64,000 nucleotides of DNA, taken from the NCBI GenBank assembly GCA_958296195.1, contig OY282455.1:1488001-1552000 (forward strand), given 5' to 3'. The notes under the pieces are model-generated. The model did not search any database and was not told where the DNA came from. It was given only the letters and a program-made list of their open reading frames with translations. A program made the translations under genes and the position numbers. Shown here in pieces: positions 1 through 64,000 of this stretch (its first letter is position 1; every line of letters starts with the position of its first letter). This DNA comes from an uncultured Pseudomonadales bacterium. Its GTDB lineage: Bacteria; Pseudomonadota; Gammaproteobacteria; Pseudomonadales; Azotimanducaceae.

Positions 1-215
1 GCGGCGTCAAAACCGGCGGCGCAGCGCAGCACCCTGTCGTTGAACTCGGCGTAGCTGACCTCAACGCCTGGGCCAACGATCGCCGGATGATCGGGGATTT
101 CCGCCGCCCACTTCGCCAACCACTCGAAGGGCCGTTCGGCGGCCCAAGCCCCCTCCCTTAGCCAACGCTCCGCATAGCCGGCGGGATACTGGACGCTCTC
201 TCGTAAATTCGCCAC
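1..215 (-). CDS. Acyl-CoA synthetase (AMP-forming), N-terminal fragment cut by window edge
   Basis: Only the first 71 codons lie in the window, read from a GTG at 215. The translation (VANLRESVQYPAG..., later WLREGAWAAERPFEWLAKW and VSYAEFNDRV) has the layout of the N-terminus of class I adenylate-forming acyl-CoA ligases: a short lead-in and then the SYAEF-type segment that opens the first subdomain. The gene begins 10 bp after the stop of the enoyl-CoA hydratase gene on the same strand, so it is probably the third gene of that operon and would activate a carboxylic acid to its CoA thioester. Substrate cannot be judged because the active-site motifs lie outside the window. Confidence 0.6.
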   Translation of the reverse strand, partial: MANLRESVQYPAGYAERWLREGAWAAERPFEWLAKWAAEIPDHPAIVGPGVEVSYAEFNDRVLRCAAGFDA

Positions 216-225
216 GATGATTCCC

Positions 226-1056
226 CTAGCTGTCGATGGTCTTCATTTCCACTTGGTCGAGATTAACTTGCAAGGCGTTGGTCCGCTCGCCCCGGTCAAA
301 GGCGTTCAACCGCTCCTTGGCGTAGGGATGCTCCAAGGCCTCGAGAATGTTCATGCATTCGTGTTCGGTGCATTCCTCCAAGGAGCGACGCCAGCCGTCG
401 TGGAAAGTTTGCTTCACGAACTTCTGCAAGTGGGTTGGGCCATCGGCGAGCTGCTGGCCTATGGAGGCGGTCATTTCCGTAAATTTCTCGCCTTCATACA
501 CGCGGTTGACGATGCCCCATTCCTGAGCCTCGTAGGCGTCCAGGGTGCGGTTGGTCAGCATCAGCTCAATGGCTCGGCGAAAGCCGACGATTTTCGTCAA
601 CGTGTAGGAGGACCCGCCGTCGTTGGCCATGCCGTTCGCCATCCAGGAGGCGTAGAACTTGGCTGTTTCGTTGCAGATGGCAATGTCCGAGGCCAAGACC
701 AGCCCCATCCCACCGCCGACGGCGATGCCGTTGACGGCGCACAGCACCGGCATGGGCAGGCGGGTGATTCGATGCAGCATCTGATGCCACCACATAGCCA
801 CCTCGCGGAAACCCTGACGCAGCTCCTCGCGGTTGTCGATGCTATAGCCCTTCAGGCTGACCCCGGCGCAAAATGCCTCCCCCGCGCCAGTCAGCACTAG
901 GACGCCGGCGTCCTCGTTGTCCTCCACCACGCCCAAGGCGCGGTGAATCTCGGACAGCGCTTCCGTGTTGAGGGAGTTGCGGGCGTAAGGCCGATTCAGA
1001 ACTAGCGTCGCCACACGATCGGCGATCTCCAAGGTGATGTTCTTGAATTCAGGCAT
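226..1056 (-). CDS. Enoyl-CoA hydratase/isomerase family protein (crotonase fold)
   Basis: 276 aa. The longer frame continues upstream, but the ATG at 1056 is preceded by AGGGGGG and starts MPEFKNITLEIADRVATLVL, the usual crotonase N-terminus, so it is preferred. Oxyanion-hole segments are visible at GEAFCAGVSLKG (near residue 67) and NGIAVGGGMGLVLASDIAI (near 105-125). Where classical hydratases carry their two catalytic glutamates, this protein reads FYASWMANGMANDGGSS, closer to PaaG-type isomerases that use an Asp before GGS. An isomerase or hydrolase activity is therefore as likely as hydration. It sits 13 bp after the ADP-forming synthetase and 10 bp before an acyl-CoA ligase, so it belongs to an acyl-CoA operon. 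Confidence 0.88.
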   Translation of the reverse strand: MPEFKNITLEIADRVATLVLNRPYARNSLNTEALSEIHRALGVVEDNEDAGVLVLTGAGEAFCAGVSLKGYSIDNREELRQGFREVAMWWHQMLHRITRLPMPVLCAVNGIAVGGGMGLVLASDIAICNETAKFYASWMANGMANDGGSSYTLTKIVGFRRAIELMLTNRTLDAYEAQEWGIVNRVYEGEKFTEMTASIGQQLADGPTHLQKFVKQTFHDGWRRSLEECTEHECMNILEALEHPYAKERLNAFDRGERTNALQVNLDQVEMKTIDS

Positions 1057-1069
1057 GGTCCCCCCTAAG

Positions 1070-3205
1070 TCAAGATGGTTGAAAATTCGCCCACTCGCCG
1101 AGCATAATCCTGGCGTCCACGGCAACGGCGCCATCCGCTTGGGCCAACACCGGGTTAACGTCCAGTTCGGCGATCTCGGGAAAATCGCAGATGAGTTGGG
1201 ACAGGCGCATGGCCATGTCCTCGATTGCATCCAAGTCACAGGCCGGCTGGCCGCGGGTGCCCTTGAGCACCTTGGCGAACCGGAGGTTGTCGATCATCGC
1301 CGCCGCCTCAGCTTCGTCAATGGGCGCTATGGCGAAGGCGAAATCATCGAGCAATTCCGTGTAAAGGCCGCCGGCGCCTAAAACCAACGCGGGGCCGAAC
1401 ACCGGATCGTTTTTGGCGCCTAGGATGATCTCCTGTCCACCAGTCACCATCTCCTGCACGAACAAACCATCGAGCTTGGTCCCTTGGCCAGCGGCACGCT
1501 CCGCCATGCGATCGAAGCAGGACAGCAGCTCCTTCGCATTGGCGATGCCCAGCCGCACACCACCGACATCGGATTTGTGGATGACGTCTTGGGACATCAT
1601 TTTCGCCGCCACTGGATAGCCGAGGGCAGGTGCCTGTTTTTGGAGTTGTCTCCGGTCCGCAGCCACCATCCAAGGGGCGGTGCGGAAACCGTATGCCTCT
1701 AAAACCGCAAATGCCTCGGCGAACAGGTGGCGCCGCTGCTCTTGTTGAGCTTTCTCCAGAACGGTTCGCGCCTTGGCGTGGTCCACTGGCCTTGGCACCA
1801 ACACCGGACGTGCGGCCTGGGCGGTGTGGCGGGCGTAGTCGTGCATTTTGCGCAAAGTCCGCGCCGCGTCCTCCAGGCTGGGAAAGACCATGAGGTTGCC
1901 GTCTCGCTCCAACCGCTTGGTCATGCCCTGCACGTCCAGACCGTAGCTCCAGCCGAGGATGGGCTTGCGCGGATGCTTGCTGGCCAGTGCCGGCAGATGC
2001 CGGGAGACATCGAAGGCCTGGTGCTTGGGCAAACTGAGCGAGGCGTAAATGGCCAGCACCGCATTGACGTTGCTGTCCTGCAGCGCGAGGTCCAAGAGTT
2101 CGGGATAGATGCTGTGGAAGTCGCCGGCGGTGACCGCCATCCACACGTCCAAGGGATTGTGGGCCGCCATCCAGTCCGGAAAATAGGCTTGGATTTTCTC
2201 CAAGGTCGAAGGCGACAGCTCAGCCAGTTCCAAACCCTCATCTTCAAGGGCGTCAATGGCCAGCACCGCGCCGCCGCCGGAAAAACTGAAGACCGCCACC
2301 CGTTTCCCTTGCGGCAGCGGCAAGCTGCAAAACGCCTTGGAGAGCATCCGCATTTCCTCGGCGCTATGCGCCGTCACGATGCCGGCCTTGGCGAAGGCGG
2401 CGGCATACAGCTGCGCTTCACCCGCAGCGGCGCCGCTGTGGGAGGCGGCGGCGCTTTGTCCCGCTTCGCTCCTGCCGGCCTTCAGCACAATCACCGGCTT
2501 TTTCCGACTCACCCGCGCTGCCGCTTCCATGAAGGCCCGGCCATTCTCCACCGACTCGAGATGGCACTGAACGACCCTAATGACTTCCTGCCGCTCGTAA
2601 AACTCCAAGGCGTCAACTAGGCCGGCATCACAACCATTGCCAATATCCACGGCCATGCCGTAGCCGGCGCTGACGTTGCCAATGCCGTAGTGCCCCATCA
2701 AGAACAGGCCGGATTGCGCAATCAGGCCCGAGGGCGTTTTTTCAGCCTGCATTTCAAAAAAGGACGTCGTAAAGGGAGCGAAGGCGTTGGCAGTGCCAAT
2801 AGTGTTGGGGCCTAGGATGCGTATTCCAGCTTGGTCCTTGATCGCCGTGATTTCCGCCTGCAGTCGCCGCCCGACCTCGTCGGCATCGGCAAAGCCCTGG
2901 GTAATGACGATCACGTTCAAAAAACGCTTGGCTGCGCACTGTCGCAAAGCCGCCGGTACGGCCCGTCGCGGCAAGCTGACCACCACCAAATCGATGGGGC
3001 AGTCTATGGCGGCAATGTCCGGGAACACCTGCACCCCATCCCAAGGTGGCAGATTGGGATTGACCAACACGACTTTCCCCGCATAGCCGTAGTCCATCAG
3101 CGTACTGAGAACACTCACCGGCGCCCCCACAGCCTTGCGCGACAAGCCGACAATCGCCACGGACCTAGGGTTGAAAAAAGACTCCAGAAAATGTGCTTCG
3201 GCCAT
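1070..3205 (-). CDS. Acyl-CoA synthetase, NDP-forming (fused alpha-beta, acetate-CoA ligase ADP-forming type)
   Basis: 711 aa. Domain order: CoA-binding Rossmann domain (about 1-140, VAIVGLSRKAVGAP near 16), succinyl-CoA-ligase-like domain (about 150-460) with the phosphohistidine segment AAASHSGAAAG (His near 256), and an ATP-grasp domain in the last third (YPVAAKMMSQDVIHKSDVGG onward). Length fits single-chain ADP-forming acyl-CoA synthetases without the GNAT domain of Pat-type proteins. The family interconverts an acyl-CoA, ADP and phosphate with the free acid and ATP, in the cytoplasm. First gene of a minus-strand operon with the crotonase and a second ligase, transcribed divergently from the sarcosine oxidase genes. 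Start ATG at 3205. Substrate unknown. Confidence 0.9.
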   Translation of the reverse strand: MAEAHFLESFFNPRSVAIVGLSRKAVGAPVSVLSTLMDYGYAGKVVLVNPNLPPWDGVQVFPDIAAIDCPIDLVVVSLPRRAVPAALRQCAAKRFLNVIVITQGFADADEVGRRLQAEITAIKDQAGIRILGPNTIGTANAFAPFTTSFFEMQAEKTPSGLIAQSGLFLMGHYGIGNVSAGYGMAVDIGNGCDAGLVDALEFYERQEVIRVVQCHLESVENGRAFMEAAARVSRKKPVIVLKAGRSEAGQSAAASHSGAAAGEAQLYAAAFAKAGIVTAHSAEEMRMLSKAFCSLPLPQGKRVAVFSFSGGGAVLAIDALEDEGLELAELSPSTLEKIQAYFPDWMAAHNPLDVWMAVTAGDFHSIYPELLDLALQDSNVNAVLAIYASLSLPKHQAFDVSRHLPALASKHPRKPILGWSYGLDVQGMTKRLERDGNLMVFPSLEDAARTLRKMHDYARHTAQAARPVLVPRPVDHAKARTVLEKAQQEQRRHLFAEAFAVLEAYGFRTAPWMVAADRRQLQKQAPALGYPVAAKMMSQDVIHKSDVGGVRLGIANAKELLSCFDRMAERAAGQGTKLDGLFVQEMVTGGQEIILGAKNDPVFGPALVLGAGGLYTELLDDFAFAIAPIDEAEAAAMIDNLRFAKVLKGTRGQPACDLDAIEDMAMRLSQLICDFPEIAELDVNPVLAQADGAVAVDARIMLGEWANFQPS

Positions 3206-3243
3206 GCACCCAGATCCTTGCCGTGTGCTCCGTACAGATTAAT

Positions 3244-3256
3244 ATACATAATGTAT
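3244..3256. promoter_or_regulatory. Palindrome in the divergent acyl-CoA / sox promoter region
   Basis: ATACAT and ATGTAT flank one central A in the 75-bp gap between the two divergent operons, inside an AT-rich patch (AATATACATAATG) unlike the GC-rich surroundings. A minus-strand TTGCAG about 17 bp from CATTAT would make a weak promoter overlapping it. Such a position suits an operator for both operons, but this is inference from symmetry and place only. Confidence 0.35.
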
Positions 3257-3280
3257 CCATTTAACGCGAGCTGCAACAGC

Positions 3281-4525
3281 ATGGCCTTTGGACTGTTGAA
3301 GTACGGGTTCCGCAAGCGCTACCCGGCAAAACCCCAATTCACCCCTTCCGGCACAACGCTGAAAAAGCGCTACGACGTGGTGATTATCGGCGCCGGCGCC
3401 CATGGTGCCGGCATTGCGCACGAACTGGCGAAGAGCCACGGCATCCGCAACGTCGCCCTGCTCGACAAGGGCTATCTAGGCGGCGGCAACACGGCCCGCA
3501 ACACCGCAGTGCTCCGCTCCAACTACCTAACCGAGGAGGGGGTCGCCTTTTACCGGCAGTCGTTAAAGCTGTTTCAAGGCTTGAGCAACGAGCTTAACTA
3601 CAACATCATGCTAGAGAACCGCGGACAACTGACCCTAGCCCACAGCGACGCCGCCATCCGCAGCTTTCGCTGGCGCGCCGAGGTCAACCAGCACCTAGGC
3701 GTTCGCTCGGAACTGGTGGACCGCCAAACCATTCGTGAATTGGTGCCGCAGTTAAACCTATCCGAAGACGTTCGCTATCCTATTTTGGCTGGCTTATGGC
3801 ATGCCGATGCGGCCACGGCCCGCCACGACGCCATCGTCTGGGGCTACGCTAGGAGCGCCTGCGAGCAAGGCGTGGAACTGCATCAGCGCACCGCGGTGCA
3901 AGCCGTGGAAGTCACCAACGGCGCAGTCCATGCGGTCAAGACCAACCGCGGCCGCATCGCCTGCGGCTGCGTGGTGCAGGCCGTTGCCGGGAGCAGCTCC
4001 ATCGTGGCGAAAATGGCCGGCATCCGCCTGCCCATCCATTCCTATCCGCTTCAGGCGATGGTGACGCAGCCGTACAAGCCGCTGCTTAAGCCCCATGTGA
4101 GTTCGCCGCATCTGCATGTTTACACCCATCAAACCTCCCGCGGCGAGTTCGTGATCGGCGGCGGTTCGGACCCCTATCCGCGCTACGGCAGCAGAGCCAC
4201 CCTGGAGCAGAAAGAGGCCCTGTCTTCAGCGATCCTGCAGTTGCTGCCCTTTCTGGCCCAAGCCAAGGTGCTGCGCCAATGGGCCGGAACCACGGACATG
4301 ACGCCGGACTACAGCCCCATCATGGGCCTAAGCCCGGTGCGCAACTACCATTTGGACGCCGGCTGGGGCACTTGGGGGTTCAAGGCGACGCCTATCTGCG
4401 CAAAGACGATGGCTGAACTGGTTGCCACCGGCAAGCCGCCGGAACTGATTCAGCCCTTCGCGCTGGAGCGCTTTTACCGCTTCGAGCAGATCAACGAAGC
4501 CGGGGCGACCGCGGCCGGCCACTGA
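3281..4525 (+). CDS. soxB: Sarcosine oxidase subunit beta (FAD-dependent oxidoreductase)
   Basis: 414 aa from the ATG at 3281; an in-frame ATG at 3251 would add ten residues. The N-terminus (FGLLKYGFRKRYPAKP, then YDVVIIGAGAHGAGIAHELAK) matches SoxB: a short amphipathic lead followed by the FAD-binding GxGxxG strand. FAD_oxido/DAO fold to about 390, with GLWHADAATARHDAIVWGYARSA mid-protein and the C-terminal DAGWGTWGFKATPICAK segment. In heterotetrameric sarcosine oxidase this subunit holds the amine oxidation site and demethylates sarcosine oxidatively in the cytoplasm. First gene of soxBDAG, 10 bp ahead of soxD. Related heterotetramers act on dimethylglycine or other N-methyl amines, so the exact substrate is not fixed. 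Confidence 0.9.
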   Translation: MAFGLLKYGFRKRYPAKPQFTPSGTTLKKRYDVVIIGAGAHGAGIAHELAKSHGIRNVALLDKGYLGGGNTARNTAVLRSNYLTEEGVAFYRQSLKLFQGLSNELNYNIMLENRGQLTLAHSDAAIRSFRWRAEVNQHLGVRSELVDRQTIRELVPQLNLSEDVRYPILAGLWHADAATARHDAIVWGYARSACEQGVELHQRTAVQAVEVTNGAVHAVKTNRGRIACGCVVQAVAGSSSIVAKMAGIRLPIHSYPLQAMVTQPYKPLLKPHVSSPHLHVYTHQTSRGEFVIGGGSDPYPRYGSRATLEQKEALSSAILQLLPFLAQAKVLRQWAGTTDMTPDYSPIMGLSPVRNYHLDAGWGTWGFKATPICAKTMAELVATGKPPELIQPFALERFYRFEQINEAGATAAGH

Positions 4526-4535
4526 GTCGCATCGC

Positions 4536-4838
4536 ATGAAGCTGCTGAACTGCCCTTTGAACGGGCCGCGCAACATTGCGGAGTTCACCTACGGAGGCGA
4601 ACTCCGTCCCATGCCGGACCCGGCGGCGACCGATGCCCAACAATGGGCCGAACACCTGTTCTTCCCAGACAATGGGGCTGGCATCGTCACCGAATGGTGG
4701 TGCCACACGGCCACAGCCTATTGGTTTTTGGCGCAGCGCAACACGCTTACCGATGAGGTCATCCGCACTTTTCCGCCTTCCGAGGTCTTCAAGCAAGGGA
4801 GGAAGCTCGCCGGCAAGGACGGGGGCGAGAAGTCCTAA
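4536..4838 (+). CDS. soxD: Sarcosine oxidase subunit delta
   Basis: 100 aa, the usual SoxD length, located between soxB and soxA as in known operons. Family features are present: LNCPLNGPRNIAEFTYGGE at the N-terminus and TEWWCHTATAYWFLAQRNTLTDEV in the middle. In the structurally studied enzyme this subunit binds zinc through a CxxC pair and a later His/Cys pair. Here the second Cys of CxxC is Asn (CPLN) and the later HTAGC position reads HTATA, so two of the four expected ligands are absent. The variant still has the other conserved residues and probably keeps a structural role. Its TAA stop overlaps the soxA ATG by one base, implying translational coupling. Confidence 0.88.
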   Translation: MKLLNCPLNGPRNIAEFTYGGELRPMPDPAATDAQQWAEHLFFPDNGAGIVTEWWCHTATAYWFLAQRNTLTDEVIRTFPPSEVFKQGRKLAGKDGGEKS

Positions 4839-7744
4839 TGGCCACCATCAACCGCCTGCCGGCCCCCTATGGGCTGCTGATCGACCGGCGCAAGCCCGTC
4901 TCCTTCAGCTTTGAAAACAAGCCATTCAAGGGGCTTGCCGGGGACAGCATCGCCAGTGCCTTAGCGGCCAATGGGCATTGGCTGCTCAGCCGCTCCTTCA
5001 AGCACCACCGGCCGCGGGGGGCGCTGTCCATGGCCGGGCAAGACGCCAACACTCTAGTGCAACTGCCTGGCGAACCTAATGCCTTGGCCGACCGCCGCCG
5101 GGTCAGCGAGGGCCTTTGCGTGTTCGGCCAGAACTACCGCGGCACCTTGGCAACCGATCGGCTCGCTCTGCTCGAGCGCTTCGCCAAGTTCCTGCCGGTG
5201 GGCTTCTACTACAAGGCGTTCTTCAGACCGATGGGTGCTTGGGATAAATGGGCGCCGCTGATGCGCAAGGTGGCCGGGTTGGGCGTATTGGACCCGAACC
5301 ACCAATCGGAGCATCACGACAAGCAATACAAGTTCTACGACGTCGCCGTGGTTGGCGGCGGTCCGGCGGGGCTGGTGGCGGCGCTTGCCGCGGCCCAAGC
5401 GGATGCACGGGTGCTGCTGGTGGACGAAAATCCTCTTTTGGGCGGCTCGCTCGCCTACGCCCGCTTTGATGCGGAAGGCCGCCGCGGGGAAGCTCTGCGC
5501 CAGGAGCTCATCACCAAGGTGGAGGCCAAAGCCAACATCGACATCTTGGTTGACGCCCTGTGCAACGGCTGGTTTGCGGACAACTGGCTGGCGGTGGTCA
5601 AGGGCCACCGTCTTTACAAGGTGCGGGCCGCGCAAGTCCTGTTGTGCGTCGGCGCCTTGGAGCAGCCGGCGGTGTTCCGCAGCAACGATCTGCCCGGCGT
5701 GATGCTTGGCAGTGCGGCGCAGCGCCTGATGCGCCTCCACGCGGTTCGCCCCGGGCGCAAGGCAGTGGTGCTGACCGGCAACAGCCACGGCTACGGCGTG
5801 GCGCTGGACCTGCAGGAGGCTGGGGTGGTGGTTCAGGCCATCGTGGATTTGCGCCGCCAGCCGAACCCTGATGAGTTCACCCAAGCAGCCAACCAACGAG
5901 GCATTGCAGTCATGGCCGGCCACGCGGTCTATGAAGCCCGGGCCTGCGGCGGCCACTTGGCGGCGGTCGAAGTGCGCCGGATTCTCGATCAGGGCAGGTG
6001 CGCTGAACAAGGCGAGGCCATTGATTGCGATCTACTGTGCATGGCGGTGGGCTACACCCCCACCTACCAATTGAGTTGCCAAGCCGGCGGCCAACTGAGC
6101 TACGACGACGAAACTGCCATTTTCCACTTACGCGGCCTGCCGGAATCCGTGCGGGTCGCCGGCTCAGTCAACGGCGTTTGGGACCTAAATGCGGTGATGG
6201 CTGACGCCCGCCACGCCGCAAGCGCTGCAACGCGGGCGCTTGGCAAATCCGGCGATACAGTTCCCGAACCGATGGCGAACAGGGGCGGCAGCCCAAATTT
6301 TCCTTGGCCCATTTTCCCCCACCCCAAGGGCAAGGAGTTCGTGGACTACGACGAGGACTTGCAAATCTGTGACATTCTCAACGCCGCTAAGGACGGCTAC
6401 GAGCATGTGCAGTTGTTGAAGCGCTACTCCACTTGCGGCATGGGGCCTTCCCAAGGGCGGCACTCCGCCTTGGCGGTGGCCCGCCTAGTGGCCGCCGCCA
6501 CCGGCAAAACGGTGGCGCAAACCGGCGTGACCACGGCCCGCCCGCCCTTTGCCGCCGAGCAGCTAGCGCACAATGCCGGGCGCAGTTTTTACCCGGTGCG
6601 GCGCAGCAACATGCACCACCGCCACCTGGAAGCCGGGGCGCAGATGCTGCAGGCCGGCGCGTGGCTGCGGCCGGCCTACTACGGGCCTAAGGGCGGCCAA
6701 GCGGTCGCGGTGGGTGCCGAAGTGATCAATGTGCGCAAGAACGTCGGCTTGGTGGACGTATCGACCTTGGGCGGAATCGAGGTGCGCGGGGCCGACGCCG
6801 GGGAATTTCTCAACCGCATGTACACCTATGTCTTCGCCAAGCAACCAGTAGGTCGGGGCCGCTATGCCCTGCTGACCAACGAGGCCGGCGTGATCATTGA
6901 CGACGGGGTGGCCTGCCGTCTGCACGAACGCCAATACTACGTCACCGCCACCACCGGCGCCGTCGATCGGGTCTGCCAAGCCATGCTGCGCTGGAACGCC
7001 GAGTGGCGGCTTGACGTTGACATCGCCAACGTCACCTCCGCTTGGTGCGGCGTCAACCTTGCCGGCCCCAACTCTAGAGCGGTGCTGCAAAGCCTTTGCG
7101 AGGGCTTGGACTTAAGTACACAAGCCTTCCCATTCATGGGGGTGCGTGAGGGCAAGGTCGCCGGCATCCCGGCACGGCTGCTGCGGGTGGGGTTCGTCGG
7201 CGAACTCGGCTACGAGATCCATGCGCCGCAACACTGCGGCGAAGCGCTTTGGGACGCCTTGATGGACGCCGGCAAAAACCTCGGCATCCAACCCTTCGGC
7301 GTTGAGGCGCAACGGGTTCTGCGGCTGGAGAAGGGCCACATCATCGTCGGCCAAGACACCGATGCCATGACCCATCCTTCGGAGTTGGGGATGGACTGGG
7401 CTGTTTCCCGCAAAAAGCCCTTTTTCGTCGGCGGCCGCACTCTGGAGGAGCTGGCGAAAAAGCCCTTGAGACGAGTGCTGGCCGGCTTCGTCGTGCATGA
7501 CTCGGAGGCGCCCATGCCCTTAGAAGGCCATCTGGTGCTGGATGGCAACCGCATGATTGGCCGCGTCACCTCCTGCAGTTGGTCACCGACTCTGCAAAAG
7601 CCCATCGGGTTGGCCTACCTTCCCCCAAAAGCCGCCAATCCAAGCACCGAGATAGACATCAAGTGGAGCGGCGGCGTTAGGGTCAAGGCGAAAGTGTCGG
7701 CAACGCCGTTCTACGATCCGCAAGGCAAGCGGCAGGAAATGTAG
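4838..7744 (+). CDS. soxA: Sarcosine oxidase subunit alpha
   Basis: 968 aa, typical for SoxA. Order of domains: ferredoxin-like N-terminal domain (1-100, SRSFKHHRPRGALSMAGQ), pyridine-nucleotide-disulphide oxidoreductase domain with a second dinucleotide site (DVAVVGGGPAGLVAAL near 168-183) to about 480, then an aminomethyltransferase (GcvT-like) folate-binding part from about 590 to 870, and a GcvT C-terminal barrel. In the complex, NAD+ binds here and the methylene released from sarcosine passes to tetrahydrofolate at the GcvT-like domain. Translation is coupled to soxD by a TAATG overlap, and soxG begins two bases after its stop. Confidence 0.93.
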   Translation: MATINRLPAPYGLLIDRRKPVSFSFENKPFKGLAGDSIASALAANGHWLLSRSFKHHRPRGALSMAGQDANTLVQLPGEPNALADRRRVSEGLCVFGQNYRGTLATDRLALLERFAKFLPVGFYYKAFFRPMGAWDKWAPLMRKVAGLGVLDPNHQSEHHDKQYKFYDVAVVGGGPAGLVAALAAAQADARVLLVDENPLLGGSLAYARFDAEGRRGEALRQELITKVEAKANIDILVDALCNGWFADNWLAVVKGHRLYKVRAAQVLLCVGALEQPAVFRSNDLPGVMLGSAAQRLMRLHAVRPGRKAVVLTGNSHGYGVALDLQEAGVVVQAIVDLRRQPNPDEFTQAANQRGIAVMAGHAVYEARACGGHLAAVEVRRILDQGRCAEQGEAIDCDLLCMAVGYTPTYQLSCQAGGQLSYDDETAIFHLRGLPESVRVAGSVNGVWDLNAVMADARHAASAATRALGKSGDTVPEPMANRGGSPNFPWPIFPHPKGKEFVDYDEDLQICDILNAAKDGYEHVQLLKRYSTCGMGPSQGRHSALAVARLVAAATGKTVAQTGVTTARPPFAAEQLAHNAGRSFYPVRRSNMHHRHLEAGAQMLQAGAWLRPAYYGPKGGQAVAVGAEVINVRKNVGLVDVSTLGGIEVRGADAGEFLNRMYTYVFAKQPVGRGRYALLTNEAGVIIDDGVACRLHERQYYVTATTGAVDRVCQAMLRWNAEWRLDVDIANVTSAWCGVNLAGPNSRAVLQSLCEGLDLSTQAFPFMGVREGKVAGIPARLLRVGFVGELGYEIHAPQHCGEALWDALMDAGKNLGIQPFGVEAQRVLRLEKGHIIVGQDTDAMTHPSELGMDWAVSRKKPFFVGGRTLEELAKKPLRRVLAGFVVHDSEAPMPLEGHLVLDGNRMIGRVTSCSWSPTLQKPIGLAYLPPKAANPSTEIDIKWSGGVRVKAKVSATPFYDPQGKRQEM

Positions 7745-7746
7745 TT

Positions 7747-8538
7747 ATGCAGGCTTCCCCCAGCGCAACAGGCGCATCGCCAACCGCCTTCCAGCGGCGC
7801 AGCCAGCTGTATCGCCGGCATCTGGACCTAGACGCAGCCTTTGCCGACTATGAGGGCGTCCTCGCAGTGGCGGCATACGCCGACCCCAGGGTTGAACGTG
7901 CCCTTGCCGAAAGGTTGGGGCTGGCGGACCTGTCCACATGGCCGCGCAGCGGCTGCGCCGGCCCCAATGCGCCGCAATGGCTTGCCGACGCCGGCCGGCA
8001 ACCGCCAAACAGGCCCAACAAAGCGGTGGCGCAGGAAGACGGCGGCTTGATTGCCCGCCTGTCGGAGCAGGAATTTTTGATCCTTCAGGGTTTGGAGGCG
8101 GACCCCGGACTCTTCGCAGCCCTCCAAGGCAACTGGCCGTCGGATGCCGCAGAAAGCGTCCATCCGCTGCCCCACGCCGACAGCCACTGCTGGTTGGCCC
8201 TCAGCGGCGCACTGGCGTCCGAAGCCCTCGCCAAACTCTGCGCCGTTGACCTAAGCAGCCGCTCCTTCGGGCTATGCGACGTCGCGCAAACCTCGCTGGC
8301 CCGGGTCAACGCCATCATCCTGCGCCAAGACTTGGGCGCCACGCCCTGCTTCCACATCCTAAGCGATGCCAGTTCGGCGGAATACCTATGGGATGCCCTA
8401 GTTGACGCTATGCGGGAGTTTGGCGGAGCGCCAGTGGGATTGGAGGCGTTGCGAACGCTTAAGTTGCGTGACCGCCCCAGCGAAAGTTTCAGTCCGACAG
8501 AGCGGCATCCACGGATTCAGCCTCGAAAAGCCCCCTAG
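7747..8538 (+). CDS. soxG: Sarcosine oxidase subunit gamma family protein
   Basis: 263 aa, last gene of soxBDAG, starting two bases after the soxA stop. SoxG is a GcvT-like subunit that packs against SoxA. Visible family features are the early ALAERLGLADLSTWPRSG segment, GALASEALAKLCAVDLSSRSF and the C-terminal DASSAEYLWDALVDAMREFGGAPVGLEALR. Identity rests on operon position and overall pattern, since SoxG is the least conserved subunit. The first 40 residues and the last 30 look family-atypical and low-complexity. No glyA or folate gene follows within the window. Confidence 0.78.
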   Translation: MQASPSATGASPTAFQRRSQLYRRHLDLDAAFADYEGVLAVAAYADPRVERALAERLGLADLSTWPRSGCAGPNAPQWLADAGRQPPNRPNKAVAQEDGGLIARLSEQEFLILQGLEADPGLFAALQGNWPSDAAESVHPLPHADSHCWLALSGALASEALAKLCAVDLSSRSFGLCDVAQTSLARVNAIILRQDLGATPCFHILSDASSAEYLWDALVDAMREFGGAPVGLEALRTLKLRDRPSESFSPTERHPRIQPRKAP

Positions 8539-8607
8539 GCCGACAAGTTGGCATCCATGCACCGCATTCTGACCAGGGTCGCTAAGCGGCGCATCATTTT
8601 TCCACAC

Positions 8608-8651
8608 CAAGTATAAAATACTTGACACGAAATTGCTGCTGATGTTTGAAT
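8608..8651 (+). promoter_or_regulatory. Sigma70-type promoter with overlapping palindromic operator, for the TonB receptor at 8684
   Basis: A consensus -35 TTGACA (8622-8627) is followed after 18 bp by TTGAAT (8646-8651). A 17-bp palindrome, CAAGTAT-AAA-ATACTTG (8608-8624), has perfect 7-bp arms and overlaps the -35, the usual place for a repressor operator. The start codon lies about 25 bp past the predicted transcription start, behind AGGAGG. Promoter elements and symmetry are seen directly; the regulator is unknown. Confidence 0.6.
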
Positions 8652-8683
8652 GCGGGACTAAGGCACGATGGTAGGAGGTGGAT

Positions 8684-11128
8684 ATGTCGATTAAGGATCA
8701 TGGAACTGCTTCCAGTTTTGGCGTTTTGTTGGCTTGTTGCCTCTCGGTTACGGCCTTGGCCCAAGACGCAACCGAAGCGCCCGGGGCAGGTCCCGTCATA
8801 GAGGAAGTCTTTGTGACCGCCACGAAACGGGGGGCGGTTGCCGCGCAGGACGTGGCCTACAACATCTCGGTGGTCAACGGGGAGTTTCTCGACGACGTTG
8901 GGGCGGATGACTTTTACGGCTTCGCCCGTCGGACCGGGATTCAAGCCGAGGACGAAGGTCCTGGCGAGAAACGCTTCATCATCCGCGGCGTGAACCTCGC
9001 CGGCAGCGCCAGTGTGGGCCTGTACTACGATGACATCCCCACCACCGGCTGGGGGCAGGGCGGCAACGGCGACGGCCAGCCGGACTTCCGCGTCGTGGAC
9101 TTGGAGCGCATCGAGATCCTGCGCGGGCCGCAAGGCACCCTGTACGGCGCCGGGTCGGTCGGCGGCACCATCCGCTTCGTCACCAACAAGCCCAACATGC
9201 GGGAGTTTGAAGGCAGCCTCAGCGCCGATTTCGCTGGCGTCAGCCAAGGGGGCGGCGCCAATTACGCCTTTGACGGGGTGATCGACATTCCCTTGGTCGA
9301 AGACCGGCTGGGCCTGCGCGTCGTCGGCTTTTGGATGGATCGGGACGGCGTCACCGACAACCTGTTTTTGGGCATTGACGGCACCAACTACCAAGAGGTG
9401 GATGGCGGCCGGGCCATTCTGCGCTGGAACGCCACGGATGCGCTGACGGTCACCGGGTCCTATTGGCGGCAGAACACCGAGGTGGGCGACCGCCCTGAGT
9501 GGAATCCGCTTTGCAACCCCGCGGTGCATGTCTGCTACGTCAACCCGGCGGTTGGCACCGAGCCGCCGGACTCCACGGCCATCACCACAAGCAGCAACAG
9601 CCAGCGCATCTCCACACAAGGCACGGTCACGCCCTACGTTGGCGATATGGACATCTACGCCTTGAACGTGCAGCACGAATTTGACTTCGGCACCTTCACC
9701 AGCGCTACTTCCTGGTTCATCCGCGACGTCAACGCGGCCTTTGAAGGCTCCGATTTCTCCGCCGGGCGGTTTTTCAGTCCAGATTCGGTGCTGCCGGTGG
9801 GTACCGCCCAAGACACGGAGCAGTTCAGTCAAGAGCTGCTGTTCTCCTCGCGTCTCGGCGGTCCGTTCAATTTCGTGACCGGCTTCTTCTATCAAAACCG
9901 GGAGAGCCTGTTCCGCCAAAGAGCCGCGGTGGTCGCCCCGGCACCTGGCCTCACGGGCTTGGATTTGCTGTACCAAGGTCAGCCGCAGGAGAGCTTTGTG
10001 AACACGATGTGGTTCCTGGAGAACATCGTGGGCATTCCAGGGGTGTTGGCCAGCTTGGGCAGCGGCGTCATTTTCGACACTCAGTTTGAGCGGGACTTCA
10101 CCCACACGGCCGTGTTCGGGGAGGTCAACTGGCAGGTTGCGGAGCGGTTCATGCTGGACTTCGGGGTGCGCTGGTTTGACTTGGATAACGAGATAGAGGA
10201 AACCAAGCTGCTCAAGCCGGACTTCACCAACCTGCTCCTAGGGGTGCCGCTTGCGGAGGCCAACCAGTCGTCGAGTTTCAGCGACACCATCCTCAAGGTC
10301 ACCGCGTCCTTTGACTTCACCGACGACATCCTGGGCTACGCCACCTGGAGCGAAGGGTTTCGGGAGGGCGGCGTAAATCCCTTAAGGACAGCCGAGTTTC
10401 TGCCCATCGGCTTCGAGCCGGACACGGTCACCAACTACGAGGCCGGCTTGAAGATGGATCTGCTGGACCGGCAACTGGTGGTCAACACCGCCTTCTACCT
10501 CGTCGAGATCGAAAACCTGCAGGTTTTCGTCCCCGACCCGACCGGGCTGTTCAACCTGTTCCTGAACCTTGAAGAAGGCGGCGCCGACATCAAGGGCTTT
10601 GAGCTGGAGGTGACCTATGCGCCCTTCGCCATCGCTGGTCTGCAGGCGCAGTTCGGCGCCCAGTGGGCGGATGCCGAATACACGGCGGACATCCCCGGCT
10701 TAAACCCCGACGGCAGCCTTGGCATAGGGGACCCGGAGCGGGACGGGCGGGACGGCGATCCCTTGGAGCAAGTCGGCGATTGGACCCTGAGCGGAAACAT
10801 TCAGTATGGCTTCCCGGCTTTCGGCCGGCAGGCTTTCGTGATGCTGGACTGGTCCTACACGGGCGAAGCCTTTTCCGACGACAATCCCCGTTCCCCCTTC
10901 GGCGACGACGTGGGCGACTACCACTTGGTGGGCCTGCGCTTGGGCGTCAGCGGTGAGGAGTGGGGCGGCTGGAGCGCGACCCTGTACGCCAATAACCTGT
11001 TCGATGAGGACGGCTTAATCACTTACGAAGACCGCAAGGAGTTATTCCCGGACATTCGCCCCAATAGCCCAACCTACATCACCACCTATCCGCGCACCAT
11101 CGGCTTGAACCTGAGCAAGACCTTCTAG
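8684..11128 (+). CDS. TonB-dependent receptor
   Basis: 814 aa. Start set at the ATG at 8684 because AGGAGG lies five bases upstream; a GTG at 8678 is too close to it. A Sec signal peptide ends near ALAQ (about residue 27), followed by a TonB-box-like IEEVFVTATKR, a plug domain (IIRGVNLAGSASVGLYYDD, VERIEILRGPQGTLYGAGSVGG-type motif near 140-165) and a 22-strand-type barrel ending in the outer-membrane phenylalanine (NLSKTF). This is the non-siderophore class that imports diverse nutrients across the outer membrane. A secreted amidohydrolase follows at once, so the ligand may be an amide, peptide or cyclic amide. Confidence 0.92.
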   Translation: MSIKDHGTASSFGVLLACCLSVTALAQDATEAPGAGPVIEEVFVTATKRGAVAAQDVAYNISVVNGEFLDDVGADDFYGFARRTGIQAEDEGPGEKRFIIRGVNLAGSASVGLYYDDIPTTGWGQGGNGDGQPDFRVVDLERIEILRGPQGTLYGAGSVGGTIRFVTNKPNMREFEGSLSADFAGVSQGGGANYAFDGVIDIPLVEDRLGLRVVGFWMDRDGVTDNLFLGIDGTNYQEVDGGRAILRWNATDALTVTGSYWRQNTEVGDRPEWNPLCNPAVHVCYVNPAVGTEPPDSTAITTSSNSQRISTQGTVTPYVGDMDIYALNVQHEFDFGTFTSATSWFIRDVNAAFEGSDFSAGRFFSPDSVLPVGTAQDTEQFSQELLFSSRLGGPFNFVTGFFYQNRESLFRQRAAVVAPAPGLTGLDLLYQGQPQESFVNTMWFLENIVGIPGVLASLGSGVIFDTQFERDFTHTAVFGEVNWQVAERFMLDFGVRWFDLDNEIEETKLLKPDFTNLLLGVPLAEANQSSSFSDTILKVTASFDFTDDILGYATWSEGFREGGVNPLRTAEFLPIGFEPDTVTNYEAGLKMDLLDRQLVVNTAFYLVEIENLQVFVPDPTGLFNLFLNLEEGGADIKGFELEVTYAPFAIAGLQAQFGAQWADAEYTADIPGLNPDGSLGIGDPERDGRDGDPLEQVGDWTLSGNIQYGFPAFGRQAFVMLDWSYTGEAFSDDNPRSPFGDDVGDYHLVGLRLGVSGEEWGGWSATLYANNLFDEDGLITYEDRKELFPDIRPNSPTYITTYPRTIGLNLSKTF

Positions 11129-11150
11129 GATGCGCCCCGCAGAGAAAACC

Positions 11151-12539
11151 ATGAGAGAACGCAAAATTGCATCCCGCCTAGGGCGGACCCTCGTTTCCGC
11201 CTTGGCGTTGCTGTTGTTCGCCCAACAGCCTTTGGCGGCGGACTTGGTCATTGCCAACGCCCGCCTGATCGACGGCACCGGCGCTCCGCCCCGAGACGGC
11301 GTCAACATCCTGCTGTCCGGCGGCCGTGTGCAGTCCGTCGGCACGGACGAGATTGACGCCAAGGGCGTCAAGGTCATTAACGCCAAGGGCGGGACTGTCC
11401 TGCCAGGCCTGACCGATGCGCATGTGCATTCGTCGATGGAGTTCCCCGTGCCGCCCGAGGAAATGGCCCCCGGCTTCGGCTATCCCGACCCCAAGTGGGC
11501 GGTTTACAGCGACGACAAGATGCGCGCCTTCATGAAGGGCAACTTCGGCAAGCACATGCTGCGATACCTGGAAAGCGGCGTCACCACCATCATCGACCCC
11601 GGCACCCACTTCCCTTGGGGCTTGGAGATGCGGGAAAGCCTGCGTTCCGGCAAGGTCCTGGGGCCGCGCCTTTACATCACCGGGCGGCTGTTCACGGCGC
11701 CGGGCGGGCATCCGGCCTCCACCGTCTGCAACAGCGATCCTTGGTGCGTGCAGTCAATCACCGTGGCCACGGACGACCCGGAAGCGGCCCGGGAAGGCGT
11801 CCGCACCCTAGTCGCCGGCGGCGTGGACGGGGTCAAGATGGTCTATGACGGGCAGCGGGAGGACGGTGCGCCCGGAACCTTCGGTGATTCCACTCCCCAT
11901 CTCAAAAAGGAGGTGATGGAGGCAGTCATCGACGAAGCCCACAAGCAGGGCGTAAAGGCGTTGGCGCACACCTTCGTGATCGCGGACACATGGGAGGTTG
12001 TGAAGGCCGGCGTTGACGGCTTGGTCCACTTCACCACGATGGCGGATGGCAGCTACCAAACTCCGGATGGTGAATATCTGCCGGCCGTGCTCAACCGCTT
12101 TGACGTGCCCACAACCACCACCATCGGTTTCCTCGGTGCGGAGGAGGAAATGCCGGATGCGCCGCCGGAAATGCAGGAGCAGTGGAACGCCATGCTGGCC
12201 AGCATCGGGCCAAGCCTGCGGGCCATGGCCGACGCCGGCGTAACCTTGATGTTCGGCACGGACTACTTCGGCCTGGGCATCGACCCGCATCCCCGGGACA
12301 TGCTGCTGAACGAAGCCCGCACCTTGGTCAAGGCCGGCTTCAGCGAGATGGAGGTGATCCAAATGACCACCGGCAACGCAGCCAGGCATCCTCTAACGCC
12401 GGACGCCACCGGCACCATTGAGCCGGGCAAGTTCGCCGACGTCATCATGCTCGACGGCGACCCGCTGCGGAACATTGACGCCATCTTTTCCCCACAGGTG
12501 GTCATCAAGGCTGGGGAGATCGTCATCGACAAACGCTAA
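11151..12539 (+). CDS. Secreted amidohydrolase family metallo-hydrolase
   Basis: 462 aa from the ATG at 11151, chosen because it directly precedes a signal peptide (RKIASRLGR, hydrophobic core, cleavage near QQPLAA). An in-frame ATG at 11130 would add seven residues. The amidohydrolase pattern is complete: composite beta strand ADLVIANARLIDGTG, metal-binding LTDAHVHS (near 88), a later His strand KALAHTF, GLVHFTT, and the aspartate strand LMFGTDYFGLG, ending in IEPGKFADVIMLDGDPL. It belongs to the imidazolonepropionase-like branch, which includes periplasmic dipeptidases and cyclic-amide hydrolases. It begins 22 bp after the receptor gene and should be co-transcribed; substrate unknown. Confidence 0.85.
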   Translation: MRERKIASRLGRTLVSALALLLFAQQPLAADLVIANARLIDGTGAPPRDGVNILLSGGRVQSVGTDEIDAKGVKVINAKGGTVLPGLTDAHVHSSMEFPVPPEEMAPGFGYPDPKWAVYSDDKMRAFMKGNFGKHMLRYLESGVTTIIDPGTHFPWGLEMRESLRSGKVLGPRLYITGRLFTAPGGHPASTVCNSDPWCVQSITVATDDPEAAREGVRTLVAGGVDGVKMVYDGQREDGAPGTFGDSTPHLKKEVMEAVIDEAHKQGVKALAHTFVIADTWEVVKAGVDGLVHFTTMADGSYQTPDGEYLPAVLNRFDVPTTTTIGFLGAEEEMPDAPPEMQEQWNAMLASIGPSLRAMADAGVTLMFGTDYFGLGIDPHPRDMLLNEARTLVKAGFSEMEVIQMTTGNAARHPLTPDATGTIEPGKFADVIMLDGDPLRNIDAIFSPQVVIKAGEIVIDKR

Positions 12540-12761
12540 TCCGACGCCCGCGCCGCCGCAATCAGCATCCAGTTTTTTGCGCGGCGACGGTCGGTCGGCG
12601 GCTGGTGCGTCCCCCCGCAGTTTCAGGCCTGACATGAGGGGTTCCAGCGCGTGGCCATAGCCTATGGCGGCGCATTCCAAGGCTTGAAGCCGTTGTGGAC
12701 AACCATCGCCAAATTGAATATAAGTGCCAGCAGACCTAAGCTCGCCGCAAGGGAGCACGAA

Positions 12762-13565
12762 ATGGCGTCGCAAGCAGACAGAATCCGACAGCATGTGATG
12801 GAACGCTATGTTCGGCCCTTTCTAGATGCCAATGAGGTTACGCTCTCCATTCGTGCCGGGGATGTCGTGCGCAGCATGGGTCTTGTCAACAGGACTCCAG
12901 CCGTATGCAGTGCCCTTGAAGGTCGGAAGTTCCAACAGGAAGCCGAACATGTAGGGCTTGAGTACTTGGATCGAACGGGACCCGCTAGAAGCACTACAAC
13001 CAGGTTCCGTTACAAGCGGCAGGGTTCACCTAAAACGTTGATCAGGACGCCCACAAAGAAGCAACTGCCCGATCGACCGCCGCTAAAAGCCGTGGCGACC
13101 CAGCGCCCGAAGGTGCCGCCCGCAAGGAACGCTAAGCTGCCGGCCGCAGATCTCTGCCTTGTTTCCTGCGTTAAAACGAAGCAATCTCATCGGGCGCCGG
13201 CTAGGGATCTTTACATATCTGATTGGTTTGCCAAGGTGCGCAAATTGGTTGAAGCTCAAGGCTGGCCTTGGTTCATCCTTTCCGCAAAGCATGGTTTGGT
13301 GCGTCCCGACAAGGAGATCGCTCGCTACGAGAAGAGGCTGCTCACCATGCGGGTGGCCGAGCGGCGGGCATGGGCGAGTGACGTTATGCAGGCGCTGGAG
13401 TGCCATTTGGGCGGTGTGCGAACCGTCGTGGTTTTTGCCGGCCAGCCCTACCGCGAGTTTTTGGTCCCGGAAATGCGCGAGCGCGGCGTTCAAGTTGAGG
13501 TGCCAATGGAACGCCTGAAGTTCGGCGAACAATTGGCTTGGCTAAACGACCGGATCAAGCATTGA
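12762..13565 (+). CDS. DUF6884 domain protein, first gene of a putative defence cassette
   Basis: 267 aa. The ATG at 12762 has GGGAG seven bases upstream; the frame opens earlier without a plausible start. Two parts are visible. Residues 1-90 (RYVRPFLDANEVTLSIRAGD..., NRTPAVCSALEGRKF) resemble a small domain I associate with restriction-like proteins. After a basic, Pro-rich linker, residues 130-267 carry the DUF6884 pattern: LVSCVKTKQSHRAPARDLY, WFILSAKHGLVRPD, YEKRLLTM, ERRAWA. Biochemical function of DUF6884 is not known to me; it looks distantly YaaA-like. The next gene starts inside its stop codon (TTGA), so the two are coupled, and a YaaA-RelE fusion follows 57 bp later. Confidence 0.68.
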   Translation: MASQADRIRQHVMERYVRPFLDANEVTLSIRAGDVVRSMGLVNRTPAVCSALEGRKFQQEAEHVGLEYLDRTGPARSTTTRFRYKRQGSPKTLIRTPTKKQLPDRPPLKAVATQRPKVPPARNAKLPAADLCLVSCVKTKQSHRAPARDLYISDWFAKVRKLVEAQGWPWFILSAKHGLVRPDKEIARYEKRLLTMRVAERRAWASDVMQALECHLGGVRTVVVFAGQPYREFLVPEMRERGVQVEVPMERLKFGEQLAWLNDRIKH

Positions 13566-14305
13566 CCGCAAAGCCCTCACCGAGCCGCGTTGCCGACACC
13601 ATACGCTTCTACGATCTTCTGGCCCGCATTGAAGATCGGGCTGGCGGGCGCCGCACCCTCGGCGTCTGCGATGGCCGCATGGATTGGCCGCGGCGCGGCG
13701 TCTATTTTTTCTTTGAAGAGGGCGAGCAGCGCAGTTTGTCGGGCGGCGGCAGCCGCGTGGTGCGGGTTGGCACCCATGCGCTGACAGACCGTTCAAGGAC
13801 AACGCTGTGGGCACGGCTTTCCCAGCACCGCGGCAGCGCCAAGAGCGGGGGCGGCAACCACCGCGGCTCCATCTTCCGGCTGTTGGTAGGCAGGGCGCTG
13901 GTCGAGCGCGGCGATTGCCCAGCGCCGCAGTCTTGGGATATAGCCAGCGACCCCGGTGCCGCGGCCCGCAAACTAGGCATGACTCGCGTAGCGGTGAAAG
14001 ACGCGGAAGCGGACTTGGAGCGCCGCGTCAGCGCCCACATCGGGCGGATGCCGTTTCTGTGGTTGAACATCCCCGACAATCCAAGCCCGCACAGCGACCG
14101 AGGGGTCATCGAGCGCAACGCCATCGCCTTGCTCAGCCATGCGCGAAGCGTCGGTGCCGATGCGCCCTCCGGTCGTTGGCTGGGCGCTTGCAGCGACCGA
14201 CCGCGGGTTCGCGCCTCCGGGCTGTGGAACAACAACCACGTTGAAGAGGACTACGACGTCGCCTTTCTGGATGGGATGGAAGCGCTGGTGGACGCATGGG
14301 CATAG
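13562..14305 (+). CDS. GIY-YIG-like nuclease family protein
   Basis: 247 aa from a TTG at 13562 overlapping the previous stop by four bases, with GGA seven bases upstream; a TTG at 13538 is the alternative. A GIY-YIG-like core is visible: WPRRGVYFFFEEGE (GIY counterpart), SRVVRVGTHAL (YIG counterpart), then an Arg in LWARLSQHRG, GNHRGSIFRLLVG, and a candidate catalytic Glu in DRGVIERNAIALL. The second half (LGACSDRPRVRASGLWNNNHV) is a family-specific tail. Such folds cut DNA or RNA with one metal ion. Linkage to the DUF6884 gene and the YaaA-RelE gene suggests a three-gene defence or stress unit. The nuclease assignment comes from motifs only. Confidence 0.58.
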   Translation: MTAKPSPSRVADTIRFYDLLARIEDRAGGRRTLGVCDGRMDWPRRGVYFFFEEGEQRSLSGGGSRVVRVGTHALTDRSRTTLWARLSQHRGSAKSGGGNHRGSIFRLLVGRALVERGDCPAPQSWDIASDPGAAARKLGMTRVAVKDAEADLERRVSAHIGRMPFLWLNIPDNPSPHSDRGVIERNAIALLSHARSVGADAPSGRWLGACSDRPRVRASGLWNNNHVEEDYDVAFLDGMEALVDAWA

Positions 14306-14362
14306 TCCTCGTTGGACGCGAGGTAAAATGCAAGGCTCTCAATTCCTGTGGGAGACATCCTC

Positions 14363-15469
14363 ATGCCATACCAGCCATCGAGCATGGTGCTGTTCCTGAC
14401 CAACTGCTCACTCACCAAGGTGCCAGGCGGCGGCGCCGAGTACGATGAAGGGCAGGCGATCACTTCCGTTTTGCCGAACTCCCTAGGAGACCGGCTTCTC
14501 GAACGGCGAGCAAGAATTTTCCAGCTCGTGAAAAACGCCTCTGATTTTTATTGGCAGGGCACCCCCGTCTCGGAGCTTACATTCAACCAGGAACTCACCA
14601 GTGGTCCGGACCTTGGCGGCCGGCACACCGCCACCTATCTGCCGGCGCTTGACCGCTACCAAGGCCGTTTTTTCAAGGCACTGGGAGTGGAAGGCAAACA
14701 GCGGTTGGTCGAATCTGAGCACCACACCCTGTTCCTCTCCGGCCTGTACGGTCTGCTGCGGCCAATGGAGCCAATTCAACTGTACAGCTGCCCGCTTGAT
14801 CCGCCAGTCGCCGAGCGATGGCGGAAGAACGATTTGTTAACCGAAGTGCTGTGCGAGTACGTTGAGCGATTTGGCATTGCCCTCATCGTTGACTTGACCG
14901 CAATCGACGCCTATCGGCGACTGATCGACTGGAACAAAGTTGCTGAGACAAAAACGGATGTGCTGCACTGTTTCGATGTGATGGCCGCCGGCGAATCGGC
15001 GCTCGTGTTCTTCGGTGAGTGCATGGCCGAGCAGTTGCTCAGCTTATCCGAGGGGGAGCTCGTCGGTTTGCCATCCGAATCTCAGTTTGGGACCGTAATC
15101 CTGCGGTCGCTACGCGAAGCTATGGCTGGATTGCTTTCCGAAAGTGCCAACACTGACGAGCCGTTGTCGGACAGCCGGCTAGGAGATGACAAGCCCACTG
15201 TCGATGGGCATTGGCGGCCTAAGTTCCAGAAACCTTTCGTAAAGGATCTGCGCAGTCACATAAGTACTGAGGCAATGCAGGCGATCGTTGAAATCTGCGA
15301 AGACCCGATGACGCCCCACGGAGATACGATTCAACCGCTCAAGCACGGATTGTCAGGCAAATGGCGTTATCGCCGCGGCGACTTCCGCATTGTCTATTGG
15401 CCAGACAGGCACAAAGGCAGGGTTGTCTTCGAGAACTTCAAAAGTCGAGGCGAGGATTATAAAAAATAG
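14363..15469 (+). CDS. YaaA-like protein fused to a RelE-type toxin domain
   Basis: 368 aa; ATG at 14363 with GGGAG eight bases upstream. Residues 1-210 follow the peroxide-stress protein YaaA (DUF328) plan: TNCSLTKVPGGGAEYDE, TYLPALDRYQGRFFKALG and LFLSGLYGLLRPMEPIQLYSC. YaaA binds DNA and limits intracellular iron under peroxide stress. After a polar linker (about 265-290), the last 80 residues form a complete RelE/ParE-superfamily domain (FVKDLRSHISTEAMQ, LKHGLSGKWRYRRGDFRIVY, FENFKSRGEDY) with the basic residues expected of an mRNA interferase. No antitoxin gene adjoins. I know no described protein with this order; activity is inferred from each half separately. Confidence 0.7.
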   Translation: MPYQPSSMVLFLTNCSLTKVPGGGAEYDEGQAITSVLPNSLGDRLLERRARIFQLVKNASDFYWQGTPVSELTFNQELTSGPDLGGRHTATYLPALDRYQGRFFKALGVEGKQRLVESEHHTLFLSGLYGLLRPMEPIQLYSCPLDPPVAERWRKNDLLTEVLCEYVERFGIALIVDLTAIDAYRRLIDWNKVAETKTDVLHCFDVMAAGESALVFFGECMAEQLLSLSEGELVGLPSESQFGTVILRSLREAMAGLLSESANTDEPLSDSRLGDDKPTVDGHWRPKFQKPFVKDLRSHISTEAMQAIVEICEDPMTPHGDTIQPLKHGLSGKWRYRRGDFRIVYWPDRHKGRVVFENFKSRGEDYKK

Positions 15470-15713
15470 ATACTTGAACACTAGGCAAGTCGTTTATTCC
15501 GCCCAATATCGGCCCACCCTTGCCACCCCATCTGCGGCTTCGGCTTGAACTTGCGCACCAAATGCCCTCATGCCCCAGCAGGGTTCTGCCCCTCTTCTCC
15601 ACCCACGAGTAGCGCTTACCATCCATCGCTACGCCGTTCTCGCCCGCGCCTTAGTTGATAGGTTGGGCGAGTGTCCGGGTGCGCTCTCAAGGAGGCTATC
15701 GGTTGGAGGGCGG
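15470..15713. other. Intergenic stretch without a recognisable gene
   Basis: About 240 bp between the YaaA-RelE gene and a higB relic. Short frames exist on both strands, but none shows a ribosome-binding site or a family pattern. The composition is mixed and suggests decayed DNA at an integration point. Confidence 0.4.
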
Positions 15714-15850
15714 TTTCAGTGGTAGTCAACGATCTCTACGTCAAAAAATGTTTCCGCCCTCAAAGCGGAAGCACAGCCGCCATTGGTCTTTGACCCGAAT
15801 GCTGTAGATGCTACTGCGTTCTTCCTTGAGCGCTTCAAGTCGATTGCCGA
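15714..15850 (-). pseudogene. higB relic (RelE-superfamily toxin, C-terminal part only)
   Basis: Nucleotides here match the intact higB at 26258-26395 closely, including the identical stretch CTCAAAGCGGAAGCACAGCC and the terminal codons for VEIVDYH before the stop. The reading frame is broken by small indels and stops resembling the intact gene near 15850, so only about the C-terminal half survives. No higA follows it. It shows that a higBA-like module once occupied this place. Confidence 0.8.
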
Positions 15851-15948
15851 AGAGAGCACCGAAAATGAGCGGGCCGCGCTAACCCGCTTTGCGGATCGGA
15901 CAACGGTTGATGGGGCCGACCAAGGCCTCCGACTAAAGCGCGACAAAG

Positions 15949-16338
15949 TCAGTTGTTCTTCCTAATATATCCCGCGTTCCAAAGAGCCAAGACCACATCC
16001 ATCTGCTGGTTTCGTGCCTTAGATTGGGGGTGTGTTACCTGGTTCCATAATTCCGATGAATCTTTCGCCAAGCCGGGCGAGGTGCGAAGCAATTTGACCG
16101 CTTCGACCGCGTACTTTTTGATTACCGCTGAGGTTGTGTATTTTCCCGGAGGGATGCCAAAGATGAGACCATCTTCAGCCAAACCCAAGAATACGCACCT
16201 GGGGCAACTTTTTTTTCGGCTTTCTGTCTGCGATGGAAAAACTTCCTTAGCAGACTCCTTCCACGCTCGCACCGGGTCCACGCCATTTTGTGCCCTTTTC
16301 ACGGCGCGAAGCGCAACACTTCCATGTCCCTTTTTCAT
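15949..16338 (-). CDS. Small conserved protein, DUF6979-like
   Basis: 129 aa; ATG at 16338 with AAGGAG about ten bases upstream. Recognisable pattern: VALRAVKRAQNGVDPVRAWKESAKEVF, then SCPRCVFLGLAEDGLIFGIPPGKYTTS, KKYAVEAVKLLR, and the C-terminal NQQMDVVLALWNAGYI. I recall this layout from the DUF6979 family, small cytoplasmic proteins of unknown function that often lie in accessory regions. The gene is isolated, flanked by a higB relic and the LRR gene, and has lower GC content than the catabolic genes, which fits horizontal acquisition. Family name moderately sure, function unknown. Confidence 0.6.
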   Translation of the reverse strand: MKKGHGSVALRAVKRAQNGVDPVRAWKESAKEVFPSQTESRKKSCPRCVFLGLAEDGLIFGIPPGKYTTSAVIKKYAVEAVKLLRTSPGLAKDSSELWNQVTHPQSKARNQQMDVVLALWNAGYIRKNN

Positions 16339-16417
16339 CGGTAAGGTTCTCCTTCATTGGGGACCCGCCTGATTCAATACCAAGGAGGATCCGGTTTTGC
16401 ACAGGTGGTACTTGCTA

Positions 16418-16766
16418 TCAACGACCACGGCGTTTCAGTGCAGTGCCCATTGTGGAAATGTTGGATAGGTGCCCGGAAATGCTATCCAACAGGCTCACGC
16501 CAACAACCGATCGATCGGCGGTTATGAAAAAGCGCCACTTGCCTGCGCCGTCGCCGAGCGTTCCCGCCAGGCCTTGTGCGCCTTCCTCTAGGTCGAGCGC
16601 CGACAGGGTGCGGGATTCTCCAGCGGCCAGCGTCAAGGTCACCGGCCCCGCGGTGTTGCCTTGGTCGTCAACGCCTTCAATGCTCACGCTTGCGGCGGTC
16701 GCTCCGGTGTTGGCAAGGCGCAGCATGCTAGCCCTTGTGCGGTTGCTTGCGGGGTTAAAGGTGGGG
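16418..16766 (-). pseudogene. Displaced 3' part of the LRR/module protein (after a frameshift)
   Basis: This frame continues the protein of the preceding gene after a one-base slip at a run of four G (16763-16766, plus strand). It encodes PTFNPASNRTRASMLRLANTG, TLTLAAGESRTLSALDLEEG and LLDSISGHLSNISTM, the same order as the second half of the module already present upstream in the LRR gene. Removing one base would restore a product ending at 16418. Either a real frameshift or a sequencing error in the homopolymer. Confidence 0.8.
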
Positions 16767-18605
16767 AACCACAAGCCGTCCTTGGGCGTCCCTTTGCAGC
16801 ACATCGTGCATGGCGGTCAGGAACCCGTCGTTTGTGCGAACGTAGGCAAGCGCCCAAAAATCCGGTAAGGGTCCGACGTCCAAACGCCAATCGCCTCGCG
16901 TTGGGCGTCCAATGCCTTCGATGCCCTTGGCGGCGTTCCCGTTCTCAAGGTCGCCGGCGTTGAAGTGAAAGGCTAGTTTCGCGCCCAACGGGATTTCAAT
17001 CGGGTCGGCAGCGGTTCCCGCGTCGTCAAACGCATGAATTCGCACCATGCCAGGTTCCTGTGAATAGCTAATAAGGATACGCACGAATCCCTGCCGTATC
17101 GCGTCGGAAGCCGAAACCAACAACGGCACGTTTATGCTGATATCCCTTGTGGAAATGCTGTTGGCCATTGTGGAAATGTTGGATAGGTGTCCGGAGGCGC
17201 TGTCAAGCAGGCTCATGCCGAAAACGGATGACCCTGCCCCTCCTAAGAGCAAGTACCATTTGCCGGTGCCGTCGCCAAGCCTTCCGGTCAAGCCCCATGC
17301 GCCTTCCTCTAGGTCGAGCGCCGACAGGGTGCGGGATTCTCCAGCGGCCAGCGTAAAGGTCACTGGGCCGGCTAGGGTGCGTTGGTCGTCAAGGCCTTCA
17401 ATCCTCACGCTTGCGGCGGTCGCCCCGGTGTTGACTAGGCGCAGCCTGCTAACCCTTTCCCTGTTGCTTGCGGGGTTGAAGGTTACAACCACAGGCCGGT
17501 CAAGGTCGTTCCTTGGCAGCACGTCGTGCATGGCGGTCAGGAACCCGTCGTTTGTGCGAACGTAGGCAAGCGCCCGGACGTTCAAGGCGCTTTCCAAATC
17601 CAAGCGCCAATCGCCTCGCCCTGGGCGTCCAACGGCTTCAATGCCCTTTGCGGCGTTCCCGTTCTCAAGGTCGTCGGCGTTGAAGTGAAAGGCTTGGTGC
17701 GCGCCCAACGGGATTTCAATCGGGTCGGCGGCGGTTCCCGCGTCATCAACCGCGAAAATACGCACCATGCCGGATTCGCCGGATTCGTTGATGATGCGCA
17801 CAAAGCCCTGCCGATCGGGGTTGGAAGCCGAAACCAACAACGGCACGGCGGCAGCAAGGCGTGTTGCCGGAGGCTCTAGCCCATCCGGCGCTTCGGTTTG
17901 GAAGTCCAATTCCAAGTCAACCCCGCTGGGAAGCTTGGCAAACAATGAGTCATTCCGGCTCAATCCCACAAGGTGGTTGGCCGTCAACTCCAGTGTGCTC
18001 AAGTTGGTCAGGCTGTCGAACACGCCCGCCGGTAAGGTTGCCAACTGGTTGTCGTTCAACCACAGGTGTTGCAAGTTGGTCAGGCCATCGAACACGCCCG
18101 CCGGCAAGGCCGTCAACTCGTTGTAGCTCAAGCGCAGTTCTTCCAAGCGGGTCAGGCCATTGAACACGCCTGCCGGCAAGGTCGCCAATTGGTTGTGCGA
18201 CAACGACAGTGTGCGCAAGTTGGTCAGGCCGCTGAACACGCCCGCCGGTAAGATCGTCAACTGGTTGTGGCTCAAGCGCAATGTGCGCAAGCTGTTCAGG
18301 CCGTTGAACACGCCGGCCGGCAAGGCTTCCAACCAGTTACGGTTCAACCGCAGGTCTCGCAAGTTGGTCAGGCCGTCGAAGTCGCCAGCTTGCAAGGTCG
18401 TCAACCTGCTTTGACTAAATATAAATAGTCGCAATTCGGCCATCTGCGCGGAATCCACGGCGGCGCAGTCTTCCTCGCCAAGGTCCCCCATGATGGCGTC
18501 GCGCACCTGCGGCGTTCTGCCGCAAATGTCCACGGTTTGAGCATGGCCTAAAGCCGGCAGCACGGTGGCAAGCAGCAAATTGGCCAGTAGCTTTTTCAAG
18601 GTCAT
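16755..18605 (-). CDS. Secreted leucine-rich-repeat protein with tandem C-terminal modules (frameshifted)
   Basis: 616 aa as read. Start at 18605 gives a signal peptide (MTLKKLLANLLLATVLPALGHAQ). After a Cys-containing cap (ICGRTPQVRDAI, DCAAVD) come about six 24-residue leucine-rich repeats of the form LTNLRTLSLSHNQLATLPAGVF (about 60-205). A roughly 220-residue module follows: VPLLVSASNPDRQGFVRIIN, HFNADDLENGNAAKGIE, LAYVRTNDGFLTAMHDVLPR, VTFNPASNRERVSRLRL, ESRTLSALDLEEG, LLDSASGHLSNIST. A second copy starts at once but is cut by a frameshift at 16763-16766. A surface or extracellular binding role is likely. The same module recurs at 61144-62598. Confidence 0.8.
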   Translation of the reverse strand: MTLKKLLANLLLATVLPALGHAQTVDICGRTPQVRDAIMGDLGEEDCAAVDSAQMAELRLFIFSQSRLTTLQAGDFDGLTNLRDLRLNRNWLEALPAGVFNGLNSLRTLRLSHNQLTILPAGVFSGLTNLRTLSLSHNQLATLPAGVFNGLTRLEELRLSYNELTALPAGVFDGLTNLQHLWLNDNQLATLPAGVFDSLTNLSTLELTANHLVGLSRNDSLFAKLPSGVDLELDFQTEAPDGLEPPATRLAAAVPLLVSASNPDRQGFVRIINESGESGMVRIFAVDDAGTAADPIEIPLGAHQAFHFNADDLENGNAAKGIEAVGRPGRGDWRLDLESALNVRALAYVRTNDGFLTAMHDVLPRNDLDRPVVVTFNPASNRERVSRLRLVNTGATAASVRIEGLDDQRTLAGPVTFTLAAGESRTLSALDLEEGAWGLTGRLGDGTGKWYLLLGGAGSSVFGMSLLDSASGHLSNISTMANSISTRDISINVPLLVSASDAIRQGFVRILISYSQEPGMVRIHAFDDAGTAADPIEIPLGAKLAFHFNAGDLENGNAAKGIEGIGRPTRGDWRLDVGPLPDFWALAYVRTNDGFLTAMHDVLQRDAQGRLVVPHL

Positions 18606-18627
18606 TCTCCAGGTTGACGGAAGCACA

Positions 18628-18633
18628 ATTATA
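18628..18633 (-). promoter_or_regulatory. Candidate -10 box (TATAAT) for the LRR gene
   Basis: A perfect TATAAT lies on the minus strand 23 bp ahead of the chosen start codon, in otherwise GC-rich DNA. No good -35 is found 16-18 bp upstream, so the assignment is weak. Confidence 0.35.
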
Positions 18634-18788
18634 GCCAAGCCGCGCAAAGCAAACTGCCGGCAAGGAAGATCCTAGACACGCCTTAGGGCGCTTCTGGGCG
18701 CTTTCTGGCTGCCGGTAGTAGTGTGAAAGCGAGGAGTAGGGCCATCAAAGCCCGCGGGGCGTTGCTTGCTTAGCGAAAGCGCCGCCGC

Positions 18789-18984
18789 TTAGGCTACTTG
18801 CAGCGGTCGGATTGCCGCCAGCGAGTCATCGGCCTCCCGGGCCGCAAGTGCCAGTTCATACTGACTCTGAAGGTTCATCCAGCTTTGCGCGTCGGTGTTG
18901 AAGTACCGGGCAAGGCGCAACGCCGTTCCAGCGGTAATGCCGCGACGACCGCGGACAATTTCGTTGACCCGAGCCGGCATCAAG
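18789..18984 (-). pseudogene. higA relic truncated by an Rpn mobile unit
   Basis: Codes for the C-terminal 64 residues of HigA (ARVNEIVRGRRGITAGTALR... to PLQVA), nearly identical to the intact higA at 25952-26245. Similarity stops at 18984, within the helix-turn-helix, about 22 bp before the start of a mobile-unit copy at 19007. The first 33 codons and any higB are missing. Likely nonfunctional. Confidence 0.85.
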
Positions 18985-19006
18985 GTCTTTTTTGGCCGAT
19001 CTTGGC

Positions 19007-19590
19007 CATTTTCCGCGAAATCCGCCTCTACCGGACCGCCGCATCTCCACCAACCTGATCCTCAGCTCCATCGGAGAGCAAGTCTTGGGTAGGCCGCGGT
19101 CGTTTTGACGCGGATGCGACAGCGGGATGGTCGCGGCCTGATTAAGAGGCAGTCCCTAGGTCATCCCGCTGGCTTGGCGGAGCCGCTCCAGCAGTTCGTC
19201 GCCGCTGGCACACTCGACAATCCAGTCGCCCACCTCAATCAAGCGGTCCGCGTCGGCGCCGTCCAGCAGGGCCGACAGCCGCCGGGCGGTTTCCGCGTCA
19301 AAGCGCCGCTCCGCCAAGCGGCGCAGCAGGTCCGCTTGGCCTTGGTGAACGCCTTGCCGAACCCCCTGCTGTAAGCCTTGCCGCACTCCCTGTGCTATGG
19401 CGTTGTCATGCCATTCCTGCAGCCTCGCCTCCATCAACGTCGTCATCTCTCCTGCCCCTTTCTCCTGCGCCAACATCCGTTCGTAGTCCGCCAGCGGCGG
19501 CAGCGCCAGTAGTTGGGCGCCAGACTTTATGAGGGCGATGGCTCAACCAAGGGTGTGCCGGCCCGTCCTAGGGATTGACGCAGCAACGAA
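19007..19590 (-). mobile_element. Rpn mobile unit, copy 1 (internally deleted, both ends kept)
   Basis: Compared with the full-length copy at 24470-25898, this copy starts with the same CATTTTCCGCGAAATCCGCC, runs through the 3' part of the rpn gene, loses about 860 bp of interior, and resumes at 19533 with the 5' flank (GGGCGATGG, CCTAGGGATTGACG, GCAACGAA at 19590). Keeping both ends while losing the interior is how non-autonomous derivatives look. Its left end lies against a broken higA and its right end supplies the 3' end of the AbiEii-like gene. No terminal inverted repeats were seen. Confidence 0.7.
19156..19508 (-). pseudogene. Rpn-family nuclease gene, C-terminal fragment (copy 1)
   Basis: Encodes only the tail of the Rpn-like protein: LPPLADYERMLAQEKGA, LQEWHDNAIAQGVRQGLQQ repeats and RLAERRFDAETARRLSALLDGADADRLIEVGDWIVEC. 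The nuclease domain is absent. An in-frame ATG at 19476 could give a 106-residue peptide, but there is no sign that it is expressed. Confidence 0.75.
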
Positions 19591-20504
19591 TTCGCATCCT
19601 CCTCGTCGCACCAGCCAATCGCGTGCAGGTGGCGAATGCATCTTTGCGCCGAAGGGAACTGTCGCAACAAACGCTTCGCAGTATGCGGCCCGTCCCGCCA
19701 AAGAAGACGGCACCCCTCTTGCATGGATGCGTCGATGGTGACGGAGCCTTGCGGATGACGGCTCAGCAGCACGATTGGGTCGGACGCCAAGGCGGCATCC
19801 AGCGCCGCCTGCACCGCTTGGGGAGGAACGCGGCTCAGGATGGCGTCCTTACGATGGGAACGGTCCCAAGCCTCTTGCAAGATGGAGCTTTCGGACAGTG
19901 CATGGCTCAGCGCAATACGGTCGCTGGGTGCCGCGCACTCCATTCGATTCGTCAGCCACCACGCCAGGTCATATCGGTCCCGCCCCCGCCGACGCTCCTT
20001 GGGATCGATTGCCAGCGCCATTTTTTGACGCACCAGTTCATCGGGCCGATACACTCGCAGGCCCGCCGCCAATATGGATAGCTGATGTTCCGCCGTCTCG
20101 GCGGCATCGCCGCGCAACACTCTAGTGTCCACTGAGCAGGTGCGCCCACCAAAGCGAGGATGCGACAACCGCACCTCAAAGCCCCGTCCATGGCGGCGCT
20201 TTGGCCAATGCACCGACGCAGCCAGCTCCTTTTGGGCTTGCGTGAAGCCTGTGCTGATTGCTGACGCCACATCCCCATCTTGGTGAAGCAGGTCCAAATC
20301 GATGTCCTGGGATGGCCTCGACAATCCGTAGCATAGGCGGGCAGCGGTGCCGCCGAGCAGGATGGCGGGCGAGCCTTGCCCTTCCAATTGGTGCTGCGCC
20401 AGCGCAATGGCCCGATGCAGGACGCCTTCCCACCATGCGTCCCGGCCGTCAGGCGACTCTGGCACGGGCGGCAGCAGTGACGGCAAGTCCATCGCCGCCG
20501 TCAT
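19527..20504 (-). CDS. AbiEii/AbiGii-type nucleotidyltransferase (putative type IV toxin)
   Basis: 325 aa. The nucleotidyltransferase signature is clear: AILLGGTAARLCYG (near 47-60) followed by SRPSQDIDLDLL (near 63-74), then RPDELVRQKMALA and GRDRYDLAWWL in the positions of the AbiEii family. Those toxins transfer nucleotides to tRNA or other targets and are countered by an upstream antitoxin. The gene overlaps the upstream gene 20501-21250 by four bases (ATGA), the usual sign of a pair. The last 19 or so residues (SLLRQSLGRAGTPLVEPSPS) and the stop are encoded by the end of the adjacent mobile unit, so the native C-terminus was replaced. Confidence 0.78.
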   Translation of the reverse strand: MTAAMDLPSLLPPVPESPDGRDAWWEGVLHRAIALAQHQLEGQGSPAILLGGTAARLCYGLSRPSQDIDLDLLHQDGDVASAISTGFTQAQKELAASVHWPKRRHGRGFEVRLSHPRFGGRTCSVDTRVLRGDAAETAEHQLSILAAGLRVYRPDELVRQKMALAIDPKERRRGRDRYDLAWWLTNRMECAAPSDRIALSHALSESSILQEAWDRSHRKDAILSRVPPQAVQAALDAALASDPIVLLSRHPQGSVTIDASMQEGCRLLWRDGPHTAKRLLRQFPSAQRCIRHLHAIGWCDEEDANSLLRQSLGRAGTPLVEPSPS

Positions 20505-21250
20505 GTGACAACCTCAGTTTTTCGAGGTGGCAAATTGATACTGCGCGGTTGGACGCCGACCGCCGCAGCCCCGCGACGGTCTGGAGGATGCAGCGACTGC
20601 TGCACCCATTGCAGCCAAGCGGCGGCGATGCCCGGGTCGGGATGCGCCTGGACCAAGCTATGCGCCATGCGCGTCAACTCCTCGGCTTGCACATCGGACA
20701 GCCATTCCGCCAACTCACTGCCGTCGGGCGCACATTCCTCCGCGGTCTCCGCCAGCGCATCCCAAGCCCACTCCAAGGCCGCCCGGGCATGTGACGCCCC
20801 CCATACGGGAACGCTGCGGCGGGCGGCGGGATGCCCGGCCAGCGCCAAGCGCGAACGGATGTCCGCGACGCCCTGCGCACCCAACAACGCATGGACGGAC
20901 AAGGGCCCCGCCCTAGACAAGGTGACGCACAGACGGCGCCCCATGTCGTCGGCAAAGTTGCGCGACAGCCATACCCCATGCCCTCGCCAATCGCCGCAAG
21001 GCTCGCCGGGAAGGTTTAGCATCTCCAGCCCAGTGACATGCCGTTCCACAGTGGTGGGCGGCACCCAAATGCCCCAGTATCCATCCGGCAGCGACTGGTT
21101 TTCGGCGTCGCTCAAGTCCCACCGCCCATCTTGGGGTTCGACAGACGGATGTCGCATGGGAATGACCTCAGTGCGCTCCCATAGCGGCCTTAAGACGGTG
21201 GATGAGTCTCGCGGACGCTCAGCGGCGCTGAATCGTGAAGGTTGTTTCAT
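20501..21250 (-). CDS. Uncharacterised protein, probable partner of the AbiEii-like gene
   Basis: 249 aa from the ATG at 21250. An alternative ATG at 21157, with GAGG eight bases upstream, would give 218 aa. I do not recognise the family. The protein is soluble and acidic, with YWGIWVPPTTVERHVTGLEMLNLPGEP near the N-terminus, a central GRRLCVTLSRAGPLSVHALLGAQG, and an alpha-helical C-half (HARAALEWAWDALAETAEECAPDGSELAEWL). No winged-helix motif typical of AbiEi is evident. Its four-base overlap with the nucleotidyltransferase makes a cognate antitoxin or targeting partner the simplest idea, which is inference from position. Confidence 0.6.
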   Translation of the reverse strand: MKQPSRFSAAERPRDSSTVLRPLWERTEVIPMRHPSVEPQDGRWDLSDAENQSLPDGYWGIWVPPTTVERHVTGLEMLNLPGEPCGDWRGHGVWLSRNFADDMGRRLCVTLSRAGPLSVHALLGAQGVADIRSRLALAGHPAARRSVPVWGASHARAALEWAWDALAETAEECAPDGSELAEWLSDVQAEELTRMAHSLVQAHPDPGIAAAWLQWVQQSLHPPDRRGAAAVGVQPRSINLPPRKTEVVT

Positions 21251-21319
21251 GATAACGCAGTGTACAACTCCGTATGCAGGCCACAACCGCCACTCCCTTC
21301 CCCATTTACAAGGTTCGCC

Positions 21320-22003
21320 TTCGCGGGGAATTCGCCCCCATATCGACCAACCTGATCCTCAGCTACATCGGCGAGCACGTCTTAAGGACGTCGCGGTCGT
21401 TTTGACGCATGCGGCAGCGAGGTGGTCGCGGACCTATTAACGGGGAGTCGCTAGGCCAACCCACCGGCTTGGCGGAGCCGCTCCAGCAGTTCGTTGCCGC
21501 TGCCGCACTCGACAATCCAGTCGCCCACATCAATCAAGCGGTCCGCGTCGGCGTCTTCCAGCAGGGCCGACAGCCGCCGGGCGGTTTCCGCGTCAAAGCG
21601 CCGCTCTGCCTGGCGGCGCAGCAGGTCCACTTGGCCTTGGTGGACGCCTTGCCGCACCCCCTGCTGCAAGCCTTGCCGCACCCCCTGCTGCAAGCCTTGC
21701 CGCACCCCCTGCGCGATGGCGTTGTCATGCCATTCCTGCAGCTTCGCCTCCATCAACGTCGGCATCTCTCTTGCTCCTTTCTCCTGCGCCAACATCCGTT
21801 CGTAGTCCGCCAGCGGCGCGGCGGCAGCGCCAATCCCCGTCGCCGCAGCAAATGCTCCGCCCGGGCGTGGAAGCCCCGGCGCAGGCCCGCCGACTCCGGT
21901 CCGCTCCACAGCTGGAATGCCTCCGCCAGCAGCCTCGGCACGTCGTCGCCGGAGGCGCTCTCCAAGCGGATCAGCGCCGCCTGGTGGTTGCGTGGCAGCG
22001 GCC
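21320..22003 (-). mobile_element. Rpn mobile unit, copy 2 (5'-truncated, frameshifted)
   Basis: Matches copy 3 from its 3' flank (CCAACCTGATCCTCAGCT, GGTCGTTTTGACGC) through the rpn tail and into the middle of the gene, ending at about 22003. The 5' half of the gene and the right end are absent. It is more diverged in its flank than copies 1 and 3, and resembles copy 4 there. Confidence 0.7.
21451..21995 (-). pseudogene. Rpn-family nuclease gene, C-terminal half with frameshift (copy 2)
   Basis: Encodes the C-terminal region with one extra GVRQGLQQ unit relative to copy 1. A five-base insertion (GCGCG, near 21816-21820) against copy 3 throws the upstream part (LESASGDDVPRLLAEAFQLWSG) into another frame, so a continuous product is impossible. 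Confidence 0.75.
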
Positions 22004-22271
22004 GCCTTTCAATGAAGGACTCGCATCGCCTACTAAGCCAAGTACGATCTGCGTGGCGACTGCCCAGTGCATTCGGGGATTCCCACCCGCCTCATCGCTA
22101 CCTTGAACAACCCCGTGATCCCGAGGACGGCAATCGCTACATCGCCAGACCGTCAAAGCTCGAACTGGAACTCTGGCACCACGACGTCCACAATGGTTTC
22201 GTCTCCAACTGCCGACTGGCGACTTATGCGGAGGACGCAACTCCAGGGTCATTCAGCGAAGCGCTCTTGCG

Positions 22272-24392
22272 TTAGGGTGCGCTGACATTGCGACCAGCCT
22301 CCGCGGCTCTTAGTACTGCTTGCACACGAACACCTTGGCCGGCGCCGTAGCAGAAGCGCCAGGGAATGTCGTGTTTTGAGCACAGCCGCCGTACATGCTG
22401 GCCAAATGTCGTTCGCATAAAACGCAACAGGACGACCGCATTGCAGTTCGGCAGCTTGCCTATCACGTCATCGAGTGTTTTCATCCAATTGGGCGTCCAG
22501 TCGATTTTCACGAAATCGACGGATACGTCTGCATCTTGTCTATGCACTTGCATCTCTACTTGACCGTTGCTCTTGGCGAGCGACTCGTCGCCACCGATTA
22601 CGAGAACGGCCACCGATTTGTGTTGGCTTTCAGGTAGCGGTTCGGTCTGTTGTTTGGCAAGTGCTGAGTAGCGTCTCTCCATGTCCACATAGGCGTCCTC
22701 GTCTAAGGCGAGAGCGCGTGCCCAATCGAGTATTGCAGCCGCATCGTCCAAGTCGTTAGCGGACATGTGGTGATGGAAGACGGTGCGCAGCTTCGTCAGC
22801 GCATGCTCGTAGTTGCCTTGTGCCTCGAGACAGCGTGCGCTTGCCGTCGCCGCGTCGTCGTCGGTCCAGGCCGGGTCGTACTTTTTCTGCTCGCTGAGAA
22901 GCTCTAGGAACTCATCGACGGCAATGCCGGCAACGGCTAATGTTTCGAGTTCGTCAAGAGCATTCTTGCACCGTTCAACATCGCTTAAGCGCAAGAACCA
23001 ATCGAGTGAAAGGCGCAAGTCCTTGGCTTTTGACATCCGGCTTTGATTCGGGTGGTGCGCGCGCTCCCATAAATTCTCGGCGACGATAGGAAGTGCCTGC
23101 GCGACAGTCGCTTGCGTGAGTGCATCAAGCGCTTCGTTGCCACCGGCACTGAGCAACAGCGTAGCTACTTCCTCAATACGGGAATTGGACAGAGCGATGG
23201 CGTCTATGGTTGAAGCGATAAAGTGTGTCGGCATCTGGGCTGCGCCCTTGAGACCCTCAGCGATCAGGCGAGCGGCATGCTCCACGTCAGCTGCGGTCAG
23301 CAACTGCGCCTTGGCCACACCGAGGTACAGTTCCGCCTGCGCGATTAGAGAAGCGGGATAGTCTGAGCGCACACTCTTGAAGTGAGCGCAAGCACGTTCC
23401 AAGTGATGGTCTGCTATGGCGTACCGGGAGTCACCGACACTATCATTGGCAAGTGCGAGTATCCCCAAACAGTAGTGTCCATGGGCCGCGAAGGGGGCGT
23501 CTTCGATGGCGACCGCTCGGCGAAAGTCGGCTCCGCCATCCTCGAGTCTTTCCAAGAGGTCCTGTCGAGTTGCTTTGTCGGACGGTATGCGGACTTCGTC
23601 CAGCAGCAGGAAGTGACCCTTTAACAGCCCGAGGTCTGCATGCACCATTGCTTGGTTGTTGACGTCGCGTTCGTCATTGATGAGTCCCTGTAGCAACTCC
23701 TCTGCCCGAGAATGTTCGCCGAGCAGCCTAAGGCAATGCGCCATGCGCCTACGCACAGTCGTTGCTTGTGCAGCCACTTCAGGTGACGATCTACGGGATT
23801 TGGTGCAGTTCATCAGCAGGGCGAAGATCCGCCTCGCTACGCTTGGGGCGTGGCTGCGCAGTGCCTCTGTTCCAGCATCAATTAGGAGGCGGTGAACGTC
23901 TGATCGTCGCGCAAGCGCTTCGCTGACGAAGGCGGGCAACTCAGCGCTGCGATCGGTCTTCCGCAGCGCAATAGCTATCTGAAGGCCAGCGCGGTGCGAA
24001 GCGTGGTCGGCACCGTCTCCCAGATCCCGCACGGTCTGATTTTCATCGAGTGCTTGGACGATCTGCCGCCAAGCCCCACGCCGTGCCCAGCCTAGGATGG
24101 CACCGCTCAAATACCACCGACGCTGGTTAGCATTGGCGGCCGGCAAGTCGGCTATCGCACAGTTGAAGATCGTGTCGCGGAATCCGGCGTGGAAGTGCGA
24201 CTGATGGCGCCTTCCGTTGAGCTTTACGAACTCATCGACTGCTGCGTTCAAGTCCGTGTCGTCCAATGCCCCCTCGACGCCCTGTTGTGTGTCCAAGATC
24301 GCGTTGATGAGAAGGCGGTCCAACGGCTCTATCTTAAGAGGGCGTTGCGTCTGGTCTGCGGCATCTGACTGCTGCCACTCCTCTTTCGGCAT
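22272..24392 (-). CDS. Large TPR-like helical protein with C-terminal DUF2325-like domain
   Basis: 706 aa, no signal peptide or membrane segment. Most of the chain (about 60-590) is alpha-helical with TPR-like pairs, for example AHCLRLLGEHSRAEELLQGLI and SARCLEAQGNYEHALTKLRTVF. The last 110 residues form a small alpha/beta domain: VAVLVIGGDESLAKSNGQVEM, VDFVKIDWTPNWMKTLDD, LPNCNAVVLLRFMRTTFGQHVRRLCSKHDIPWRFCYGAGQ. The order of a VIGG strand, a central variable part, and then a cysteine helix and a return strand resembles DUF2325. The gene is isolated between two mobile-unit copies and less GC-rich than its neighbours, which fits an accessory, perhaps defensive, gene. Function unknown. Confidence 0.6.
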   Translation of the reverse strand: MPKEEWQQSDAADQTQRPLKIEPLDRLLINAILDTQQGVEGALDDTDLNAAVDEFVKLNGRRHQSHFHAGFRDTIFNCAIADLPAANANQRRWYLSGAILGWARRGAWRQIVQALDENQTVRDLGDGADHASHRAGLQIAIALRKTDRSAELPAFVSEALARRSDVHRLLIDAGTEALRSHAPSVARRIFALLMNCTKSRRSSPEVAAQATTVRRRMAHCLRLLGEHSRAEELLQGLINDERDVNNQAMVHADLGLLKGHFLLLDEVRIPSDKATRQDLLERLEDGGADFRRAVAIEDAPFAAHGHYCLGILALANDSVGDSRYAIADHHLERACAHFKSVRSDYPASLIAQAELYLGVAKAQLLTAADVEHAARLIAEGLKGAAQMPTHFIASTIDAIALSNSRIEEVATLLLSAGGNEALDALTQATVAQALPIVAENLWERAHHPNQSRMSKAKDLRLSLDWFLRLSDVERCKNALDELETLAVAGIAVDEFLELLSEQKKYDPAWTDDDAATASARCLEAQGNYEHALTKLRTVFHHHMSANDLDDAAAILDWARALALDEDAYVDMERRYSALAKQQTEPLPESQHKSVAVLVIGGDESLAKSNGQVEMQVHRQDADVSVDFVKIDWTPNWMKTLDDVIGKLPNCNAVVLLRFMRTTFGQHVRRLCSKHDIPWRFCYGAGQGVRVQAVLRAAEAGRNVSAP

Positions 24393-24469
24393 GGGCCGGA
24401 CCCCGGCTAGAGTGGGAAGAGGTCTATCTTATACCATCGGCCGCGGTGTAATCATGGTGGAAGTGCCGA

Positions 24470-25898
24470 CATTTTCCGCGAAATCCGCCTCTACCGAACC
24501 GCCCGCATCTCCACCACCTGATCCTCAGCTCCATCAGAGAGCAAGTTTTGGGTAGGCCGCGGTCGTTTTGACGCGGATGCGACAGCGGGGTGGTCGCGGC
24601 CTGATTGAGAGGCAGTGCCTAGACCAAATCGCTGGCTTGCCGAAGCCGCTCCAGCAGTTCGCCGCCGCTGCCGCACTCGACAATCCAGTCGCCCACCTCA
24701 ATCAAGCGGTCCGCGTCGGCGCCTTCCAGCAGGGCCGATAGCTGCCGGGCGGTTTCCGCGTCAAAGCGCCGCTCCGCTTGGCGGTGTAGCAGGTCCGCTT
24801 GGCCTTGGTGGACGCCTTGCCGCACCCCCTGCCGTAAGCCCTGCCGTACCCCCTGCTGCAAGCCTTGCCGCACACCCTGCGCAATGGCGTTGTCGTGCCA
24901 TTCCTGCAGCCTCGCCTCCATCAACGTCGTCATCTCTCTTGCTCCTTTCTCCTGCGCCAACATCCGTTCGTAGTCCGCCAGCGGCGGCAGCGCCAATCCC
25001 CGTCGCCGCAGCAAATGCTCGGCCCGGGCGTGGAAGCCCCGACGCAGCCCCCCTGACTCCGGCCCGCTCCAGCGCTGGAACGCCTCGGCCAGCAGCCTCG
25101 GCACGTCGTCGCCGGAGGCGCTCTCCAAGCGGATCAGCGCCGCTTGGCGGTTGTCCGGCGGCAGCCGGCGCATGAGCGCATGGTCGCCGGCAAGCGTCGG
25201 ATAGTCAATCACAACATAGCTTCGCCATTGGTTAAGCTCACGGCCCGCCTCCGTCGGCGGACCCAGCAGGGGGCCGAACCGGGCGGTCGGAGCGCTCCAG
25301 GGCTTGGCGCCGTTGTGGATGACCACCGCCACAACGTCGGGTGCGCATCCCTCCCTCCTGTGTGCGCCGATGTCCCGCTGGTTGAGTTCAAGCAGGTACA
25401 GGTACTCATGCATCCGCCAAGCCATGTCCGCATCCGTTTCCGACTGGAACTCCAGCAGGACGTTGACGTGCGGGTGCCGGCCGTCGGCCAGCGGCGCCCC
25501 GTCCCGGCGCTCCACCCGCCAGGCCTTGTCGCCGATGCGTCCGTGCAGCGCCGGGCCGACGCGCTCCTTGTCCATTGGCGCAAGGGTGCTGAAGTCCAAC
25601 CGGTCGGCCCAGCCGGGTGCGACGAAGCCGCGCAGGACGTCCTCGACCATTCGCGGGTCGGCGTGGATCAGCTTGAAGGGATGGTCGCTCGTGGCCATGC
25701 GGCCCATTGTGGGCGCGGGAAAGCCGTTGAACAGCGGGAATGGCGGCGTTCGCACGGGAATTCGGGAGGTCTCCGCCAAAGTGATATGGCGCTGACGGCG
25801 GAGGCGACGCGTTCAAGGGCCGCTTCCGTCCTTGCCCACAGCTTGGGCGATGGCGCAACCAAGGGTGTGCCCGCCCTAGGGATTGACGCCGCAACGAA
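24470..25898 (-). mobile_element. Rpn mobile unit, copy 3 (full length)
   Basis: The only copy with an uninterrupted rpn gene. Ends are defined by where similarity to copy 1 begins and stops: CATTTTCCGCG at 24470 and GATTGACGCCGCAACGAA at 25898. About 1.43 kb. A conserved 3' flank of about 150 bp separates the left end from the stop of the gene. It lies between the TPR gene and the intact higBA. Confidence 0.65.
24619..25698 (-). CDS. Rpn family recombination-promoting nuclease / putative transposase (PD-(D/E)XK)
   Basis: 359 aa from the ATG at 25698; an ATG at 25707 is equally possible, and the frame opens upstream only with TTG. The N-terminal domain begins HPFKLIHADPRMVEDVLRGF, as in Rpn/Transposase_31 proteins, with a PD-(D/E)XK-like strand VNVLLEFQSETD (near 77-88) followed by YLYLLELNQRD. 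A middle helical part (LESASGDDVPRLLAEAFQRWSG) leads to MLAQEKGAREM, four-residue GVRQ/GLQQ-type repeats, and a conserved tail (RRFDAETARQLSALLEGADADRLIEVGDWIVEC). Rpn proteins nick DNA and promote recombination. Three further copies or remnants lie in this window. Confidence 0.8.
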   Translation of the reverse strand: MATSDHPFKLIHADPRMVEDVLRGFVAPGWADRLDFSTLAPMDKERVGPALHGRIGDKAWRVERRDGAPLADGRHPHVNVLLEFQSETDADMAWRMHEYLYLLELNQRDIGAHRREGCAPDVVAVVIHNGAKPWSAPTARFGPLLGPPTEAGRELNQWRSYVVIDYPTLAGDHALMRRLPPDNRQAALIRLESASGDDVPRLLAEAFQRWSGPESGGLRRGFHARAEHLLRRRGLALPPLADYERMLAQEKGAREMTTLMEARLQEWHDNAIAQGVRQGLQQGVRQGLRQGVRQGVHQGQADLLHRQAERRFDAETARQLSALLEGADADRLIEVGDWIVECGSGGELLERLRQASDLV

Positions 25899-25951
25899 AA
25901 TGACCGCGAGTCCATGAAAGGGCGTTGCTTTCTTCGCGGAAGTGCCGCCGC

Positions 25952-26245
25952 CTAGGCTAATTGCAGCGGCCGGATTGCCGCCAGCGAGTCGTCGGCCTCC
26001 CGGGCCGCAAGTGCGAGTTCATACCTACTCTGAAGGTTCATCCAGCTTTGCGCGTCGGTGTTGAAGTACCGGGCAAGGCGCAACGCCGTTCCAGCGGTAA
26101 TGCCGCGACGACCGCGGACGATTTCGTTGATCCGAGCCGGCGTCACGCCAATCGCCCTAGCCAGCGCGGTGTTGGACAGCCCATTGGGCTCGATAAAGTC
26201 TTGTTCAAGCACTTCGCCAGGGTGAACTGGGGCCAGTAAAGTCAT
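25952..26245 (-). CDS. higA: HigA family antitoxin (XRE-type HTH)
   Basis: 97 aa with the HigA opening LAPVHPGEVLEQDFIEPNGLS and helix-turn-helix ALARAIGVTPARINEIVRGRRGIT, then TALRLARYFNTDAQSWMNLQ. It starts 12 bp after higB, behind AAGGAG, which overlaps the higB stop. As in other higBA loci the antitoxin is second in the operon, neutralises HigB and represses the shared promoter. A truncated second copy is at 18789-18984. Confidence 0.9.
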   Translation of the reverse strand: MTLLAPVHPGEVLEQDFIEPNGLSNTALARAIGVTPARINEIVRGRRGITAGTALRLARYFNTDAQSWMNLQSRYELALAAREADDSLAAIRPLQLA

Positions 26246-26257
26246 GGCATCGCTCCT

Positions 26258-26536
26258 TCAGTGGTAGTCAACAATCTCCGCGTCATAAATGCTTCCGTCC
26301 TCAAAGCGGAAGCACAGCCGCCATTGGTCGTTGATCCGAATGCTGTAGGCGCCACTGCGGTCTCCCTTGAGCGCCTCAAGCCGATTGCCCGGCGGTGCCC
26401 TTAGAAAGTCCAGCGTGGCGGCGGCGTCCAGTTGGGCCAGCTTGCGCTGAGCAACGCGCTCAATGGCGATGAAGCGCCTGACGCGATGGCCGGCGGCGAG
26501 CCGCCTCGTGTCCTTGCAGCGGAAACTCCGAATCAT
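26258..26536 (-). CDS. higB: HigB family toxin (RelE-like mRNA interferase)
   Basis: 92 aa: MIRSFRCKDTRRLAAGHRV at the N-terminus, KLAQLDAAATLDFLRAPPGNRLEALKGD in the middle, and the diagnostic SIRINDQWRLCFRFEDG with YDAEIVDYH at the end. HigB cuts ribosome-bound mRNA. It precedes higA, the typical inverted order. A possible -10 TATGCT lies just upstream. A degenerate copy remains at 15714-15850. Confidence 0.9.
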   Translation of the reverse strand: MIRSFRCKDTRRLAAGHRVRRFIAIERVAQRKLAQLDAAATLDFLRAPPGNRLEALKGDRSGAYSIRINDQWRLCFRFEDGSIYDAEIVDYH

Positions 26537-26733
26537 GTTTCCAGCATACCGGATATCGAGACGCGATAACGCTGCTTGGGCTGTCCGCCTCGAGAAACTG
26601 AGGAACAGCGGGCGCGTCCCAATAGTGCCATTGGGGTGCCTTCCGCCTTAATGGGAGTGGAATCTACAAGCTAACCACCAAATTTACCCCTAACTTAAAG
26701 TAAACTCCCTATATTTCCAGCTTGGGGAGCGCC

Positions 26734-27915
26734 ATGGATCCCATAGCCAATCCTTTCGCGCCCGGCGCGGGCACCCAGCCGCCGGAACTGGCCGGCCGGG
26801 ATGAGTTGCGCGAGCGGGTGCGCGTCGCTGTGGCTAGAACGCAGCGACGGTACGCCGCCAAGGGCGTCTTGATGGTGGGGCTGCGCGGCGTGGGCAAGAC
26901 GGTGCTGTTGGACCGGATGTGGGAGGATGCGGAGGCGGCCGGCGCTTTTACTGTGCGCATGGAAGCGCCGGAGGGCCGCTCCCTGCCCGGCATGCTCGCC
27001 CCGCAAATTCGCCAAGTGCTATTGGCGGCGTCGAGGATGGAGCAGGCCCGGGACCTCGGGAAACGGGCCTTGCGCGTCTTGGCCGGCTTTGCGTCCGCTC
27101 ATAAGGTCAAGTACGCAGACATCGACGTCGCATTCGATTTCCAGGCGGAGCCGGGGGTGGCCGACAGCGGCGACCTGGAGTTCGACCTGTCGAATTTGCT
27201 GGAGGCCGTTGCGGTTGCCGCTGCTGCTGCCGGAAAGGGTTTGGTCCTGTTCATTGATGAGTTGCAGTATGTGGCCGTTGCGGAGCTTTCGGCCTTGGTC
27301 GCCGCTCTGCATCGAACGGCCCAGAGGCGGCGGCCGGTCATTCTCATCGGCGCTGGCCTGCCGCAGCTTCGCGCCCGGGTGGGGGAGGCCAAGTCCTACG
27401 CGGAGCGGATGTTCGAGTTCCCCGAAATAGGCCCCTTGCCGGAAGAGGCCGCCCGAATCGCAATTGCCAATCCTGCCGCCAGGGAAGGCGTCAAGGTGGA
27501 GCCGATGGCGCTAGCCCGCATCGTGGAAGCCTCCCAAGGCTACCCTTATTTCCTGCAGGAGTGGGGCAAGCACGCTTGGGACGCGGCAAGCGGCAACGGG
27601 ATTGGGTTGGCGGATGTGGACAGGGCGGCGGCCAGCGTGACCTTCGCCCTTGACGAGAGCTTCTTCGGGGTGCGCTTCGACCGCCTGACCCCCGCCGAAC
27701 GGCGCTACCTGCGGGCCATGGCCACGCTCGGCCCCGGCCCGCACCGCTCCGGCGACATCGCCGAGGCGCTGCAAAGCAGGGTTTCCTCCCAAGCGCCCCT
27801 GCGTCGGCAACTGATCGACAAGGGGATGATCTGGAGCCCAAGCCACGGCGACACCGCCTTCACAACACCTCTTTTCGATGCATTCATGCGGCGCATCATG
27901 CCGGCGGAGGGCTGA
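26734..27915 (+). CDS. AAA family ATPase (Orc1/Cdc6-like or DUF815-like single-protein ATPase)
   Basis: 393 aa; the ATG at 26734 has GGGGAG close upstream. N-terminus NPFAPGAGTQPPELAGRDEL is the usual lead of this ATPase group. Walker A GLRGVGKTVLL lies near 49-59, Walker B LVLFIDELQY near 169-178, sensor-type IGAGLPQLRARVG near 210, then a helical lid and a winged-helix-like C-terminus (LTPAERRYLRAMATLG, LRRQLIDKGMIWSPSHGDTAFTTPLFDAFMRR). Proteins of this kind bind DNA and are often found singly in accessory regions. No partner gene is visible; a mobile-unit remnant follows its stop directly. Role unknown. Confidence 0.78.
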   Translation: MDPIANPFAPGAGTQPPELAGRDELRERVRVAVARTQRRYAAKGVLMVGLRGVGKTVLLDRMWEDAEAAGAFTVRMEAPEGRSLPGMLAPQIRQVLLAASRMEQARDLGKRALRVLAGFASAHKVKYADIDVAFDFQAEPGVADSGDLEFDLSNLLEAVAVAAAAAGKGLVLFIDELQYVAVAELSALVAALHRTAQRRRPVILIGAGLPQLRARVGEAKSYAERMFEFPEIGPLPEEAARIAIANPAAREGVKVEPMALARIVEASQGYPYFLQEWGKHAWDAASGNGIGLADVDRAAASVTFALDESFFGVRFDRLTPAERRYLRAMATLGPGPHRSGDIAEALQSRVSSQAPLRRQLIDKGMIWSPSHGDTAFTTPLFDAFMRRIMPAEG

Positions 27916-27929
27916 CGCTCCCCAGATTA

Positions 27930-28065
27930 GGGGATCATCGCTCCCATTTCCACCAACCTGACCCCTAGCTGCACTGATGAGCGCGTTTTGGGGATGCCGC
28001 AGTCGTTATGACGCGGATGCGGCAGCGGGGTGGTCGCGAACCCACTAACGGGGAGTCCCTAGGCC
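27930..28065 (-). mobile_element. Rpn mobile unit, copy 4 (3'-flank remnant)
   Basis: About 135 bp matching the 3' flank of the other copies (CCACCAACCTGACCCCTAGCTG, GACGCGGATGCGGCAGCGG, GTCCCTAGGCCAACCCAC), closest to copy 2. It stops at the position where the rpn coding sequence would begin, so the gene is gone. Confidence 0.65.
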
Positions 28066-28120
28066 AACCCACTGGGGTTGGCTGCTATCATCACTTCCCC
28101 CAGCGAGACCAGGATGCGCC

Positions 28121-28570
28121 ATGAAGATTCCCGAACCGTTGTTCAAGTTCATCAATCCTATAGTCGCCCTGCTGTTGCGCTCGCCCCTGCACTTCCTGAT
28201 GAGCGGCAGCCTGCTGCTGATCACCTTCGTTGGCAAACGCACGGGCCGTTCCTACACCACGCCGGTGCGCTATGTTCGGGACGGCGCAACGGTGCGCTGC
28301 TTCACTTCCCGCCACACCCGTTGGTGGCGCAACTTAGGGGGTGGCGCGGAAGTAACGCTCACTATCCGCGGCGCCGAAGGGCGCTACCACACCAACATCA
28401 TCCTGGACGACCCGCCGCGCATTGAGGAACTGCTGAAGGCGTACCTCGCCCAATACCCCCAAGACGCCGCCTACCATGAGGTTAAGCTGAGCCGGGACAA
28501 GACCCCAAACGCCGCCGACCTCACCCGTGCGGCGGCTGTCGCAGTGGTGGTGGAGGCGCGGGCGGTTTGA
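28121..28570 (+). CDS. Nitroreductase/quinone reductase family protein (deazaflavin-dependent type)
   Basis: 149 aa. The pattern of the F420-dependent Ddn-like family is present: LMSGSLLLITFVGKRTGRSYTTPVRYVRDG (near 27-55), then RHTRWWRNLGGGAEVTLTIRG. These split-barrel proteins reduce quinones, nitro compounds or other small molecules with a deazaflavin or flavin. Whether this bacterium makes F420 is unknown, and FMN or heme use is possible. The stop overlaps the TTG start of the following gene by four bases. Confidence 0.78.
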   Translation: MKIPEPLFKFINPIVALLLRSPLHFLMSGSLLLITFVGKRTGRSYTTPVRYVRDGATVRCFTSRHTRWWRNLGGGAEVTLTIRGAEGRYHTNIILDDPPRIEELLKAYLAQYPQDAAYHEVKLSRDKTPNAADLTRAAAVAVVVEARAV

Positions 28571-28983
28571 AGACAATACCCACGAAAGCCAGCGTTGCGG
28601 ACTTCATCGGCGCCATTGCTGACGCTGAAAAACGCGAAGACGCAGGAGTCGTCGCGGCGTTGATGGCGGAAATCACCGATGCGCCGGCGCAGATGTGGGG
28701 TGCCTCCATCGTTGGCTTCGGTCGTTACCGCTACCATTACGCAAGCGGGCGTAAAGGAGAGTTCTTCGAAACCGGCTTCTCGCCCCGCAAGCGGGCGCTC
28801 ACGCTCTACATCATGCCGGGGTTCGGAGAATACGGGAATTTGCTGGAAAAGCTGGGCAGGCACAGTTTGGGCAAATCCTGCCTGTACATAAAGCGCTTGG
28901 CGGACATCGACTTGGAGGTGCTCCGCGAACTCGTGACGCTATCCGTCCAAGCCATCCGGGAGAAGCATCCGAGCGGCGGTTGA
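28567..28983 (+). CDS. DUF1801 domain protein
   Basis: 138 aa, starting at a TTG inside the stop of the upstream gene (TTGA overlap). Family pattern: VADFIGAIADAEKREDAGVVAALMAEITDAPAQMWGASIVGFGRYRYHY, then GEFFETGFSPRKRALTLYIMPGF and LGRHSLGKSCLYIKRLADIDLEVL. This is the YdhG-like DUF1801 fold, a small cytoplasmic protein of unsettled biochemical role. Likely co-transcribed with the reductase gene. Confidence 0.85.
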   Translation: MKTIPTKASVADFIGAIADAEKREDAGVVAALMAEITDAPAQMWGASIVGFGRYRYHYASGRKGEFFETGFSPRKRALTLYIMPGFGEYGNLLEKLGRHSLGKSCLYIKRLADIDLEVLRELVTLSVQAIREKHPSGG

Positions 28984-28987
28984 GCAT

Positions 28988-29017
28988 GGCGGCAGCCCGT
29001 CACTAAGGGGTGCCGCC
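28988..29017. terminator. Inverted repeat between convergent genes
   Basis: GGCGGCA (28988-28994) and TGCCGCC (29011-29017) form a 7-bp stem with a 16-base loop in the 56-bp gap between the convergent DUF1801 and receptor genes. No T-run follows on either strand, so intrinsic termination is doubtful. Confidence 0.3.
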
Positions 29018-29039
29018 TTGCCCCCTAAGGCGCCACCGT

Positions 29040-31292
29040 TCAGAAGTTCAGCTTGAGGTCCAAGCCAAAGGTGCGGGGTCGATTGTACTGGTAGCCGAAA
29101 TTGGAGAGGTTGTAGATCACCTCCTGCGCATCGGCGAGGTTTTTGCCCCAAGCCGCAACGGTGAGACGAGCGCTGCCGACCGGCCAATCCGAAAGCGCGA
29201 TTCGGGCGCCGAGTTGGCCGAGGGACGGCACCGGAAGCCCCATCCCCTGCTGGGAATACGCCGCATCCCGCCAGCTGTAGTTCAGGTGAAAGTCCAACCC
29301 GGCGCCGTTGCGCAACGCCCAGCCTTGGTCAAACGCCACCGAAAACGCATGCTTCGGCGCAAAGGCCATGTAGGTGGTGTCGGAAATGTCCATCCCGCGC
29401 AGATTTTGTTCGCTGGCTGGCGGGCCGCCCAACAAAAAACTGTCATTTGGCACCACGACGTCCTTGATTCGGGTGTTGAGGTACACATAGTTGATGGTGA
29501 GCCTGGTTGCCGGCCCAAGCAGGCCGACCAGATCGAACTCAACGCCATCCACGCGCGCCTCCCCGGCGTTCACGTTCTCCGCATAGGAGGCGAACAGCGG
29601 CGGGCGGCCGGCAAGGGTGACTAGCAGATCGTCGTAGTCGGTTAGGAACAGAACTCCGTTGATGCGCAGCCGGCGCTCGAACAGCTCTGACTTCAGGCCG
29701 AATTCATAGCCGACGTTCCTCTCTTCGGCAAAGGTTTGCGCAAAATCCAGCGTGCGCTCCCCGGACCCGCCGGCCCGGTGGCCGGTGGCAACGCGCAGGT
29801 AGCCGTTCAGGAGGTCGGTGAAGGCGTAGTCCAAGGCGAAGGTGTAGTCCGCCTGGGCGTAGTCGAGCTCGTTGCGCCCCGGCGGAAACAAAATGGAGGG
29901 CTTGGATGGGATGACGCCGCGCTCCGCGTCCCGCTTTTCCTTGCTGTAGCGGACGCCTGCTGTGATGCGCAGCCGGGCGCCGAGCACATCCGGGGTGTAG
30001 GCGGCTTGGGCGAAGACCGCCTTGGATTGCGATTGGGCGTCGATGGTGTGAGCGCCCAAGCTGGTGCCTCCCGCAAGCACCGAGGCAGCCGTCAGCGGCC
30101 TTTGCAGTGCGTCGAAGATCGGAACCCCGCCGGCGGCGTTGGTGTATTGCTCCTCCTCCTTGGCGCCTTCTTCGTCAAGGTAGTAGAGACCTAGGATGTA
30201 CTCCAGCTTCTCGCCAAAGGCGTTGCCCAACAGCTGAACCTCTTGGCTGAAAGCCTTTGTGGACCATTCCAGATCGGTTGCGAAGAACAGGGTGTCGGAC
30301 CAGTTCTGAACCGCCAGCTCCTCCATCTCCCGATAGCCGGTTATGGATTTCAAGGACAGGCCGTCGCCAAAGTTCCAGTTGACGGTCAAGTTGTGGCCGG
30401 ACTGCTCGGTGGCGGATTCGGGCAACACATAGCGATAGGGTCCTCCCTGCAGGAAAAGGTGGGTGGTCCTTTTCTGCCGTCTGCCGGGATTTTGCTGGTA
30501 GTAGGGCCCGGTGCCCTCAACCTCTGAACGGTCGTGGCTGTAGTCCAAGGTCAGGTTGTCGGTCAGATCCCAAGCAACGGCCAGGCGCAGCCCGTGCTGC
30601 TCGTTGGCGTAGAAGTCCTCGCTCGGCCGCCCGTCCCGGACTGCTGGTTGCGGACCTTCGTTCCTCACCCAGCCGCGAACGGTGGAGGCGTCGTAGGTGA
30701 GCTTGGTGCGCAAGCTCTCCGCCACTGGCGCGTCAATGGAGAAACCAGCCTGCCGCCGGCCAAAGTTGCCCATGCCGGCGTTGACCACGCCCCGGAACTC
30801 CGCACCCGGCTTGGCGGTGATGAAGTTGACGGCGCCGGCGGAGGAGTTCCTGCCGAACAGCGTGCCCTGAGGACCGCGCAGAATCTCCACCCGTTCGAGG
30901 TCCAGCAGGTTCAGCGTGGCCCCGGACGTGCGGGAGATGTAAACGCCGTCGATGTACAGCCCCACCGGGTTGTCGATGGTCAGGGTTTGGGAGTCCGGAT
31001 TGCCGAAGCCGCGCAGGAACAAGGCGATGTTGCTGCTGGAGGTGGGGAAGTCGTAGAGCTGCAGGCTGACCGCCTGAATCGACAGATCGGCCAAGGTCGC
31101 AACGCCTTGGTTCACCAACATGGATTCGTCGAGGGCAATCACCGAAAGCGGCGCTTCCTGCAAGGGCTCAACGCGCTTTTGGGCGGTGACAACGACTTCT
31201 TCAAGCTGCGGGCGCTGGGCACAGGCCGCGGCTGGAGCAAGCCCAGCCACTAAGAGTGCGGCAAGCAGTAGGCCCCTTTGGTTAATCCGCAT
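29040..31292 (-). CDS. TonB-dependent receptor
   Basis: 750 aa. The frame extends upstream, but the ATG at 31292 begins a signal peptide (MRINQRGLLLAALLVAGL... cleaved near ACAQ). TonB-box-like LEEVVVTAQKR follows, then the plug with LRGFGNPDSQTLTIDNPVGLYIDG-type pattern and ERVEILRGPQGTLFGRNSSAGA, and a barrel ending in the terminal Phe (LDLKLNF). It is of the sphingomonad/gammaproteobacterial catabolic class rather than a siderophore receptor. It lies downstream of and parallel to a Tat-exported flavoprotein gene, separated by 216 bp, and probably imports the substrate of that cluster. Confidence 0.92.
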   Translation of the reverse strand: MRINQRGLLLAALLVAGLAPAAACAQRPQLEEVVVTAQKRVEPLQEAPLSVIALDESMLVNQGVATLADLSIQAVSLQLYDFPTSSSNIALFLRGFGNPDSQTLTIDNPVGLYIDGVYISRTSGATLNLLDLERVEILRGPQGTLFGRNSSAGAVNFITAKPGAEFRGVVNAGMGNFGRRQAGFSIDAPVAESLRTKLTYDASTVRGWVRNEGPQPAVRDGRPSEDFYANEQHGLRLAVAWDLTDNLTLDYSHDRSEVEGTGPYYQQNPGRRQKRTTHLFLQGGPYRYVLPESATEQSGHNLTVNWNFGDGLSLKSITGYREMEELAVQNWSDTLFFATDLEWSTKAFSQEVQLLGNAFGEKLEYILGLYYLDEEGAKEEEQYTNAAGGVPIFDALQRPLTAASVLAGGTSLGAHTIDAQSQSKAVFAQAAYTPDVLGARLRITAGVRYSKEKRDAERGVIPSKPSILFPPGRNELDYAQADYTFALDYAFTDLLNGYLRVATGHRAGGSGERTLDFAQTFAEERNVGYEFGLKSELFERRLRINGVLFLTDYDDLLVTLAGRPPLFASYAENVNAGEARVDGVEFDLVGLLGPATRLTINYVYLNTRIKDVVVPNDSFLLGGPPASEQNLRGMDISDTTYMAFAPKHAFSVAFDQGWALRNGAGLDFHLNYSWRDAAYSQQGMGLPVPSLGQLGARIALSDWPVGSARLTVAAWGKNLADAQEVIYNLSNFGYQYNRPRTFGLDLKLNF

Positions 31293-31508
31293 ATTGCACC
31301 AAGGGCCGCGATGATCGCCAAAAGACAAGCGAGGGCGCGGCCAGTACACATTGCGCTTGGGGGCGTTCCCGAACAATGGCTGAGCAACTTGTTGAAGAAA
31401 AGAACATTTTGGTTTGGGCCAAGCGCCGCTAAGCCGCAACTCGGCCTCTCCCTTGACAAACGGAAACACTGTACATCATTTTGCCAAAGTTGCTGCGCTG
31501 CACTGGGG

Positions 31509-33509
31509 CTACAGCATGGTCATGAGTTGGTGGGCGGCGCGTTCGCCTTCGGCCACGGCGGTGCTCCAGAGCTGTTCGCCGCTTAGTTCGGAGTGGCCGA
31601 AGGCCACCCGGCCAAAGCCTTGGCGAACGATCTCCCGCGGCGCCGGATTGCCGTCCTTGCCGAAGTAGTAGCCGGGCTGCGGCACGATGTAGGCGTGTCC
31701 CCAGCGGTTGGTGATGATTCCGGCGATGTCCTTTTCGGCATTGAAGCCGGCGCCGCCGAACAGCTTCATCAGTTGACGGCGCACCCGCCGCTCAAAGTCC
31801 CGGTAGGGCGTGGCCAGCAGTTCGGTGCGCGCCACCACCGACTGCGCGGCGAGGTCCAACTCCGGCTTCAGGAACGGCACATAGAAGGTCAGCACCGCCG
31901 GCTTGTCCGGGTGCAGGGGCGCGGTTCGTTCGCCTAGATCCAGTTGGGCGCGCAGGTTGACGAACCAACCGAAGCCGTCAAACCACTGCGCCGCGGAGAT
32001 GCCGAGCTTCTCCATGAAGCGCCAGTGGCGCACGGCGACGTTGACGGTCAAGATCGGACCGTAGAAGAATTCGGCGAAGGCGGCCTGCAGATGGGCCGGC
32101 AAATCCCGCACCACATGCTTGTTGATCCAGCCCCCCGTGCCCATCATCACCGCCCGCGCTTTGACGCGATGCGCCTGCCCTGTTGCCGTGTCGGTGTAGG
32201 CGACGTTCACATAGTCAGCGCTTTCCGGGCGGCCCTCGTGCTCCACGGAGACCACCATGGACCTCATGCGCAGGCGGACCGAGGCGCCTGGCTTGTCTAA
32301 CTCCCCCCAATTGAGCGGTGCCCATAGGATGTCATGCAGGCCGCTGCCGCCCTGCAAGGCGTTGGGCAGCATCTTCTTCACGAAGGCCCGGGCAATGCCA
32401 GTGTTGCCGCCGGGAAAGCTCACCAACGTGAAGCCTTCCGGGTCCGATGCATCCTGTTGGCCGGCCACGGCCGCCCAAATGCGGTTGGCCGGCGGCGCAT
32501 AGTATTGAACGACGGAATAGGCGGAGACCACGCTGGCGCTCAAGCCGCCGCCGGAGGTTGCAATGGTGCCGTTCACATAGTTCAGGACGCCGGCGTCAAG
32601 GCCCATCTTGTCGATCAGAAACTCCCTAAGCGTCATGCTGTCCAACCAGGTGCGCCAATCCTCCGGCAGATTTTCCAGTGGTTCGTTGCTGTACAGGGCC
32701 TGCAGGTCCTGGCGCAGCCTTGGCGGGATGGGTGCCCGGGCAAACCCGTCGCCATGCGGATCGATCACCCATTGGGCGTCGTCACCGCCGTTGTCTCCGT
32801 AAAAAAAGCCGGTGGTGGCGTTGCCTTCCTCTGCGCCCATGGCGGTGAAGTGGTCCTTCGGAAAACGCAGATTCTTGTCGGTGCCGTCGGCCCGGTCCTT
32901 CCATGACAGTTCGCGGGGCAGGCCAATCTCGTCCCAATAACGATGGAACAGGCCGGCCTGCTCGGCCGGTCCTGGCGGCCAGACGAAGCCGTTGGAACCT
33001 TGCGGCGCCAACAGGCGGTGGCCATCGACCGCGAATTCGTTCTGCTTCGCCTCGCCGCCGAAGATGGGGTGGTTGTCCAACACCAGGCAGGACTTCTGCG
33101 CCCCATGTTCCCGAAACAGGGTGTAGGCGGCGCTTAGGCCGGCAAACCCGCCGCCGACCACGACCAGATCATAGACTTCACCCGTGTCGATGACGTCCTC
33201 GAGAATCTCCTCGACGAAGCCGTCCCGCACCGCGTGGGCGGCGTTGACCACTTCCGCCGTGTCCCCGTTCGACTCCCGATAGTCCCCGACGCCGCCTGGC
33301 CCGGTCCATTCCGGCCCAAGACTGCCGTATTTCCTGGGGCCGGCGGGGGTGGGCGAGCGCGGCGCATTGCCGGCTTCCGAACAGCCGGCGGCGCCCAAGA
33401 GCGCGGCGCCGGCGCCAACCAAGGCCGCGTTCACGAAATCCCGGCGGGTGATGTCGGCCGCCATGCCTAGGCGGACTTCCTCCTCGGTCAGTTTGGTCTT
33501 CATTGCCAT
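31509..33509 (-). CDS. Tat-exported FAD-dependent oxidoreductase, spermidine-dehydrogenase-like
   Basis: 666 aa from the ATG at 33509, behind GGGAAG. The N-terminus KLTEEEVRLGMAADITRRDFVNAALVGAGAALLGAAGC carries a twin-arginine motif (TRRDF) and a lipobox-like Cys. The ADITRRDF lead is characteristic of the SpdH group. FAD site: YDLVVVGGGFAGLSAAYTLF (near 112-131), then VLDNHPIFGGEAKQNEF, which recurs in that family. The C-half has WGHAYIVPQPGYYFGKDG. Known relatives oxidise spermidine at the secondary amine in the periplasm. The divergent class III aminotransferase gene fits further use of the amine products. Substrate inferred from family and context, not shown. Confidence 0.75.
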   Translation of the reverse strand: MAMKTKLTEEEVRLGMAADITRRDFVNAALVGAGAALLGAAGCSEAGNAPRSPTPAGPRKYGSLGPEWTGPGGVGDYRESNGDTAEVVNAAHAVRDGFVEEILEDVIDTGEVYDLVVVGGGFAGLSAAYTLFREHGAQKSCLVLDNHPIFGGEAKQNEFAVDGHRLLAPQGSNGFVWPPGPAEQAGLFHRYWDEIGLPRELSWKDRADGTDKNLRFPKDHFTAMGAEEGNATTGFFYGDNGGDDAQWVIDPHGDGFARAPIPPRLRQDLQALYSNEPLENLPEDWRTWLDSMTLREFLIDKMGLDAGVLNYVNGTIATSGGGLSASVVSAYSVVQYYAPPANRIWAAVAGQQDASDPEGFTLVSFPGGNTGIARAFVKKMLPNALQGGSGLHDILWAPLNWGELDKPGASVRLRMRSMVVSVEHEGRPESADYVNVAYTDTATGQAHRVKARAVMMGTGGWINKHVVRDLPAHLQAAFAEFFYGPILTVNVAVRHWRFMEKLGISAAQWFDGFGWFVNLRAQLDLGERTAPLHPDKPAVLTFYVPFLKPELDLAAQSVVARTELLATPYRDFERRVRRQLMKLFGGAGFNAEKDIAGIITNRWGHAYIVPQPGYYFGKDGNPAPREIVRQGFGRVAFGHSELSGEQLWSTAVAEGERAAHQLMTML

Positions 33510-33655
33510 GTGTCTTCCCGGTTCTCCTGTTGATCCCAAAACCAGCAGCGCAGCAAGGCCAACGCCAGGGCGGAGACCAGTGCCGACATCCTGCCGCCCT
33601 TGCCGAACTCGCCTCATTGGCGTCTTGGCCCGCCGGCGCACCCATTTTGCACTCG

Positions 33656-33684
33656 TTGACATTATCTGTTGCGCGACAGATACT
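33656..33684 (+). promoter_or_regulatory. Promoter with operator in the spacer, driving the aminotransferase gene
   Basis: -35 TTGACA (33656-33661) and -10 GATACT (33679-33684) are 17 bp apart. Between and partly over them lies a 20-bp near-palindrome (33663-33682): arms TATCTGT and ACAGATA around TGCGCG. The core CTGT-N6-ACAG equals that of the operator at 37035-37058 next to a tetR-bearing operon. A repressor here would block sigma70 polymerase; it may also affect the divergent flavoprotein gene. Confidence 0.65.
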
Positions 33685-33730
33685 CAAGGCGTCGGCCAAG
33701 CGGTGCAAACCCTGCGCATAAGGAAAGCGA

Positions 33731-35089
33731 ATGAGCGCCAGTTACGCGGAACTGAAGGAATTCAACGGCAACGTGCTGCACCCCATGAGCGTACCCGCGC
33801 TTGATGGCGAAAGGCCGCTGTTCATGGCCCGCGGCCAGGGTGTGCGGGTCTTCGACAGCGAGGGCAAAGCCTACTTGGACGGGATGGGCGGGCTTTGGTG
33901 CGTCAACGTCGGCCACAACCGGGAGGAGATGAACCAAGCCATTCAGGAGCAGCTCGGCAAGCTGGCCTACTTCACCACCTTCGGGGAGGTCTCCAATGAA
34001 CCCTCCGCCAAGCTGGCCACCAAAATAAAGTCCCTGCTGCGGCCGGAGGGCATGGCCAAGGTGTTTTTCGGGCTCGGCGGCTCGGACGCGGTGGAGACCG
34101 CGCTGAAGCTGGCCCGGCAGTTCTGGCGGCTGTCCGGGCAACCTTCCAAAACCCGCTTCATTTCCCTGAAATACGCCTACCACGGGGTGCAGTTCGGCGG
34201 CACCTCGCTGAACGGCATTCCCGGTTATAAGGACCCCTACGAACCCCTGGTGCCGGGCTGCTCCCAGATCGACAATCCCTTCCCCTACCGCAATCCGTGG
34301 AGCGAAGACCCGGACGAGCTCGGGCGGATATGCGCCGCCATCCTGGACCGGGAAATCCAATACCTAGGGCCGCAAAACGTGGCGGCGTTCATCGCCGAGC
34401 CCATTCAGGGCGCCGGCGGCGTCATCGTGCCCCCGGCCAACTACTGGCCGTTGGTGCGGGAGGTGTGCAGCAGGCACGACGTGCTGTTGATCGCCGACGA
34501 AGTGGTCACCGGCTTCGGGCGCAGCGGCTGCCTGTTCGGGGCGCGTGGCTGGGGGGTGAAGCCGGACGTCATGTGCTTTGCGAAGGGGTTGACCTCCGGC
34601 TATGTGCCCTTGGGCGCCACCGTGGTCAACGAGCGCATCGCCGCAGTCTGGGAGCAGGCCGCGGCGGCTGGTTTCGTGGCCCACGGCTACACCTACTCCG
34701 GCCATCCTCTGGCTTGCGCGGCTGGGTTGAAGTCCTTGGAAATCGTCGAACGGGAGAATCTCGTCGATAACGCCGCCGAAGTCGGCGCCTACTGCCTGCA
34801 GCGGCTGACGCCCTTGGTTGAAAAATACCCCAACGTCGGTGAAGTGCGCGGCAAGGGCTTGATGCTGGCTCTTGACCTCGTGGCGGACAAGGGGACGAAG
34901 GCGCCGGTCGCTCCCGCCTCCGGCTTTTCCCGCCAACTGGCGGCGGACTGCCAAGCGAACGGAGTCATGGTCCGGCCGGTGGGGCCGCGGATCATCCTCT
35001 CCCCGCCGCTGACCTTCAGCAAGGAGAACGTCGATGAGTTGGCGGCCACCTTGGACGGTGCCCTGTCCCGGGTGAAGCTGCAAACTTAG
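33731..35089 (+). CDS. Class III aminotransferase (omega-amino acid/putrescine--pyruvate type)
   Basis: 452 aa; ATG at 33731 with AGGAAAG upstream. Fold-type I PLP enzyme: GMGGLWCVNVGHNREEM, glycine-rich phosphate loop FGLGGSDAVETALKLAR (near 113-129), HGVQFGGTSLNG, aspartate strand LLIADEVVTGFGRSG (Asp near 256) and Schiff-base lysine in CFAKGLTSGYVPLGA (Lys285). This sub-branch uses pyruvate or 2-oxoglutarate with omega-amines such as putrescine, beta-alanine or taurine. The flavoprotein of the spermidine-dehydrogenase group next door would make aminoaldehydes and diamines, suitable partners. Transcribed from the promoter at 33656-33684. Confidence 0.9.
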   Translation: MSASYAELKEFNGNVLHPMSVPALDGERPLFMARGQGVRVFDSEGKAYLDGMGGLWCVNVGHNREEMNQAIQEQLGKLAYFTTFGEVSNEPSAKLATKIKSLLRPEGMAKVFFGLGGSDAVETALKLARQFWRLSGQPSKTRFISLKYAYHGVQFGGTSLNGIPGYKDPYEPLVPGCSQIDNPFPYRNPWSEDPDELGRICAAILDREIQYLGPQNVAAFIAEPIQGAGGVIVPPANYWPLVREVCSRHDVLLIADEVVTGFGRSGCLFGARGWGVKPDVMCFAKGLTSGYVPLGATVVNERIAAVWEQAAAAGFVAHGYTYSGHPLACAAGLKSLEIVERENLVDNAAEVGAYCLQRLTPLVEKYPNVGEVRGKGLMLALDLVADKGTKAPVAPASGFSRQLAADCQANGVMVRPVGPRIILSPPLTFSKENVDELAATLDGALSRVKLQT

Positions 35090-35159
35090 GCCGCCTATTT
35101 GGCAGCGCCTTGGTTGCGCCGATCCGACGAATCACCAAAGCCCCTCAACGAAACGCAGA

Positions 35160-36731
35160 TCAGTGTACCCGCCCTAAGGCTTTTCTATCGACCTTGCCGC
35201 CGGGCAGGAGCGGCAGGGCATCGACCAGACGGATCCGTTTCGGCACTTTGTAGTTAGCCAGTCGTTGGCGGCAGTGTTCGGCCAACTCCGCTTCGCCCTG
35301 CGCAACCGCGGTGAAATCGGCTAGCACGAAGGCAACCCCCACTTCGCCAAAGAGATCGTCGGGTACCCCGACAACGACGGCGTCACGCACTTTGGGGTGC
35401 GCCCTGATGACCGCCTCCACTTCCTTCGGGTAAACGTTGTAGCCGCCGGACTTGTACATCTCCGTCTTTCTGCCCACGATCTCCACAAACCCATTGGCGT
35501 CGAACCGGGCGAGGTCCCCGGTGCGCAGCCAGCCGTCCTCGGTGAAGGCTTGCTTGGTCGCCTGCGGGTTGCGCCAATAACCTGCCATGAGGAAGGCCCC
35601 GCGGACGAGGATCTCCCCGGCTTCGCCGCCGCCCGCATCCTTGCCTGCGTCATCCACCAAGCGCATCTCAACGTCCGGCAGGGGCTTGCCCACGGTGCGG
35701 GCAAGCAGGTCGATGTTGGCGGTGGGGGCAACCGCAGTGACGGCGCCCGTGGTTTCGGTCATCGCGTACAGGGTGGTCAGGCGCGGAATCCGCGCCGCCA
35801 GCGCTTGAATCAAGTCCGCCGCCGCCGGGCTGCCGCCCCAGGCCGCCAACTGCACGCTGGACAGGTCCGTTTCCCCGAATCGCTGCTCTGCGACGCACAG
35901 TTGCAGCATGGTGGGCACGCCGCCCCAATAGGTGATCCGCTCCGCTTCGATGGTGGCCAGAACCTCCGCCGGATCGAACCGCTCCATGCACACAAGGACG
36001 CCACCTCCGACCAGCGCATAGAGGGTGTTGGCGACCAAGCCGGAAATGTGGTTGGTCGGGTAGTAGTTGAGCACCCGCAAAGGTTGTGGGCGAAAGCTGT
36101 CCAATGCCAGCCGCCCGTGGCGCAAGGCGGCGCTTTGGCGCAGAAGCGCACCCTTTGGCGCTCCGGTGGTGCCGGACGTATAGACGATCAGGCTGGGCGC
36201 ATCGGGGTCAATGGCCAGTGCGTGGGTGCGGACATCCACCGCTGTCGAACTCGACGCCGATGACAAAAACTCTTCCCATGTGGAGAAGTGCGCGGAACTC
36301 CCGCCGGCGCCGAGCTCGACAAGACGGCAAGGTTCGGGCAAGTCCTTCAAGCCGGCGGCGATGTCGTCAAGATTGCTCCCGCCTCGGGCCGGCTGCCGGC
36401 AAAACAGCAATTTCGGCGCGGAATCCCGCAGAATGTGGAGGATTTCACGTTGCCGATAGCGTGGATTGACGCCCACCGCGATGCCGCCAATCGCCTGCGC
36501 GGCCAGCAGCAGAGCGACGAACCTTGCGTTGGGAGGCGTGAGGTAGGCGATCCGGTCGCCGGGTCGAATGTCGTGGGCGAGCAGAGCGCGGGCGCAGCCG
36601 TCAACTTGGTGTTTCAGCGTGGCGTAGGACCACCGCTCGTTGCCGGACACCACAGCTTCCGCATCCGGCTGCCGTCGGGCGTAATACTCCAAATACTGAT
36701 AGGAGCGGTGGAATTTTGGCGCGGCCGGCAT
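35160..36731 (-). CDS. Class I adenylate-forming acyl-CoA synthetase
   Basis: 523 aa from the ATG at 36731; TTG and GTG codons further up are less likely. Complete motif set: P-loop YTSGTTGAPKGALL (near 190), WGG near 280, YAMTETTGAV (near 320), GWLRTGDLARFDANGFVEIVGRKTEMYKSGGYNVYP with the hinge Asp/Lys, and the C-terminal lysine in PLLPGGKVDRKALGR. It forms an acyl-adenylate and then the CoA thioester in the cytoplasm. It converges with the aminotransferase gene and diverges from the receptor gene at 37148, so it probably activates the acid formed in this catabolic cluster. Substrate unknown. Confidence 0.88.
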   Translation of the reverse strand: MPAAPKFHRSYQYLEYYARRQPDAEAVVSGNERWSYATLKHQVDGCARALLAHDIRPGDRIAYLTPPNARFVALLLAAQAIGGIAVGVNPRYRQREILHILRDSAPKLLFCRQPARGGSNLDDIAAGLKDLPEPCRLVELGAGGSSAHFSTWEEFLSSASSSTAVDVRTHALAIDPDAPSLIVYTSGTTGAPKGALLRQSAALRHGRLALDSFRPQPLRVLNYYPTNHISGLVANTLYALVGGGVLVCMERFDPAEVLATIEAERITYWGGVPTMLQLCVAEQRFGETDLSSVQLAAWGGSPAAADLIQALAARIPRLTTLYAMTETTGAVTAVAPTANIDLLARTVGKPLPDVEMRLVDDAGKDAGGGEAGEILVRGAFLMAGYWRNPQATKQAFTEDGWLRTGDLARFDANGFVEIVGRKTEMYKSGGYNVYPKEVEAVIRAHPKVRDAVVVGVPDDLFGEVGVAFVLADFTAVAQGEAELAEHCRQRLANYKVPKRIRLVDALPLLPGGKVDRKALGRVH

Positions 36732-36743
36732 CACCAAGACCAA

Positions 36744-37034
36744 GCGCGGTTACGCCCTAGTTTCCAAAGCCGCGCACCTGCCGCCCGGCATGTTTGGCTG
36801 CTGCGTTTCATCTATTCGGCAAGCGGCTGGGTGGTTTGCAGGAACGGCGCAGCCAAATATGCGGGCGGGGGATTTCGCTGCCGACCACGCTCGCGCTGCG
36901 GCTGCGCTCACCATCTGCCGAGGGTGCAACAGGGCGCCGCCATCCCCCGTGCGGTGACCGGTGCCAGTGGCGAGTTTTTCCGCGGCGCAAGACGATCTCC
37001 AAACCATCCGGCAGCCAGCGGGCCGGATTGGAAA
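36744..37034. other. Long leader between divergent ligase and receptor genes
   Basis: About 290 bp with no reading frame that looks coding. The plus-strand frames here are short and lack ribosome-binding sites. The regulated promoter of the receptor gene begins immediately to the right. Confidence 0.4.
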
Positions 37035-37075
37035 ATTCTCTGTCATTTGACAGAGAATAGCAAATCCCCTATGTT
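37035..37075 (+). promoter_or_regulatory. Promoter with strong palindromic operator for the receptor-tetR operon
   Basis: Perfect 11-bp arms ATTCTCTGTCA and TGACAGAGAAT flank a 2-bp centre (37035-37058). The right arm contains the -35 TTGACA (37047-37052); the -10 TATGTT follows after exactly 17 bp (37070-37075). Core CTGT-N6-ACAG as at 33663-33682. The TetR gene at the end of this operon is the obvious candidate repressor, acting on its own operon. Confidence 0.75.
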
Positions 37076-37147
37076 GGCGACGCTTGCCGCCGGGCAACCG
37101 GCTTGAGCGCGATGGGCTGACCGTTCGACAGGACGAGGAGGTGGACA

Positions 37148-39370
37148 ATGCAGCAACCCGATCGACTCAGAAATTCCTTGGCCACCGCCGTGCTGCTGCT
37201 TGCGGCGCCTTGGGGTGGGGCCGCTTACGCACAGGGCGAAATTCTGGAGGAAATCGTCGTCACGGCGCAAAAGCGCGAGCAGAACCTGCAGGATGTGGGC
37301 CTTGCGGTGACGGCCTTTTCCGGTGAGGCGTTGCGGGAGCTGGGCTATACGGACTCCATCGACATCGCCGCCCAAGCGCCCAGTTTGAACATCATCCAGT
37401 TCCACCCTTCCGTCACCAACATCAACATCCGGGGGGTGTCCCAGAACGAGTTTGCCGACCACCTTGAGCCGCCCATCGCCATGTTTGTGGACGACGCCTA
37501 TGTCAGCGCCATGGGCGGCGCCCATGTGCAGCTGTTCGACATTGAGCGGGTGGAGGTGCTGCGCGGCCCGCAAGGCACCCTGTTCGGGCGCAACGCCACT
37601 GGCGGCCTGGTCCACTTCATCAGCGCCGCCCCCACGGAGGAGGCGGACGGCTACGCCAGCGCAACCCTGGGCAACTACGGCGCCACCCAGCTGGAAGGCG
37701 CCATCGGCGGCGGCTTGGCGAAGGGCTTGCAGGCTAGGCTCTCCGCAGCGCTGGACAAAAACGACGGCTACTTGGAAAACGCCGCCGGGGACGACCTGCG
37801 CGATGCGGACTCCTTCGCGGTGCGCCTGCAAGTGGCTTGGCAACCGTCCGACACCGTCGATGTGCTGGCCAAGGTCCATTACTCCCAAGACGACAGCAAC
37901 GGCAACGCCTACCAGCATGACGCCACCTTGCAGAACGCCTTGGGCCTAGGCGAGCGCATACCGGACGACGAGGACTACAACGGCTTCGGCCTCGGCCCAG
38001 GCACCGACTTCAACGGCTACCGGGATGCGGACGGCGACCCATTCGCCGGCGAATACGACGACAGCGGCTTTTTTACAAGGGAAATAGCCGGCGGCAACCT
38101 GCGAATTACTTGGGACCTCAACGATTCGGTGGCGCTCACCTCCGTGAGCAACCTGTTGGGCATGGAGAAGGACTATCGGGAGGACGCGGACAGCAGCCCG
38201 TTTCCCTACTTCATCTTTGAGACCACGCAGGATTTCGACCAATTCTCCCAGGAACTGCGCCTGCACGGGGCGAATGAGCGCCTAAATTGGCAGACGGGGG
38301 TTTACTACCTCAACATCGACACGGACGTCGGCGGGTTTTTCGACTTGGACTTCTTCACCTTCGGGGAAGGCGATGACTTCGGTCAGGTGGTGAACACCGG
38401 CGGGCATGATTCCACCATCAAAACCAAGTCTTGGGCGTTGTTCGCGCAAGGCGAATACGACCTTGGCGAGCAGCTGTCCGCAACCTTGGGCGTTCGCTAC
38501 ACGGAGGACGACCGCAAGGCGGACTATGTGGGCTTCGACAATTTCGGCGGCGGCCCCAACATTCCGCACTCTGGGGACTTGGGCTTCAACAATTTCTCCT
38601 ACAAGGCGCAATTGAATTGGCGCTCAGGCAACGGCGTTTTGGCCTACGCCGGCATCACTCAGACCCACAAGGCCGGCAACTTCAGGTTGGGCATAGGCGC
38701 CCCGAGCCTGCTGACCCCGCACGACGAGGAGGAGCTTCGAAGCGTCGAGATCGGCTTAAAGGCGAACTTCGCCGATGGTCGAGCGCGGCTGAACGCCGCC
38801 GCATTCTTCTACGACTATGCGGACTACCAAGCGTTCGTGGTGGACCCCACCACCGGCGTCATCGCCGCTTTGGACATCGTCAACGTGGATGCGGAGGCGG
38901 CCGGCGTCGAAGTGGAATTGGCCGCCAGCCCGTTCAGCGGCTTGGACTTGTCGCTGGGTGCCGCCTGGATGGACAGCAAGGTCAAGGACGTGGTGTTTCC
39001 GGATGGCGCCACGGTGCGGAACACGGAACTGCCCTATGCGCCGGACTTCTCCTTCAACGGTCTAGCGCGTTTCAGCTGGCCGCTTGGCGGCGGCACCGCC
39101 TCCGTGCAGGCGGACTTCAACTACAGCGACGGCTTTTGCTTTTCCGTGCTCTGCGCTCCGCTTGACCGGGAAGGTTCCTACATGGTGGCCAATGCGCGGG
39201 CGCAGTACGCCTTCCCCGGCGGTCGGTGGTCGCTGGCCGCGTTCGTCAACAACTTGGCGGAGGAGGAATACCGCCTGTACTCCTTGGACGTTTCCGGGCT
39301 TGGCATCGCCAACGACATTTACGGCAACCCTAGAACCTACGGCGTCACGGTTTACGCGAGCCTTCGGTGA
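37148..39370 (+). CDS. TonB-dependent receptor
   Basis: 740 aa; ATG at 37148 with GAGGAGGTG upstream. Signal peptide (RNSLATAVLLLAAPWGGAAYAQ), TonB-box-like LEEIVVTAQKREQNLQDV, plug motifs NINIRGVSQNEFADHLEPPIAMFVDD and ERVEVLRGPQGTLFGRNATGG, then a barrel ending RTYGVTVYASLR rather than in Phe. Preceded by a consensus promoter with a palindromic operator. Its stop overlaps the tetR start by four bases, so expression of the importer and its regulator is coupled. Ligand unknown; neighbouring genes suggest an amine or acid. Confidence 0.92.
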   Translation: MQQPDRLRNSLATAVLLLAAPWGGAAYAQGEILEEIVVTAQKREQNLQDVGLAVTAFSGEALRELGYTDSIDIAAQAPSLNIIQFHPSVTNINIRGVSQNEFADHLEPPIAMFVDDAYVSAMGGAHVQLFDIERVEVLRGPQGTLFGRNATGGLVHFISAAPTEEADGYASATLGNYGATQLEGAIGGGLAKGLQARLSAALDKNDGYLENAAGDDLRDADSFAVRLQVAWQPSDTVDVLAKVHYSQDDSNGNAYQHDATLQNALGLGERIPDDEDYNGFGLGPGTDFNGYRDADGDPFAGEYDDSGFFTREIAGGNLRITWDLNDSVALTSVSNLLGMEKDYREDADSSPFPYFIFETTQDFDQFSQELRLHGANERLNWQTGVYYLNIDTDVGGFFDLDFFTFGEGDDFGQVVNTGGHDSTIKTKSWALFAQGEYDLGEQLSATLGVRYTEDDRKADYVGFDNFGGGPNIPHSGDLGFNNFSYKAQLNWRSGNGVLAYAGITQTHKAGNFRLGIGAPSLLTPHDEEELRSVEIGLKANFADGRARLNAAAFFYDYADYQAFVVDPTTGVIAALDIVNVDAEAAGVEVELAASPFSGLDLSLGAAWMDSKVKDVVFPDGATVRNTELPYAPDFSFNGLARFSWPLGGGTASVQADFNYSDGFCFSVLCAPLDREGSYMVANARAQYAFPGGRWSLAAFVNNLAEEEYRLYSLDVSGLGIANDIYGNPRTYGVTVYASLR

Positions 39371-39981
39371 AGCCCACCAAGCGCCTGAAGGCGCATGAGC
39401 GCAACCGAATCATCCTTGACGTGGCCAAACGCATATTGGTCCGCGAGGGCTTCTCCGCCCTCAGCCTGCGCTATGTGGCGGAGGAGTCGGACATTCGGCT
39501 GGCCACCCTGCAGTATTACTACAAGACCAAGCAGCAATTGTTCCGGGCTGCCTTTGAGGATGCGCTGGCGAAGGAGCGCGAACAGATCAACCGCATGGTG
39601 GTGCGCGCCGGTGATTCGCCGGACAGCATCCTAAGAGCCAGAATATCCGGCCACTACAAGGCGAACTTGCACGACGAGACGGCCGGCTTCTTCTACCAGC
39701 TTTGGGCGCGGGCCAGACTGGCCGAGTTCGCCGCCGAGCTGATGGATGAATTCTACGAGCGCAACGTCGCCATCCTGGCGGACATGGTGGGCGAGTTCAA
39801 CGCCGGACTATCGAACGCCGAGGCGCGGCGGCGCACCATCTTCGTCATGGCCACCTTGGAGGGCCTGACGATGTTCGCGGACATCGACAAGCGCAAGCAG
39901 CGCAAAGTTGCACCCTCAGAGAAATATGTGGTGAATGGACTGATGGAGTTTCTCAGCCAGCCGATGCCGCAGCGGAGCTAG
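39367..39981 (+). CDS. TetR/AcrR family transcriptional regulator
   Basis: 204 aa from a GTG at 39367 overlapping the receptor stop (GTGA). N-terminal helix-turn-helix: RNRIILDVAKRILVREGFSALSLRYVAEESDIRLATLQYYYKTKQQLF (residues 12-59), the standard TetR layout including the YYxxKxxL recognition end. The C-terminal helical domain (about 70-200) is the ligand/dimer part, with ARARLAEFAAELMDEFYERN. Likely binds the palindrome at 37035-37058 and, through the shared core, the one at 33663-33682. Target assignment is inference. Confidence 0.9.
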   Translation: MKPTKRLKAHERNRIILDVAKRILVREGFSALSLRYVAEESDIRLATLQYYYKTKQQLFRAAFEDALAKEREQINRMVVRAGDSPDSILRARISGHYKANLHDETAGFFYQLWARARLAEFAAELMDEFYERNVAILADMVGEFNAGLSNAEARRRTIFVMATLEGLTMFADIDKRKQRKVAPSEKYVVNGLMEFLSQPMPQRS

Positions 39982-39998
39982 TGCGCCGTTCACCGCCA

Positions 39999-40169
39999 CT
40001 AGTTCAAGCGCGTATGGCCAGGTATTGCCTGTCGGAATCCGCTTGTAAACACCGTATAGCAGTACTCCTTCGTGAATTGCGTCGCATCCACCGCGTCGAA
40101 GTCCGACGGTTTGTGCACCTTCATGACTTCCTTGCGGGCGTTCTCGAACATCCGCTTGGCTTTGTTCAT
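39999..40169 (-). pseudogene. 5' fragment of a gene, possibly DNA-glycosylase-like
   Basis: 56 codons from an ATG at 40169 with a strong AGGAGG six bases upstream, so a genuine translation start. The product MNKAKRMFENARKEVMKVHK... VDATQFTKEYCYTVFTSGFR looks like the first helices of HhH-GPD/OGG-like proteins (compare the aromatic-rich VxxSGFR segment), then ends abruptly. The rest of the gene appears deleted. The family guess is weak. Confidence 0.4.
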
Positions 40170-40549
40170 ACGGCCCTCCTGCCGAATTTTTCCCCCCCCA
40201 CCCAAGAGCTGGCGGAGGCTGTTTGGGTTAGGCGGATCCTCCCTTGCGGAACGCGGCATGCGCTGGGCGGAGTTGGACGGCAGGCAGCTAAGGAACGTTC
40301 AGCACACTGTCTCTTGGTCTTTCGTTCGTTACGCAGCGAACCGGAAAAAAGCAGTCCGTTACTGCCCGATGGCGCGTCTCCGCTGCCAGCGCTCGCGCTG
40401 TATTCGGGCACCGCTGGCGTTCAGATCGGAGCGAAAGTGATCTCAAACAAGGCAGGCAAAGTTTGTGATGTGTACGCAGCCACTCGTCTGGTTACGCCGG
40501 AGTTGGGCTGCCTGTGAAGATTAAAGCTACAGGCTGAGCCTTCCGTAGT
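40170..40549. other. Intergenic stretch, no gene recognised
   Basis: About 380 bp to the left of the end of the PIN gene. Frames on both strands are short and have no family pattern or Shine-Dalgarno. It is probably decayed DNA together with the fragment at 39999-40169, marking the distal edge of the defence operon. Confidence 0.4.
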
Positions 40550-40960
40550 TCACGCGAGTTCGCTTGCGGCGACTCCTTCATCTTTCGCAGCGTTCGCCAA
40601 CTTCCTGTCAAGGGTGGCGAGCCTTGCCCCTCGGCGCTTTGCTGTCTCGAGGTAGGCCGCGTCGTAGCCGCTGAGCTTGTGTTGACGCGCCAGCGCAGTG
40701 ATTTGATCGTCATGTTGGTCGCCGTCGGTTTGCAGAGATAGCTGGCGAAGGTCCTTCAGGTGATCTTCTGTGGTGCCTTCTTCAATGCGTCCTTGACGCT
40801 CGGCAACCAGCAAGACACTGCGCACCTCGTGCCAGAACAGATCTGGCACCACAATGCTCTCCAATCCACCTTGTTCGATTACGAAGTCCGCGTAGGGCGT
40901 TCCGGGACGGTCGCGCAGGCGCCCAGCGATGGCGATGGAAGCATCGATCACAACGGTCAT
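40550..40960 (-). CDS. PIN-domain nuclease (VapC-like), last gene of the defence operon
   Basis: 136 aa from the ATG at 40960, which overlaps the res stop (TGATG). PIN features: first strand VVIDASIAIAGR with the first Asp, a middle VVPDLFWHEVRSVL with the conserved Glu, and SGYDAAYLETAKRRGARLATLDRKLANAA with the C-terminal Asp pair. VapC toxins are magnesium-dependent RNases. No vapB-type antitoxin gene lies next to it; the only coupled partner is the type III restriction gene. It may be a solitary effector of the operon or a captured toxin. Confidence 0.75.
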   Translation of the reverse strand: MTVVIDASIAIAGRLRDRPGTPYADFVIEQGGLESIVVPDLFWHEVRSVLLVAERQGRIEEGTTEDHLKDLRQLSLQTDGDQHDDQITALARQHKLSGYDAAYLETAKRRGARLATLDRKLANAAKDEGVAASELA

Positions 40961-43809
40961 CACTTGCGACCCTCATCCCGCCATTGAAGAAACTCCTCGT
41001 GCGTCATGGTCGCTCCGCTCGCGTCGCGCTTTCGAGCCATGGCCTGGCCGACCAAGGTGAAGACAAGCACTCGGAAGGTGGCAAAGTCCGGGTGGAAGTC
41101 CGCCTGATTCACTCGTATGTACTTCCATGGGTCACCTGTTGCCTTGGCAATGCGGTGGCACCAGTCGTGCATCGCTGCATCTTTTTCCTCCGTGCCCTCC
41201 CAAACGCGGCCCTTGGTCTCGATCACCCAGTTCACGATCTCGCCATCCAAATCGCGCTGCACAGCCACCCAATCCGGGTAGTAGAAGCCGATAGCACCGC
41301 TGGGCTTCAGGTAGTCCACGCGGAAGGTGGTGCCGGAGGTGCCCTGCTCCGTGGTGCCGAGGGCAGCGAAGCGCAGGACGTCTGGGGCGCGGCTCAGGAA
41401 CTCCGCGAACTGGCGCTCGAAGTTGTTGTAGGTGGCGACGTAGTTGAAAACCGTTTTCTCCGCTTCCAGCGGTGGAAGGTTCCGCCGCCAGCTAAAGGGT
41501 TTCGTTTCGGACAGGTGGAAATCCTGGTTGTCGAATTCGATCTCGCGGCGTTCGACGGTGAGATCGGCGATCTTGCGGGCAAGGTAATTGGCGATGCCCT
41601 CCCTTATCTCCAATCGAGTCAGATGGGAGCGCGGGGCGTCGTCATCCAATTCGATCTGCCGGCCGAAACAACGACTCCTGATGTAGTCGCGTATCACCGG
41701 GTATAACTCGGCAAAGCGATTGGTCAGACCTGCCTTGGCAGCCACTCGATTGGTCAAATCGGCCAGAAGCTCCTGGGCGGGTCGCAGGCTGCCGGCGATG
41801 TCGTCTTGATGCACTTCGGTATCCGTCGTGGCGAATTCCAGCCTCAGCCTGATCCGGAACGGTTCACCGAGCTCCTTCTGGTCGAATATCGGTTCGAGGG
41901 ACTGCACATCCAGACCCGACAGCTTGCGGTGGTCGTGCTTCAGGCTCGGCTTGGTGATGGGAATGGCGACATCGTACTTCAGCCGTTCCTGCACCGCCTC
42001 GATGATGATCGGCGGCGGCGGATTGGTCGTCGTAGTCGCTACGCCGACGCCCTCCGCCTCCAGTTGCTCACGCAGGACGTTGAGCAGGTTGCGCGTGCCG
42101 AGCACCTCCAGGGTCTGCGTCCGGTCCGGGCTTACCTGCGACATCAGGCGCAAACCGCGGCCGATCACCTGTTCCGGGAGTATCTCGGCCCTCGCGGTGA
42201 ACGGCCGCAGCCCCAGCACCACCGTCACGTTGCGCACATCCCATCCCTCGCGCAGCATCATCACGCTGACGATGGCCTTGATCCCGCTCTCGGCCTTGTC
42301 GATGTCCCGCGCCGCCTGCCGCGCCTTTTCGAGGTCTCCCTTCCTGATCTCACCCGTGGAGTCGGTGTGGATGACGAGTATCTCGGATTTCTTGAAACCG
42401 AACTCCTTGGTCTTCCACAGATGTTCGCCCAGTGCGTCGGCGTAGATGTTCTTCTCCGCCATGATGAAGAGCACCGGCCTGATGTCCAACCTCCTGTACA
42501 CCTTCCGATGTTCCTTCCAGCGCTTGACAGCAGCCTGTAGCCAGTAGCCGTACTTCTCCGCCACGTTGTCCTTGGTAACCCCATCAGGGTCTTCGGTCGG
42601 CTGATTCCGATCGGCTTCCCCGGTCACGATGAGGGGCGCCTTGACGATCCGATCCTCCACGGCCTGCGCCAGCGGATAGTCCACGACTGTCCAAGGGAAA
42701 TACATGCCGTTCTGATCCTTCGGGGTTGCCGAAAAATCCAACCACGCGCTGATGCCGTTGGGCATCGCCTGATGGACCGCCAGCAAGGATTTGCTCCAAG
42801 CCAGCTTTTCGTCGTGGACATGGTGCGCCTCGTCATTCAGCACGACGAGGTCCTTCAGCGATTTCACCCGCTCCAACATGGAGCGCTGACCGGATGACGC
42901 GATATCCTGCGCCGGTTTCCTGCCTAGGAGCGCCTCGACGGCGTTCTCCGGCATCCACTCCCGGTCTCGTGACTCGTAGAGCTGGTGGATGTTGGTGAGG
43001 AGGAGGTTTCCAGACGGGTCCGGCTCGGCAGCCTCCCCGCGGAGGATCACCTTCTGTGAGAAGCTGCCCTTCCACTCTGGGGGGATCAACGGCAATTCGT
43101 GGAATATGCGGTTACTCGCGAAGTCCTTTTCCAGCCGTTGATACACGATCACGTTGGGGGCCACGATGAGGAAGTTGGTGGAGAGATCCGAGCCGGGTAT
43201 GCGCTGCTTGTGGAGACGGGACCAGACAACCGCCATCGCCATCACCCAGGTCTTGCCCGAACCGGTGGCCATTTTGAACGCGAACCGCCGCAGGTTTTCG
43301 GGCGGCAGGTCCTGTACCCCGTCCGAATCCAGCTCCGGGACGTAACGGCGAAGCTGCCGCCTCCCTTCCATCGTCGTCTGAAACTCGATGTTCTTCGAGA
43401 GCAGGTCCTTCTCGTAGATCTTCCCGTGTGCTTCGATGAGCGCCTTGGTGTCGCGCTGGCCGGCGATCTCCACCAGCCAAACCAGCGTCTCGATCGCTTC
43501 GCGCTGGCAGAAGTAGTACCGGAACGGTGCATCGAAGCCGGTGACCTCGTGATCCTCCTCGAACCAGTATTCGAACAGACGGTGGGTCACCTCGGAGGCA
43601 CCCGGATAGCCGCCGTCGCGCCAAACGTCCACCGCATCGCGGATCTTCGGTGCCAGCAAGAGCTGGCTCTGCCGGCGGCCAGAATGGTCCTCGCGCCAGC
43701 CGGTCGGTGCGTTGTCGTCCTTGACCAAGTGGGAAACAGGTGGCGTCCATGGCCGGCGGTTTGGAATTCCCGGCAGATCCTTGTCGTAGGCGACGACCGA
43801 GCGCGCCAC
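40960..43809 (-). CDS. res: Type III restriction enzyme, Res subunit (DEAD-like helicase plus nuclease)
   Basis: 949 aa from a GTG at 43809, two bases after the mod stop and behind GTGAAG; the frame is open further but runs into mod. Helicase motifs: Walker A KMATGSGKTWVMAM (near 179-192), DEAH-like VVLNDEAHHVHD (near 322), SATPKDQNG, and motif VI EQVIGRGLRLMS. The C-terminal third (RVDYLKPSGAIGFYYPDWVAV, then WVIETKGR) contains the PD-(D/E)XK nuclease pattern D...ExK. With Mod it cuts DNA after translocation between two unmethylated head-to-head sites. Upstream are mod and an AlbA_2 regulator; downstream a PIN gene. Confidence 0.9.
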   Translation of the reverse strand: MARSVVAYDKDLPGIPNRRPWTPPVSHLVKDDNAPTGWREDHSGRRQSQLLLAPKIRDAVDVWRDGGYPGASEVTHRLFEYWFEEDHEVTGFDAPFRYYFCQREAIETLVWLVEIAGQRDTKALIEAHGKIYEKDLLSKNIEFQTTMEGRRQLRRYVPELDSDGVQDLPPENLRRFAFKMATGSGKTWVMAMAVVWSRLHKQRIPGSDLSTNFLIVAPNVIVYQRLEKDFASNRIFHELPLIPPEWKGSFSQKVILRGEAAEPDPSGNLLLTNIHQLYESRDREWMPENAVEALLGRKPAQDIASSGQRSMLERVKSLKDLVVLNDEAHHVHDEKLAWSKSLLAVHQAMPNGISAWLDFSATPKDQNGMYFPWTVVDYPLAQAVEDRIVKAPLIVTGEADRNQPTEDPDGVTKDNVAEKYGYWLQAAVKRWKEHRKVYRRLDIRPVLFIMAEKNIYADALGEHLWKTKEFGFKKSEILVIHTDSTGEIRKGDLEKARQAARDIDKAESGIKAIVSVMMLREGWDVRNVTVVLGLRPFTARAEILPEQVIGRGLRLMSQVSPDRTQTLEVLGTRNLLNVLREQLEAEGVGVATTTTNPPPPIIIEAVQERLKYDVAIPITKPSLKHDHRKLSGLDVQSLEPIFDQKELGEPFRIRLRLEFATTDTEVHQDDIAGSLRPAQELLADLTNRVAAKAGLTNRFAELYPVIRDYIRSRCFGRQIELDDDAPRSHLTRLEIREGIANYLARKIADLTVERREIEFDNQDFHLSETKPFSWRRNLPPLEAEKTVFNYVATYNNFERQFAEFLSRAPDVLRFAALGTTEQGTSGTTFRVDYLKPSGAIGFYYPDWVAVQRDLDGEIVNWVIETKGRVWEGTEEKDAAMHDWCHRIAKATGDPWKYIRVNQADFHPDFATFRVLVFTLVGQAMARKRDASGATMTHEEFLQWRDEGRK

Positions 43810-43811
43810 CG

Positions 43812-45668
43812 CTACTTCACCCGCACGTCGAACAACTGCGATGTGTCGTTGCCGAAGATGTCGATCACCTTCACCAAGGCACGATACTTCCCCGCCCTTG
43901 GATAGGTGTGCGGATCGGAGACCAGCGCCAGCGAGCGATCCTGTCGCGTGCGGTACGTCACCCAGCCCTGCATGAACGTGTCGTGTTGGAAATCCCAATC
44001 CACAGCCCAATAGTCGATGTAATCAGACCATTTGCTGACCTTGCTTCGAACCTCCGGTGGGATGAGTTCCGGGTTGGCGATTACGAAGTCCTCCAGCTTC
44101 ACGTGCGCCGTCAGCTTCCTCGGCGTTTGGATCGCCGCCTTCAGGTAGGCCAACTCGAAGAAGCGCACATCGCGTTTTTCCACCGCCTGCCGCTCCATCA
44201 CCTCGCGAGGAATTTGCAGCGGCAACAGCTTGACGCCCTTGGCCTTGGCCTCGCTGACCATCAGGTCGTGCAGCCCCATCTCCCACTCCCAGCCCAGCAC
44301 ATGCAGCTCCTTCTGCCGGAGCCTGACGCACTCATCCACCGCTGCGTCGATGTCGCCAATGGTGATAGGAGCGTCTATTGCTCCAATGTGGACCATCGCT
44401 TTGTTCTTCTGGCCGTGCAGATGTGTGAGCCCCGGTACCGGGCGGGCACCGTAGAGCTTGAGTATGAACGCCAGATACTCGTAAAGCGTGCTCTCCTTCA
44501 TGGGAGAAGCGCTTGTGTCGCCAAACATGGCCGCTTGCCAATACTGGCGTTCGTACTTACCGAGGTTGAGGACATCAAAGGGCTTGCAGTTCTTGATTCC
44601 TAGCAATCGTTTCCGACTGACATGGACACCCCACCTGCCTAAGTCACATCCGATCCAGCGTCGATTCAGCCGCTCCGCAACCGCCAAACTCGTACCGGAA
44701 CCGCAGAAAAAGTCGGCTACAAGGTCGCCACTATCGGTACAGGTACTGATAATCCTATCGAGAAGCGCCTCCGGCTTCTGCGTCGGATAACCCGTACGCT
44801 CTCTGGAAACGCCTGCAACTATCGAAATGTTCCAAACATCGCGTACGGCGAGCCCCTTGGTAGGTTTGTCGATGGTGATCTTCCTCGTTCCGGTCTTCGG
44901 GTCGAGCACCTGTGTCTTTCCTCCAAATCTCTTCAAGTAACTTTCTGAGACCTCCTCATACTCCTTGTTAAAGACATGCTCACCGCTCTTATGCGTCTTC
45001 CGATAAAACAGAATGTCGTCGTGCATTCTCTGGAATACGTTCTGGGTTCCAGGCCATCGTTTGTAGCTCCAGACGATGTGATTGCAGAAGCAGTCCGAAC
45101 CAAAAATCTCATCCATAACCTGACGGACCAGAAACGATGTGTTGGGATCAAGGTGTACGAAGATAGAACCGCGTGGCGACAAGAGATCGCGTAACAAATG
45201 AAGTCTGTCGGTCATCATGTCGAGAAATGAAGACAGTCCACGGCCCCATGTATCTCGATATGCTTTCTCCTCAATGATCGACTGTTCTTTGGCTACGTTT
45301 GTGTTCCCCTCCCCAACGTGCGCCGTGAAAGAGAAGTCTGCGCCCGTGGCAAAAGGTGGATCTATGTAGATTAGGTCTATCTTGCCGGCGAACTTCTCCA
45401 GAAGCGAACCCATCACCAGCAAGTTATCGCCCCAGATGAGCTTGTTCCTCCATCCATCTTCAAAGGTGTCACCCTCGCTACCCTCGTAAACGTCAAACAG
45501 CGATGTCTGCATACCGCCCTTCTTTGCCTCGCGCGCGGCACGGCTCTCGTTGACGGTCTCGATGATCTGGAACGGCAGGTTGACTCGCGGAACTTCCTTG
45601 GGCGTTCCGTCATCGTTGTACTTGCCGGGCCAGACCAGCTCGGTCTTCGTGACGTCGATCTTCGGCAT
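43812..45668 (-). CDS. mod: Type III DNA methyltransferase, Mod subunit
   Basis: 618 aa. Catalytic motif IV IYIDPPFATG (near 97-106) precedes the AdoMet-binding motif I VADFFCGSGTSLAVAERLNRRWIGCD (near 316), the beta-class order of type III Mod proteins, with TGYPTQKPEALLDRII before it. DPPF instead of DPPY indicates N6-adenine or N4-cytosine methylation. Residues 150-250 and the C-terminal 200 residues are variable, where target recognition is expected. It starts one base after the AlbA_2 gene ends and stops two bases before res, so the three are a single transcription unit. Confidence 0.9.
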   Translation of the reverse strand: MPKIDVTKTELVWPGKYNDDGTPKEVPRVNLPFQIIETVNESRAAREAKKGGMQTSLFDVYEGSEGDTFEDGWRNKLIWGDNLLVMGSLLEKFAGKIDLIYIDPPFATGADFSFTAHVGEGNTNVAKEQSIIEEKAYRDTWGRGLSSFLDMMTDRLHLLRDLLSPRGSIFVHLDPNTSFLVRQVMDEIFGSDCFCNHIVWSYKRWPGTQNVFQRMHDDILFYRKTHKSGEHVFNKEYEEVSESYLKRFGGKTQVLDPKTGTRKITIDKPTKGLAVRDVWNISIVAGVSRERTGYPTQKPEALLDRIISTCTDSGDLVADFFCGSGTSLAVAERLNRRWIGCDLGRWGVHVSRKRLLGIKNCKPFDVLNLGKYERQYWQAAMFGDTSASPMKESTLYEYLAFILKLYGARPVPGLTHLHGQKNKAMVHIGAIDAPITIGDIDAAVDECVRLRQKELHVLGWEWEMGLHDLMVSEAKAKGVKLLPLQIPREVMERQAVEKRDVRFFELAYLKAAIQTPRKLTAHVKLEDFVIANPELIPPEVRSKVSKWSDYIDYWAVDWDFQHDTFMQGWVTYRTRQDRSLALVSDPHTYPRAGKYRALVKVIDIFGNDTSQLFDVRVK

Positions 45669-47162
45669 CTACTGTCCCTCTTCGATTCGTTTCAGGAATT
45701 CGCTTCCCGCGGGCGTCAGACGGTATCGCTGCTTGCTGCTGCGCGGCTTATCCGGGATGGTCATTTCGATCAGGCCAGCCTCAAGGGCGGGTTTCAGATA
45801 GATTTCGTTGAAGTGGTCGCGGTGTCTCAGACCGAGAGCCTCCTGGAGGCTCTGCCGGGTCATTTCCCCCGACAACACCCATAGCAGTCGAGCTTGCCCG
45901 GTGACTTGCCCGGTGACTTGCCCGGTGACTTGTCCGGTGACTTGGTCGGTGACTTGGTCGGTGACTTCCGGGGTAGCTTGGCCAGTGACTTCGGGGGTGG
46001 CTAGCAGTTCTCCCCCAGCGGCTTGTCGCACCTCTGGGTTAGGCCGGAAGGTAACCGTGACAAAGCTATCGGCCTCGAACTCCGGTTCCGGGCAGTCCAC
46101 GGCCTTGGCGCCGTCACGGATGCGCCGGATGCCGGTGCCCGCCTTCTCGATGAAGTCGATGCGATGCAGCAGGTCGGCGACGAGCGGGTTGCGCCGCAGG
46201 CTCTTGTGGCCCAGATCGGCCAAGGTCACGCCCTTCGGCAGGCTGCCCGGACTGATCACCTCGATACGGTCGGCGTACAGTTCGACGAAGACGTTGGCAC
46301 CTTGGAGAAACCAGTCGCGGTGCATCACGGCGTTGGTGATCGCCTCGCGCAGGGCCTCCATCGGGTACTCCGGGATGTTCTGCCGCCTCAGGCTCTCGAT
46401 GCGGTATGCGGTGCGCGTGTTGCGCTCGATGAAGCGCATGGCGTCTTCAATGTCCGCCACGATGCCGCCGTCGAAGTCCTTGCGGTCTAGGATGTGAACC
46501 TTGTCTGCGCCGCGCCCAAGGAGGCAAGTGATGTACGCCTCCGAGAAGAAGCGGCGCACCTTCTTGGCGAAGAAGAGCACCCCGGCGTTGCGGAACAGCA
46601 AGCGGTCGCCGGCCCGCTCGGCCACCTCGATGTTGACCAGCACATCCTCCACCGACGGGCCGCCCGTGATGCCGGATAGCCGCAGCCAGGCGTCGAACTT
46701 GTCGCGGTCGAAGTCCTCCGGGTAGCTGAAGCGGGGGCAGGGCGAAAGATCGAACCGGATCACCCCTTCCTCGCGGAAGAAGTCCCGGATTTCATCACGG
46801 CTGAGCTTCTGCGTCACCGCGCCCTGCCGCCAAAAGAAGCCGTCGCTGCACTGCACCGGCTTGGCGTCGCTTTCCCGCACATGGACCGCGAGCACCCCGT
46901 CCACCGGCTCTACCAGCACCTTCACCGAAGGATCGCAATTACGGGCGATGTCCTGAATGCGAGCATGCAGAGCGTTGGAGTCCTGGATGCCCTTCACCGT
47001 GCCGTCATCGGCCACGCCAAGCAGTATCCGGCCCCCAATGGTGTTCGCCAACGCCACCAATTCCCGAGCAAAGCCAGCCGAGAGCGCCTCCTTGAACTCC
47101 AGAGTGGTGCCCTCGCCCTGCTGGATCATGATGTCGATATCAGTTAGTGTGATACTTACCAC
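45669..47162 (-). CDS. AlbA_2 / GHKL-ATPase DNA-binding regulator
   Basis: 497 aa from a GTG at 47162; an ATG at 47129 is a possible shorter start. AlbA_2 domain: EGTTLEFKEALSAGFARELVALANTIGGRILLGVADDG (near 17-54). A histidine-kinase-like ATPase segment with N-box EALREAITNAVMHRDWF and G-box EKAGTGIRRIRDGAK follows (about 265-365). Then come repeats of GQVT/DQVT four-residue units (about 390-425) and a winged-helix C-terminus (LLWVLSGEMTRQSLQEALGL). Such proteins act as regulators in mobile and defence loci. It sits between the TIR gene and mod with short gaps, so control of this operon is the natural guess. Confidence 0.8.
   Translation of the reverse strand: MVSITLTDIDIMIQQGEGTTLEFKEALSAGFARELVALANTIGGRILLGVADDGTVKGIQDSNALHARIQDIARNCDPSVKVLVEPVDGVLAVHVRESDAKPVQCSDGFFWRQGAVTQKLSRDEIRDFFREEGVIRFDLSPCPRFSYPEDFDRDKFDAWLRLSGITGGPSVEDVLVNIEVAERAGDRLLFRNAGVLFFAKKVRRFFSEAYITCLLGRGADKVHILDRKDFDGGIVADIEDAMRFIERNTRTAYRIESLRRQNIPEYPMEALREAITNAVMHRDWFLQGANVFVELYADRIEVISPGSLPKGVTLADLGHKSLRRNPLVADLLHRIDFIEKAGTGIRRIRDGAKAVDCPEPEFEADSFVTVTFRPNPEVRQAAGGELLATPEVTGQATPEVTDQVTDQVTGQVTGQVTGQVTGQARLLWVLSGEMTRQSLQEALGLRHRDHFNEIYLKPALEAGLIEMTIPDKPRSSKQRYRLTPAGSEFLKRIEEGQ
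45892..45970. repeat. 12-bp tandem repeat inside the AlbA_2 gene
   Basis: About six copies of a 12-bp unit (GTGACTTGCCCG and close variants TGTCCG, TGGTCG) in frame, encoding VTGQ/VTDQ four-residue units on the minus strand. A whole number of codons per unit means copy-number change alters linker length without frameshift. Confidence 0.85.
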
Positions 47163-47183
47163 CGCTCATCACCCTTGCAGCAT

Positions 47184-49787
47184 CTACTTACCGGTATTAG
47201 CGGGAATTGCGTCGCGTGGACAAATTAGGTCTGTGACGACTCTCAGCCTTGCCTTCAGGGCCTCCACCTTATGCAGATCATGGCCATCTTGACGTTCGCA
47301 GTTCGAGATCGCATCCGCAGCTTGGTTCAAGTACAACTCAGCGGTAGCGGAGTTGGGCGGTGCCTGCTCCGCTTGCGTCAGCCTAATGCTGGCGAGCAGG
47401 CCATAGCTAGCCGCGAGGTTGCGACCGCGGCCAATTTGACCTTGAACCAGTGCGAGCGCCCGATCCAGTTCGCCCTTTCGATATTCAATACGCGCATGGA
47501 GATGTTCACAAATGTCCCTCTGTTTTTGATTCACAGACAATTCAAGCAAGGGCTTAAGAGTATCCCCGGCCTCCCCTATGTTCCCTCCGTCGATGAGCAG
47601 TGATATCAAGTGCGAGCGGGCGGTGAACTGGGCGGGATCGAGTCGTACCGCTTCTTTGGCCTCCTCAAGAGCTTCGGCCTCCCGCGCCAAGGCCGTCAGT
47701 ATCCGAGAAAGCCGGTGACGCAATCCCCAGTTCGATGGATTGCGTACAACCGCAACGCGTGCTGCGGCCAGAGCCTGCTCGAACTGCCCCATTTCTTCGT
47801 GGATACGCGCTTCCAGATCGAGCGTGAACGGATTGTCCGACTCAATGTGCTTCGCCTGTGCCAAGAACTCCAACGCCTCGGCGGGACGTCCAAGCCTGTA
47901 TAGACACTCGGCGGAATCTCGGTAAGATGCCACATGGCGGTCGTCAGTCGCTAGCACCCTCGAAAACTCAGCAAGCGCCTCTTCGTTAGCGCTTGCGCGG
48001 AGCAGTCTCCATCCGCGAAGGTGTCGGATTCCCCGGTCGCGTGGTCGCTCCCGCAACAACGCATCAATGAGTTCGTCAGCACTGTCCCATCTATTTTTGC
48101 GGATGTGGATGCGCGCTAGATACATGCGCATACGCCAATGTTGCGGTTCGCCCTCTAGTACAAGCAAAATGAACTTCTCCGCCAAATCGAGTCTTCTTCG
48201 GTTGTAGTGTGTGATCGCAGCTTGAGAAAGTTCGCCAGTCAACCCGCGACGTACTTCCTGCGCTTTAGCGATATCACCAGCTAGTGCATAGAGACGACAA
48301 ACGGCTGGCAAAAGGGCTACAAAATCCGCCGTTTCGGTGGACAGTCCTTCAAGGTGACTGTGTACTATTCCGACTACCTGCTGGGCCCTCAGCGTGTAAT
48401 CCTCATGGTCAAGATGACTACGCCAGAAGTGGTCGGACACAAGCGGGTGTAGGCCCAGCTTGGTCGAGTGAGGCGTGACTTCGGCGATGCCGGCGCGAGT
48501 GGCGTCCTCCACAGCAGCATGAAAGTTATCATTGTCCATCTGCATGGCTTCCGCCAGCACTCTCGATGGCAGCGGTGTGCTGACGATAGCGAGTGTCTCC
48601 AGCAGACGACAAGCGGCATTCGAGAGTTCCAAATCCCGAATAAGCGTTTTTGCCAAGTCCCTACGGAGTGCAACTAGCTCGGCGGGATACTCTAGCAGGC
48701 GTACCGAGCCATGCTGAGCAATTAGATTTGCGGCCAGCTTTGCTGCAATGGGATGGCCATGCAACTCTGCGGCGACCCTGGCTGCGTCATCTGTATCTAG
48801 TTGGCCACCTTCGACGACTTCGTACCACAAGGCAATCAGCGATGCCATGTGGGATAGACCAAGGCCAGATATGTGGATGTTGGCTAAGTGTGTCGCTAGC
48901 TCGAAAGGGATGCGTGGTCGCCATGTCGATGTAAGGAAGACTGGTTTACGGTATGTTTGCGATAGTGCAAGAACTTGTCGTATGAGCGTGGGAAGCGGTT
49001 CTTCCCAGTCTTGCTCAGTCCCGAACCAGTGCTGACAGTCTTTAATGACAATAAACTGCCCACGTTCAATGATTGTTGCCACGGACTTTTCGATTGCGGC
49101 TAGCGCCTCGAGTTTCGTGGTCTCTGGAAGTACGGTACGAAATGCTTCATAATGGATCTGCAAGGCAAGTTCTGCCGGTCCCGTGCCGGGACGTACGGTA
49201 AGCTCGATGATCGATGCACCTTCGAAGAAGCGACGTAAGGCCTCGTGGACGGTCGCTGCCTTGCCAACACCCTTGAATCCGTGAAGGAGTATCACTCTCG
49301 TCTCAGAGTCGTTGATCATCGTCTCAACTCGCTCCAACTCCTCGTTGCGGTTCAGGAATCGGTGGCGCGTCCCACTGGTAGGCTGTGAGAGAGCCGGTTG
49401 GAGAGCGGAGATGATGTCGTCGATTGGGGTTTCGGACCCCTCTACAGACAGAAAGTGGAAGGGCTGCAGACGGAGCGGGAGGTCAGTGCCATCCAGTTTG
49501 ACCACCTTGATGCGAATCGCACGCTGGCCGAGCGCACGAATGAAAGCCATATGCGTCTCGTGCTTTACCCACTCGGACTTCGCCGCTGTCGCGCTCCAAA
49601 ACAGCACGAAGTCGGTCGCGGAACTGATGCCGTCCTCAATGGCATCAAGAAACCGCTTGCCCCACTCGATCTCCGCACGATCAAGCCATGCAGCGTTTGG
49701 ACTGAGCGCTTCATAAACGGCAAGTACAATGGCTTTATCGATTGAAGAGTGGCTGAGAAATGCTCGCGCCGGATGCTCGTATGTCAT
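47184..49787 (-). CDS. TIR-STAND NTPase-TPR protein (NLR-like defence protein)
   Basis: 867 aa in three parts. Residues 1-120 are a TIR domain: RAFLSHSSIDKAIVLAVYEAL, WLDRAEIEWGKRFLDAIEDGI, SEWVKHETHMAFI with the glutamate of the S-x-W-x-x-x-E helix. Residues 135-430 are a STAND-type NTPase beginning FLNRNEELERVETMI with the loop LLHGFKGVGKAATVHEAL, in which Ala replaces the usual Thr/Ser after GK, and a Walker-B-like FIVIKDCQHWF. Residues 500-840 hold TPR repeats. Such proteins sense phage components through the repeats and act through TIR NADase activity. It lies 11 bp after the helicase gene and 21 bp before the AlbA_2 gene, and is less GC-rich than the opp genes. Confidence 0.8.
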   Translation of the reverse strand: MTYEHPARAFLSHSSIDKAIVLAVYEALSPNAAWLDRAEIEWGKRFLDAIEDGISSATDFVLFWSATAAKSEWVKHETHMAFIRALGQRAIRIKVVKLDGTDLPLRLQPFHFLSVEGSETPIDDIISALQPALSQPTSGTRHRFLNRNEELERVETMINDSETRVILLHGFKGVGKAATVHEALRRFFEGASIIELTVRPGTGPAELALQIHYEAFRTVLPETTKLEALAAIEKSVATIIERGQFIVIKDCQHWFGTEQDWEEPLPTLIRQVLALSQTYRKPVFLTSTWRPRIPFELATHLANIHISGLGLSHMASLIALWYEVVEGGQLDTDDAARVAAELHGHPIAAKLAANLIAQHGSVRLLEYPAELVALRRDLAKTLIRDLELSNAACRLLETLAIVSTPLPSRVLAEAMQMDNDNFHAAVEDATRAGIAEVTPHSTKLGLHPLVSDHFWRSHLDHEDYTLRAQQVVGIVHSHLEGLSTETADFVALLPAVCRLYALAGDIAKAQEVRRGLTGELSQAAITHYNRRRLDLAEKFILLVLEGEPQHWRMRMYLARIHIRKNRWDSADELIDALLRERPRDRGIRHLRGWRLLRASANEEALAEFSRVLATDDRHVASYRDSAECLYRLGRPAEALEFLAQAKHIESDNPFTLDLEARIHEEMGQFEQALAAARVAVVRNPSNWGLRHRLSRILTALAREAEALEEAKEAVRLDPAQFTARSHLISLLIDGGNIGEAGDTLKPLLELSVNQKQRDICEHLHARIEYRKGELDRALALVQGQIGRGRNLAASYGLLASIRLTQAEQAPPNSATAELYLNQAADAISNCERQDGHDLHKVEALKARLRVVTDLICPRDAIPANTGK

Positions 49788-49798
49788 TGGGCTCCTCC

Positions 49799-52681
49799 TC
49801 AGAAGTCGCTATTCAAAGCTTGGCGAAATACCTCCGCTGCAATCAAGCCCTCCGCCCGGCAAAGCATCCGCAGATCGCACTCCCCGCAAATGCTTGGTTC
49901 CGGTGGCACCGCCACGGCGAACTCACCAGCTTGGATGCGCCGCACCGTCGCGTCAAAGTGGCGGCCGGCGGCATCCACGTGCTCTGGGCGATAGGGTAAC
50001 ACCATCAGCGCGTCCTCTTTGCGCTCTTCGGCAGTCCAGTAGAGGAGCAGCCGGTCCACGCGGCGTCCGCTGCGCTGCTCCAGGATGTGCGCGTAGGTGC
50101 AGAGCTGCTGCTCGTAGGCGTCGATGAGCGCCGGGCTGTCCTTCGGGCGTGGCGAGGTCTTGAAGTCCAGCAGTTCCAGCTTGCCGTCACCACCGAGCAG
50201 CAGGTCCACCTTGCCCACGAGGATGTAGTCGTCCTTCTCCAAGGAGACATCCACCTCGGTCTCGATCACCCGGCGCATCTCGCTCTGGTTCTGCTTGAAG
50301 TAGCACAGCACTTGCCGGAATGCAGCTTCCTTGGCCGCATCCCCGATGGGCCGCACATCGGACAGGCAGAGAAAACGGTAAGCGCTCTCGAACAGATCAC
50401 GAATACGGGTCTCGTCCAGCGAGCGGAGCTTGCCGTCTATGGCGATCCTATGGATGTCCTCGATGGTCTGATGCACCAAGAGGCCAAAGAAGATGACAGC
50501 AGAACGGGAGGGCGTGAAGTCGTACTCGCGGAAGAACTGATACTGTCGGGGGCAGGTCTCGTATATCTTGAGATCGCCGGTGAAGCTGTAGGACTTCTTG
50601 ACTGGGACCCGCTCGCGCATCTCGAACGACTGCGCCGCTAGCAGTCCCTTCTCCACATAAGGCCACTGCGGGAGGTCTTCCCAGATCGGTGCGAAGTGGG
50701 CCTTGGGTTGTTCGTGGGCGGTGAGCACCAGCAACTTCTGGGGTCTTGAGAAAGCCACATAGTGTAGCCGCATCCGGTCGAACAACGTTGTTCGGCTGGG
50801 TGGCTCGAACGGCGGCCGGTGATAGAACGGGCCAAGTTCCCGATCAATCTGCTTCGGCGACGAAAGCTGCTTGGAGAGGGCGCCAACGGCAACCACAGGA
50901 AACTCCAGGCCCTTGGCTTGGTGGATGGTCATCACCTGCACATGGCCCTTGGGAAACGGGGCGTCCTGATCCTCGTACTCGTTGATGCCGCCGTCGTGCA
51001 GTAGGCGCAGAAAGCTGGTGAAGAAGTGGAAGCGAATGTACTCGCGGTTTCTGTGCGTGATGACGGTGTAGTGGTAGTAGCTCTGAAAGACCGCGATGAG
51101 GTTGGAGAAGATGGCGAAGCTCCGCGCCGTGTTCTCGTCCCGCGTTGCGCTCAGGAACGGCTCCAACGCGAGTAGCTGATACAAGTAGTCGGCGGGCCGG
51201 TCGTCCAAAGATTCGCCCTCCTGCAGAGCGGCGATGGCGGTTGTCCAGCGTTGCAGCGCCTTGGCGAGGGGGTGCGGACTGCCGAAGCGCTTGCCCAGCT
51301 CGATGAGCGCAGCGTCCACATATTCCGCCAACCTCAACACCCGCCCAGCCGTTTGGCCGCGTCCCGCGCCATGCCAGCCGAAGAGCAAGGCGTAGCAGGC
51401 CACCAGATAGCGGATTTCCTGCACATCGAAGAAGCCGCGAGCGCGGGGACAGAAGGCCGGTATGTCCTTGGCGGCCAGTGCGGCCAAGTACCGGCCGCTG
51501 TGCTCTTCCCGAACGCTGTGCAGCAGCAGGGCGATTTGATTGTAGTCGGCAATCGCGCCCTCCTCCTTCAGGAACTCCACCAACTCTGCGAATCGTTCCG
51601 CTTCGTCGCGCTCAGTCGTGCCCCAGATGCGGATCACTGAAGGGTAGTCGGCGTGTTCGGCTTGGGCGTCGGCGACAATGGTCTTGTCGTAGCGGAACGA
51701 GCCGCCCTCTTTGTTGATCCAATCCGCGGATGCCATCCAGTGGTCGTAGCGGGCAACGATGTCGTGGTGGGAGCGGTAGTTGGTGGTGAGTTTGAGCACC
51801 GTACAGTTCGGAAAACGCTGTGGAAACTCCAAGATGTTCCGCACCGTCGCGCCACGGAAGCGGTAGAGGCTCTGGTCTTCGTCGCCCACGACGCACAAGT
51901 TGCCAGCGTCGCCGGCCAGCTTCACAAGCAGTTGCTCTTGGATGTAGTTGGTGTCCTGGTATTCGTCCACCAGCAAGTAACGGATGGACGGTGCCACTGC
52001 CGCAGAAGACATGGTGTCGTGCAGCAAGTCGTAGGCCAACCGTTGGAGATGGGCGAAGTCCACACGGTTTTGTTCTCGCAGCGCCTTTTCGTAGCGCTGA
52101 CAAGCCGTGCCGATTGCAGCAAGGAAGCGGTTGTCGGAAGCGGCCAGCACCGCCGGATCAATCAGTTCCTCCGTGATCTTGTCGAAGTAGCGGCGTACAC
52201 CGTCGATCGCCGTCCAGCGTGTTGTCCAACGGTGCAGGTACTTCCCTTCCTGCGCCTCGCCGACGATGGCGTCAAAGTGCTCGAAGATGAAGAGCAGTTG
52301 GGTCAAATCATCTAGGGTCTCGTAGCCGTGACCAAGCGTGGTGCGGTGGCGATGTTCGGTAAGCAGTCGGTTGCAGAAACCGTGGATGGTGGAGATGGTC
52401 AACTCAGAGAGATCGCCCTTGTAGCCAACTTTTCGGGCGGCCGCGGCCAGTCGGTCGCGCATCTCGAAAGCAGCTTTCTCGGTGAAGGTACACAGGACAA
52501 TCTCCTTCGCTGCCGCCTTGTCCAGCAACAGCAGGTTCAAGGCCCGCAAGACGATGCTGAAGGTCTTGCCGGATCCCGGCCCGGCGATTACCAGCAGCGG
52601 GCCATCGAGGTGCCCAACTACGGCCAGTTGGCTCTCAGTCAGTTCGGAATACTGCTCTAGAATGCGGGAGGCGACTCTCAC
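49799..52681 (-). CDS. UvrD/PcrA-type helicase fused to PD-(D/E)XK nuclease with Fe-S cysteines
   Basis: 960 aa from a GTG at 52681 overlapping the radC stop (GTGA). Superfamily 1 motifs: LTESQLAVVGHLDGPLLVIAGPGSGKTFS (Walker A near 31-41), LLVDEYQDTNYIQE (near 240), GDEDQSLYRFRGA, LTTNYRS, VQVMTIHQAKGLEFPVV and YVAFSRPQKLLVL. The C-terminal 250 residues have the AddB/RecB nuclease pattern: a first Cys in CPRQYQFF (near 709), DFKTS as the DxK part, and three Cys in CGECDLRMLC (near 933-942) for a 4Fe-4S cluster. It should unwind and cut DNA ends. It lies between radC and the TIR gene. Confidence 0.88.
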   Translation of the reverse strand: MRVASRILEQYSELTESQLAVVGHLDGPLLVIAGPGSGKTFSIVLRALNLLLLDKAAAKEIVLCTFTEKAAFEMRDRLAAAARKVGYKGDLSELTISTIHGFCNRLLTEHRHRTTLGHGYETLDDLTQLLFIFEHFDAIVGEAQEGKYLHRWTTRWTAIDGVRRYFDKITEELIDPAVLAASDNRFLAAIGTACQRYEKALREQNRVDFAHLQRLAYDLLHDTMSSAAVAPSIRYLLVDEYQDTNYIQEQLLVKLAGDAGNLCVVGDEDQSLYRFRGATVRNILEFPQRFPNCTVLKLTTNYRSHHDIVARYDHWMASADWINKEGGSFRYDKTIVADAQAEHADYPSVIRIWGTTERDEAERFAELVEFLKEEGAIADYNQIALLLHSVREEHSGRYLAALAAKDIPAFCPRARGFFDVQEIRYLVACYALLFGWHGAGRGQTAGRVLRLAEYVDAALIELGKRFGSPHPLAKALQRWTTAIAALQEGESLDDRPADYLYQLLALEPFLSATRDENTARSFAIFSNLIAVFQSYYHYTVITHRNREYIRFHFFTSFLRLLHDGGINEYEDQDAPFPKGHVQVMTIHQAKGLEFPVVAVGALSKQLSSPKQIDRELGPFYHRPPFEPPSRTTLFDRMRLHYVAFSRPQKLLVLTAHEQPKAHFAPIWEDLPQWPYVEKGLLAAQSFEMRERVPVKKSYSFTGDLKIYETCPRQYQFFREYDFTPSRSAVIFFGLLVHQTIEDIHRIAIDGKLRSLDETRIRDLFESAYRFLCLSDVRPIGDAAKEAAFRQVLCYFKQNQSEMRRVIETEVDVSLEKDDYILVGKVDLLLGGDGKLELLDFKTSPRPKDSPALIDAYEQQLCTYAHILEQRSGRRVDRLLLYWTAEERKEDALMVLPYRPEHVDAAGRHFDATVRRIQAGEFAVAVPPEPSICGECDLRMLCRAEGLIAAEVFRQALNSDF

Positions 52682-53361
52682 AGCAACCCCGCCTGCCTGA
52701 AGCTGAACGTTTCCTCCGGAGACACGATCAGATGGTCCACCACTCGCAGGCCGACGGTCTCGGCCGCCAGCACGATGGCCCGGGTCAGCACCTTGTCGTG
52801 CTCACTGGGCTGAACGTTGCCATTGGGGTGGTTGTGCGCCAGTACCAGCGCGGCGGCCTGGCGCCTGAGGGCCGCCTCGATCACCCGGCGGGGATACACC
52901 GCCGCCCGATCAACTGTGCCTTCCTGCAGCGTCTCCACGCCGTTGTGGAGCAGGCGATAGCCGGCGTCCAGGTACGCCACGGCGAACACCTCGTGCTTGA
53001 GCGCACCGATGCGCATGCGCCAGAAATCGCTCAGCTTGGCCGCGTCCTTGAGCACTTGTGTGCCCTCGGAGCCTTCTTGCAAATAGAGCGTCGCGGCTTC
53101 ACGGACCAAGTGCAGCCCGGTGGCCGCAACCTCGCCAATGCCGGCCACTGAACGCAGCTCCGCAAGCGACGCGTCCAAAACGCCGCGCAGGCTGCCGAAC
53201 CTTTGTAGCAGAGCCTTGGCGGGTTGCTTCACATCCGCACGGGGAATGGCGAGAGTCAGCAGCAGTTCTATAACCTCATGCTCCGCAAACCCCGCCAAAC
53301 CATTCTTGACGAAGCGTGTACGAAGGCGTTTGCGATGTCCGTGATAGTGCGGCTGCTCCAC
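52678..53361 (-). CDS. radC: RadC family protein (JAMM/MPN domain)
   Basis: 227 aa from a GTG at 53361, seven bases after the oppF stop; a TTG at 53376 inside oppF is the alternative. N-terminal HhH part: HGHRKRLRTRFVKNGLAGFAEHEVIELLL and LRSVAGIGEVAATGL. The JAMM metal site is complete: AHNHPNGNVQPSEHD. The 232-residue frame matches ordinary RadC length. Despite its name, RadC has no proven repair role, and in accessory regions it often accompanies defence and mobile genes. It overlaps the helicase gene by four bases, so it opens the defence part of this long minus-strand unit. Confidence 0.9.
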   Translation of the reverse strand: MEQPHYHGHRKRLRTRFVKNGLAGFAEHEVIELLLTLAIPRADVKQPAKALLQRFGSLRGVLDASLAELRSVAGIGEVAATGLHLVREAATLYLQEGSEGTQVLKDAAKLSDFWRMRIGALKHEVFAVAYLDAGYRLLHNGVETLQEGTVDRAAVYPRRVIEAALRRQAAALVLAHNHPNGNVQPSEHDKVLTRAIVLAAETVGLRVVDHLIVSPEETFSFRQAGLL

Positions 53362-53368
53362 TTCCGCA

Positions 53369-54331
53369 CTACCCAAACAGGTGGCAGGCCACCTCCCGTC
53401 CGCCCTTTTCCTGCAACGGAATCAATTGCGGCGTCTGCTCCCGGCATTGCGGCATGGCTTGGGGGCAGCGGTTGGCGAAGCGGCAGCCGGGGGGGACGTT
53501 GATGGGGGAGGGGATTTCGCCTTGGATGGCGGAGAAGGCGCGGCGGCGTTCGGTTCTGGGGTCTGGCTCCGGGTTGGCGGCGACTAGGAATCGGGTGTAG
53601 GGATGCTGCGGGTCGAAGAAGACGTCGTTGGCCTTGCCCACTTCGACCAAGGCGCCTAGGTACATCACCGCCATGCGGTCGCTGACGTAGCGCACCATCG
53701 AAAGGTCGTGGGCGATGAACAGCAGGGTGAGGCCGAGGGACGCCTTCAGGTCGTCGAGCAGATTGATGACCTGGGCTTGCACGGACACGTCCAAGGCGGA
53801 GATGGGTTCGTCGCAGACCACGAACTCCGGCTCCAGAATCAGCGCCCGGGCGACGCCGATGCGCTGCCGCTGGCCGCCGGAGAACTCGTGCGGATAGCGG
53901 GACATGTGCGCCGGCTCCAGGCCCACCCGTTGCAGCCATTCGGCGCTGCGCTCGCGGACTTCCCGGCCGGACAGGTCGGAGTGCAGCTTCAACCCCTCGC
54001 CGACGATTTCGCCCACGGTCATGCGCGGGTTCAGGGAGGAGTACGGGTCCTGAAAGATCATCTGCATGTGCGGCGCGTAGCGGCGGAAATCCTGCTGCCG
54101 GTAGCTGGCCGGCAAGTCCTCGCCCTGGAAGCTGACCCGGCCGGCGGTTCGCTCGTGCAGGCCGAGAACGGTCTTGCCGAAGGTCGATTTACCGGAGCCG
54201 CTTTCGCCCACCAAGCCGACGATCTCCCGCTCTTCGATGGCGAGGCTTAAGCCATCCACCGCGTGAACCTGCCGCCCGTGGCCGAGGTCGAAGTGCTTGG
54301 TCAGGTTCTCGGTTTCCAGCAGCACCGTCAT
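53369..54331 (-). CDS. oppF: Oligopeptide/dipeptide ABC transporter ATP-binding protein, OppF-type
   Basis: 320 aa. Walker A IVGLVGESGSGKSTFGKTVLGL (near 36-57), signature FSGGQRQRIGVARAL, Walker B EFVVCDEPISALD, and the C-terminal oligo/HPY segment PGCRFANRCPQAMPQCREQTPQL with its Cys residues. It powers peptide import with OppD at the inner face of the cytoplasmic membrane. It overlaps oppD by four bases (ATGA). The next gene, radC, begins seven bases after its stop. Confidence 0.92.
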   Translation of the reverse strand: MTVLLETENLTKHFDLGHGRQVHAVDGLSLAIEEREIVGLVGESGSGKSTFGKTVLGLHERTAGRVSFQGEDLPASYRQQDFRRYAPHMQMIFQDPYSSLNPRMTVGEIVGEGLKLHSDLSGREVRERSAEWLQRVGLEPAHMSRYPHEFSGGQRQRIGVARALILEPEFVVCDEPISALDVSVQAQVINLLDDLKASLGLTLLFIAHDLSMVRYVSDRMAVMYLGALVEVGKANDVFFDPQHPYTRFLVAANPEPDPRTERRRAFSAIQGEIPSPINVPPGCRFANRCPQAMPQCREQTPQLIPLQEKGGREVACHLFG

Positions 54332-55506
54332 GGCGGGTCTCCATCTCCGGCTGCTGCCGCGGCAAAGTGGGCCCGCGCTTCTGATTGGTGCAGCCAGCAG
54401 CGGGAGAAGTGGTCTCTGTGAGGCGGCGCAGCCGTTGCGTCCTTGGCGGGATGGATGTCAGTTTCCTCTGGCGGCGTCCTTGGGGTCGGGGCTTGGGAAC
54501 CTGATGCGGCGTCCTCTTGGTTGGTGTTGGCAACCACATCTATGGCGGAGGATGGGCGGGATGCGTCGCTTGGCTCAAGCGGAAAGGCCGGCGGGTCGCG
54601 CCGCTCGCAGATGCGCATGGCGTTTGGGCAGCGTGGCCGGTAGGCGCAGCCCGGCGGCGGGGCGAACAGGTCCGGCGGGCTGCCGTCGATGGGCTGCAAG
54701 GGGTCGTCGCGGCGGGAGTTGCGGGTGGGCATGGCCGCCTTCAGGCCTTGGGTGTAGGGATGGCCGGATTGGTGGAACACTGCGTCGGCAGTGCCGTGCT
54801 CGACGATGCGCCCGGCGTACATCACCGCCACCTCGTCGGCCAGCCGCGCCACCACGCCGAGGTCGTGGGTGATGAGAATGATGGCCATGCTGGTTTTGGC
54901 CTGCAGGTCGCCCAACAGGTCCAGGATTTGCGCCTGAATGGTCACGTCCAAGGCGGTGCTGGGTTCATCGGCGACTAGGATGGCTGGTTCGCAGGCGATG
55001 GCCATCGCGATCATGGCCCGTTGCAGCATGCCGCCGGAGAACTCGAAGGGGTATTGTCCGGCCCGTTGCTCGGCTTCGGGAATGCGGGTCATCTCCAGCA
55101 GCTCCACGGCCCGGGCGCGGGCTTGGGGGCGGTCTTGGCCGCGGTGGGTTTGCAAGGTCTCCGCGATCTGATCGCCGATGGTCATGGTGGGGTTCAAGGA
55201 CGTCATCGGGTCTTGGAAGATCATGCCGATGGCGTCGCCGCGCACGTCCCGGCCATCGACTTCCGGCCGCCCTAGAATGTCCACGCCGCGCAGTTCGGCG
55301 GTGCCGGCGACGATGCGCCCCGGCGGTATGGGAATCAGCCCCATGATCGACTGCACCGTCACGGACTTGCCGCAGCCGGACTCGCCGACGATGGCGAGGG
55401 TCTTGCCGGCACGAACGTCGAACGACACGCCCCGCACGGCATGCACGGTGCCGCCGTAGGTGTCAAACTCGACCTCCAAGTCGCGCACTTCCAGCAAGGC
55501 GCTCAT
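54328..55506 (-). CDS. oppD: Oligopeptide/dipeptide ABC transporter ATP-binding protein, OppD-type
   Basis: 392 aa from the ATG at 55506, with GAGGGAAAG upstream. Walker A LAIVGESGCGKSVTVQSIMGL, signature FEFSGGMLQRAMIAMAIA, Walker B ILVADEPSTALD, and HPY-type GCAYRPRCPNAMRICE. The C-terminus carries an unusual low-complexity Pro/Ala/Thr-rich insertion of about 45 residues (between FPLEPSDASRP and HFSRCWLHQ), where relatives have only a short linker. It starts inside the stop of the 99-codon gene 55503-55802. Confidence 0.92.
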   Translation of the reverse strand: MSALLEVRDLEVEFDTYGGTVHAVRGVSFDVRAGKTLAIVGESGCGKSVTVQSIMGLIPIPPGRIVAGTAELRGVDILGRPEVDGRDVRGDAIGMIFQDPMTSLNPTMTIGDQIAETLQTHRGQDRPQARARAVELLEMTRIPEAEQRAGQYPFEFSGGMLQRAMIAMAIACEPAILVADEPSTALDVTIQAQILDLLGDLQAKTSMAIILITHDLGVVARLADEVAVMYAGRIVEHGTADAVFHQSGHPYTQGLKAAMPTRNSRRDDPLQPIDGSPPDLFAPPPGCAYRPRCPNAMRICERRDPPAFPLEPSDASRPSSAIDVVANTNQEDAASGSQAPTPRTPPEETDIHPAKDATAAPPHRDHFSRCWLHQSEARAHFAAAAAGDGDPP

Positions 55507-55802
55507 GCTTTCCCTCGCTTGCGTTTTGATCCCCATTCATCACCACCACGAATTCTTGGGTCCATGAGAATCGAATAAATGTAAGACGGGCCTCGCAGAT
55601 CCTGCACGAAGGTGGTGTTTTTTAGCGGAAGCCTCACTAGGGCCTTTGAGAATTCCGATTGAGGAAGATTCTGATTGATGCCTGCCGGAATAAGTACGTT
55701 GCCGACGATTTCGTAGGTGTACGGCTTGCCGTGAACAAGACGAAATGTCTCGCCCTCGAAACACCTGATTCTGTTCCAGATATTATCGATTGATATTTTC
55801 AT
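55503..55802 (-). CDS. Small uncharacterised protein inserted in the opp operon
   Basis: 99 aa. Reads SIDNIWNRIRCFEGETFRLVHGKPYTYEIVGNVL... SEFSKALVRLPLKN... LRGPSYIYSILMD, a compact pattern (RGKPxTYxVxGN, GPSYIYxILxD) that I associate with small accessory proteins of unknown function but cannot name. The tail MDPRIRGGDEWGSKRKRGKA looks like read-through of a short palindromic repeat. It ends in a four-base overlap with oppD, and its DNA is clearly AT-richer than the flanking opp genes. This suggests an insertion between oppC and oppD that kept translation going. Confidence 0.6.
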   Translation of the reverse strand: MKISIDNIWNRIRCFEGETFRLVHGKPYTYEIVGNVLIPAGINQNLPQSEFSKALVRLPLKNTTFVQDLRGPSYIYSILMDPRIRGGDEWGSKRKRGKA

Positions 55803-55836
55803 GAACGATATCCCGATAGGTTCTTCCAGTCATCCG

Positions 55837-57207
55837 TCATTCCGTAGATCTCATCCTTGCATCCAGCGCGTCCCGCAGGCCGTCTCCCAGCAGGTTGAAG
55901 GCCAGCACGGTGATGCTGATGAACAGCGCCGGGAAGATCAGTTCGTGGGGATGGGTCAGCATGGTCTTGATGCCCTCGTTGCACATGCTGCCCCAGGAGG
56001 CCGTCGGCGGTGCCACCCCCATGCCGATGAAGGAGAGGAAGGCTTCGGTGAAGATGGCTGTCGGCACGGCGAAGGTCAGGGTCACCAGAATGACGCCTAG
56101 GGTGTTGGGAATCATGTGCCGCAGCACTAGGTAGGGTGCGCCGGCGCCCAGCAGCCGGGAGGCGCTGATGTAGCCCTCTTCGCGGATTTGCAGGATCTGC
56201 CCGCGCACCAGCCGCGCCGTCGCCGGCCAGCTGAGCAGCACCATCGCCAGCACCAGCGGCACGATGCCGGACTCCCCCGGCTGCACCCCGGAGATCACCC
56301 GGATGAGGATCATGAACAGCAGGAAGGGCAGGGCGACCACGAAGTCGGAGAAGCGCATCAACGCTTGGTCGATCCAGCCGCCGAAGAAGCCGGCGGCGGC
56401 GCCGTAGGCCACCCCGAAGGTGATGAAGATCAGCGGTGCAACCAAGCCGATGAACAGCGACACCCGCGCCCCCGCCATCATCCGGGCCAGCATGTCCCGG
56501 CCCAGATAGTCGGTTCCCAAGGGATGGGCTTGCAGCTTGATCCCATCCCCCGGCGCCAACGCCTGCCCTTCTTCGACCAAGCCCATCGCTTGGGCTTCCT
56601 CGACGGTGATGACCCGCCGCACCTCGGCTGCCACGGTCTCGAAGGCGTCGGTCAGCCGCCCTTGGCCGTCCAAGGCCACCACGCTGTAGAAGTAGGTTTG
56701 CGGCCGGAGGTCCAAACGGTCCTCAAAGTGGCGCTTGGTGGGGTCCAGCGTCTCGAACAGGGGCAGGCCGAAGGCTCGCTCAGGGCCGACGGGAAAGATG
56801 TTGCGGTACAGGCGGTAGCCGTCGGCGCCGGGCAAGGGCGCCCAAACCAGCCGCACCGCTTGCGTGTTGGGCGGTTCGACCAAGCGCAGGCTGGCGGTTG
56901 TTGGCGCATCGTCGCCGTTCCAAGGCCGGTAGGGTTCCACGATGGTGGCGTTGCGGTCCGCTCCCGGCGGCTGGCTGATTTGCTCCAAGTCCTGCAGGGC
57001 CGGATCGAGGCGCCAGACAAAGGGGCCAACCAAGGTGAAGGCCAGCAAGGCGACCACGATGTATAGGGAGAACAGCGCCCGGCGGTTGGCCTTCAGGCGC
57101 AGCCAAGCATCCTGCCAGTAGGATAGGGAAGGGCGGGAGATGCCCTGCACCGAGGCCAGCGCCGGCGCCGGTGCGAAGTCCTCTGCTGAGTAGGCGGTCT
57201 CGGCCAT
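55837..57207 (-). CDS. oppC: Oligopeptide ABC transporter permease OppC with inserted FN3-like domain
   Basis: 456 aa, against about 300 for ordinary OppC. Start at 57207 (MAETAYSAEDFAP); the longer frame is an antisense-like extension through oppB. After the first membrane segment (ALFSLYIVVALLAFTLVGPFVW, about 40-62) comes a periplasmic insertion up to about 210 with a fibronectin-III-like core: AVRLVWAPLPGADGYRLYRN and LRPQTYFYSVVALDGQGRL. The normal OppC sequence then resumes: HPLGTDYLGRDMLARMMAGARVSL, and the EAA-type loop REEGYISASRLLGAGAPYLVLRHMIPN. It forms the channel with OppB. The insert may contact substrate or the binding protein. Confidence 0.88.
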   Translation of the reverse strand: MAETAYSAEDFAPAPALASVQGISRPSLSYWQDAWLRLKANRRALFSLYIVVALLAFTLVGPFVWRLDPALQDLEQISQPPGADRNATIVEPYRPWNGDDAPTTASLRLVEPPNTQAVRLVWAPLPGADGYRLYRNIFPVGPERAFGLPLFETLDPTKRHFEDRLDLRPQTYFYSVVALDGQGRLTDAFETVAAEVRRVITVEEAQAMGLVEEGQALAPGDGIKLQAHPLGTDYLGRDMLARMMAGARVSLFIGLVAPLIFITFGVAYGAAAGFFGGWIDQALMRFSDFVVALPFLLFMILIRVISGVQPGESGIVPLVLAMVLLSWPATARLVRGQILQIREEGYISASRLLGAGAPYLVLRHMIPNTLGVILVTLTFAVPTAIFTEAFLSFIGMGVAPPTASWGSMCNEGIKTMLTHPHELIFPALFISITVLAFNLLGDGLRDALDARMRSTE

Positions 57208-57209
57208 CG

Positions 57210-58142
57210 CTATTCCAGCCTTACCCGGGGGTCGATGAGGCCGTACAGCAAATCCACCACGATCACCATGAACACCAGAAAGGCGCCGTAGAACACCGTG
57301 GTACCCATGATGACGGTGTAGTCTAGCTGCTGCACCGCCTGCACGAAGTAGCGGCCTAGGCCGGGGATGGCGAACAGCATCTCCACCACGAAGCCGCCGG
57401 TGGTGATGGCGGCGATGGACGGCCCCAGCACGGTGATGACCGGCAGGATGGCGTTGCGCAACTGATGGTGGGTGAAGATGCGGGTGGCCGGCAGCCCCTT
57501 GGACTTGGCGGTGCGGATGAAGTCCGCATTGACGATCTCCAGCATGGAGGAGCGCATCAGGCGGGTCAGGTAGGCCATGGTGCCAAGGCCGAGCACCAGA
57601 GACGGCATCAGCATGTGCGTCACCGTGCCCCAACCGGCCACCGGCAGCAGGGAGAAGCCGAACTGATCGTTCAGGTTGACCAGCAGCAGTTGCCCCAAGG
57701 CGGCGAAGACGAAGCTGGGCACGGAGATGCCCAGAATCACCAGCAGCATGATGACGAGGTCCGGCAGCCGGTTGCGGTACAGGGCGGTCAGCGCCCCCCA
57801 GAGCACTCCGCCGAGGCCGGCGAAGGCGATGGCCAGAATGCCCAAGGTGGCGGACACCGGGAAGTGCTCGCGGATGATGTCGTTCACCCGCCGGTTCTCC
57901 TGGGTGTAGGAAATGCCGAAATCCCCCTCGAGCAGGTTGCCCATGTAGATGCTGTACTGGGTCAGCAGCGGCTTGTCCAGGCCGTACTTGGCCTCCAGGT
58001 TGGCGCGGATGCGATCCGACATGGCCTTGTCGTTGGCCAGTGGGTCGCCGGGTACGCTGTGCATGCCGAAGAAGGTGGCGGTGGCGATGAAGAAGACCGT
58101 GACGATCCCCTGCGCCAAGCGTTTCAGGGCGTAGCGCAGCAT
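57210..58142 (-). CDS. oppB: Oligopeptide ABC transporter permease OppB
   Basis: 310 aa from the ATG at 58142, which overlaps the oppA stop (TGATG) behind GGAGGGG. Typical N-terminus MLRYALKRLAQGIVTVFFIAT, the loop SVPGDPLANDKAM, and the EAA-type segment LEIVNADFIRTAKSKGLPATRIFTHHQLRNAILPVI. Six membrane segments. Pairs with OppC two bases downstream. Confidence 0.92.
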   Translation of the reverse strand: MLRYALKRLAQGIVTVFFIATATFFGMHSVPGDPLANDKAMSDRIRANLEAKYGLDKPLLTQYSIYMGNLLEGDFGISYTQENRRVNDIIREHFPVSATLGILAIAFAGLGGVLWGALTALYRNRLPDLVIMLLVILGISVPSFVFAALGQLLLVNLNDQFGFSLLPVAGWGTVTHMLMPSLVLGLGTMAYLTRLMRSSMLEIVNADFIRTAKSKGLPATRIFTHHQLRNAILPVITVLGPSIAAITTGGFVVEMLFAIPGLGRYFVQAVQQLDYTVIMGTTVFYGAFLVFMVIVVDLLYGLIDPRVRLE

Positions 58143-59830
58143 CACCCCTCCGGCACGATGTAGGCGTTGGTGTAGTCGGTGTCTGCGCCGACCACCCGCC
58201 GCAGGATGCCCTGCACCCGAGGATGGGTGACGTAGGCGACGCCGCGCTCGTAGCTGGGGATGATGACCACGTCCTCGTGGACGATGCGCTGAATTTCGGC
58301 GAAGGCCGCCATGCGCGTCTTGCCGTCCAGCGCGTTTTGGGCGATGCGCACCTGCTCATCGTAGGCCGGGTTGCTGTAGCGGCCCCGGTTGTTGAGGTTC
58401 CAGGAGGCGAACAGGTCGCCGAAGGTGAGGGCGTCGTTGTAGTCCGGCCCCCAACCAGCCAGCACGATGTCGAAGTCCCCGGAGGTCATCTTGGCCAGCC
58501 GCTGCTTGAATATCTGCCGGTCGATCTTGATGTCCAGCCCCAGGTTCTTCTTGAACACGGCTTGGAAGTATTCGCTTTGCACGTTGGATACTGGGTTGTC
58601 CCCGGTCAGCACCACCAGGGGCGGAAATTCCTCCAGGTCCAGCTCCGCCTTGGCCAGCGCCAAGTGCCGGCGGGCGGCGTCGAGGTCCATGCGGTGGGTT
58701 GGGGCCGGGTGTTCGTCGCGGAACTTGCCCTGCTCCCCATCCAGAAAGATTGGGAACAGCGAGGCACCGGGCAGGTAGCCGGGCAGTTTGATGACCTTGT
58801 AAACCAGTTCGTTCGGGTCTTGTGCCAGATACAGCGCCTTGCGCAGGTTCAGGTTGCGGGTCAGGCGGTTGGGCCGGTGGTTGAACTCCAGAAAGAACAG
58901 GGAGCCGTCCATGAAGCGGTGGATTTGCCAGCGCTGCTCCAAGGCGTTGGTCAGGTTTTCCGGCGTCAGCGAGGTCAGGACGATCTTGTCGTCCTTGAAC
59001 AGGTTCAGGCTGGTGTTGGCGTCGGAGGTGACGTAGCCGACGTTGATGCGGTCCAGGCGAATGCGCTCCTGATTCCAGTAGTAGAGGTTGCGGCGCATGT
59101 CCAGGGATTGCCCGTGCACCCAGTTGGCTATGACGAAAGGCCCGTTGTAGAGCATGGTGTCGGCGTCAGCGCCATAGCCGCCGTTCATGGCTTCGTAGAA
59201 GTCTTGGCGCATGGGCAGATAGGTGGAGAAGGCGGTGAGCTTGTCGAAGAAGGCGATGGGCCGCTCAAAATCCACTTCCAGAGTGCGGTCGTCCAGGGCG
59301 CGAACGCCCAGCGCGTCGCCGGGCAGCAGCCCTTGGTTGACGGCTTCGGCGTTCTTCACTGGGTACAGAATGAAGGCGTATTCGGAGGCGTTGTCCGGGT
59401 CCAGCACCAAGCGCCAGGCGAACACGAAGTCATGGGCGGTGACGGGCTGGCCGTCGCTCCAGCGGGCGTCCTCCCGCAGTTGAAAGAGGGCGCCTTCGGT
59501 GTCGATGCGCCAACTCTCCGCCATGCCGGGAACGAGCGCGTTGTTTTCGTCATAGCGCAGCAGGCCCTCCATGACGTGGCCAAGGACGACGCCGCTCACT
59601 TGGTCGGTGGAGCGGGTGCTGTCCAACTGCGGCGGCTCCTCCCGCAGCAGCACGGTGATGGCGTTGTTGGCGGCATCGACGGCGCTGTTGGCACCGCTGG
59701 CGGAGGCGGTCAGGTTGGCCAGCAGGTTCGGGCCCCACATCAGCGCAGCCAGCCCGGCCACCGCAGCAAAAGCGAACAGCCCAAGCTGGCGCACGGCCAA
59801 ACCGGTGGATGAGATCGTGTTGCTGGCCAT
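58142..59830 (-). CDS. oppA: Peptide ABC transporter substrate-binding protein (SBP_bac_5, OppA-type)
   Basis: 562 aa. N-terminal signal-anchor (LGLFAFAAVAGLAALMWGPNLLA), then ITVLLREEPPQLDSTRSTD and the family block YDENNALVPGMAESWRID with DARWSDGQPVTAHDFVFAWRLVLDP. The C-terminal lobe has GWGPDYNDALTFGDLFASW and NPAYDEQVRIAQNA. It delivers peptides to OppBC in the periplasm; the anchor suggests it may stay membrane-tethered. First gene of oppABC-hypothetical-oppDF. No convincing promoter was identified ahead of it, next to the vapBC relic. Confidence 0.9.
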   Translation of the reverse strand: MASNTISSTGLAVRQLGLFAFAAVAGLAALMWGPNLLANLTASASGANSAVDAANNAITVLLREEPPQLDSTRSTDQVSGVVLGHVMEGLLRYDENNALVPGMAESWRIDTEGALFQLREDARWSDGQPVTAHDFVFAWRLVLDPDNASEYAFILYPVKNAEAVNQGLLPGDALGVRALDDRTLEVDFERPIAFFDKLTAFSTYLPMRQDFYEAMNGGYGADADTMLYNGPFVIANWVHGQSLDMRRNLYYWNQERIRLDRINVGYVTSDANTSLNLFKDDKIVLTSLTPENLTNALEQRWQIHRFMDGSLFFLEFNHRPNRLTRNLNLRKALYLAQDPNELVYKVIKLPGYLPGASLFPIFLDGEQGKFRDEHPAPTHRMDLDAARRHLALAKAELDLEEFPPLVVLTGDNPVSNVQSEYFQAVFKKNLGLDIKIDRQIFKQRLAKMTSGDFDIVLAGWGPDYNDALTFGDLFASWNLNNRGRYSNPAYDEQVRIAQNALDGKTRMAAFAEIQRIVHEDVVIIPSYERGVAYVTHPRVQGILRRVVGADTDYTNAYIVPEG

Positions 59831-59845
59831 AGTTCGGAGACTCGC

Positions 59846-60138
59846 TAATTTAGGGTGTTGACCAAGGTTGCGCCTAGCAAGCGAATGCGCCCCAAGTTAT
59901 GCAAAGTCGCCACCTCCCAAAGCGAGATGTCGGATACAAGCAACGGCGAATTGAGGTTGGCGGACGCCCCGGCCTTTTGCTACGCTGGCGAAAGCCGGCC
60001 ACGGTCTTCAAACCACCAGATAAGGATATGGGTGTCGAGCAAAACGCTCATTGCTTCCAGCCGCTCGCCAGTCTTTTGAACATGGTCCAGATTTGCCCGG
60101 CACCGAGCCTTGAAGTCGGTTGCATTGACCGTTTCCAT
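59846..60138 (-). pseudogene. vapBC relic: antitoxin start fused in frame to a broken PIN toxin
   Basis: The ATG at 60138 begins METVNATDFKARCRANLDHVQKTGERLE, the N-terminus of a Phd/VapB-like antitoxin. After 29 codons it runs in frame into MSVLLDTHILIWWFEDRGRLSP, the start of a VapC PIN domain (ATG at 60051). An amber stop at 59980-59982 breaks the toxin. Beyond it the frame still reads PIN-like SPLLVSDISLWEVATLHNLGRIRLLGATL before ending at 59846. A deletion has removed the rest of the antitoxin, and a stop and truncation have inactivated the toxin. Confidence 0.8.
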
Positions 60139-60316
60139 GTGACCAGTATGAGTGACCGGTCAGGCTAGATCAAGCTCGCAGACGTGCTTGAGCCCGCCTA
60201 CGCCCACTCGACAGTTTTCCACAGGTTGCCCACCACCCGCTCTAAGTGCGTTGGGGATTTGCAATCCTCCGCTGCCGCGGGGCAACAGCGTGACCGGATA
60301 GAGCGTACGGCAGGCA

Positions 60317-61153
60317 TCACCGCTCAATGACCGGAAGCATGGCTTCCGAACACCGGAGATCCACCAGCCCCTGACCGAATTCACGGTCAATGCCCGGTGC
60401 GCCGATGTCCTGCGCACAGTGTTTCAGCACACGCACCACCTCCGCAGCACTCTCATAGAGCTGAAAGAGGTGGAAGACCATGGCACTGAGTTTCGCGGTC
60501 GCACCGGAGGTGTGACCGATATCCAGCACGGTGAAACAGTGTTCCATGAAATCACCGCACTTGTAGACCCGCAGGTTCGGCACGATCGTGCCGGACTGCC
60601 GGCGGATTGCCGCGGTCGCCATCAACCCTTTCCCCGTGTTCAGCGCGTCGCGCATCTCGTAGTAGGAAGTACTTTCCCCGGTCCAACCGCAGGAAATGTC
60701 GGTATCTAACCGCCAGATATCCCGATGCTGCGGTCCCTTGATACAGGGGGTCGGTGAACCGTTAGTGAACTGCACATTCCCGGCACCGACCGGGACCACC
60801 AGGTTGAGCGACCGGAGCCGCGCGTCGTCACCCTCGCCGAACCCGGGGATCACCGACCGGTTCACCACCAGGGTCTCGGCACGCAGGGCGCGGTGCACGG
60901 GACGGAGGAAACCTTTAAGGCCGGCATCCCCACCATCTCTAAAGTCCGTCAACTCAGGACCGGGCACGACGATAGTAGCGCTCGGTACCCCTTCTTCCCG
61001 CATATAGCCGAGCATACGTTCCGCATGCGAGCCGCTTAGGGCTTTACCCGCCGACAACTCCCATATCACCAGCTTCTTCTTGTGTCCGCCGGCCTCGGTA
61101 ATGCGTTCAAGGAGGCCGAGCAGTCCGGGGAAGGTGTTCGTGTTCACAAACAC
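60317..61153 (-). CDS. Subtilisin-like (S8) protease, divergent or truncated
   Basis: 278 aa as read from a GTG at 61153, overlapping the upstream gene by ten bases. S8-like features: LVVNRSVIPGFGEGDDARL followed by LNLVVPVGAGN (oxyanion Asn near 124), and IGHTSGATAKLSAMVFHLFQL (catalytic Ser near 213). A His in GSHAERMLGYM (near 41) could be the catalytic His, but no ordinary DTG strand precedes it: that position reads LVIWELSAG. No signal peptide. The frame is open upstream of the GTG into the modular gene, so the two may once have been one polypeptide. Activity uncertain. Confidence 0.5.
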   Translation of the reverse strand: MFVNTNTFPGLLGLLERITEAGGHKKKLVIWELSAGKALSGSHAERMLGYMREEGVPSATIVVPGPELTDFRDGGDAGLKGFLRPVHRALRAETLVVNRSVIPGFGEGDDARLRSLNLVVPVGAGNVQFTNGSPTPCIKGPQHRDIWRLDTDISCGWTGESTSYYEMRDALNTGKGLMATAAIRRQSGTIVPNLRVYKCGDFMEHCFTVLDIGHTSGATAKLSAMVFHLFQLYESAAEVVRVLKHCAQDIGAPGIDREFGQGLVDLRCSEAMLPVIER

Positions 61154-62598
61154 CGACCGTACGCCGGGAGCGTGGAGAGGTTCGTCAGATGGCCGGTGGG
61201 GGTCTCCATGAGGTTCATGACGGTGAGCTTTCGCTCATTTATCGCACCGATATCGGTGTAGCCGAATTCACTCATCCGGAGCCGCCACTTCCCGTCACCG
61301 TCGCCGAAAAATTGCTCCAAAAACGCCGCATCGGTGCGGCGCACCTGATGGCGTTCCAAATGGCCCGTACCGACCGATCTGGTGAGCGTCCCGGCATCAT
61401 CCACGCCTTCAAAGTTCACATACGCCCGTTGATCGGACGCGTTGAGCGTCCGCACGATACTCCGCTGCGTCGTATTGCTCGCCGGATTGAAGGTGGCTAC
61501 CTGGTAGTCAAGGACCCCGGCATGCACCGTATCGTGCAGCGCGGTCAGGAAGCCGTCCTGCTTGGTGCGCATGTAACTGAGCACCCGTACGGTGCCGGTC
61601 ACGGTCAGATGCCAGTCGCCGGTACCGTCGCCGATACCGGTGATCAGCTTCCGGTCGTTGCCGTGCTCCAGATCATCGGCGTTGAAGTGTATCGCTTCAT
61701 TCGCGCCGACGGAGAGCCGTACCGTGCCGCGTTCCGTGGCGGCGTCGTCAAATGCCCTGAAGATCACCGTCTGCTCCGTGTCCGTCTCGTTGATGATCCG
61801 GACGAAGCCCTGCCGGTTCTCCGAAGCCGCGGGGAAGAGGGGCACCAGGGTGGTGCCTGCCTCCGGCGCGGTGGAGAGGTTCGTCAGATGGCCGGTGGGG
61901 GTTGCCATGAGGGACATGACGAGGAGGGGCTGGTTTGCGGTCACCCTGAGGCGCCACTTACCCGCTCCGTCGCCGAGTCCCATGGTTTCCAGTTCCTGTG
62001 CCGTGAGCACGGTCGCCGCGTTGGCGGCGATGCGTGCCGTGACGGTGCTGCGTCCTGCGGTGCCCCGGTCATCGGTGCCCGCGATGGTCGCTGACACTGC
62101 GGTGCCGGAAGGATTCACGATGCGCAGGATACTCCGTTGCGTCGTGTTGCTGCCGGGGTTGAAGATATGCACCCGGTAGGCGCCGTCTTCATCTCTGGGC
62201 ACGGTGTCGTGCAGGGAGGTCAGAAAACCGTCCTGCCTGGTCCGCATGTAGACGGGAGCCGTAAAGACGAGGTCACTGGTCAGTTCCAGACGCCAGTCGC
62301 CGTCACCGGGACCGATGCCCGTCAGAATGCCCTTCGCCGTGTTGCCGTTCTCCAGGTCATTGGCGGTGAAGTGTTTGACTTCTTCGCCTTTCTCAAACGC
62401 GATGGTCTCCGTCCGCCGTGCACCGGTATCGGTGTAGGCGGTGATACGGAGTGTGCCGGCCTGGGCATACGGGTTGATCACCCGTATGAAGCCCTGCCGA
62501 TTCTCCGAAGCCGCGGGAAACAGGGGCACGGTCTGTGTCACTGCTGCCGCTTCACAGACCAGCAGCAGCGGCAGAATGCCTATGGCAAATCGGCGCAT
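61144..62598 (-). CDS. Secreted protein with two tandem modules shared with the LRR protein
   Basis: 484 aa from the ATG at 62598, which begins a signal peptide (MRRFAIGILPLLLVCEAAAV); the longer frame adds a polar stretch. Two copies of a roughly 225-residue module: PLFPAASENRQGFIRVINPYAQ, HFTANDLENGNTAKGI, VYMRTRQDGFLTSLHDTVPR, FNPGSNTTQRSILRIVN and MSLMATPTGHLTNLST; then the same set again. The modules look beta-rich and carry no catalytic motif. I recall the module at the C-terminus of S8 proteases in gammaproteobacteria, and indeed an S8-like frame overlaps the 3' end. Probably an extracellular or surface protein. Confidence 0.75.
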   Translation of the reverse strand: MRRFAIGILPLLLVCEAAAVTQTVPLFPAASENRQGFIRVINPYAQAGTLRITAYTDTGARRTETIAFEKGEEVKHFTANDLENGNTAKGILTGIGPGDGDWRLELTSDLVFTAPVYMRTRQDGFLTSLHDTVPRDEDGAYRVHIFNPGSNTTQRSILRIVNPSGTAVSATIAGTDDRGTAGRSTVTARIAANAATVLTAQELETMGLGDGAGKWRLRVTANQPLLVMSLMATPTGHLTNLSTAPEAGTTLVPLFPAASENRQGFVRIINETDTEQTVIFRAFDDAATERGTVRLSVGANEAIHFNADDLEHGNDRKLITGIGDGTGDWHLTVTGTVRVLSYMRTKQDGFLTALHDTVHAGVLDYQVATFNPASNTTQRSIVRTLNASDQRAYVNFEGVDDAGTLTRSVGTGHLERHQVRRTDAAFLEQFFGDGDGKWRLRMSEFGYTDIGAINERKLTVMNLMETPTGHLTNLSTLPAYGRCL

Positions 62599-62773
62599 GG
62601 CGGATTTTTCCTTTGGCTGCTGAATTTTGCCGTCCACGGCCTTGTCGGCGTTCGCTGCGCCAGTGGACGGGCTGCAAGGCTAAGTATATGCATTTCTCCG
62701 CCCCGTGCTACCATGAGGCGCATGACTGCACATGAGCACAACCAACTGCAGGTCGTTGACCAGAGGGGGCACC

Positions 62774-63583
62774 GTGGTCAGGTCTGACGTCGAAAGCAGG
62801 CCAAAGCCCGATCTCGCCAAGGTTGACTCGGTGCTTCAGTACGCACTGCTGGTTGCCGGGGAGCAGGACGACCACTTCGACCGGCAGTTGGGGCCGATCC
62901 ACCTACTGAAATACGTCTATTTGGCGGACCTTGCCTATGCCGAAAAGCATTTGGGTCTTACCTATACCGGCATACCATGGAAATTTTATAAGTTCGGCCC
63001 TTGGTCCCAGATGGTTCATGATCGAATTGAACCAGCGCTTCATGCAATCGGCGCTGAGAGGAAGTCTTTCCAAAGCAGTTACGAGGAAAGGAAGGACTGG
63101 GTGCGTTGGTCAATGCGAGACGCCGCCTTGCTAAGGGAAAAGGGCCGTGAACTCCCGCCCGCCGTCACCGCTCACTTGAGGGCCAACGTGCGCGAATTTG
63201 GAAAGGATACTGCAAGGTTGCTGCATTATGTGTACGGCACCGCCCCCATGCGCACCGCTGCGCCCAATGAGGATTTGGACTTTGCGGTGGCGGAGGATGC
63301 ATCGGAAGATGACGCCGATCCACCATCCCTAAGGATGGATAAACTGTCGAACAAAGCAAGAAAGCGCTTGCGGCAGCGCTTGCTGGCGCTAAGACAGAAG
63401 CGAAAGAGTATAAAGACAGAGGCCAGTTCGGCCAATGAGCCTCCGTATGATGAAGTCTATTATGATGGGCTTGCTTGGCTTGACAGCTTGGCGGGACAAG
63501 CATTTTCGGAGCGAAGAATTGTAGTTGAGTTTTCGGATGAAGTGTGGAAATCCAACTCTAGAAAGGGCGAAGATGTATCCTGA
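62774..63583 (+). CDS. Panacea/SocA-like domain protein (putative antitoxin)
   Basis: 269 aa from a GTG at 62774 with GAGGGG six bases upstream; an ATG at 62732 lacks a ribosome-binding site. Residues 10-110 (LGPIHLLKYVYLADLAYAEKHLG, PWKFYKFGPWSQMVHDRIEPAL) fit the Panacea/DUF4065 pattern of a helix with LxKxxYxAD and a following GP turn. A long charged, Lys/Arg-rich C-terminal part (KARKRLRQRLLALRQKRK) follows. Panacea proteins neutralise many unrelated toxins encoded beside them. The next gene overlaps its 3' end by 11 bases, so a toxin-antitoxin pair is plausible, with the family call moderately sure. Confidence 0.55.
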   Translation: MVRSDVESRPKPDLAKVDSVLQYALLVAGEQDDHFDRQLGPIHLLKYVYLADLAYAEKHLGLTYTGIPWKFYKFGPWSQMVHDRIEPALHAIGAERKSFQSSYEERKDWVRWSMRDAALLREKGRELPPAVTAHLRANVREFGKDTARLLHYVYGTAPMRTAAPNEDLDFAVAEDASEDDADPPSLRMDKLSNKARKRLRQRLLALRQKRKSIKTEASSANEPPYDEVYYDGLAWLDSLAGQAFSERRIVVEFSDEVWKSNSRKGEDVS

Positions 63584-64000
63584 TGACAGCATCCAATTCG
63601 CCTTCTTCAGCGAGGGGGATTGGTGGGAAAAGAACGATGAGCGTGTACCGAGACGTGGTTCTCTGATATGGGCGATTGTGCCCTATGTCGATCAAATTCC
63701 CTATGCTTTTGACCCGGTAGGCAGACGCCAGCCTGATCGACACAATGACGCGGAATTTCGGATTGTCCCCATGGACGCCAAGCAGTCACTTGGACAAGCT
63801 GATTTGCCCGTTGCTGCGTTTCCGGTCCGGGAGGGGGAAACATGGGCTGCGTATCGATCAAAGAGACGGCCGTGCTTGGTGTTGGGTTGCCCCGGCGAGC
63901 GGGTAACCCGGGATCTGACGATGGGCAAGCCCAAAAGTGGAACTGCTCCCACTCTTCTCGTTGCACCCTACTATGGGGCGGATCGGAGCTCCAGGCGAGC
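63573..64000 (+). CDS. Unknown protein coupled to the Panacea-like gene, cut by window edge
   Basis: 142 codons from the ATG at 63573 (AGGGCGAAG upstream) without a stop before the edge. Reads MYPDDSIQFAFFSEGDWWEK, RRGSLIWAIVPYVDQIPYAF, FRIVPMDAK, YRSKRRPCLVLGCPGERVTRDL and APTLLVAPYYGAD. The RPCLVL...LLVAPYYG pattern of short strands is reminiscent of small beta-barrel toxins of the MazF/PemK kind, but I cannot assign it firmly. The 11-base overlap with the upstream gene implies coupled translation. Best guess: toxin partner of the Panacea-like protein. Confidence 0.5.
   Translation, partial: MYPDDSIQFAFFSEGDWWEKNDERVPRRGSLIWAIVPYVDQIPYAFDPVGRRQPDRHNDAEFRIVPMDAKQSLGQADLPVAAFPVREGETWAAYRSKRRPCLVLGCPGERVTRDLTMGKPKSGTAPTLLVAPYYGADRSSRR

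What the first reader, a model, noticed from the sequence alone, without database searches (positions are those of the whole stretch)
12762..15469. Three-gene DUF6884 / GIY-YIG / YaaA-RelE cassette
Seen: a DUF6884 protein, a GIY-YIG-like protein coupled to it by a TTGA overlap, and a YaaA protein fused to a RelE domain, all on one strand in under 3 kb and flanked by higB debris. Known: YaaA binds DNA and protects against peroxide damage; RelE domains cleave mRNA; GIY-YIG folds cut nucleic acid. Inference: a compact defence or abortive-infection system, not one I can match to a named system.
Basis: partly seen in the sequence, partly recalled or inferred. Interest (0 to 1): 0.8.

Follow-up and report, generated by a model that had tools for sequence, protein, structure and literature searches.

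The report
Base-sensor and nuclease-like defence gene pair
Two overlapping genes in an uncultured bacterium match a catalogued but untested anti-virus candidate that pairs a DNA-base-handling protein with a nuclease-like protein, and a third, loosely linked gene joins a cousin of the first protein to a toxin-like RNA-cutting domain, so this is a likely but unproven defence cassette.

Summary
The three genes are real and correctly placed. Genes 1 and 2 are not unnamed: they match PADLOC's candidate pair PDC-M57A/M57B (E 6e-35, 2e-78). Protein 2 belongs to a broad family (245 relatives in species genomes, best 80 kept). In 84 of 95 loci examined it lies within 1.5 kb of a YaaA/DUF6884/DpdC-superfamily protein, in seven fused to it, in both orders. 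That pairing is the main result. Protein 2 has GIY-YIG-like motifs and a confident model with a matching strand/helix order, but no fold library, Pfam scan or profile comparison confirms a nuclease. Gene 3 is a YaaA domain with a RelE-like tail. It adjoins the pair in three of the 94 other loci, once on the opposite strand. In the host family it is in 6 of 206 genomes; five also hold protein 2, but it adjoins it in three. So gene 3 is a loose module. Most likely: a DNA-binding, base-flipping protein guides a GIY-YIG-like nuclease against modified or foreign DNA, with YaaA-RelE as an optional second effector. Defence-island enrichment was not shown.

The parts
12762..13565 (+). P1: wHTH-like N-terminal domain + DUF6884 domain (PADLOC PDC-M57A)
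   Evidence: ORF with ATG; PDC-M57A 6.4e-35; DUF6884 9e-48
12762..13031 (+). P1 N-terminal domain, helix/strand order of a winged helix (boundary approximate)
   Evidence: Model of the natural P1-P2 fusion from L051: H5-24 E28-32 H33-39 H46-54 H56-62 E64-70 E79-84; domain found in 14 loci including the window; winged-helix reading is mine, no fold match
13155..13547 (+). P1 DUF6884 domain with CxxxK (SCVKTK) and LSAxxG (LSAKHG)
   Evidence: Pfam PF21818 residues 132-262; motifs as described in PMC11701544 (passages)
13562..13565 (+). TTGA overlap: stop of P1 / start of P2
   Evidence: Sequence; same overlap in G001
13562..14305 (+). P2: PDC-M57B, GIY-YIG-like by motif and strand/helix order (G46-V-Y48, R68-V-G70, R85xxxH89, E184, N223)
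   Evidence: PDC-M57B 1.6e-78; Y48, R68, G70, R85, H89, E184, N223 invariant in 86 homologues; AlphaFold2 pLDDT 95.1; no fold or profile confirmation
14363..15469 (+). P3: YaaA-family protein with RelE-like C-terminal domain
   Evidence: PF03883 3.1e-9; RelE-like PHROG 1213 5e-7
14630..14947 (+). P3 YaaA core (SGLYG...IQLYSC)
   Evidence: PF03883 residues 95-200 of the GTG-started ORF
15221..15463 (+). P3 RelE/ParE-like tail (WRYRRGDFR...SRGEDY)
   Evidence: PHROG 1213 residues 292-372; tail 40% identical to that of G001 while the YaaA part is 82%
12668..12710 (.). 43-bp antisense fragment of an Rpn/Transposase_31-type gene (frame read by eye), at the left junction of the cassette
   Evidence: 95% copies at own-genome C1:1475493 and 785391; full-length relative L039:13500-14657 matches PF04754, 6.4e-9

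Best explanation
P1 and P2 form a two-component DNA-targeting defence module (PADLOC candidate PDC-M57). P1 binds DNA through its winged-helix-like domain and uses the DUF6884 pocket (CxxxK and LSAxxG) to flip and read, or chemically attack, an unusual base such as a phage-type modification or damage. P2, a GIY-YIG-like nuclease, then cuts that DNA. P3 is a loosely linked extra module: a YaaA-type sensor of the same superfamily whose RelE-like tail would cleave mRNA and stop growth if the first step fails. Shown here: the pairing across phyla, the fusions, the conserved motifs and selection on the genes. Inferred: base recognition, nuclease action, the division of labour and the anti-phage role.
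For: P1 and P2 match PDC-M57A/B. 84 of 95 P2 loci have a YaaA/DUF6884/DpdC-superfamily neighbour within 1.5 kb: 35 upstream DUF6884, 5 DUF6884-P2 fusions, 40 downstream YaaA/DpdC-like, 2 P2-partner fusions, 2 other arrangements. CxxxK...LS[AG]xxG is in 79 of 89 partner ORFs against 2 of 3238 other ORFs. Some partners carry a DNA-binding-type domain (wHTH-like, 14 loci; MarR in L077 above Pfam's cut-off and in L076 below it). DpdC, to which P1 is weakly similar (5e-5), acts on the base dPreQ0 of DNA (PMC12839542, passages), and DUF6884 protein YfjM was modelled flipping a base (PMC11701544, passages). P2 keeps a GIY-YIG-type motif set; the core pattern, which I wrote after seeing P2, occurs in 3 of 1566 other ORFs. 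P3 in G005 is followed 34 nt downstream by a different protein with IYVGKSADVRRRGRDH.
Against: No Foldseek hit at E<=0.001 for P2 in PDB or BFVD; no GIY-YIG hit in any of 86 members; the second GIY-YIG tyrosine is an invariant Arg. The G005 neighbour of P3 has no Pfam hit and only a weak GIY-YIG profile score (0.2), with two unrelated-looking ORFs scoring better. Neighbouring genes are not clearly richer in defence genes than control stretches (53 PADLOC families in 111 ORFs against 39 in 102). P1, P2 and the YaaA part of P3 have different dS to G001 (0.15, 0.06, 0.41), so P3 has its own history. Eleven of 95 P2 loci lack a partner within 1.5 kb. The partner HMMs were built iteratively on the same ORF set, so their E-values are optimistic.
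Confidence: 0.45

Rival explanations
1. P1-P2 is a selfish homing-type element: a free-standing GIY-YIG-like nuclease with a DNA-binding helper that inserts at fixed sites.
For: In viral contigs L047, L129, L130, L131, L132 and genome locus L120 the P2 gene lies between a phage capsid gene and a cement-protein gene (Pfam names from L047 only). Internally deleted copies lie elsewhere in the own genome. Distribution is patchy (2 of 9 genomes of the genus).
Against: The frequent YaaA/DUF6884-type partner and the fusions are not needed for homing; L128 has the gene beyond the cement gene. Whether the chromosomal loci share a target site was not tested.
Confidence: 0.2
2. A DNA-repair pair: the DUF6884 protein recognises or removes damaged bases and P2 incises, as in excision repair. 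P3 is an unrelated stress toxin.
For: YfjM (DUF6884) was reported among interactors of abasic and RNA-base lesions (PMC11701544, passages). YaaA is in the peroxide response (PMC4834066, passages).
Against: Patchy distribution and phage-borne copies; a separate canonical YaaA is kept at C1:665967-666692; P2 is split over two frames in four places in the family (G848, G850, G863, G869).
Confidence: 0.2
3. P1-P2 is a DNA-modifying (not cleaving) or nucleobase-modifying pair; P2 is a new fold.
For: DpdC-type chemistry in the superfamily (passages); confident P2 model without a significant library match.
Against: GIY-YIG-like order of strands, helices and conserved Y, R, H, E, N.
Confidence: 0.15

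Closest known systems
PADLOC PDC-M57 (M57A + M57B)
   Same: Both proteins match their models, adjacent and same strand
   Different: P1 has an extra N-terminal wHTH-like domain and P3 stands next to it; 42 of 95 P2 loci have a downstream YaaA/DpdC-like partner instead (40 separate, 2 fused)
Dpd system, DpdC
   Same: Weak matches to DpdC models: P1 5e-5; among ten other proteins best 2e-7 in L110, weaker in the rest, none in two P3 homologues
   Different: No TGT or DndB-type match among the ten window ORFs scanned; paired with a nuclease-like protein. dpdA/dpdB elsewhere in the genome were not searched for
GIY-YIG restriction enzymes (Eco29kI type)
   Same: Order GVY ... VG ... RxxxH ... E ... 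WN (sequences); fold order recalled
   Different: YIG tyrosine replaced by Arg; no profile or fold match
YaaA (PF03883)
   Same: P3 core passes the Pfam cut-off
   Different: RelE-like tail; far below every NCBIfam YaaA equivalog cut-off; genome also has a separate canonical YaaA
RelE/ParE toxins
   Same: Tail with W-R-Y-R, R, R and Y invariant in four homologues; weak PDB match to a RelE, E 0.024
   Different: Fused to a YaaA domain; no antitoxin was searched for

Membership tests
PADLOC PDC-M57 | Match to M57A | tested here: met
   6.4e-35 over 131-265
PADLOC PDC-M57 | Match to M57B | tested here: met
   1.6e-78 over 17-253 of the 255-aa ORF
PADLOC PDC-M57 | Genes adjacent | tested here: met
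   4-nt overlap. PADLOC's own system rule was not seen
PADLOC PDC-M57 | Anti-phage activity | not testable with these tools
   No paper in the library holds 'PDC-M57' in its main text
GIY-YIG nuclease | Family profile match | tested here: not met
   0 GIY-YIG hits among 86 members at E<=1
GIY-YIG nuclease | Motif order and strand/helix order | tested here: met
   canonical order recalled; YIG tyrosine is Arg
GIY-YIG nuclease | Same fold as a solved member | tested here: inconclusive
   No Foldseek hit E<=0.001; HHalign controls between known GIY-YIG families also fail
DUF6884 (P1) | CxxxK and LSAxxG, profile match | tested here: met
   9e-48; motifs present in the sequence
YaaA PF03883 (P3) | Pfam profile match above cut-off | tested here: met
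   37.1 bits against 29.6
Peroxide stress protein YaaA, NCBIfam equivalog (P3) | NCBIfam equivalog cut-off | tested here: not met
   Best 25.4 bits against 392
RelE/ParE (P3 tail) | Profile match above cut-off | tested here: inconclusive
   Window copy below Pfam cut-off, PHROG match 5e-7, L051 homologue above cut-off
Dpd system | dpdA and dpdB present | not tested
   Only ten window ORFs were scanned with Pfam

The most novel reading that the evidence does not exclude
A widespread, undescribed class of modification-sensing DNA defence: GIY-YIG-like nucleases habitually paired or fused with DpdC/YaaA-type base-flipping proteins of several lineages. In this lineage it is extended by a paralogous YaaA sensor fused to an mRNA interferase, so that one kind of base sensor drives both DNA cutting and abortive growth arrest. 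(Undescribed as far as the searches show.)
Probability: 0.25. Interest if true: 0.75.

Novelty: new variant of a known kind. Interest (0 to 1): 0.5.

Why it matters
DUF6884 and YaaA have no settled biochemical role, although DpdC, a relative, is a DNA-base enzyme. A recurrent partner that looks like a nuclease, including natural fusions in both orders, gives a direct experiment: does the pair cut DNA with a modified base? If so, an untested PADLOC candidate becomes a defined type of modification-dependent restriction, and the YaaA-RelE fusion a testable sensor-toxin.

Tried and rejected
Profile links from P2 to Eco29kI, UvrC and YhbQ-type GIY-YIG families were tried with HHalign. They gave nothing, but comparisons between known GIY-YIG families failed too (2.4-9.5% probability), so the test says nothing. 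In some searches some sequences were taken from a wrong frame or strand; repeat them cleaned. Foldseek for P2 (PDB, BFVD) and for the L051 fusion (PDB) gave no hit at E<=0.001; the fusion's top hit was 2q07, AF0587 (E 0.095, prob 0.98). A link of that protein to ArcS is recalled, not shown. Some rows of the fusion's alignment A3 carry non-coding letters in front, because open frames from stop to stop were used.

The thought that the P1-P2 cassette is an integron cassette was dropped without a search for attC sites or an integrase: the 43-bp repeat at its left end reads, by eye, as an antisense piece of an Rpn/Transposase_31-type gene (family).

Defence-island enrichment: 111 neighbour ORFs of 17 loci, the first 17 in list order of 54 that met the flank rule among 79 tried, against 102 ORFs from 17 nine-kb stretches of nine genomes of the window's relatives, not of the loci's own genomes. 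53 against 39 PADLOC families; the number of ORFs hit is not given by the tool. Left as not shown.

Haloarchaeal neighbour DUF6610 was tested as a possible TGT relative: no support. The long C-terminal part of P2 in L108 looked nitrilase-like by eye: no match in PDB sequences or plasmids. P3 in viral contigs: none. P3 in 369 genomes of the class: 16 with a match, of which only the own genome has a P3-type protein; the other 15 are weak matches (2.8e-5 to 9.2e-4) over the YaaA core. P3 in plasmids: three Synechococcus records match the tail only. DUF6884 profile against PDB sequences: best 0.045 to an antibody chain, YaaA 5caj 1.1.
Full report
WHAT IS THERE. The window (C1:1488001-1552000 of a 4.31-Mb, one-contig genome) holds three same-strand genes at the stated place. 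P1 (12762-13565) has an N-terminal domain followed by DUF6884 (E 9e-48). P2 (13562-14305) starts inside the stop codon of P1 (TTGA). P3 (14363-15469) has a YaaA core (PF03883, E 3e-9) and a RelE-like tail (PHROG 1213, E 5e-7; Pfam ParE 0.019, below cut-off). P2 has no match in NCBIfam or PHROGs at E<=0.1 and only an HTH_8 hit at 0.27 in Pfam. P3 is far below NCBIfam's YaaA equivalog cut-offs.

P1 AND P2 ARE A CATALOGUED CANDIDATE. PADLOC matches P1 to PDC-M57A (6.4e-35) and P2 to PDC-M57B (1.6e-78). PDCs are putative defence candidates found by guilt-by-embedding, with validation pending for most (PMC12988326, passages; M57 itself is not named there). No paper in the library holds 'PDC-M57'. 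Two hold DUF6884: the Pfam update, which describes the CxxxK and LSAxxG motifs, the distant kinship with YaaA and a modelled base flip by B. subtilis YfjM (PMC11701544, passages), and a preprint that gives DUF6884 for DpdC (PMC11888242, passages). DpdC turns dPreQ0 in DNA into dADG (PMC12839542, passages).

THE P2 FAMILY AND ITS PARTNERS. A scan of one genome per species found 245 relatives of P2, of which the best 80 were returned. There were also nine viral contigs and nine plasmid records; the phage collection had none. In 95 loci (80 genome, 9 viral, 5 of 9 plasmid records, and the window), 84 have a YaaA/DUF6884-superfamily ORF within 1.5 kb at E<=0.01: upstream DUF6884 in 35, fused in front of P2 in 5 (L051, L059, L062, L066, L071), downstream YaaA/DpdC-like in 40, fused behind P2 in 2 (L094, L115), and 2 other arrangements (L064, L118). 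Eleven have none (L069, L108, L111, L127, L133, L134, L135, L042, L044, L045, L046). Of these, L042 and L045 have a DUF6884 protein 2.0-2.3 kb away, L135 starts at a contig end, and L133 and L134 end about 200 bases behind P2. The 95 are not all independent (L131 and L132 are alike; L051/L123 and L083/L085 are from one contig each). The partner models were built iteratively from the same ORFs, so I also scanned ten proteins with Pfam (eight partners and two P3 homologues): all ten match PF03883 or DUF6884 at E 0.0052 or better, three of them above a cut-off. As a further check, CxxxK...LS[AG]xxG is found in 79 of 89 partner ORFs and 2 of 3238 others. The ten without it include truncated, split and single-residue-changed ones. 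L077 has a MarR-type winged helix in front above Pfam's cut-off, L076 below it.

IS P2 A NUCLEASE? In 86 homologues Y48, R68, G70, R85, H89, E184 and N223, among others, are invariant. AlphaFold2 gives pLDDT 95.1 and the order strand 46-56, strand 64-72, helix 82-90, helix 104-116, two more helices, strand 164-169, helix 179-191. With G-V-Y in the first strand, V-G in the second, R-xxx-H in the first helix and E in the last, this is the order I recall for GIY-YIG nucleases, with the second tyrosine replaced by arginine. The pattern G[VIL]Y..[VI]G..RxxxH is in 3 of 1566 other ORFs of 200 aa or more; I wrote it after seeing P2. Against: no Foldseek match at E<=0.001 in PDB or BFVD, no GIY-YIG hit in any of the 86 by Pfam, and no meaningful PDB sequence hit (best 0.26). 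HHalign against GIY-YIG families failed, but so did its positive controls. I therefore say that it looks and may work like a GIY-YIG nuclease, and do not file it as a member.

P1. The natural fusion in L051 was modelled (pLDDT 89.6, pTM 0.67). The N-terminal domain has the helix/strand order of a winged helix (my reading); the fold search gave no hit at E<=0.001.

P3 IS A LOOSE NEIGHBOUR. The YaaA-RelE type adjoins P2 in the window, L048 (= G001), L051 (opposite strand) and L061, 4 of 95 loci. In the host family (206 genomes) P3 is in 6, P2 in 13, both in 5, adjacent in 3; Fisher p 2.5e-6, not corrected for kinship. G005 has P3 without P2 (flags one TGA inside the match, though a 392-codon frame is open), with a GIY-YIG-motif protein 34 nt downstream. 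That protein has no Pfam hit, and its GIY-YIG profile score (0.2) is exceeded by two other ORFs, in L074 and L123, not followed up. In G855 and G863 P3 is split over two frames and on another contig than P2. Between window and G001 the YaaA part is 82% identical and the tail 40%, and DNA-level homology ends at 15147, so tails look exchanged or fast-evolving. Among the proteins held here, P3's YaaA core is nearest, outside its own group, to three winged-helix YaaA partners of P2 (L106, L094, L077; blastp 1e-8 to 5e-7) and then to ordinary YaaA proteins and L076 (about 1e-5); by phmmer the gap is small. P3 and DUF6884 profiles align at the LSxxxGL core (E 6e-4, probability 29.5%). The genome keeps a separate canonical YaaA.

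SELECTION AND MOBILITY. dN/dS to G001 is 0.48 (P1), 0.53 (P2), 0.44 (P3; 0.25 in its YaaA part, 0.62 in its tail); dS is 0.15, 0.06 and 0.48 (0.41 in the YaaA part), so the modules have different histories. P2 is in 2 of 9 genomes of the genus and 3 of 58 relatives (one a weak partial match). In viral contigs L047, L129, L130, L131 and L132, and in genome locus L120, P2 lies between capsid and cement-protein genes; L134 and L135 show one side of the same place, L128 has P2 after the cement gene, and L133 matches neither (Pfam names from L047).

DEFENCE SETTING. 53 PADLOC families matched among 111 neighbour ORFs against 39 among 102 control ORFs. I do not count this as enrichment.

MECHANISM. 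Most likely (0.45) P1 reads or attacks an unusual base and P2 cuts, with P3 as an optional toxin-linked sensor. Homing element, repair pair and modification pair remain open.

Noticed in passing
own genome C1:1475493-1475719 and C1:785391-785612 (L036, L037): Two loci hold the 43-bp Rpn-type fragment followed directly by the 3' end of P2 (93% and 97% identical), i.e. the same internal deletion twice.
   Followed up: partly
window 11080-12674: The amidohydrolase gene and its downstream stretch are 98.9% identical to own-genome C1 about 229194-230785; identity stops at 12674, at the cassette's left end.
   Followed up: partly
window 19011-19508, 21336-21832, 24470-24995; L035, L038, L039: A module with the C-terminal part of an Rpn/Transposase_31-type gene is repeated several times and adjoins other repeated pieces in shuffled order.
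   Followed up: partly
window 16755-18647 (-): Leucine-rich-repeat protein with an internal 82% identical duplication of about 690 bp.
   Followed up: no
window 19527-20504 (-): AbiEii-like nucleotidyltransferase (PF08843 1.6e-13), kept in G001.
   Followed up: no
window 15949-16338 (-): DUF6979 protein (E 2e-41).
   Followed up: no
L047, L129, L130, L131, L132, L120: The P2 gene (with DUF6884) sits between phage capsid and cement-protein genes in related prophage-like contigs.
   Followed up: partly
L237 5964-6539 (-): Protein with IYVGKSADVRRRGRDH right after a YaaA-RelE gene in G005: perhaps a second, different GIY-YIG-like partner of this superfamily.
   Followed up: partly
L074 7539-8480 (+): ORF near a P2 relative that scored best with a small GIY-YIG profile (E 0.003).
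   Followed up: no
L042, L044, L045: Haloarchaeal plasmid relatives of P2 lie near ArdC-like, DUF6610, HNH or ImmA/IrrE-type genes instead of an adjacent DUF6884.
   Followed up: partly
L108 7926-10160: Archaeal P2 relative with a C-terminal extension of about 470 residues of unknown kind; nitrilase-like by eye only, no match found.
   Followed up: partly
own genome C1:3089266-3089715: An Eco29kI-type restriction enzyme (PF09517 4.7e-50) elsewhere in the same genome.
   Followed up: no
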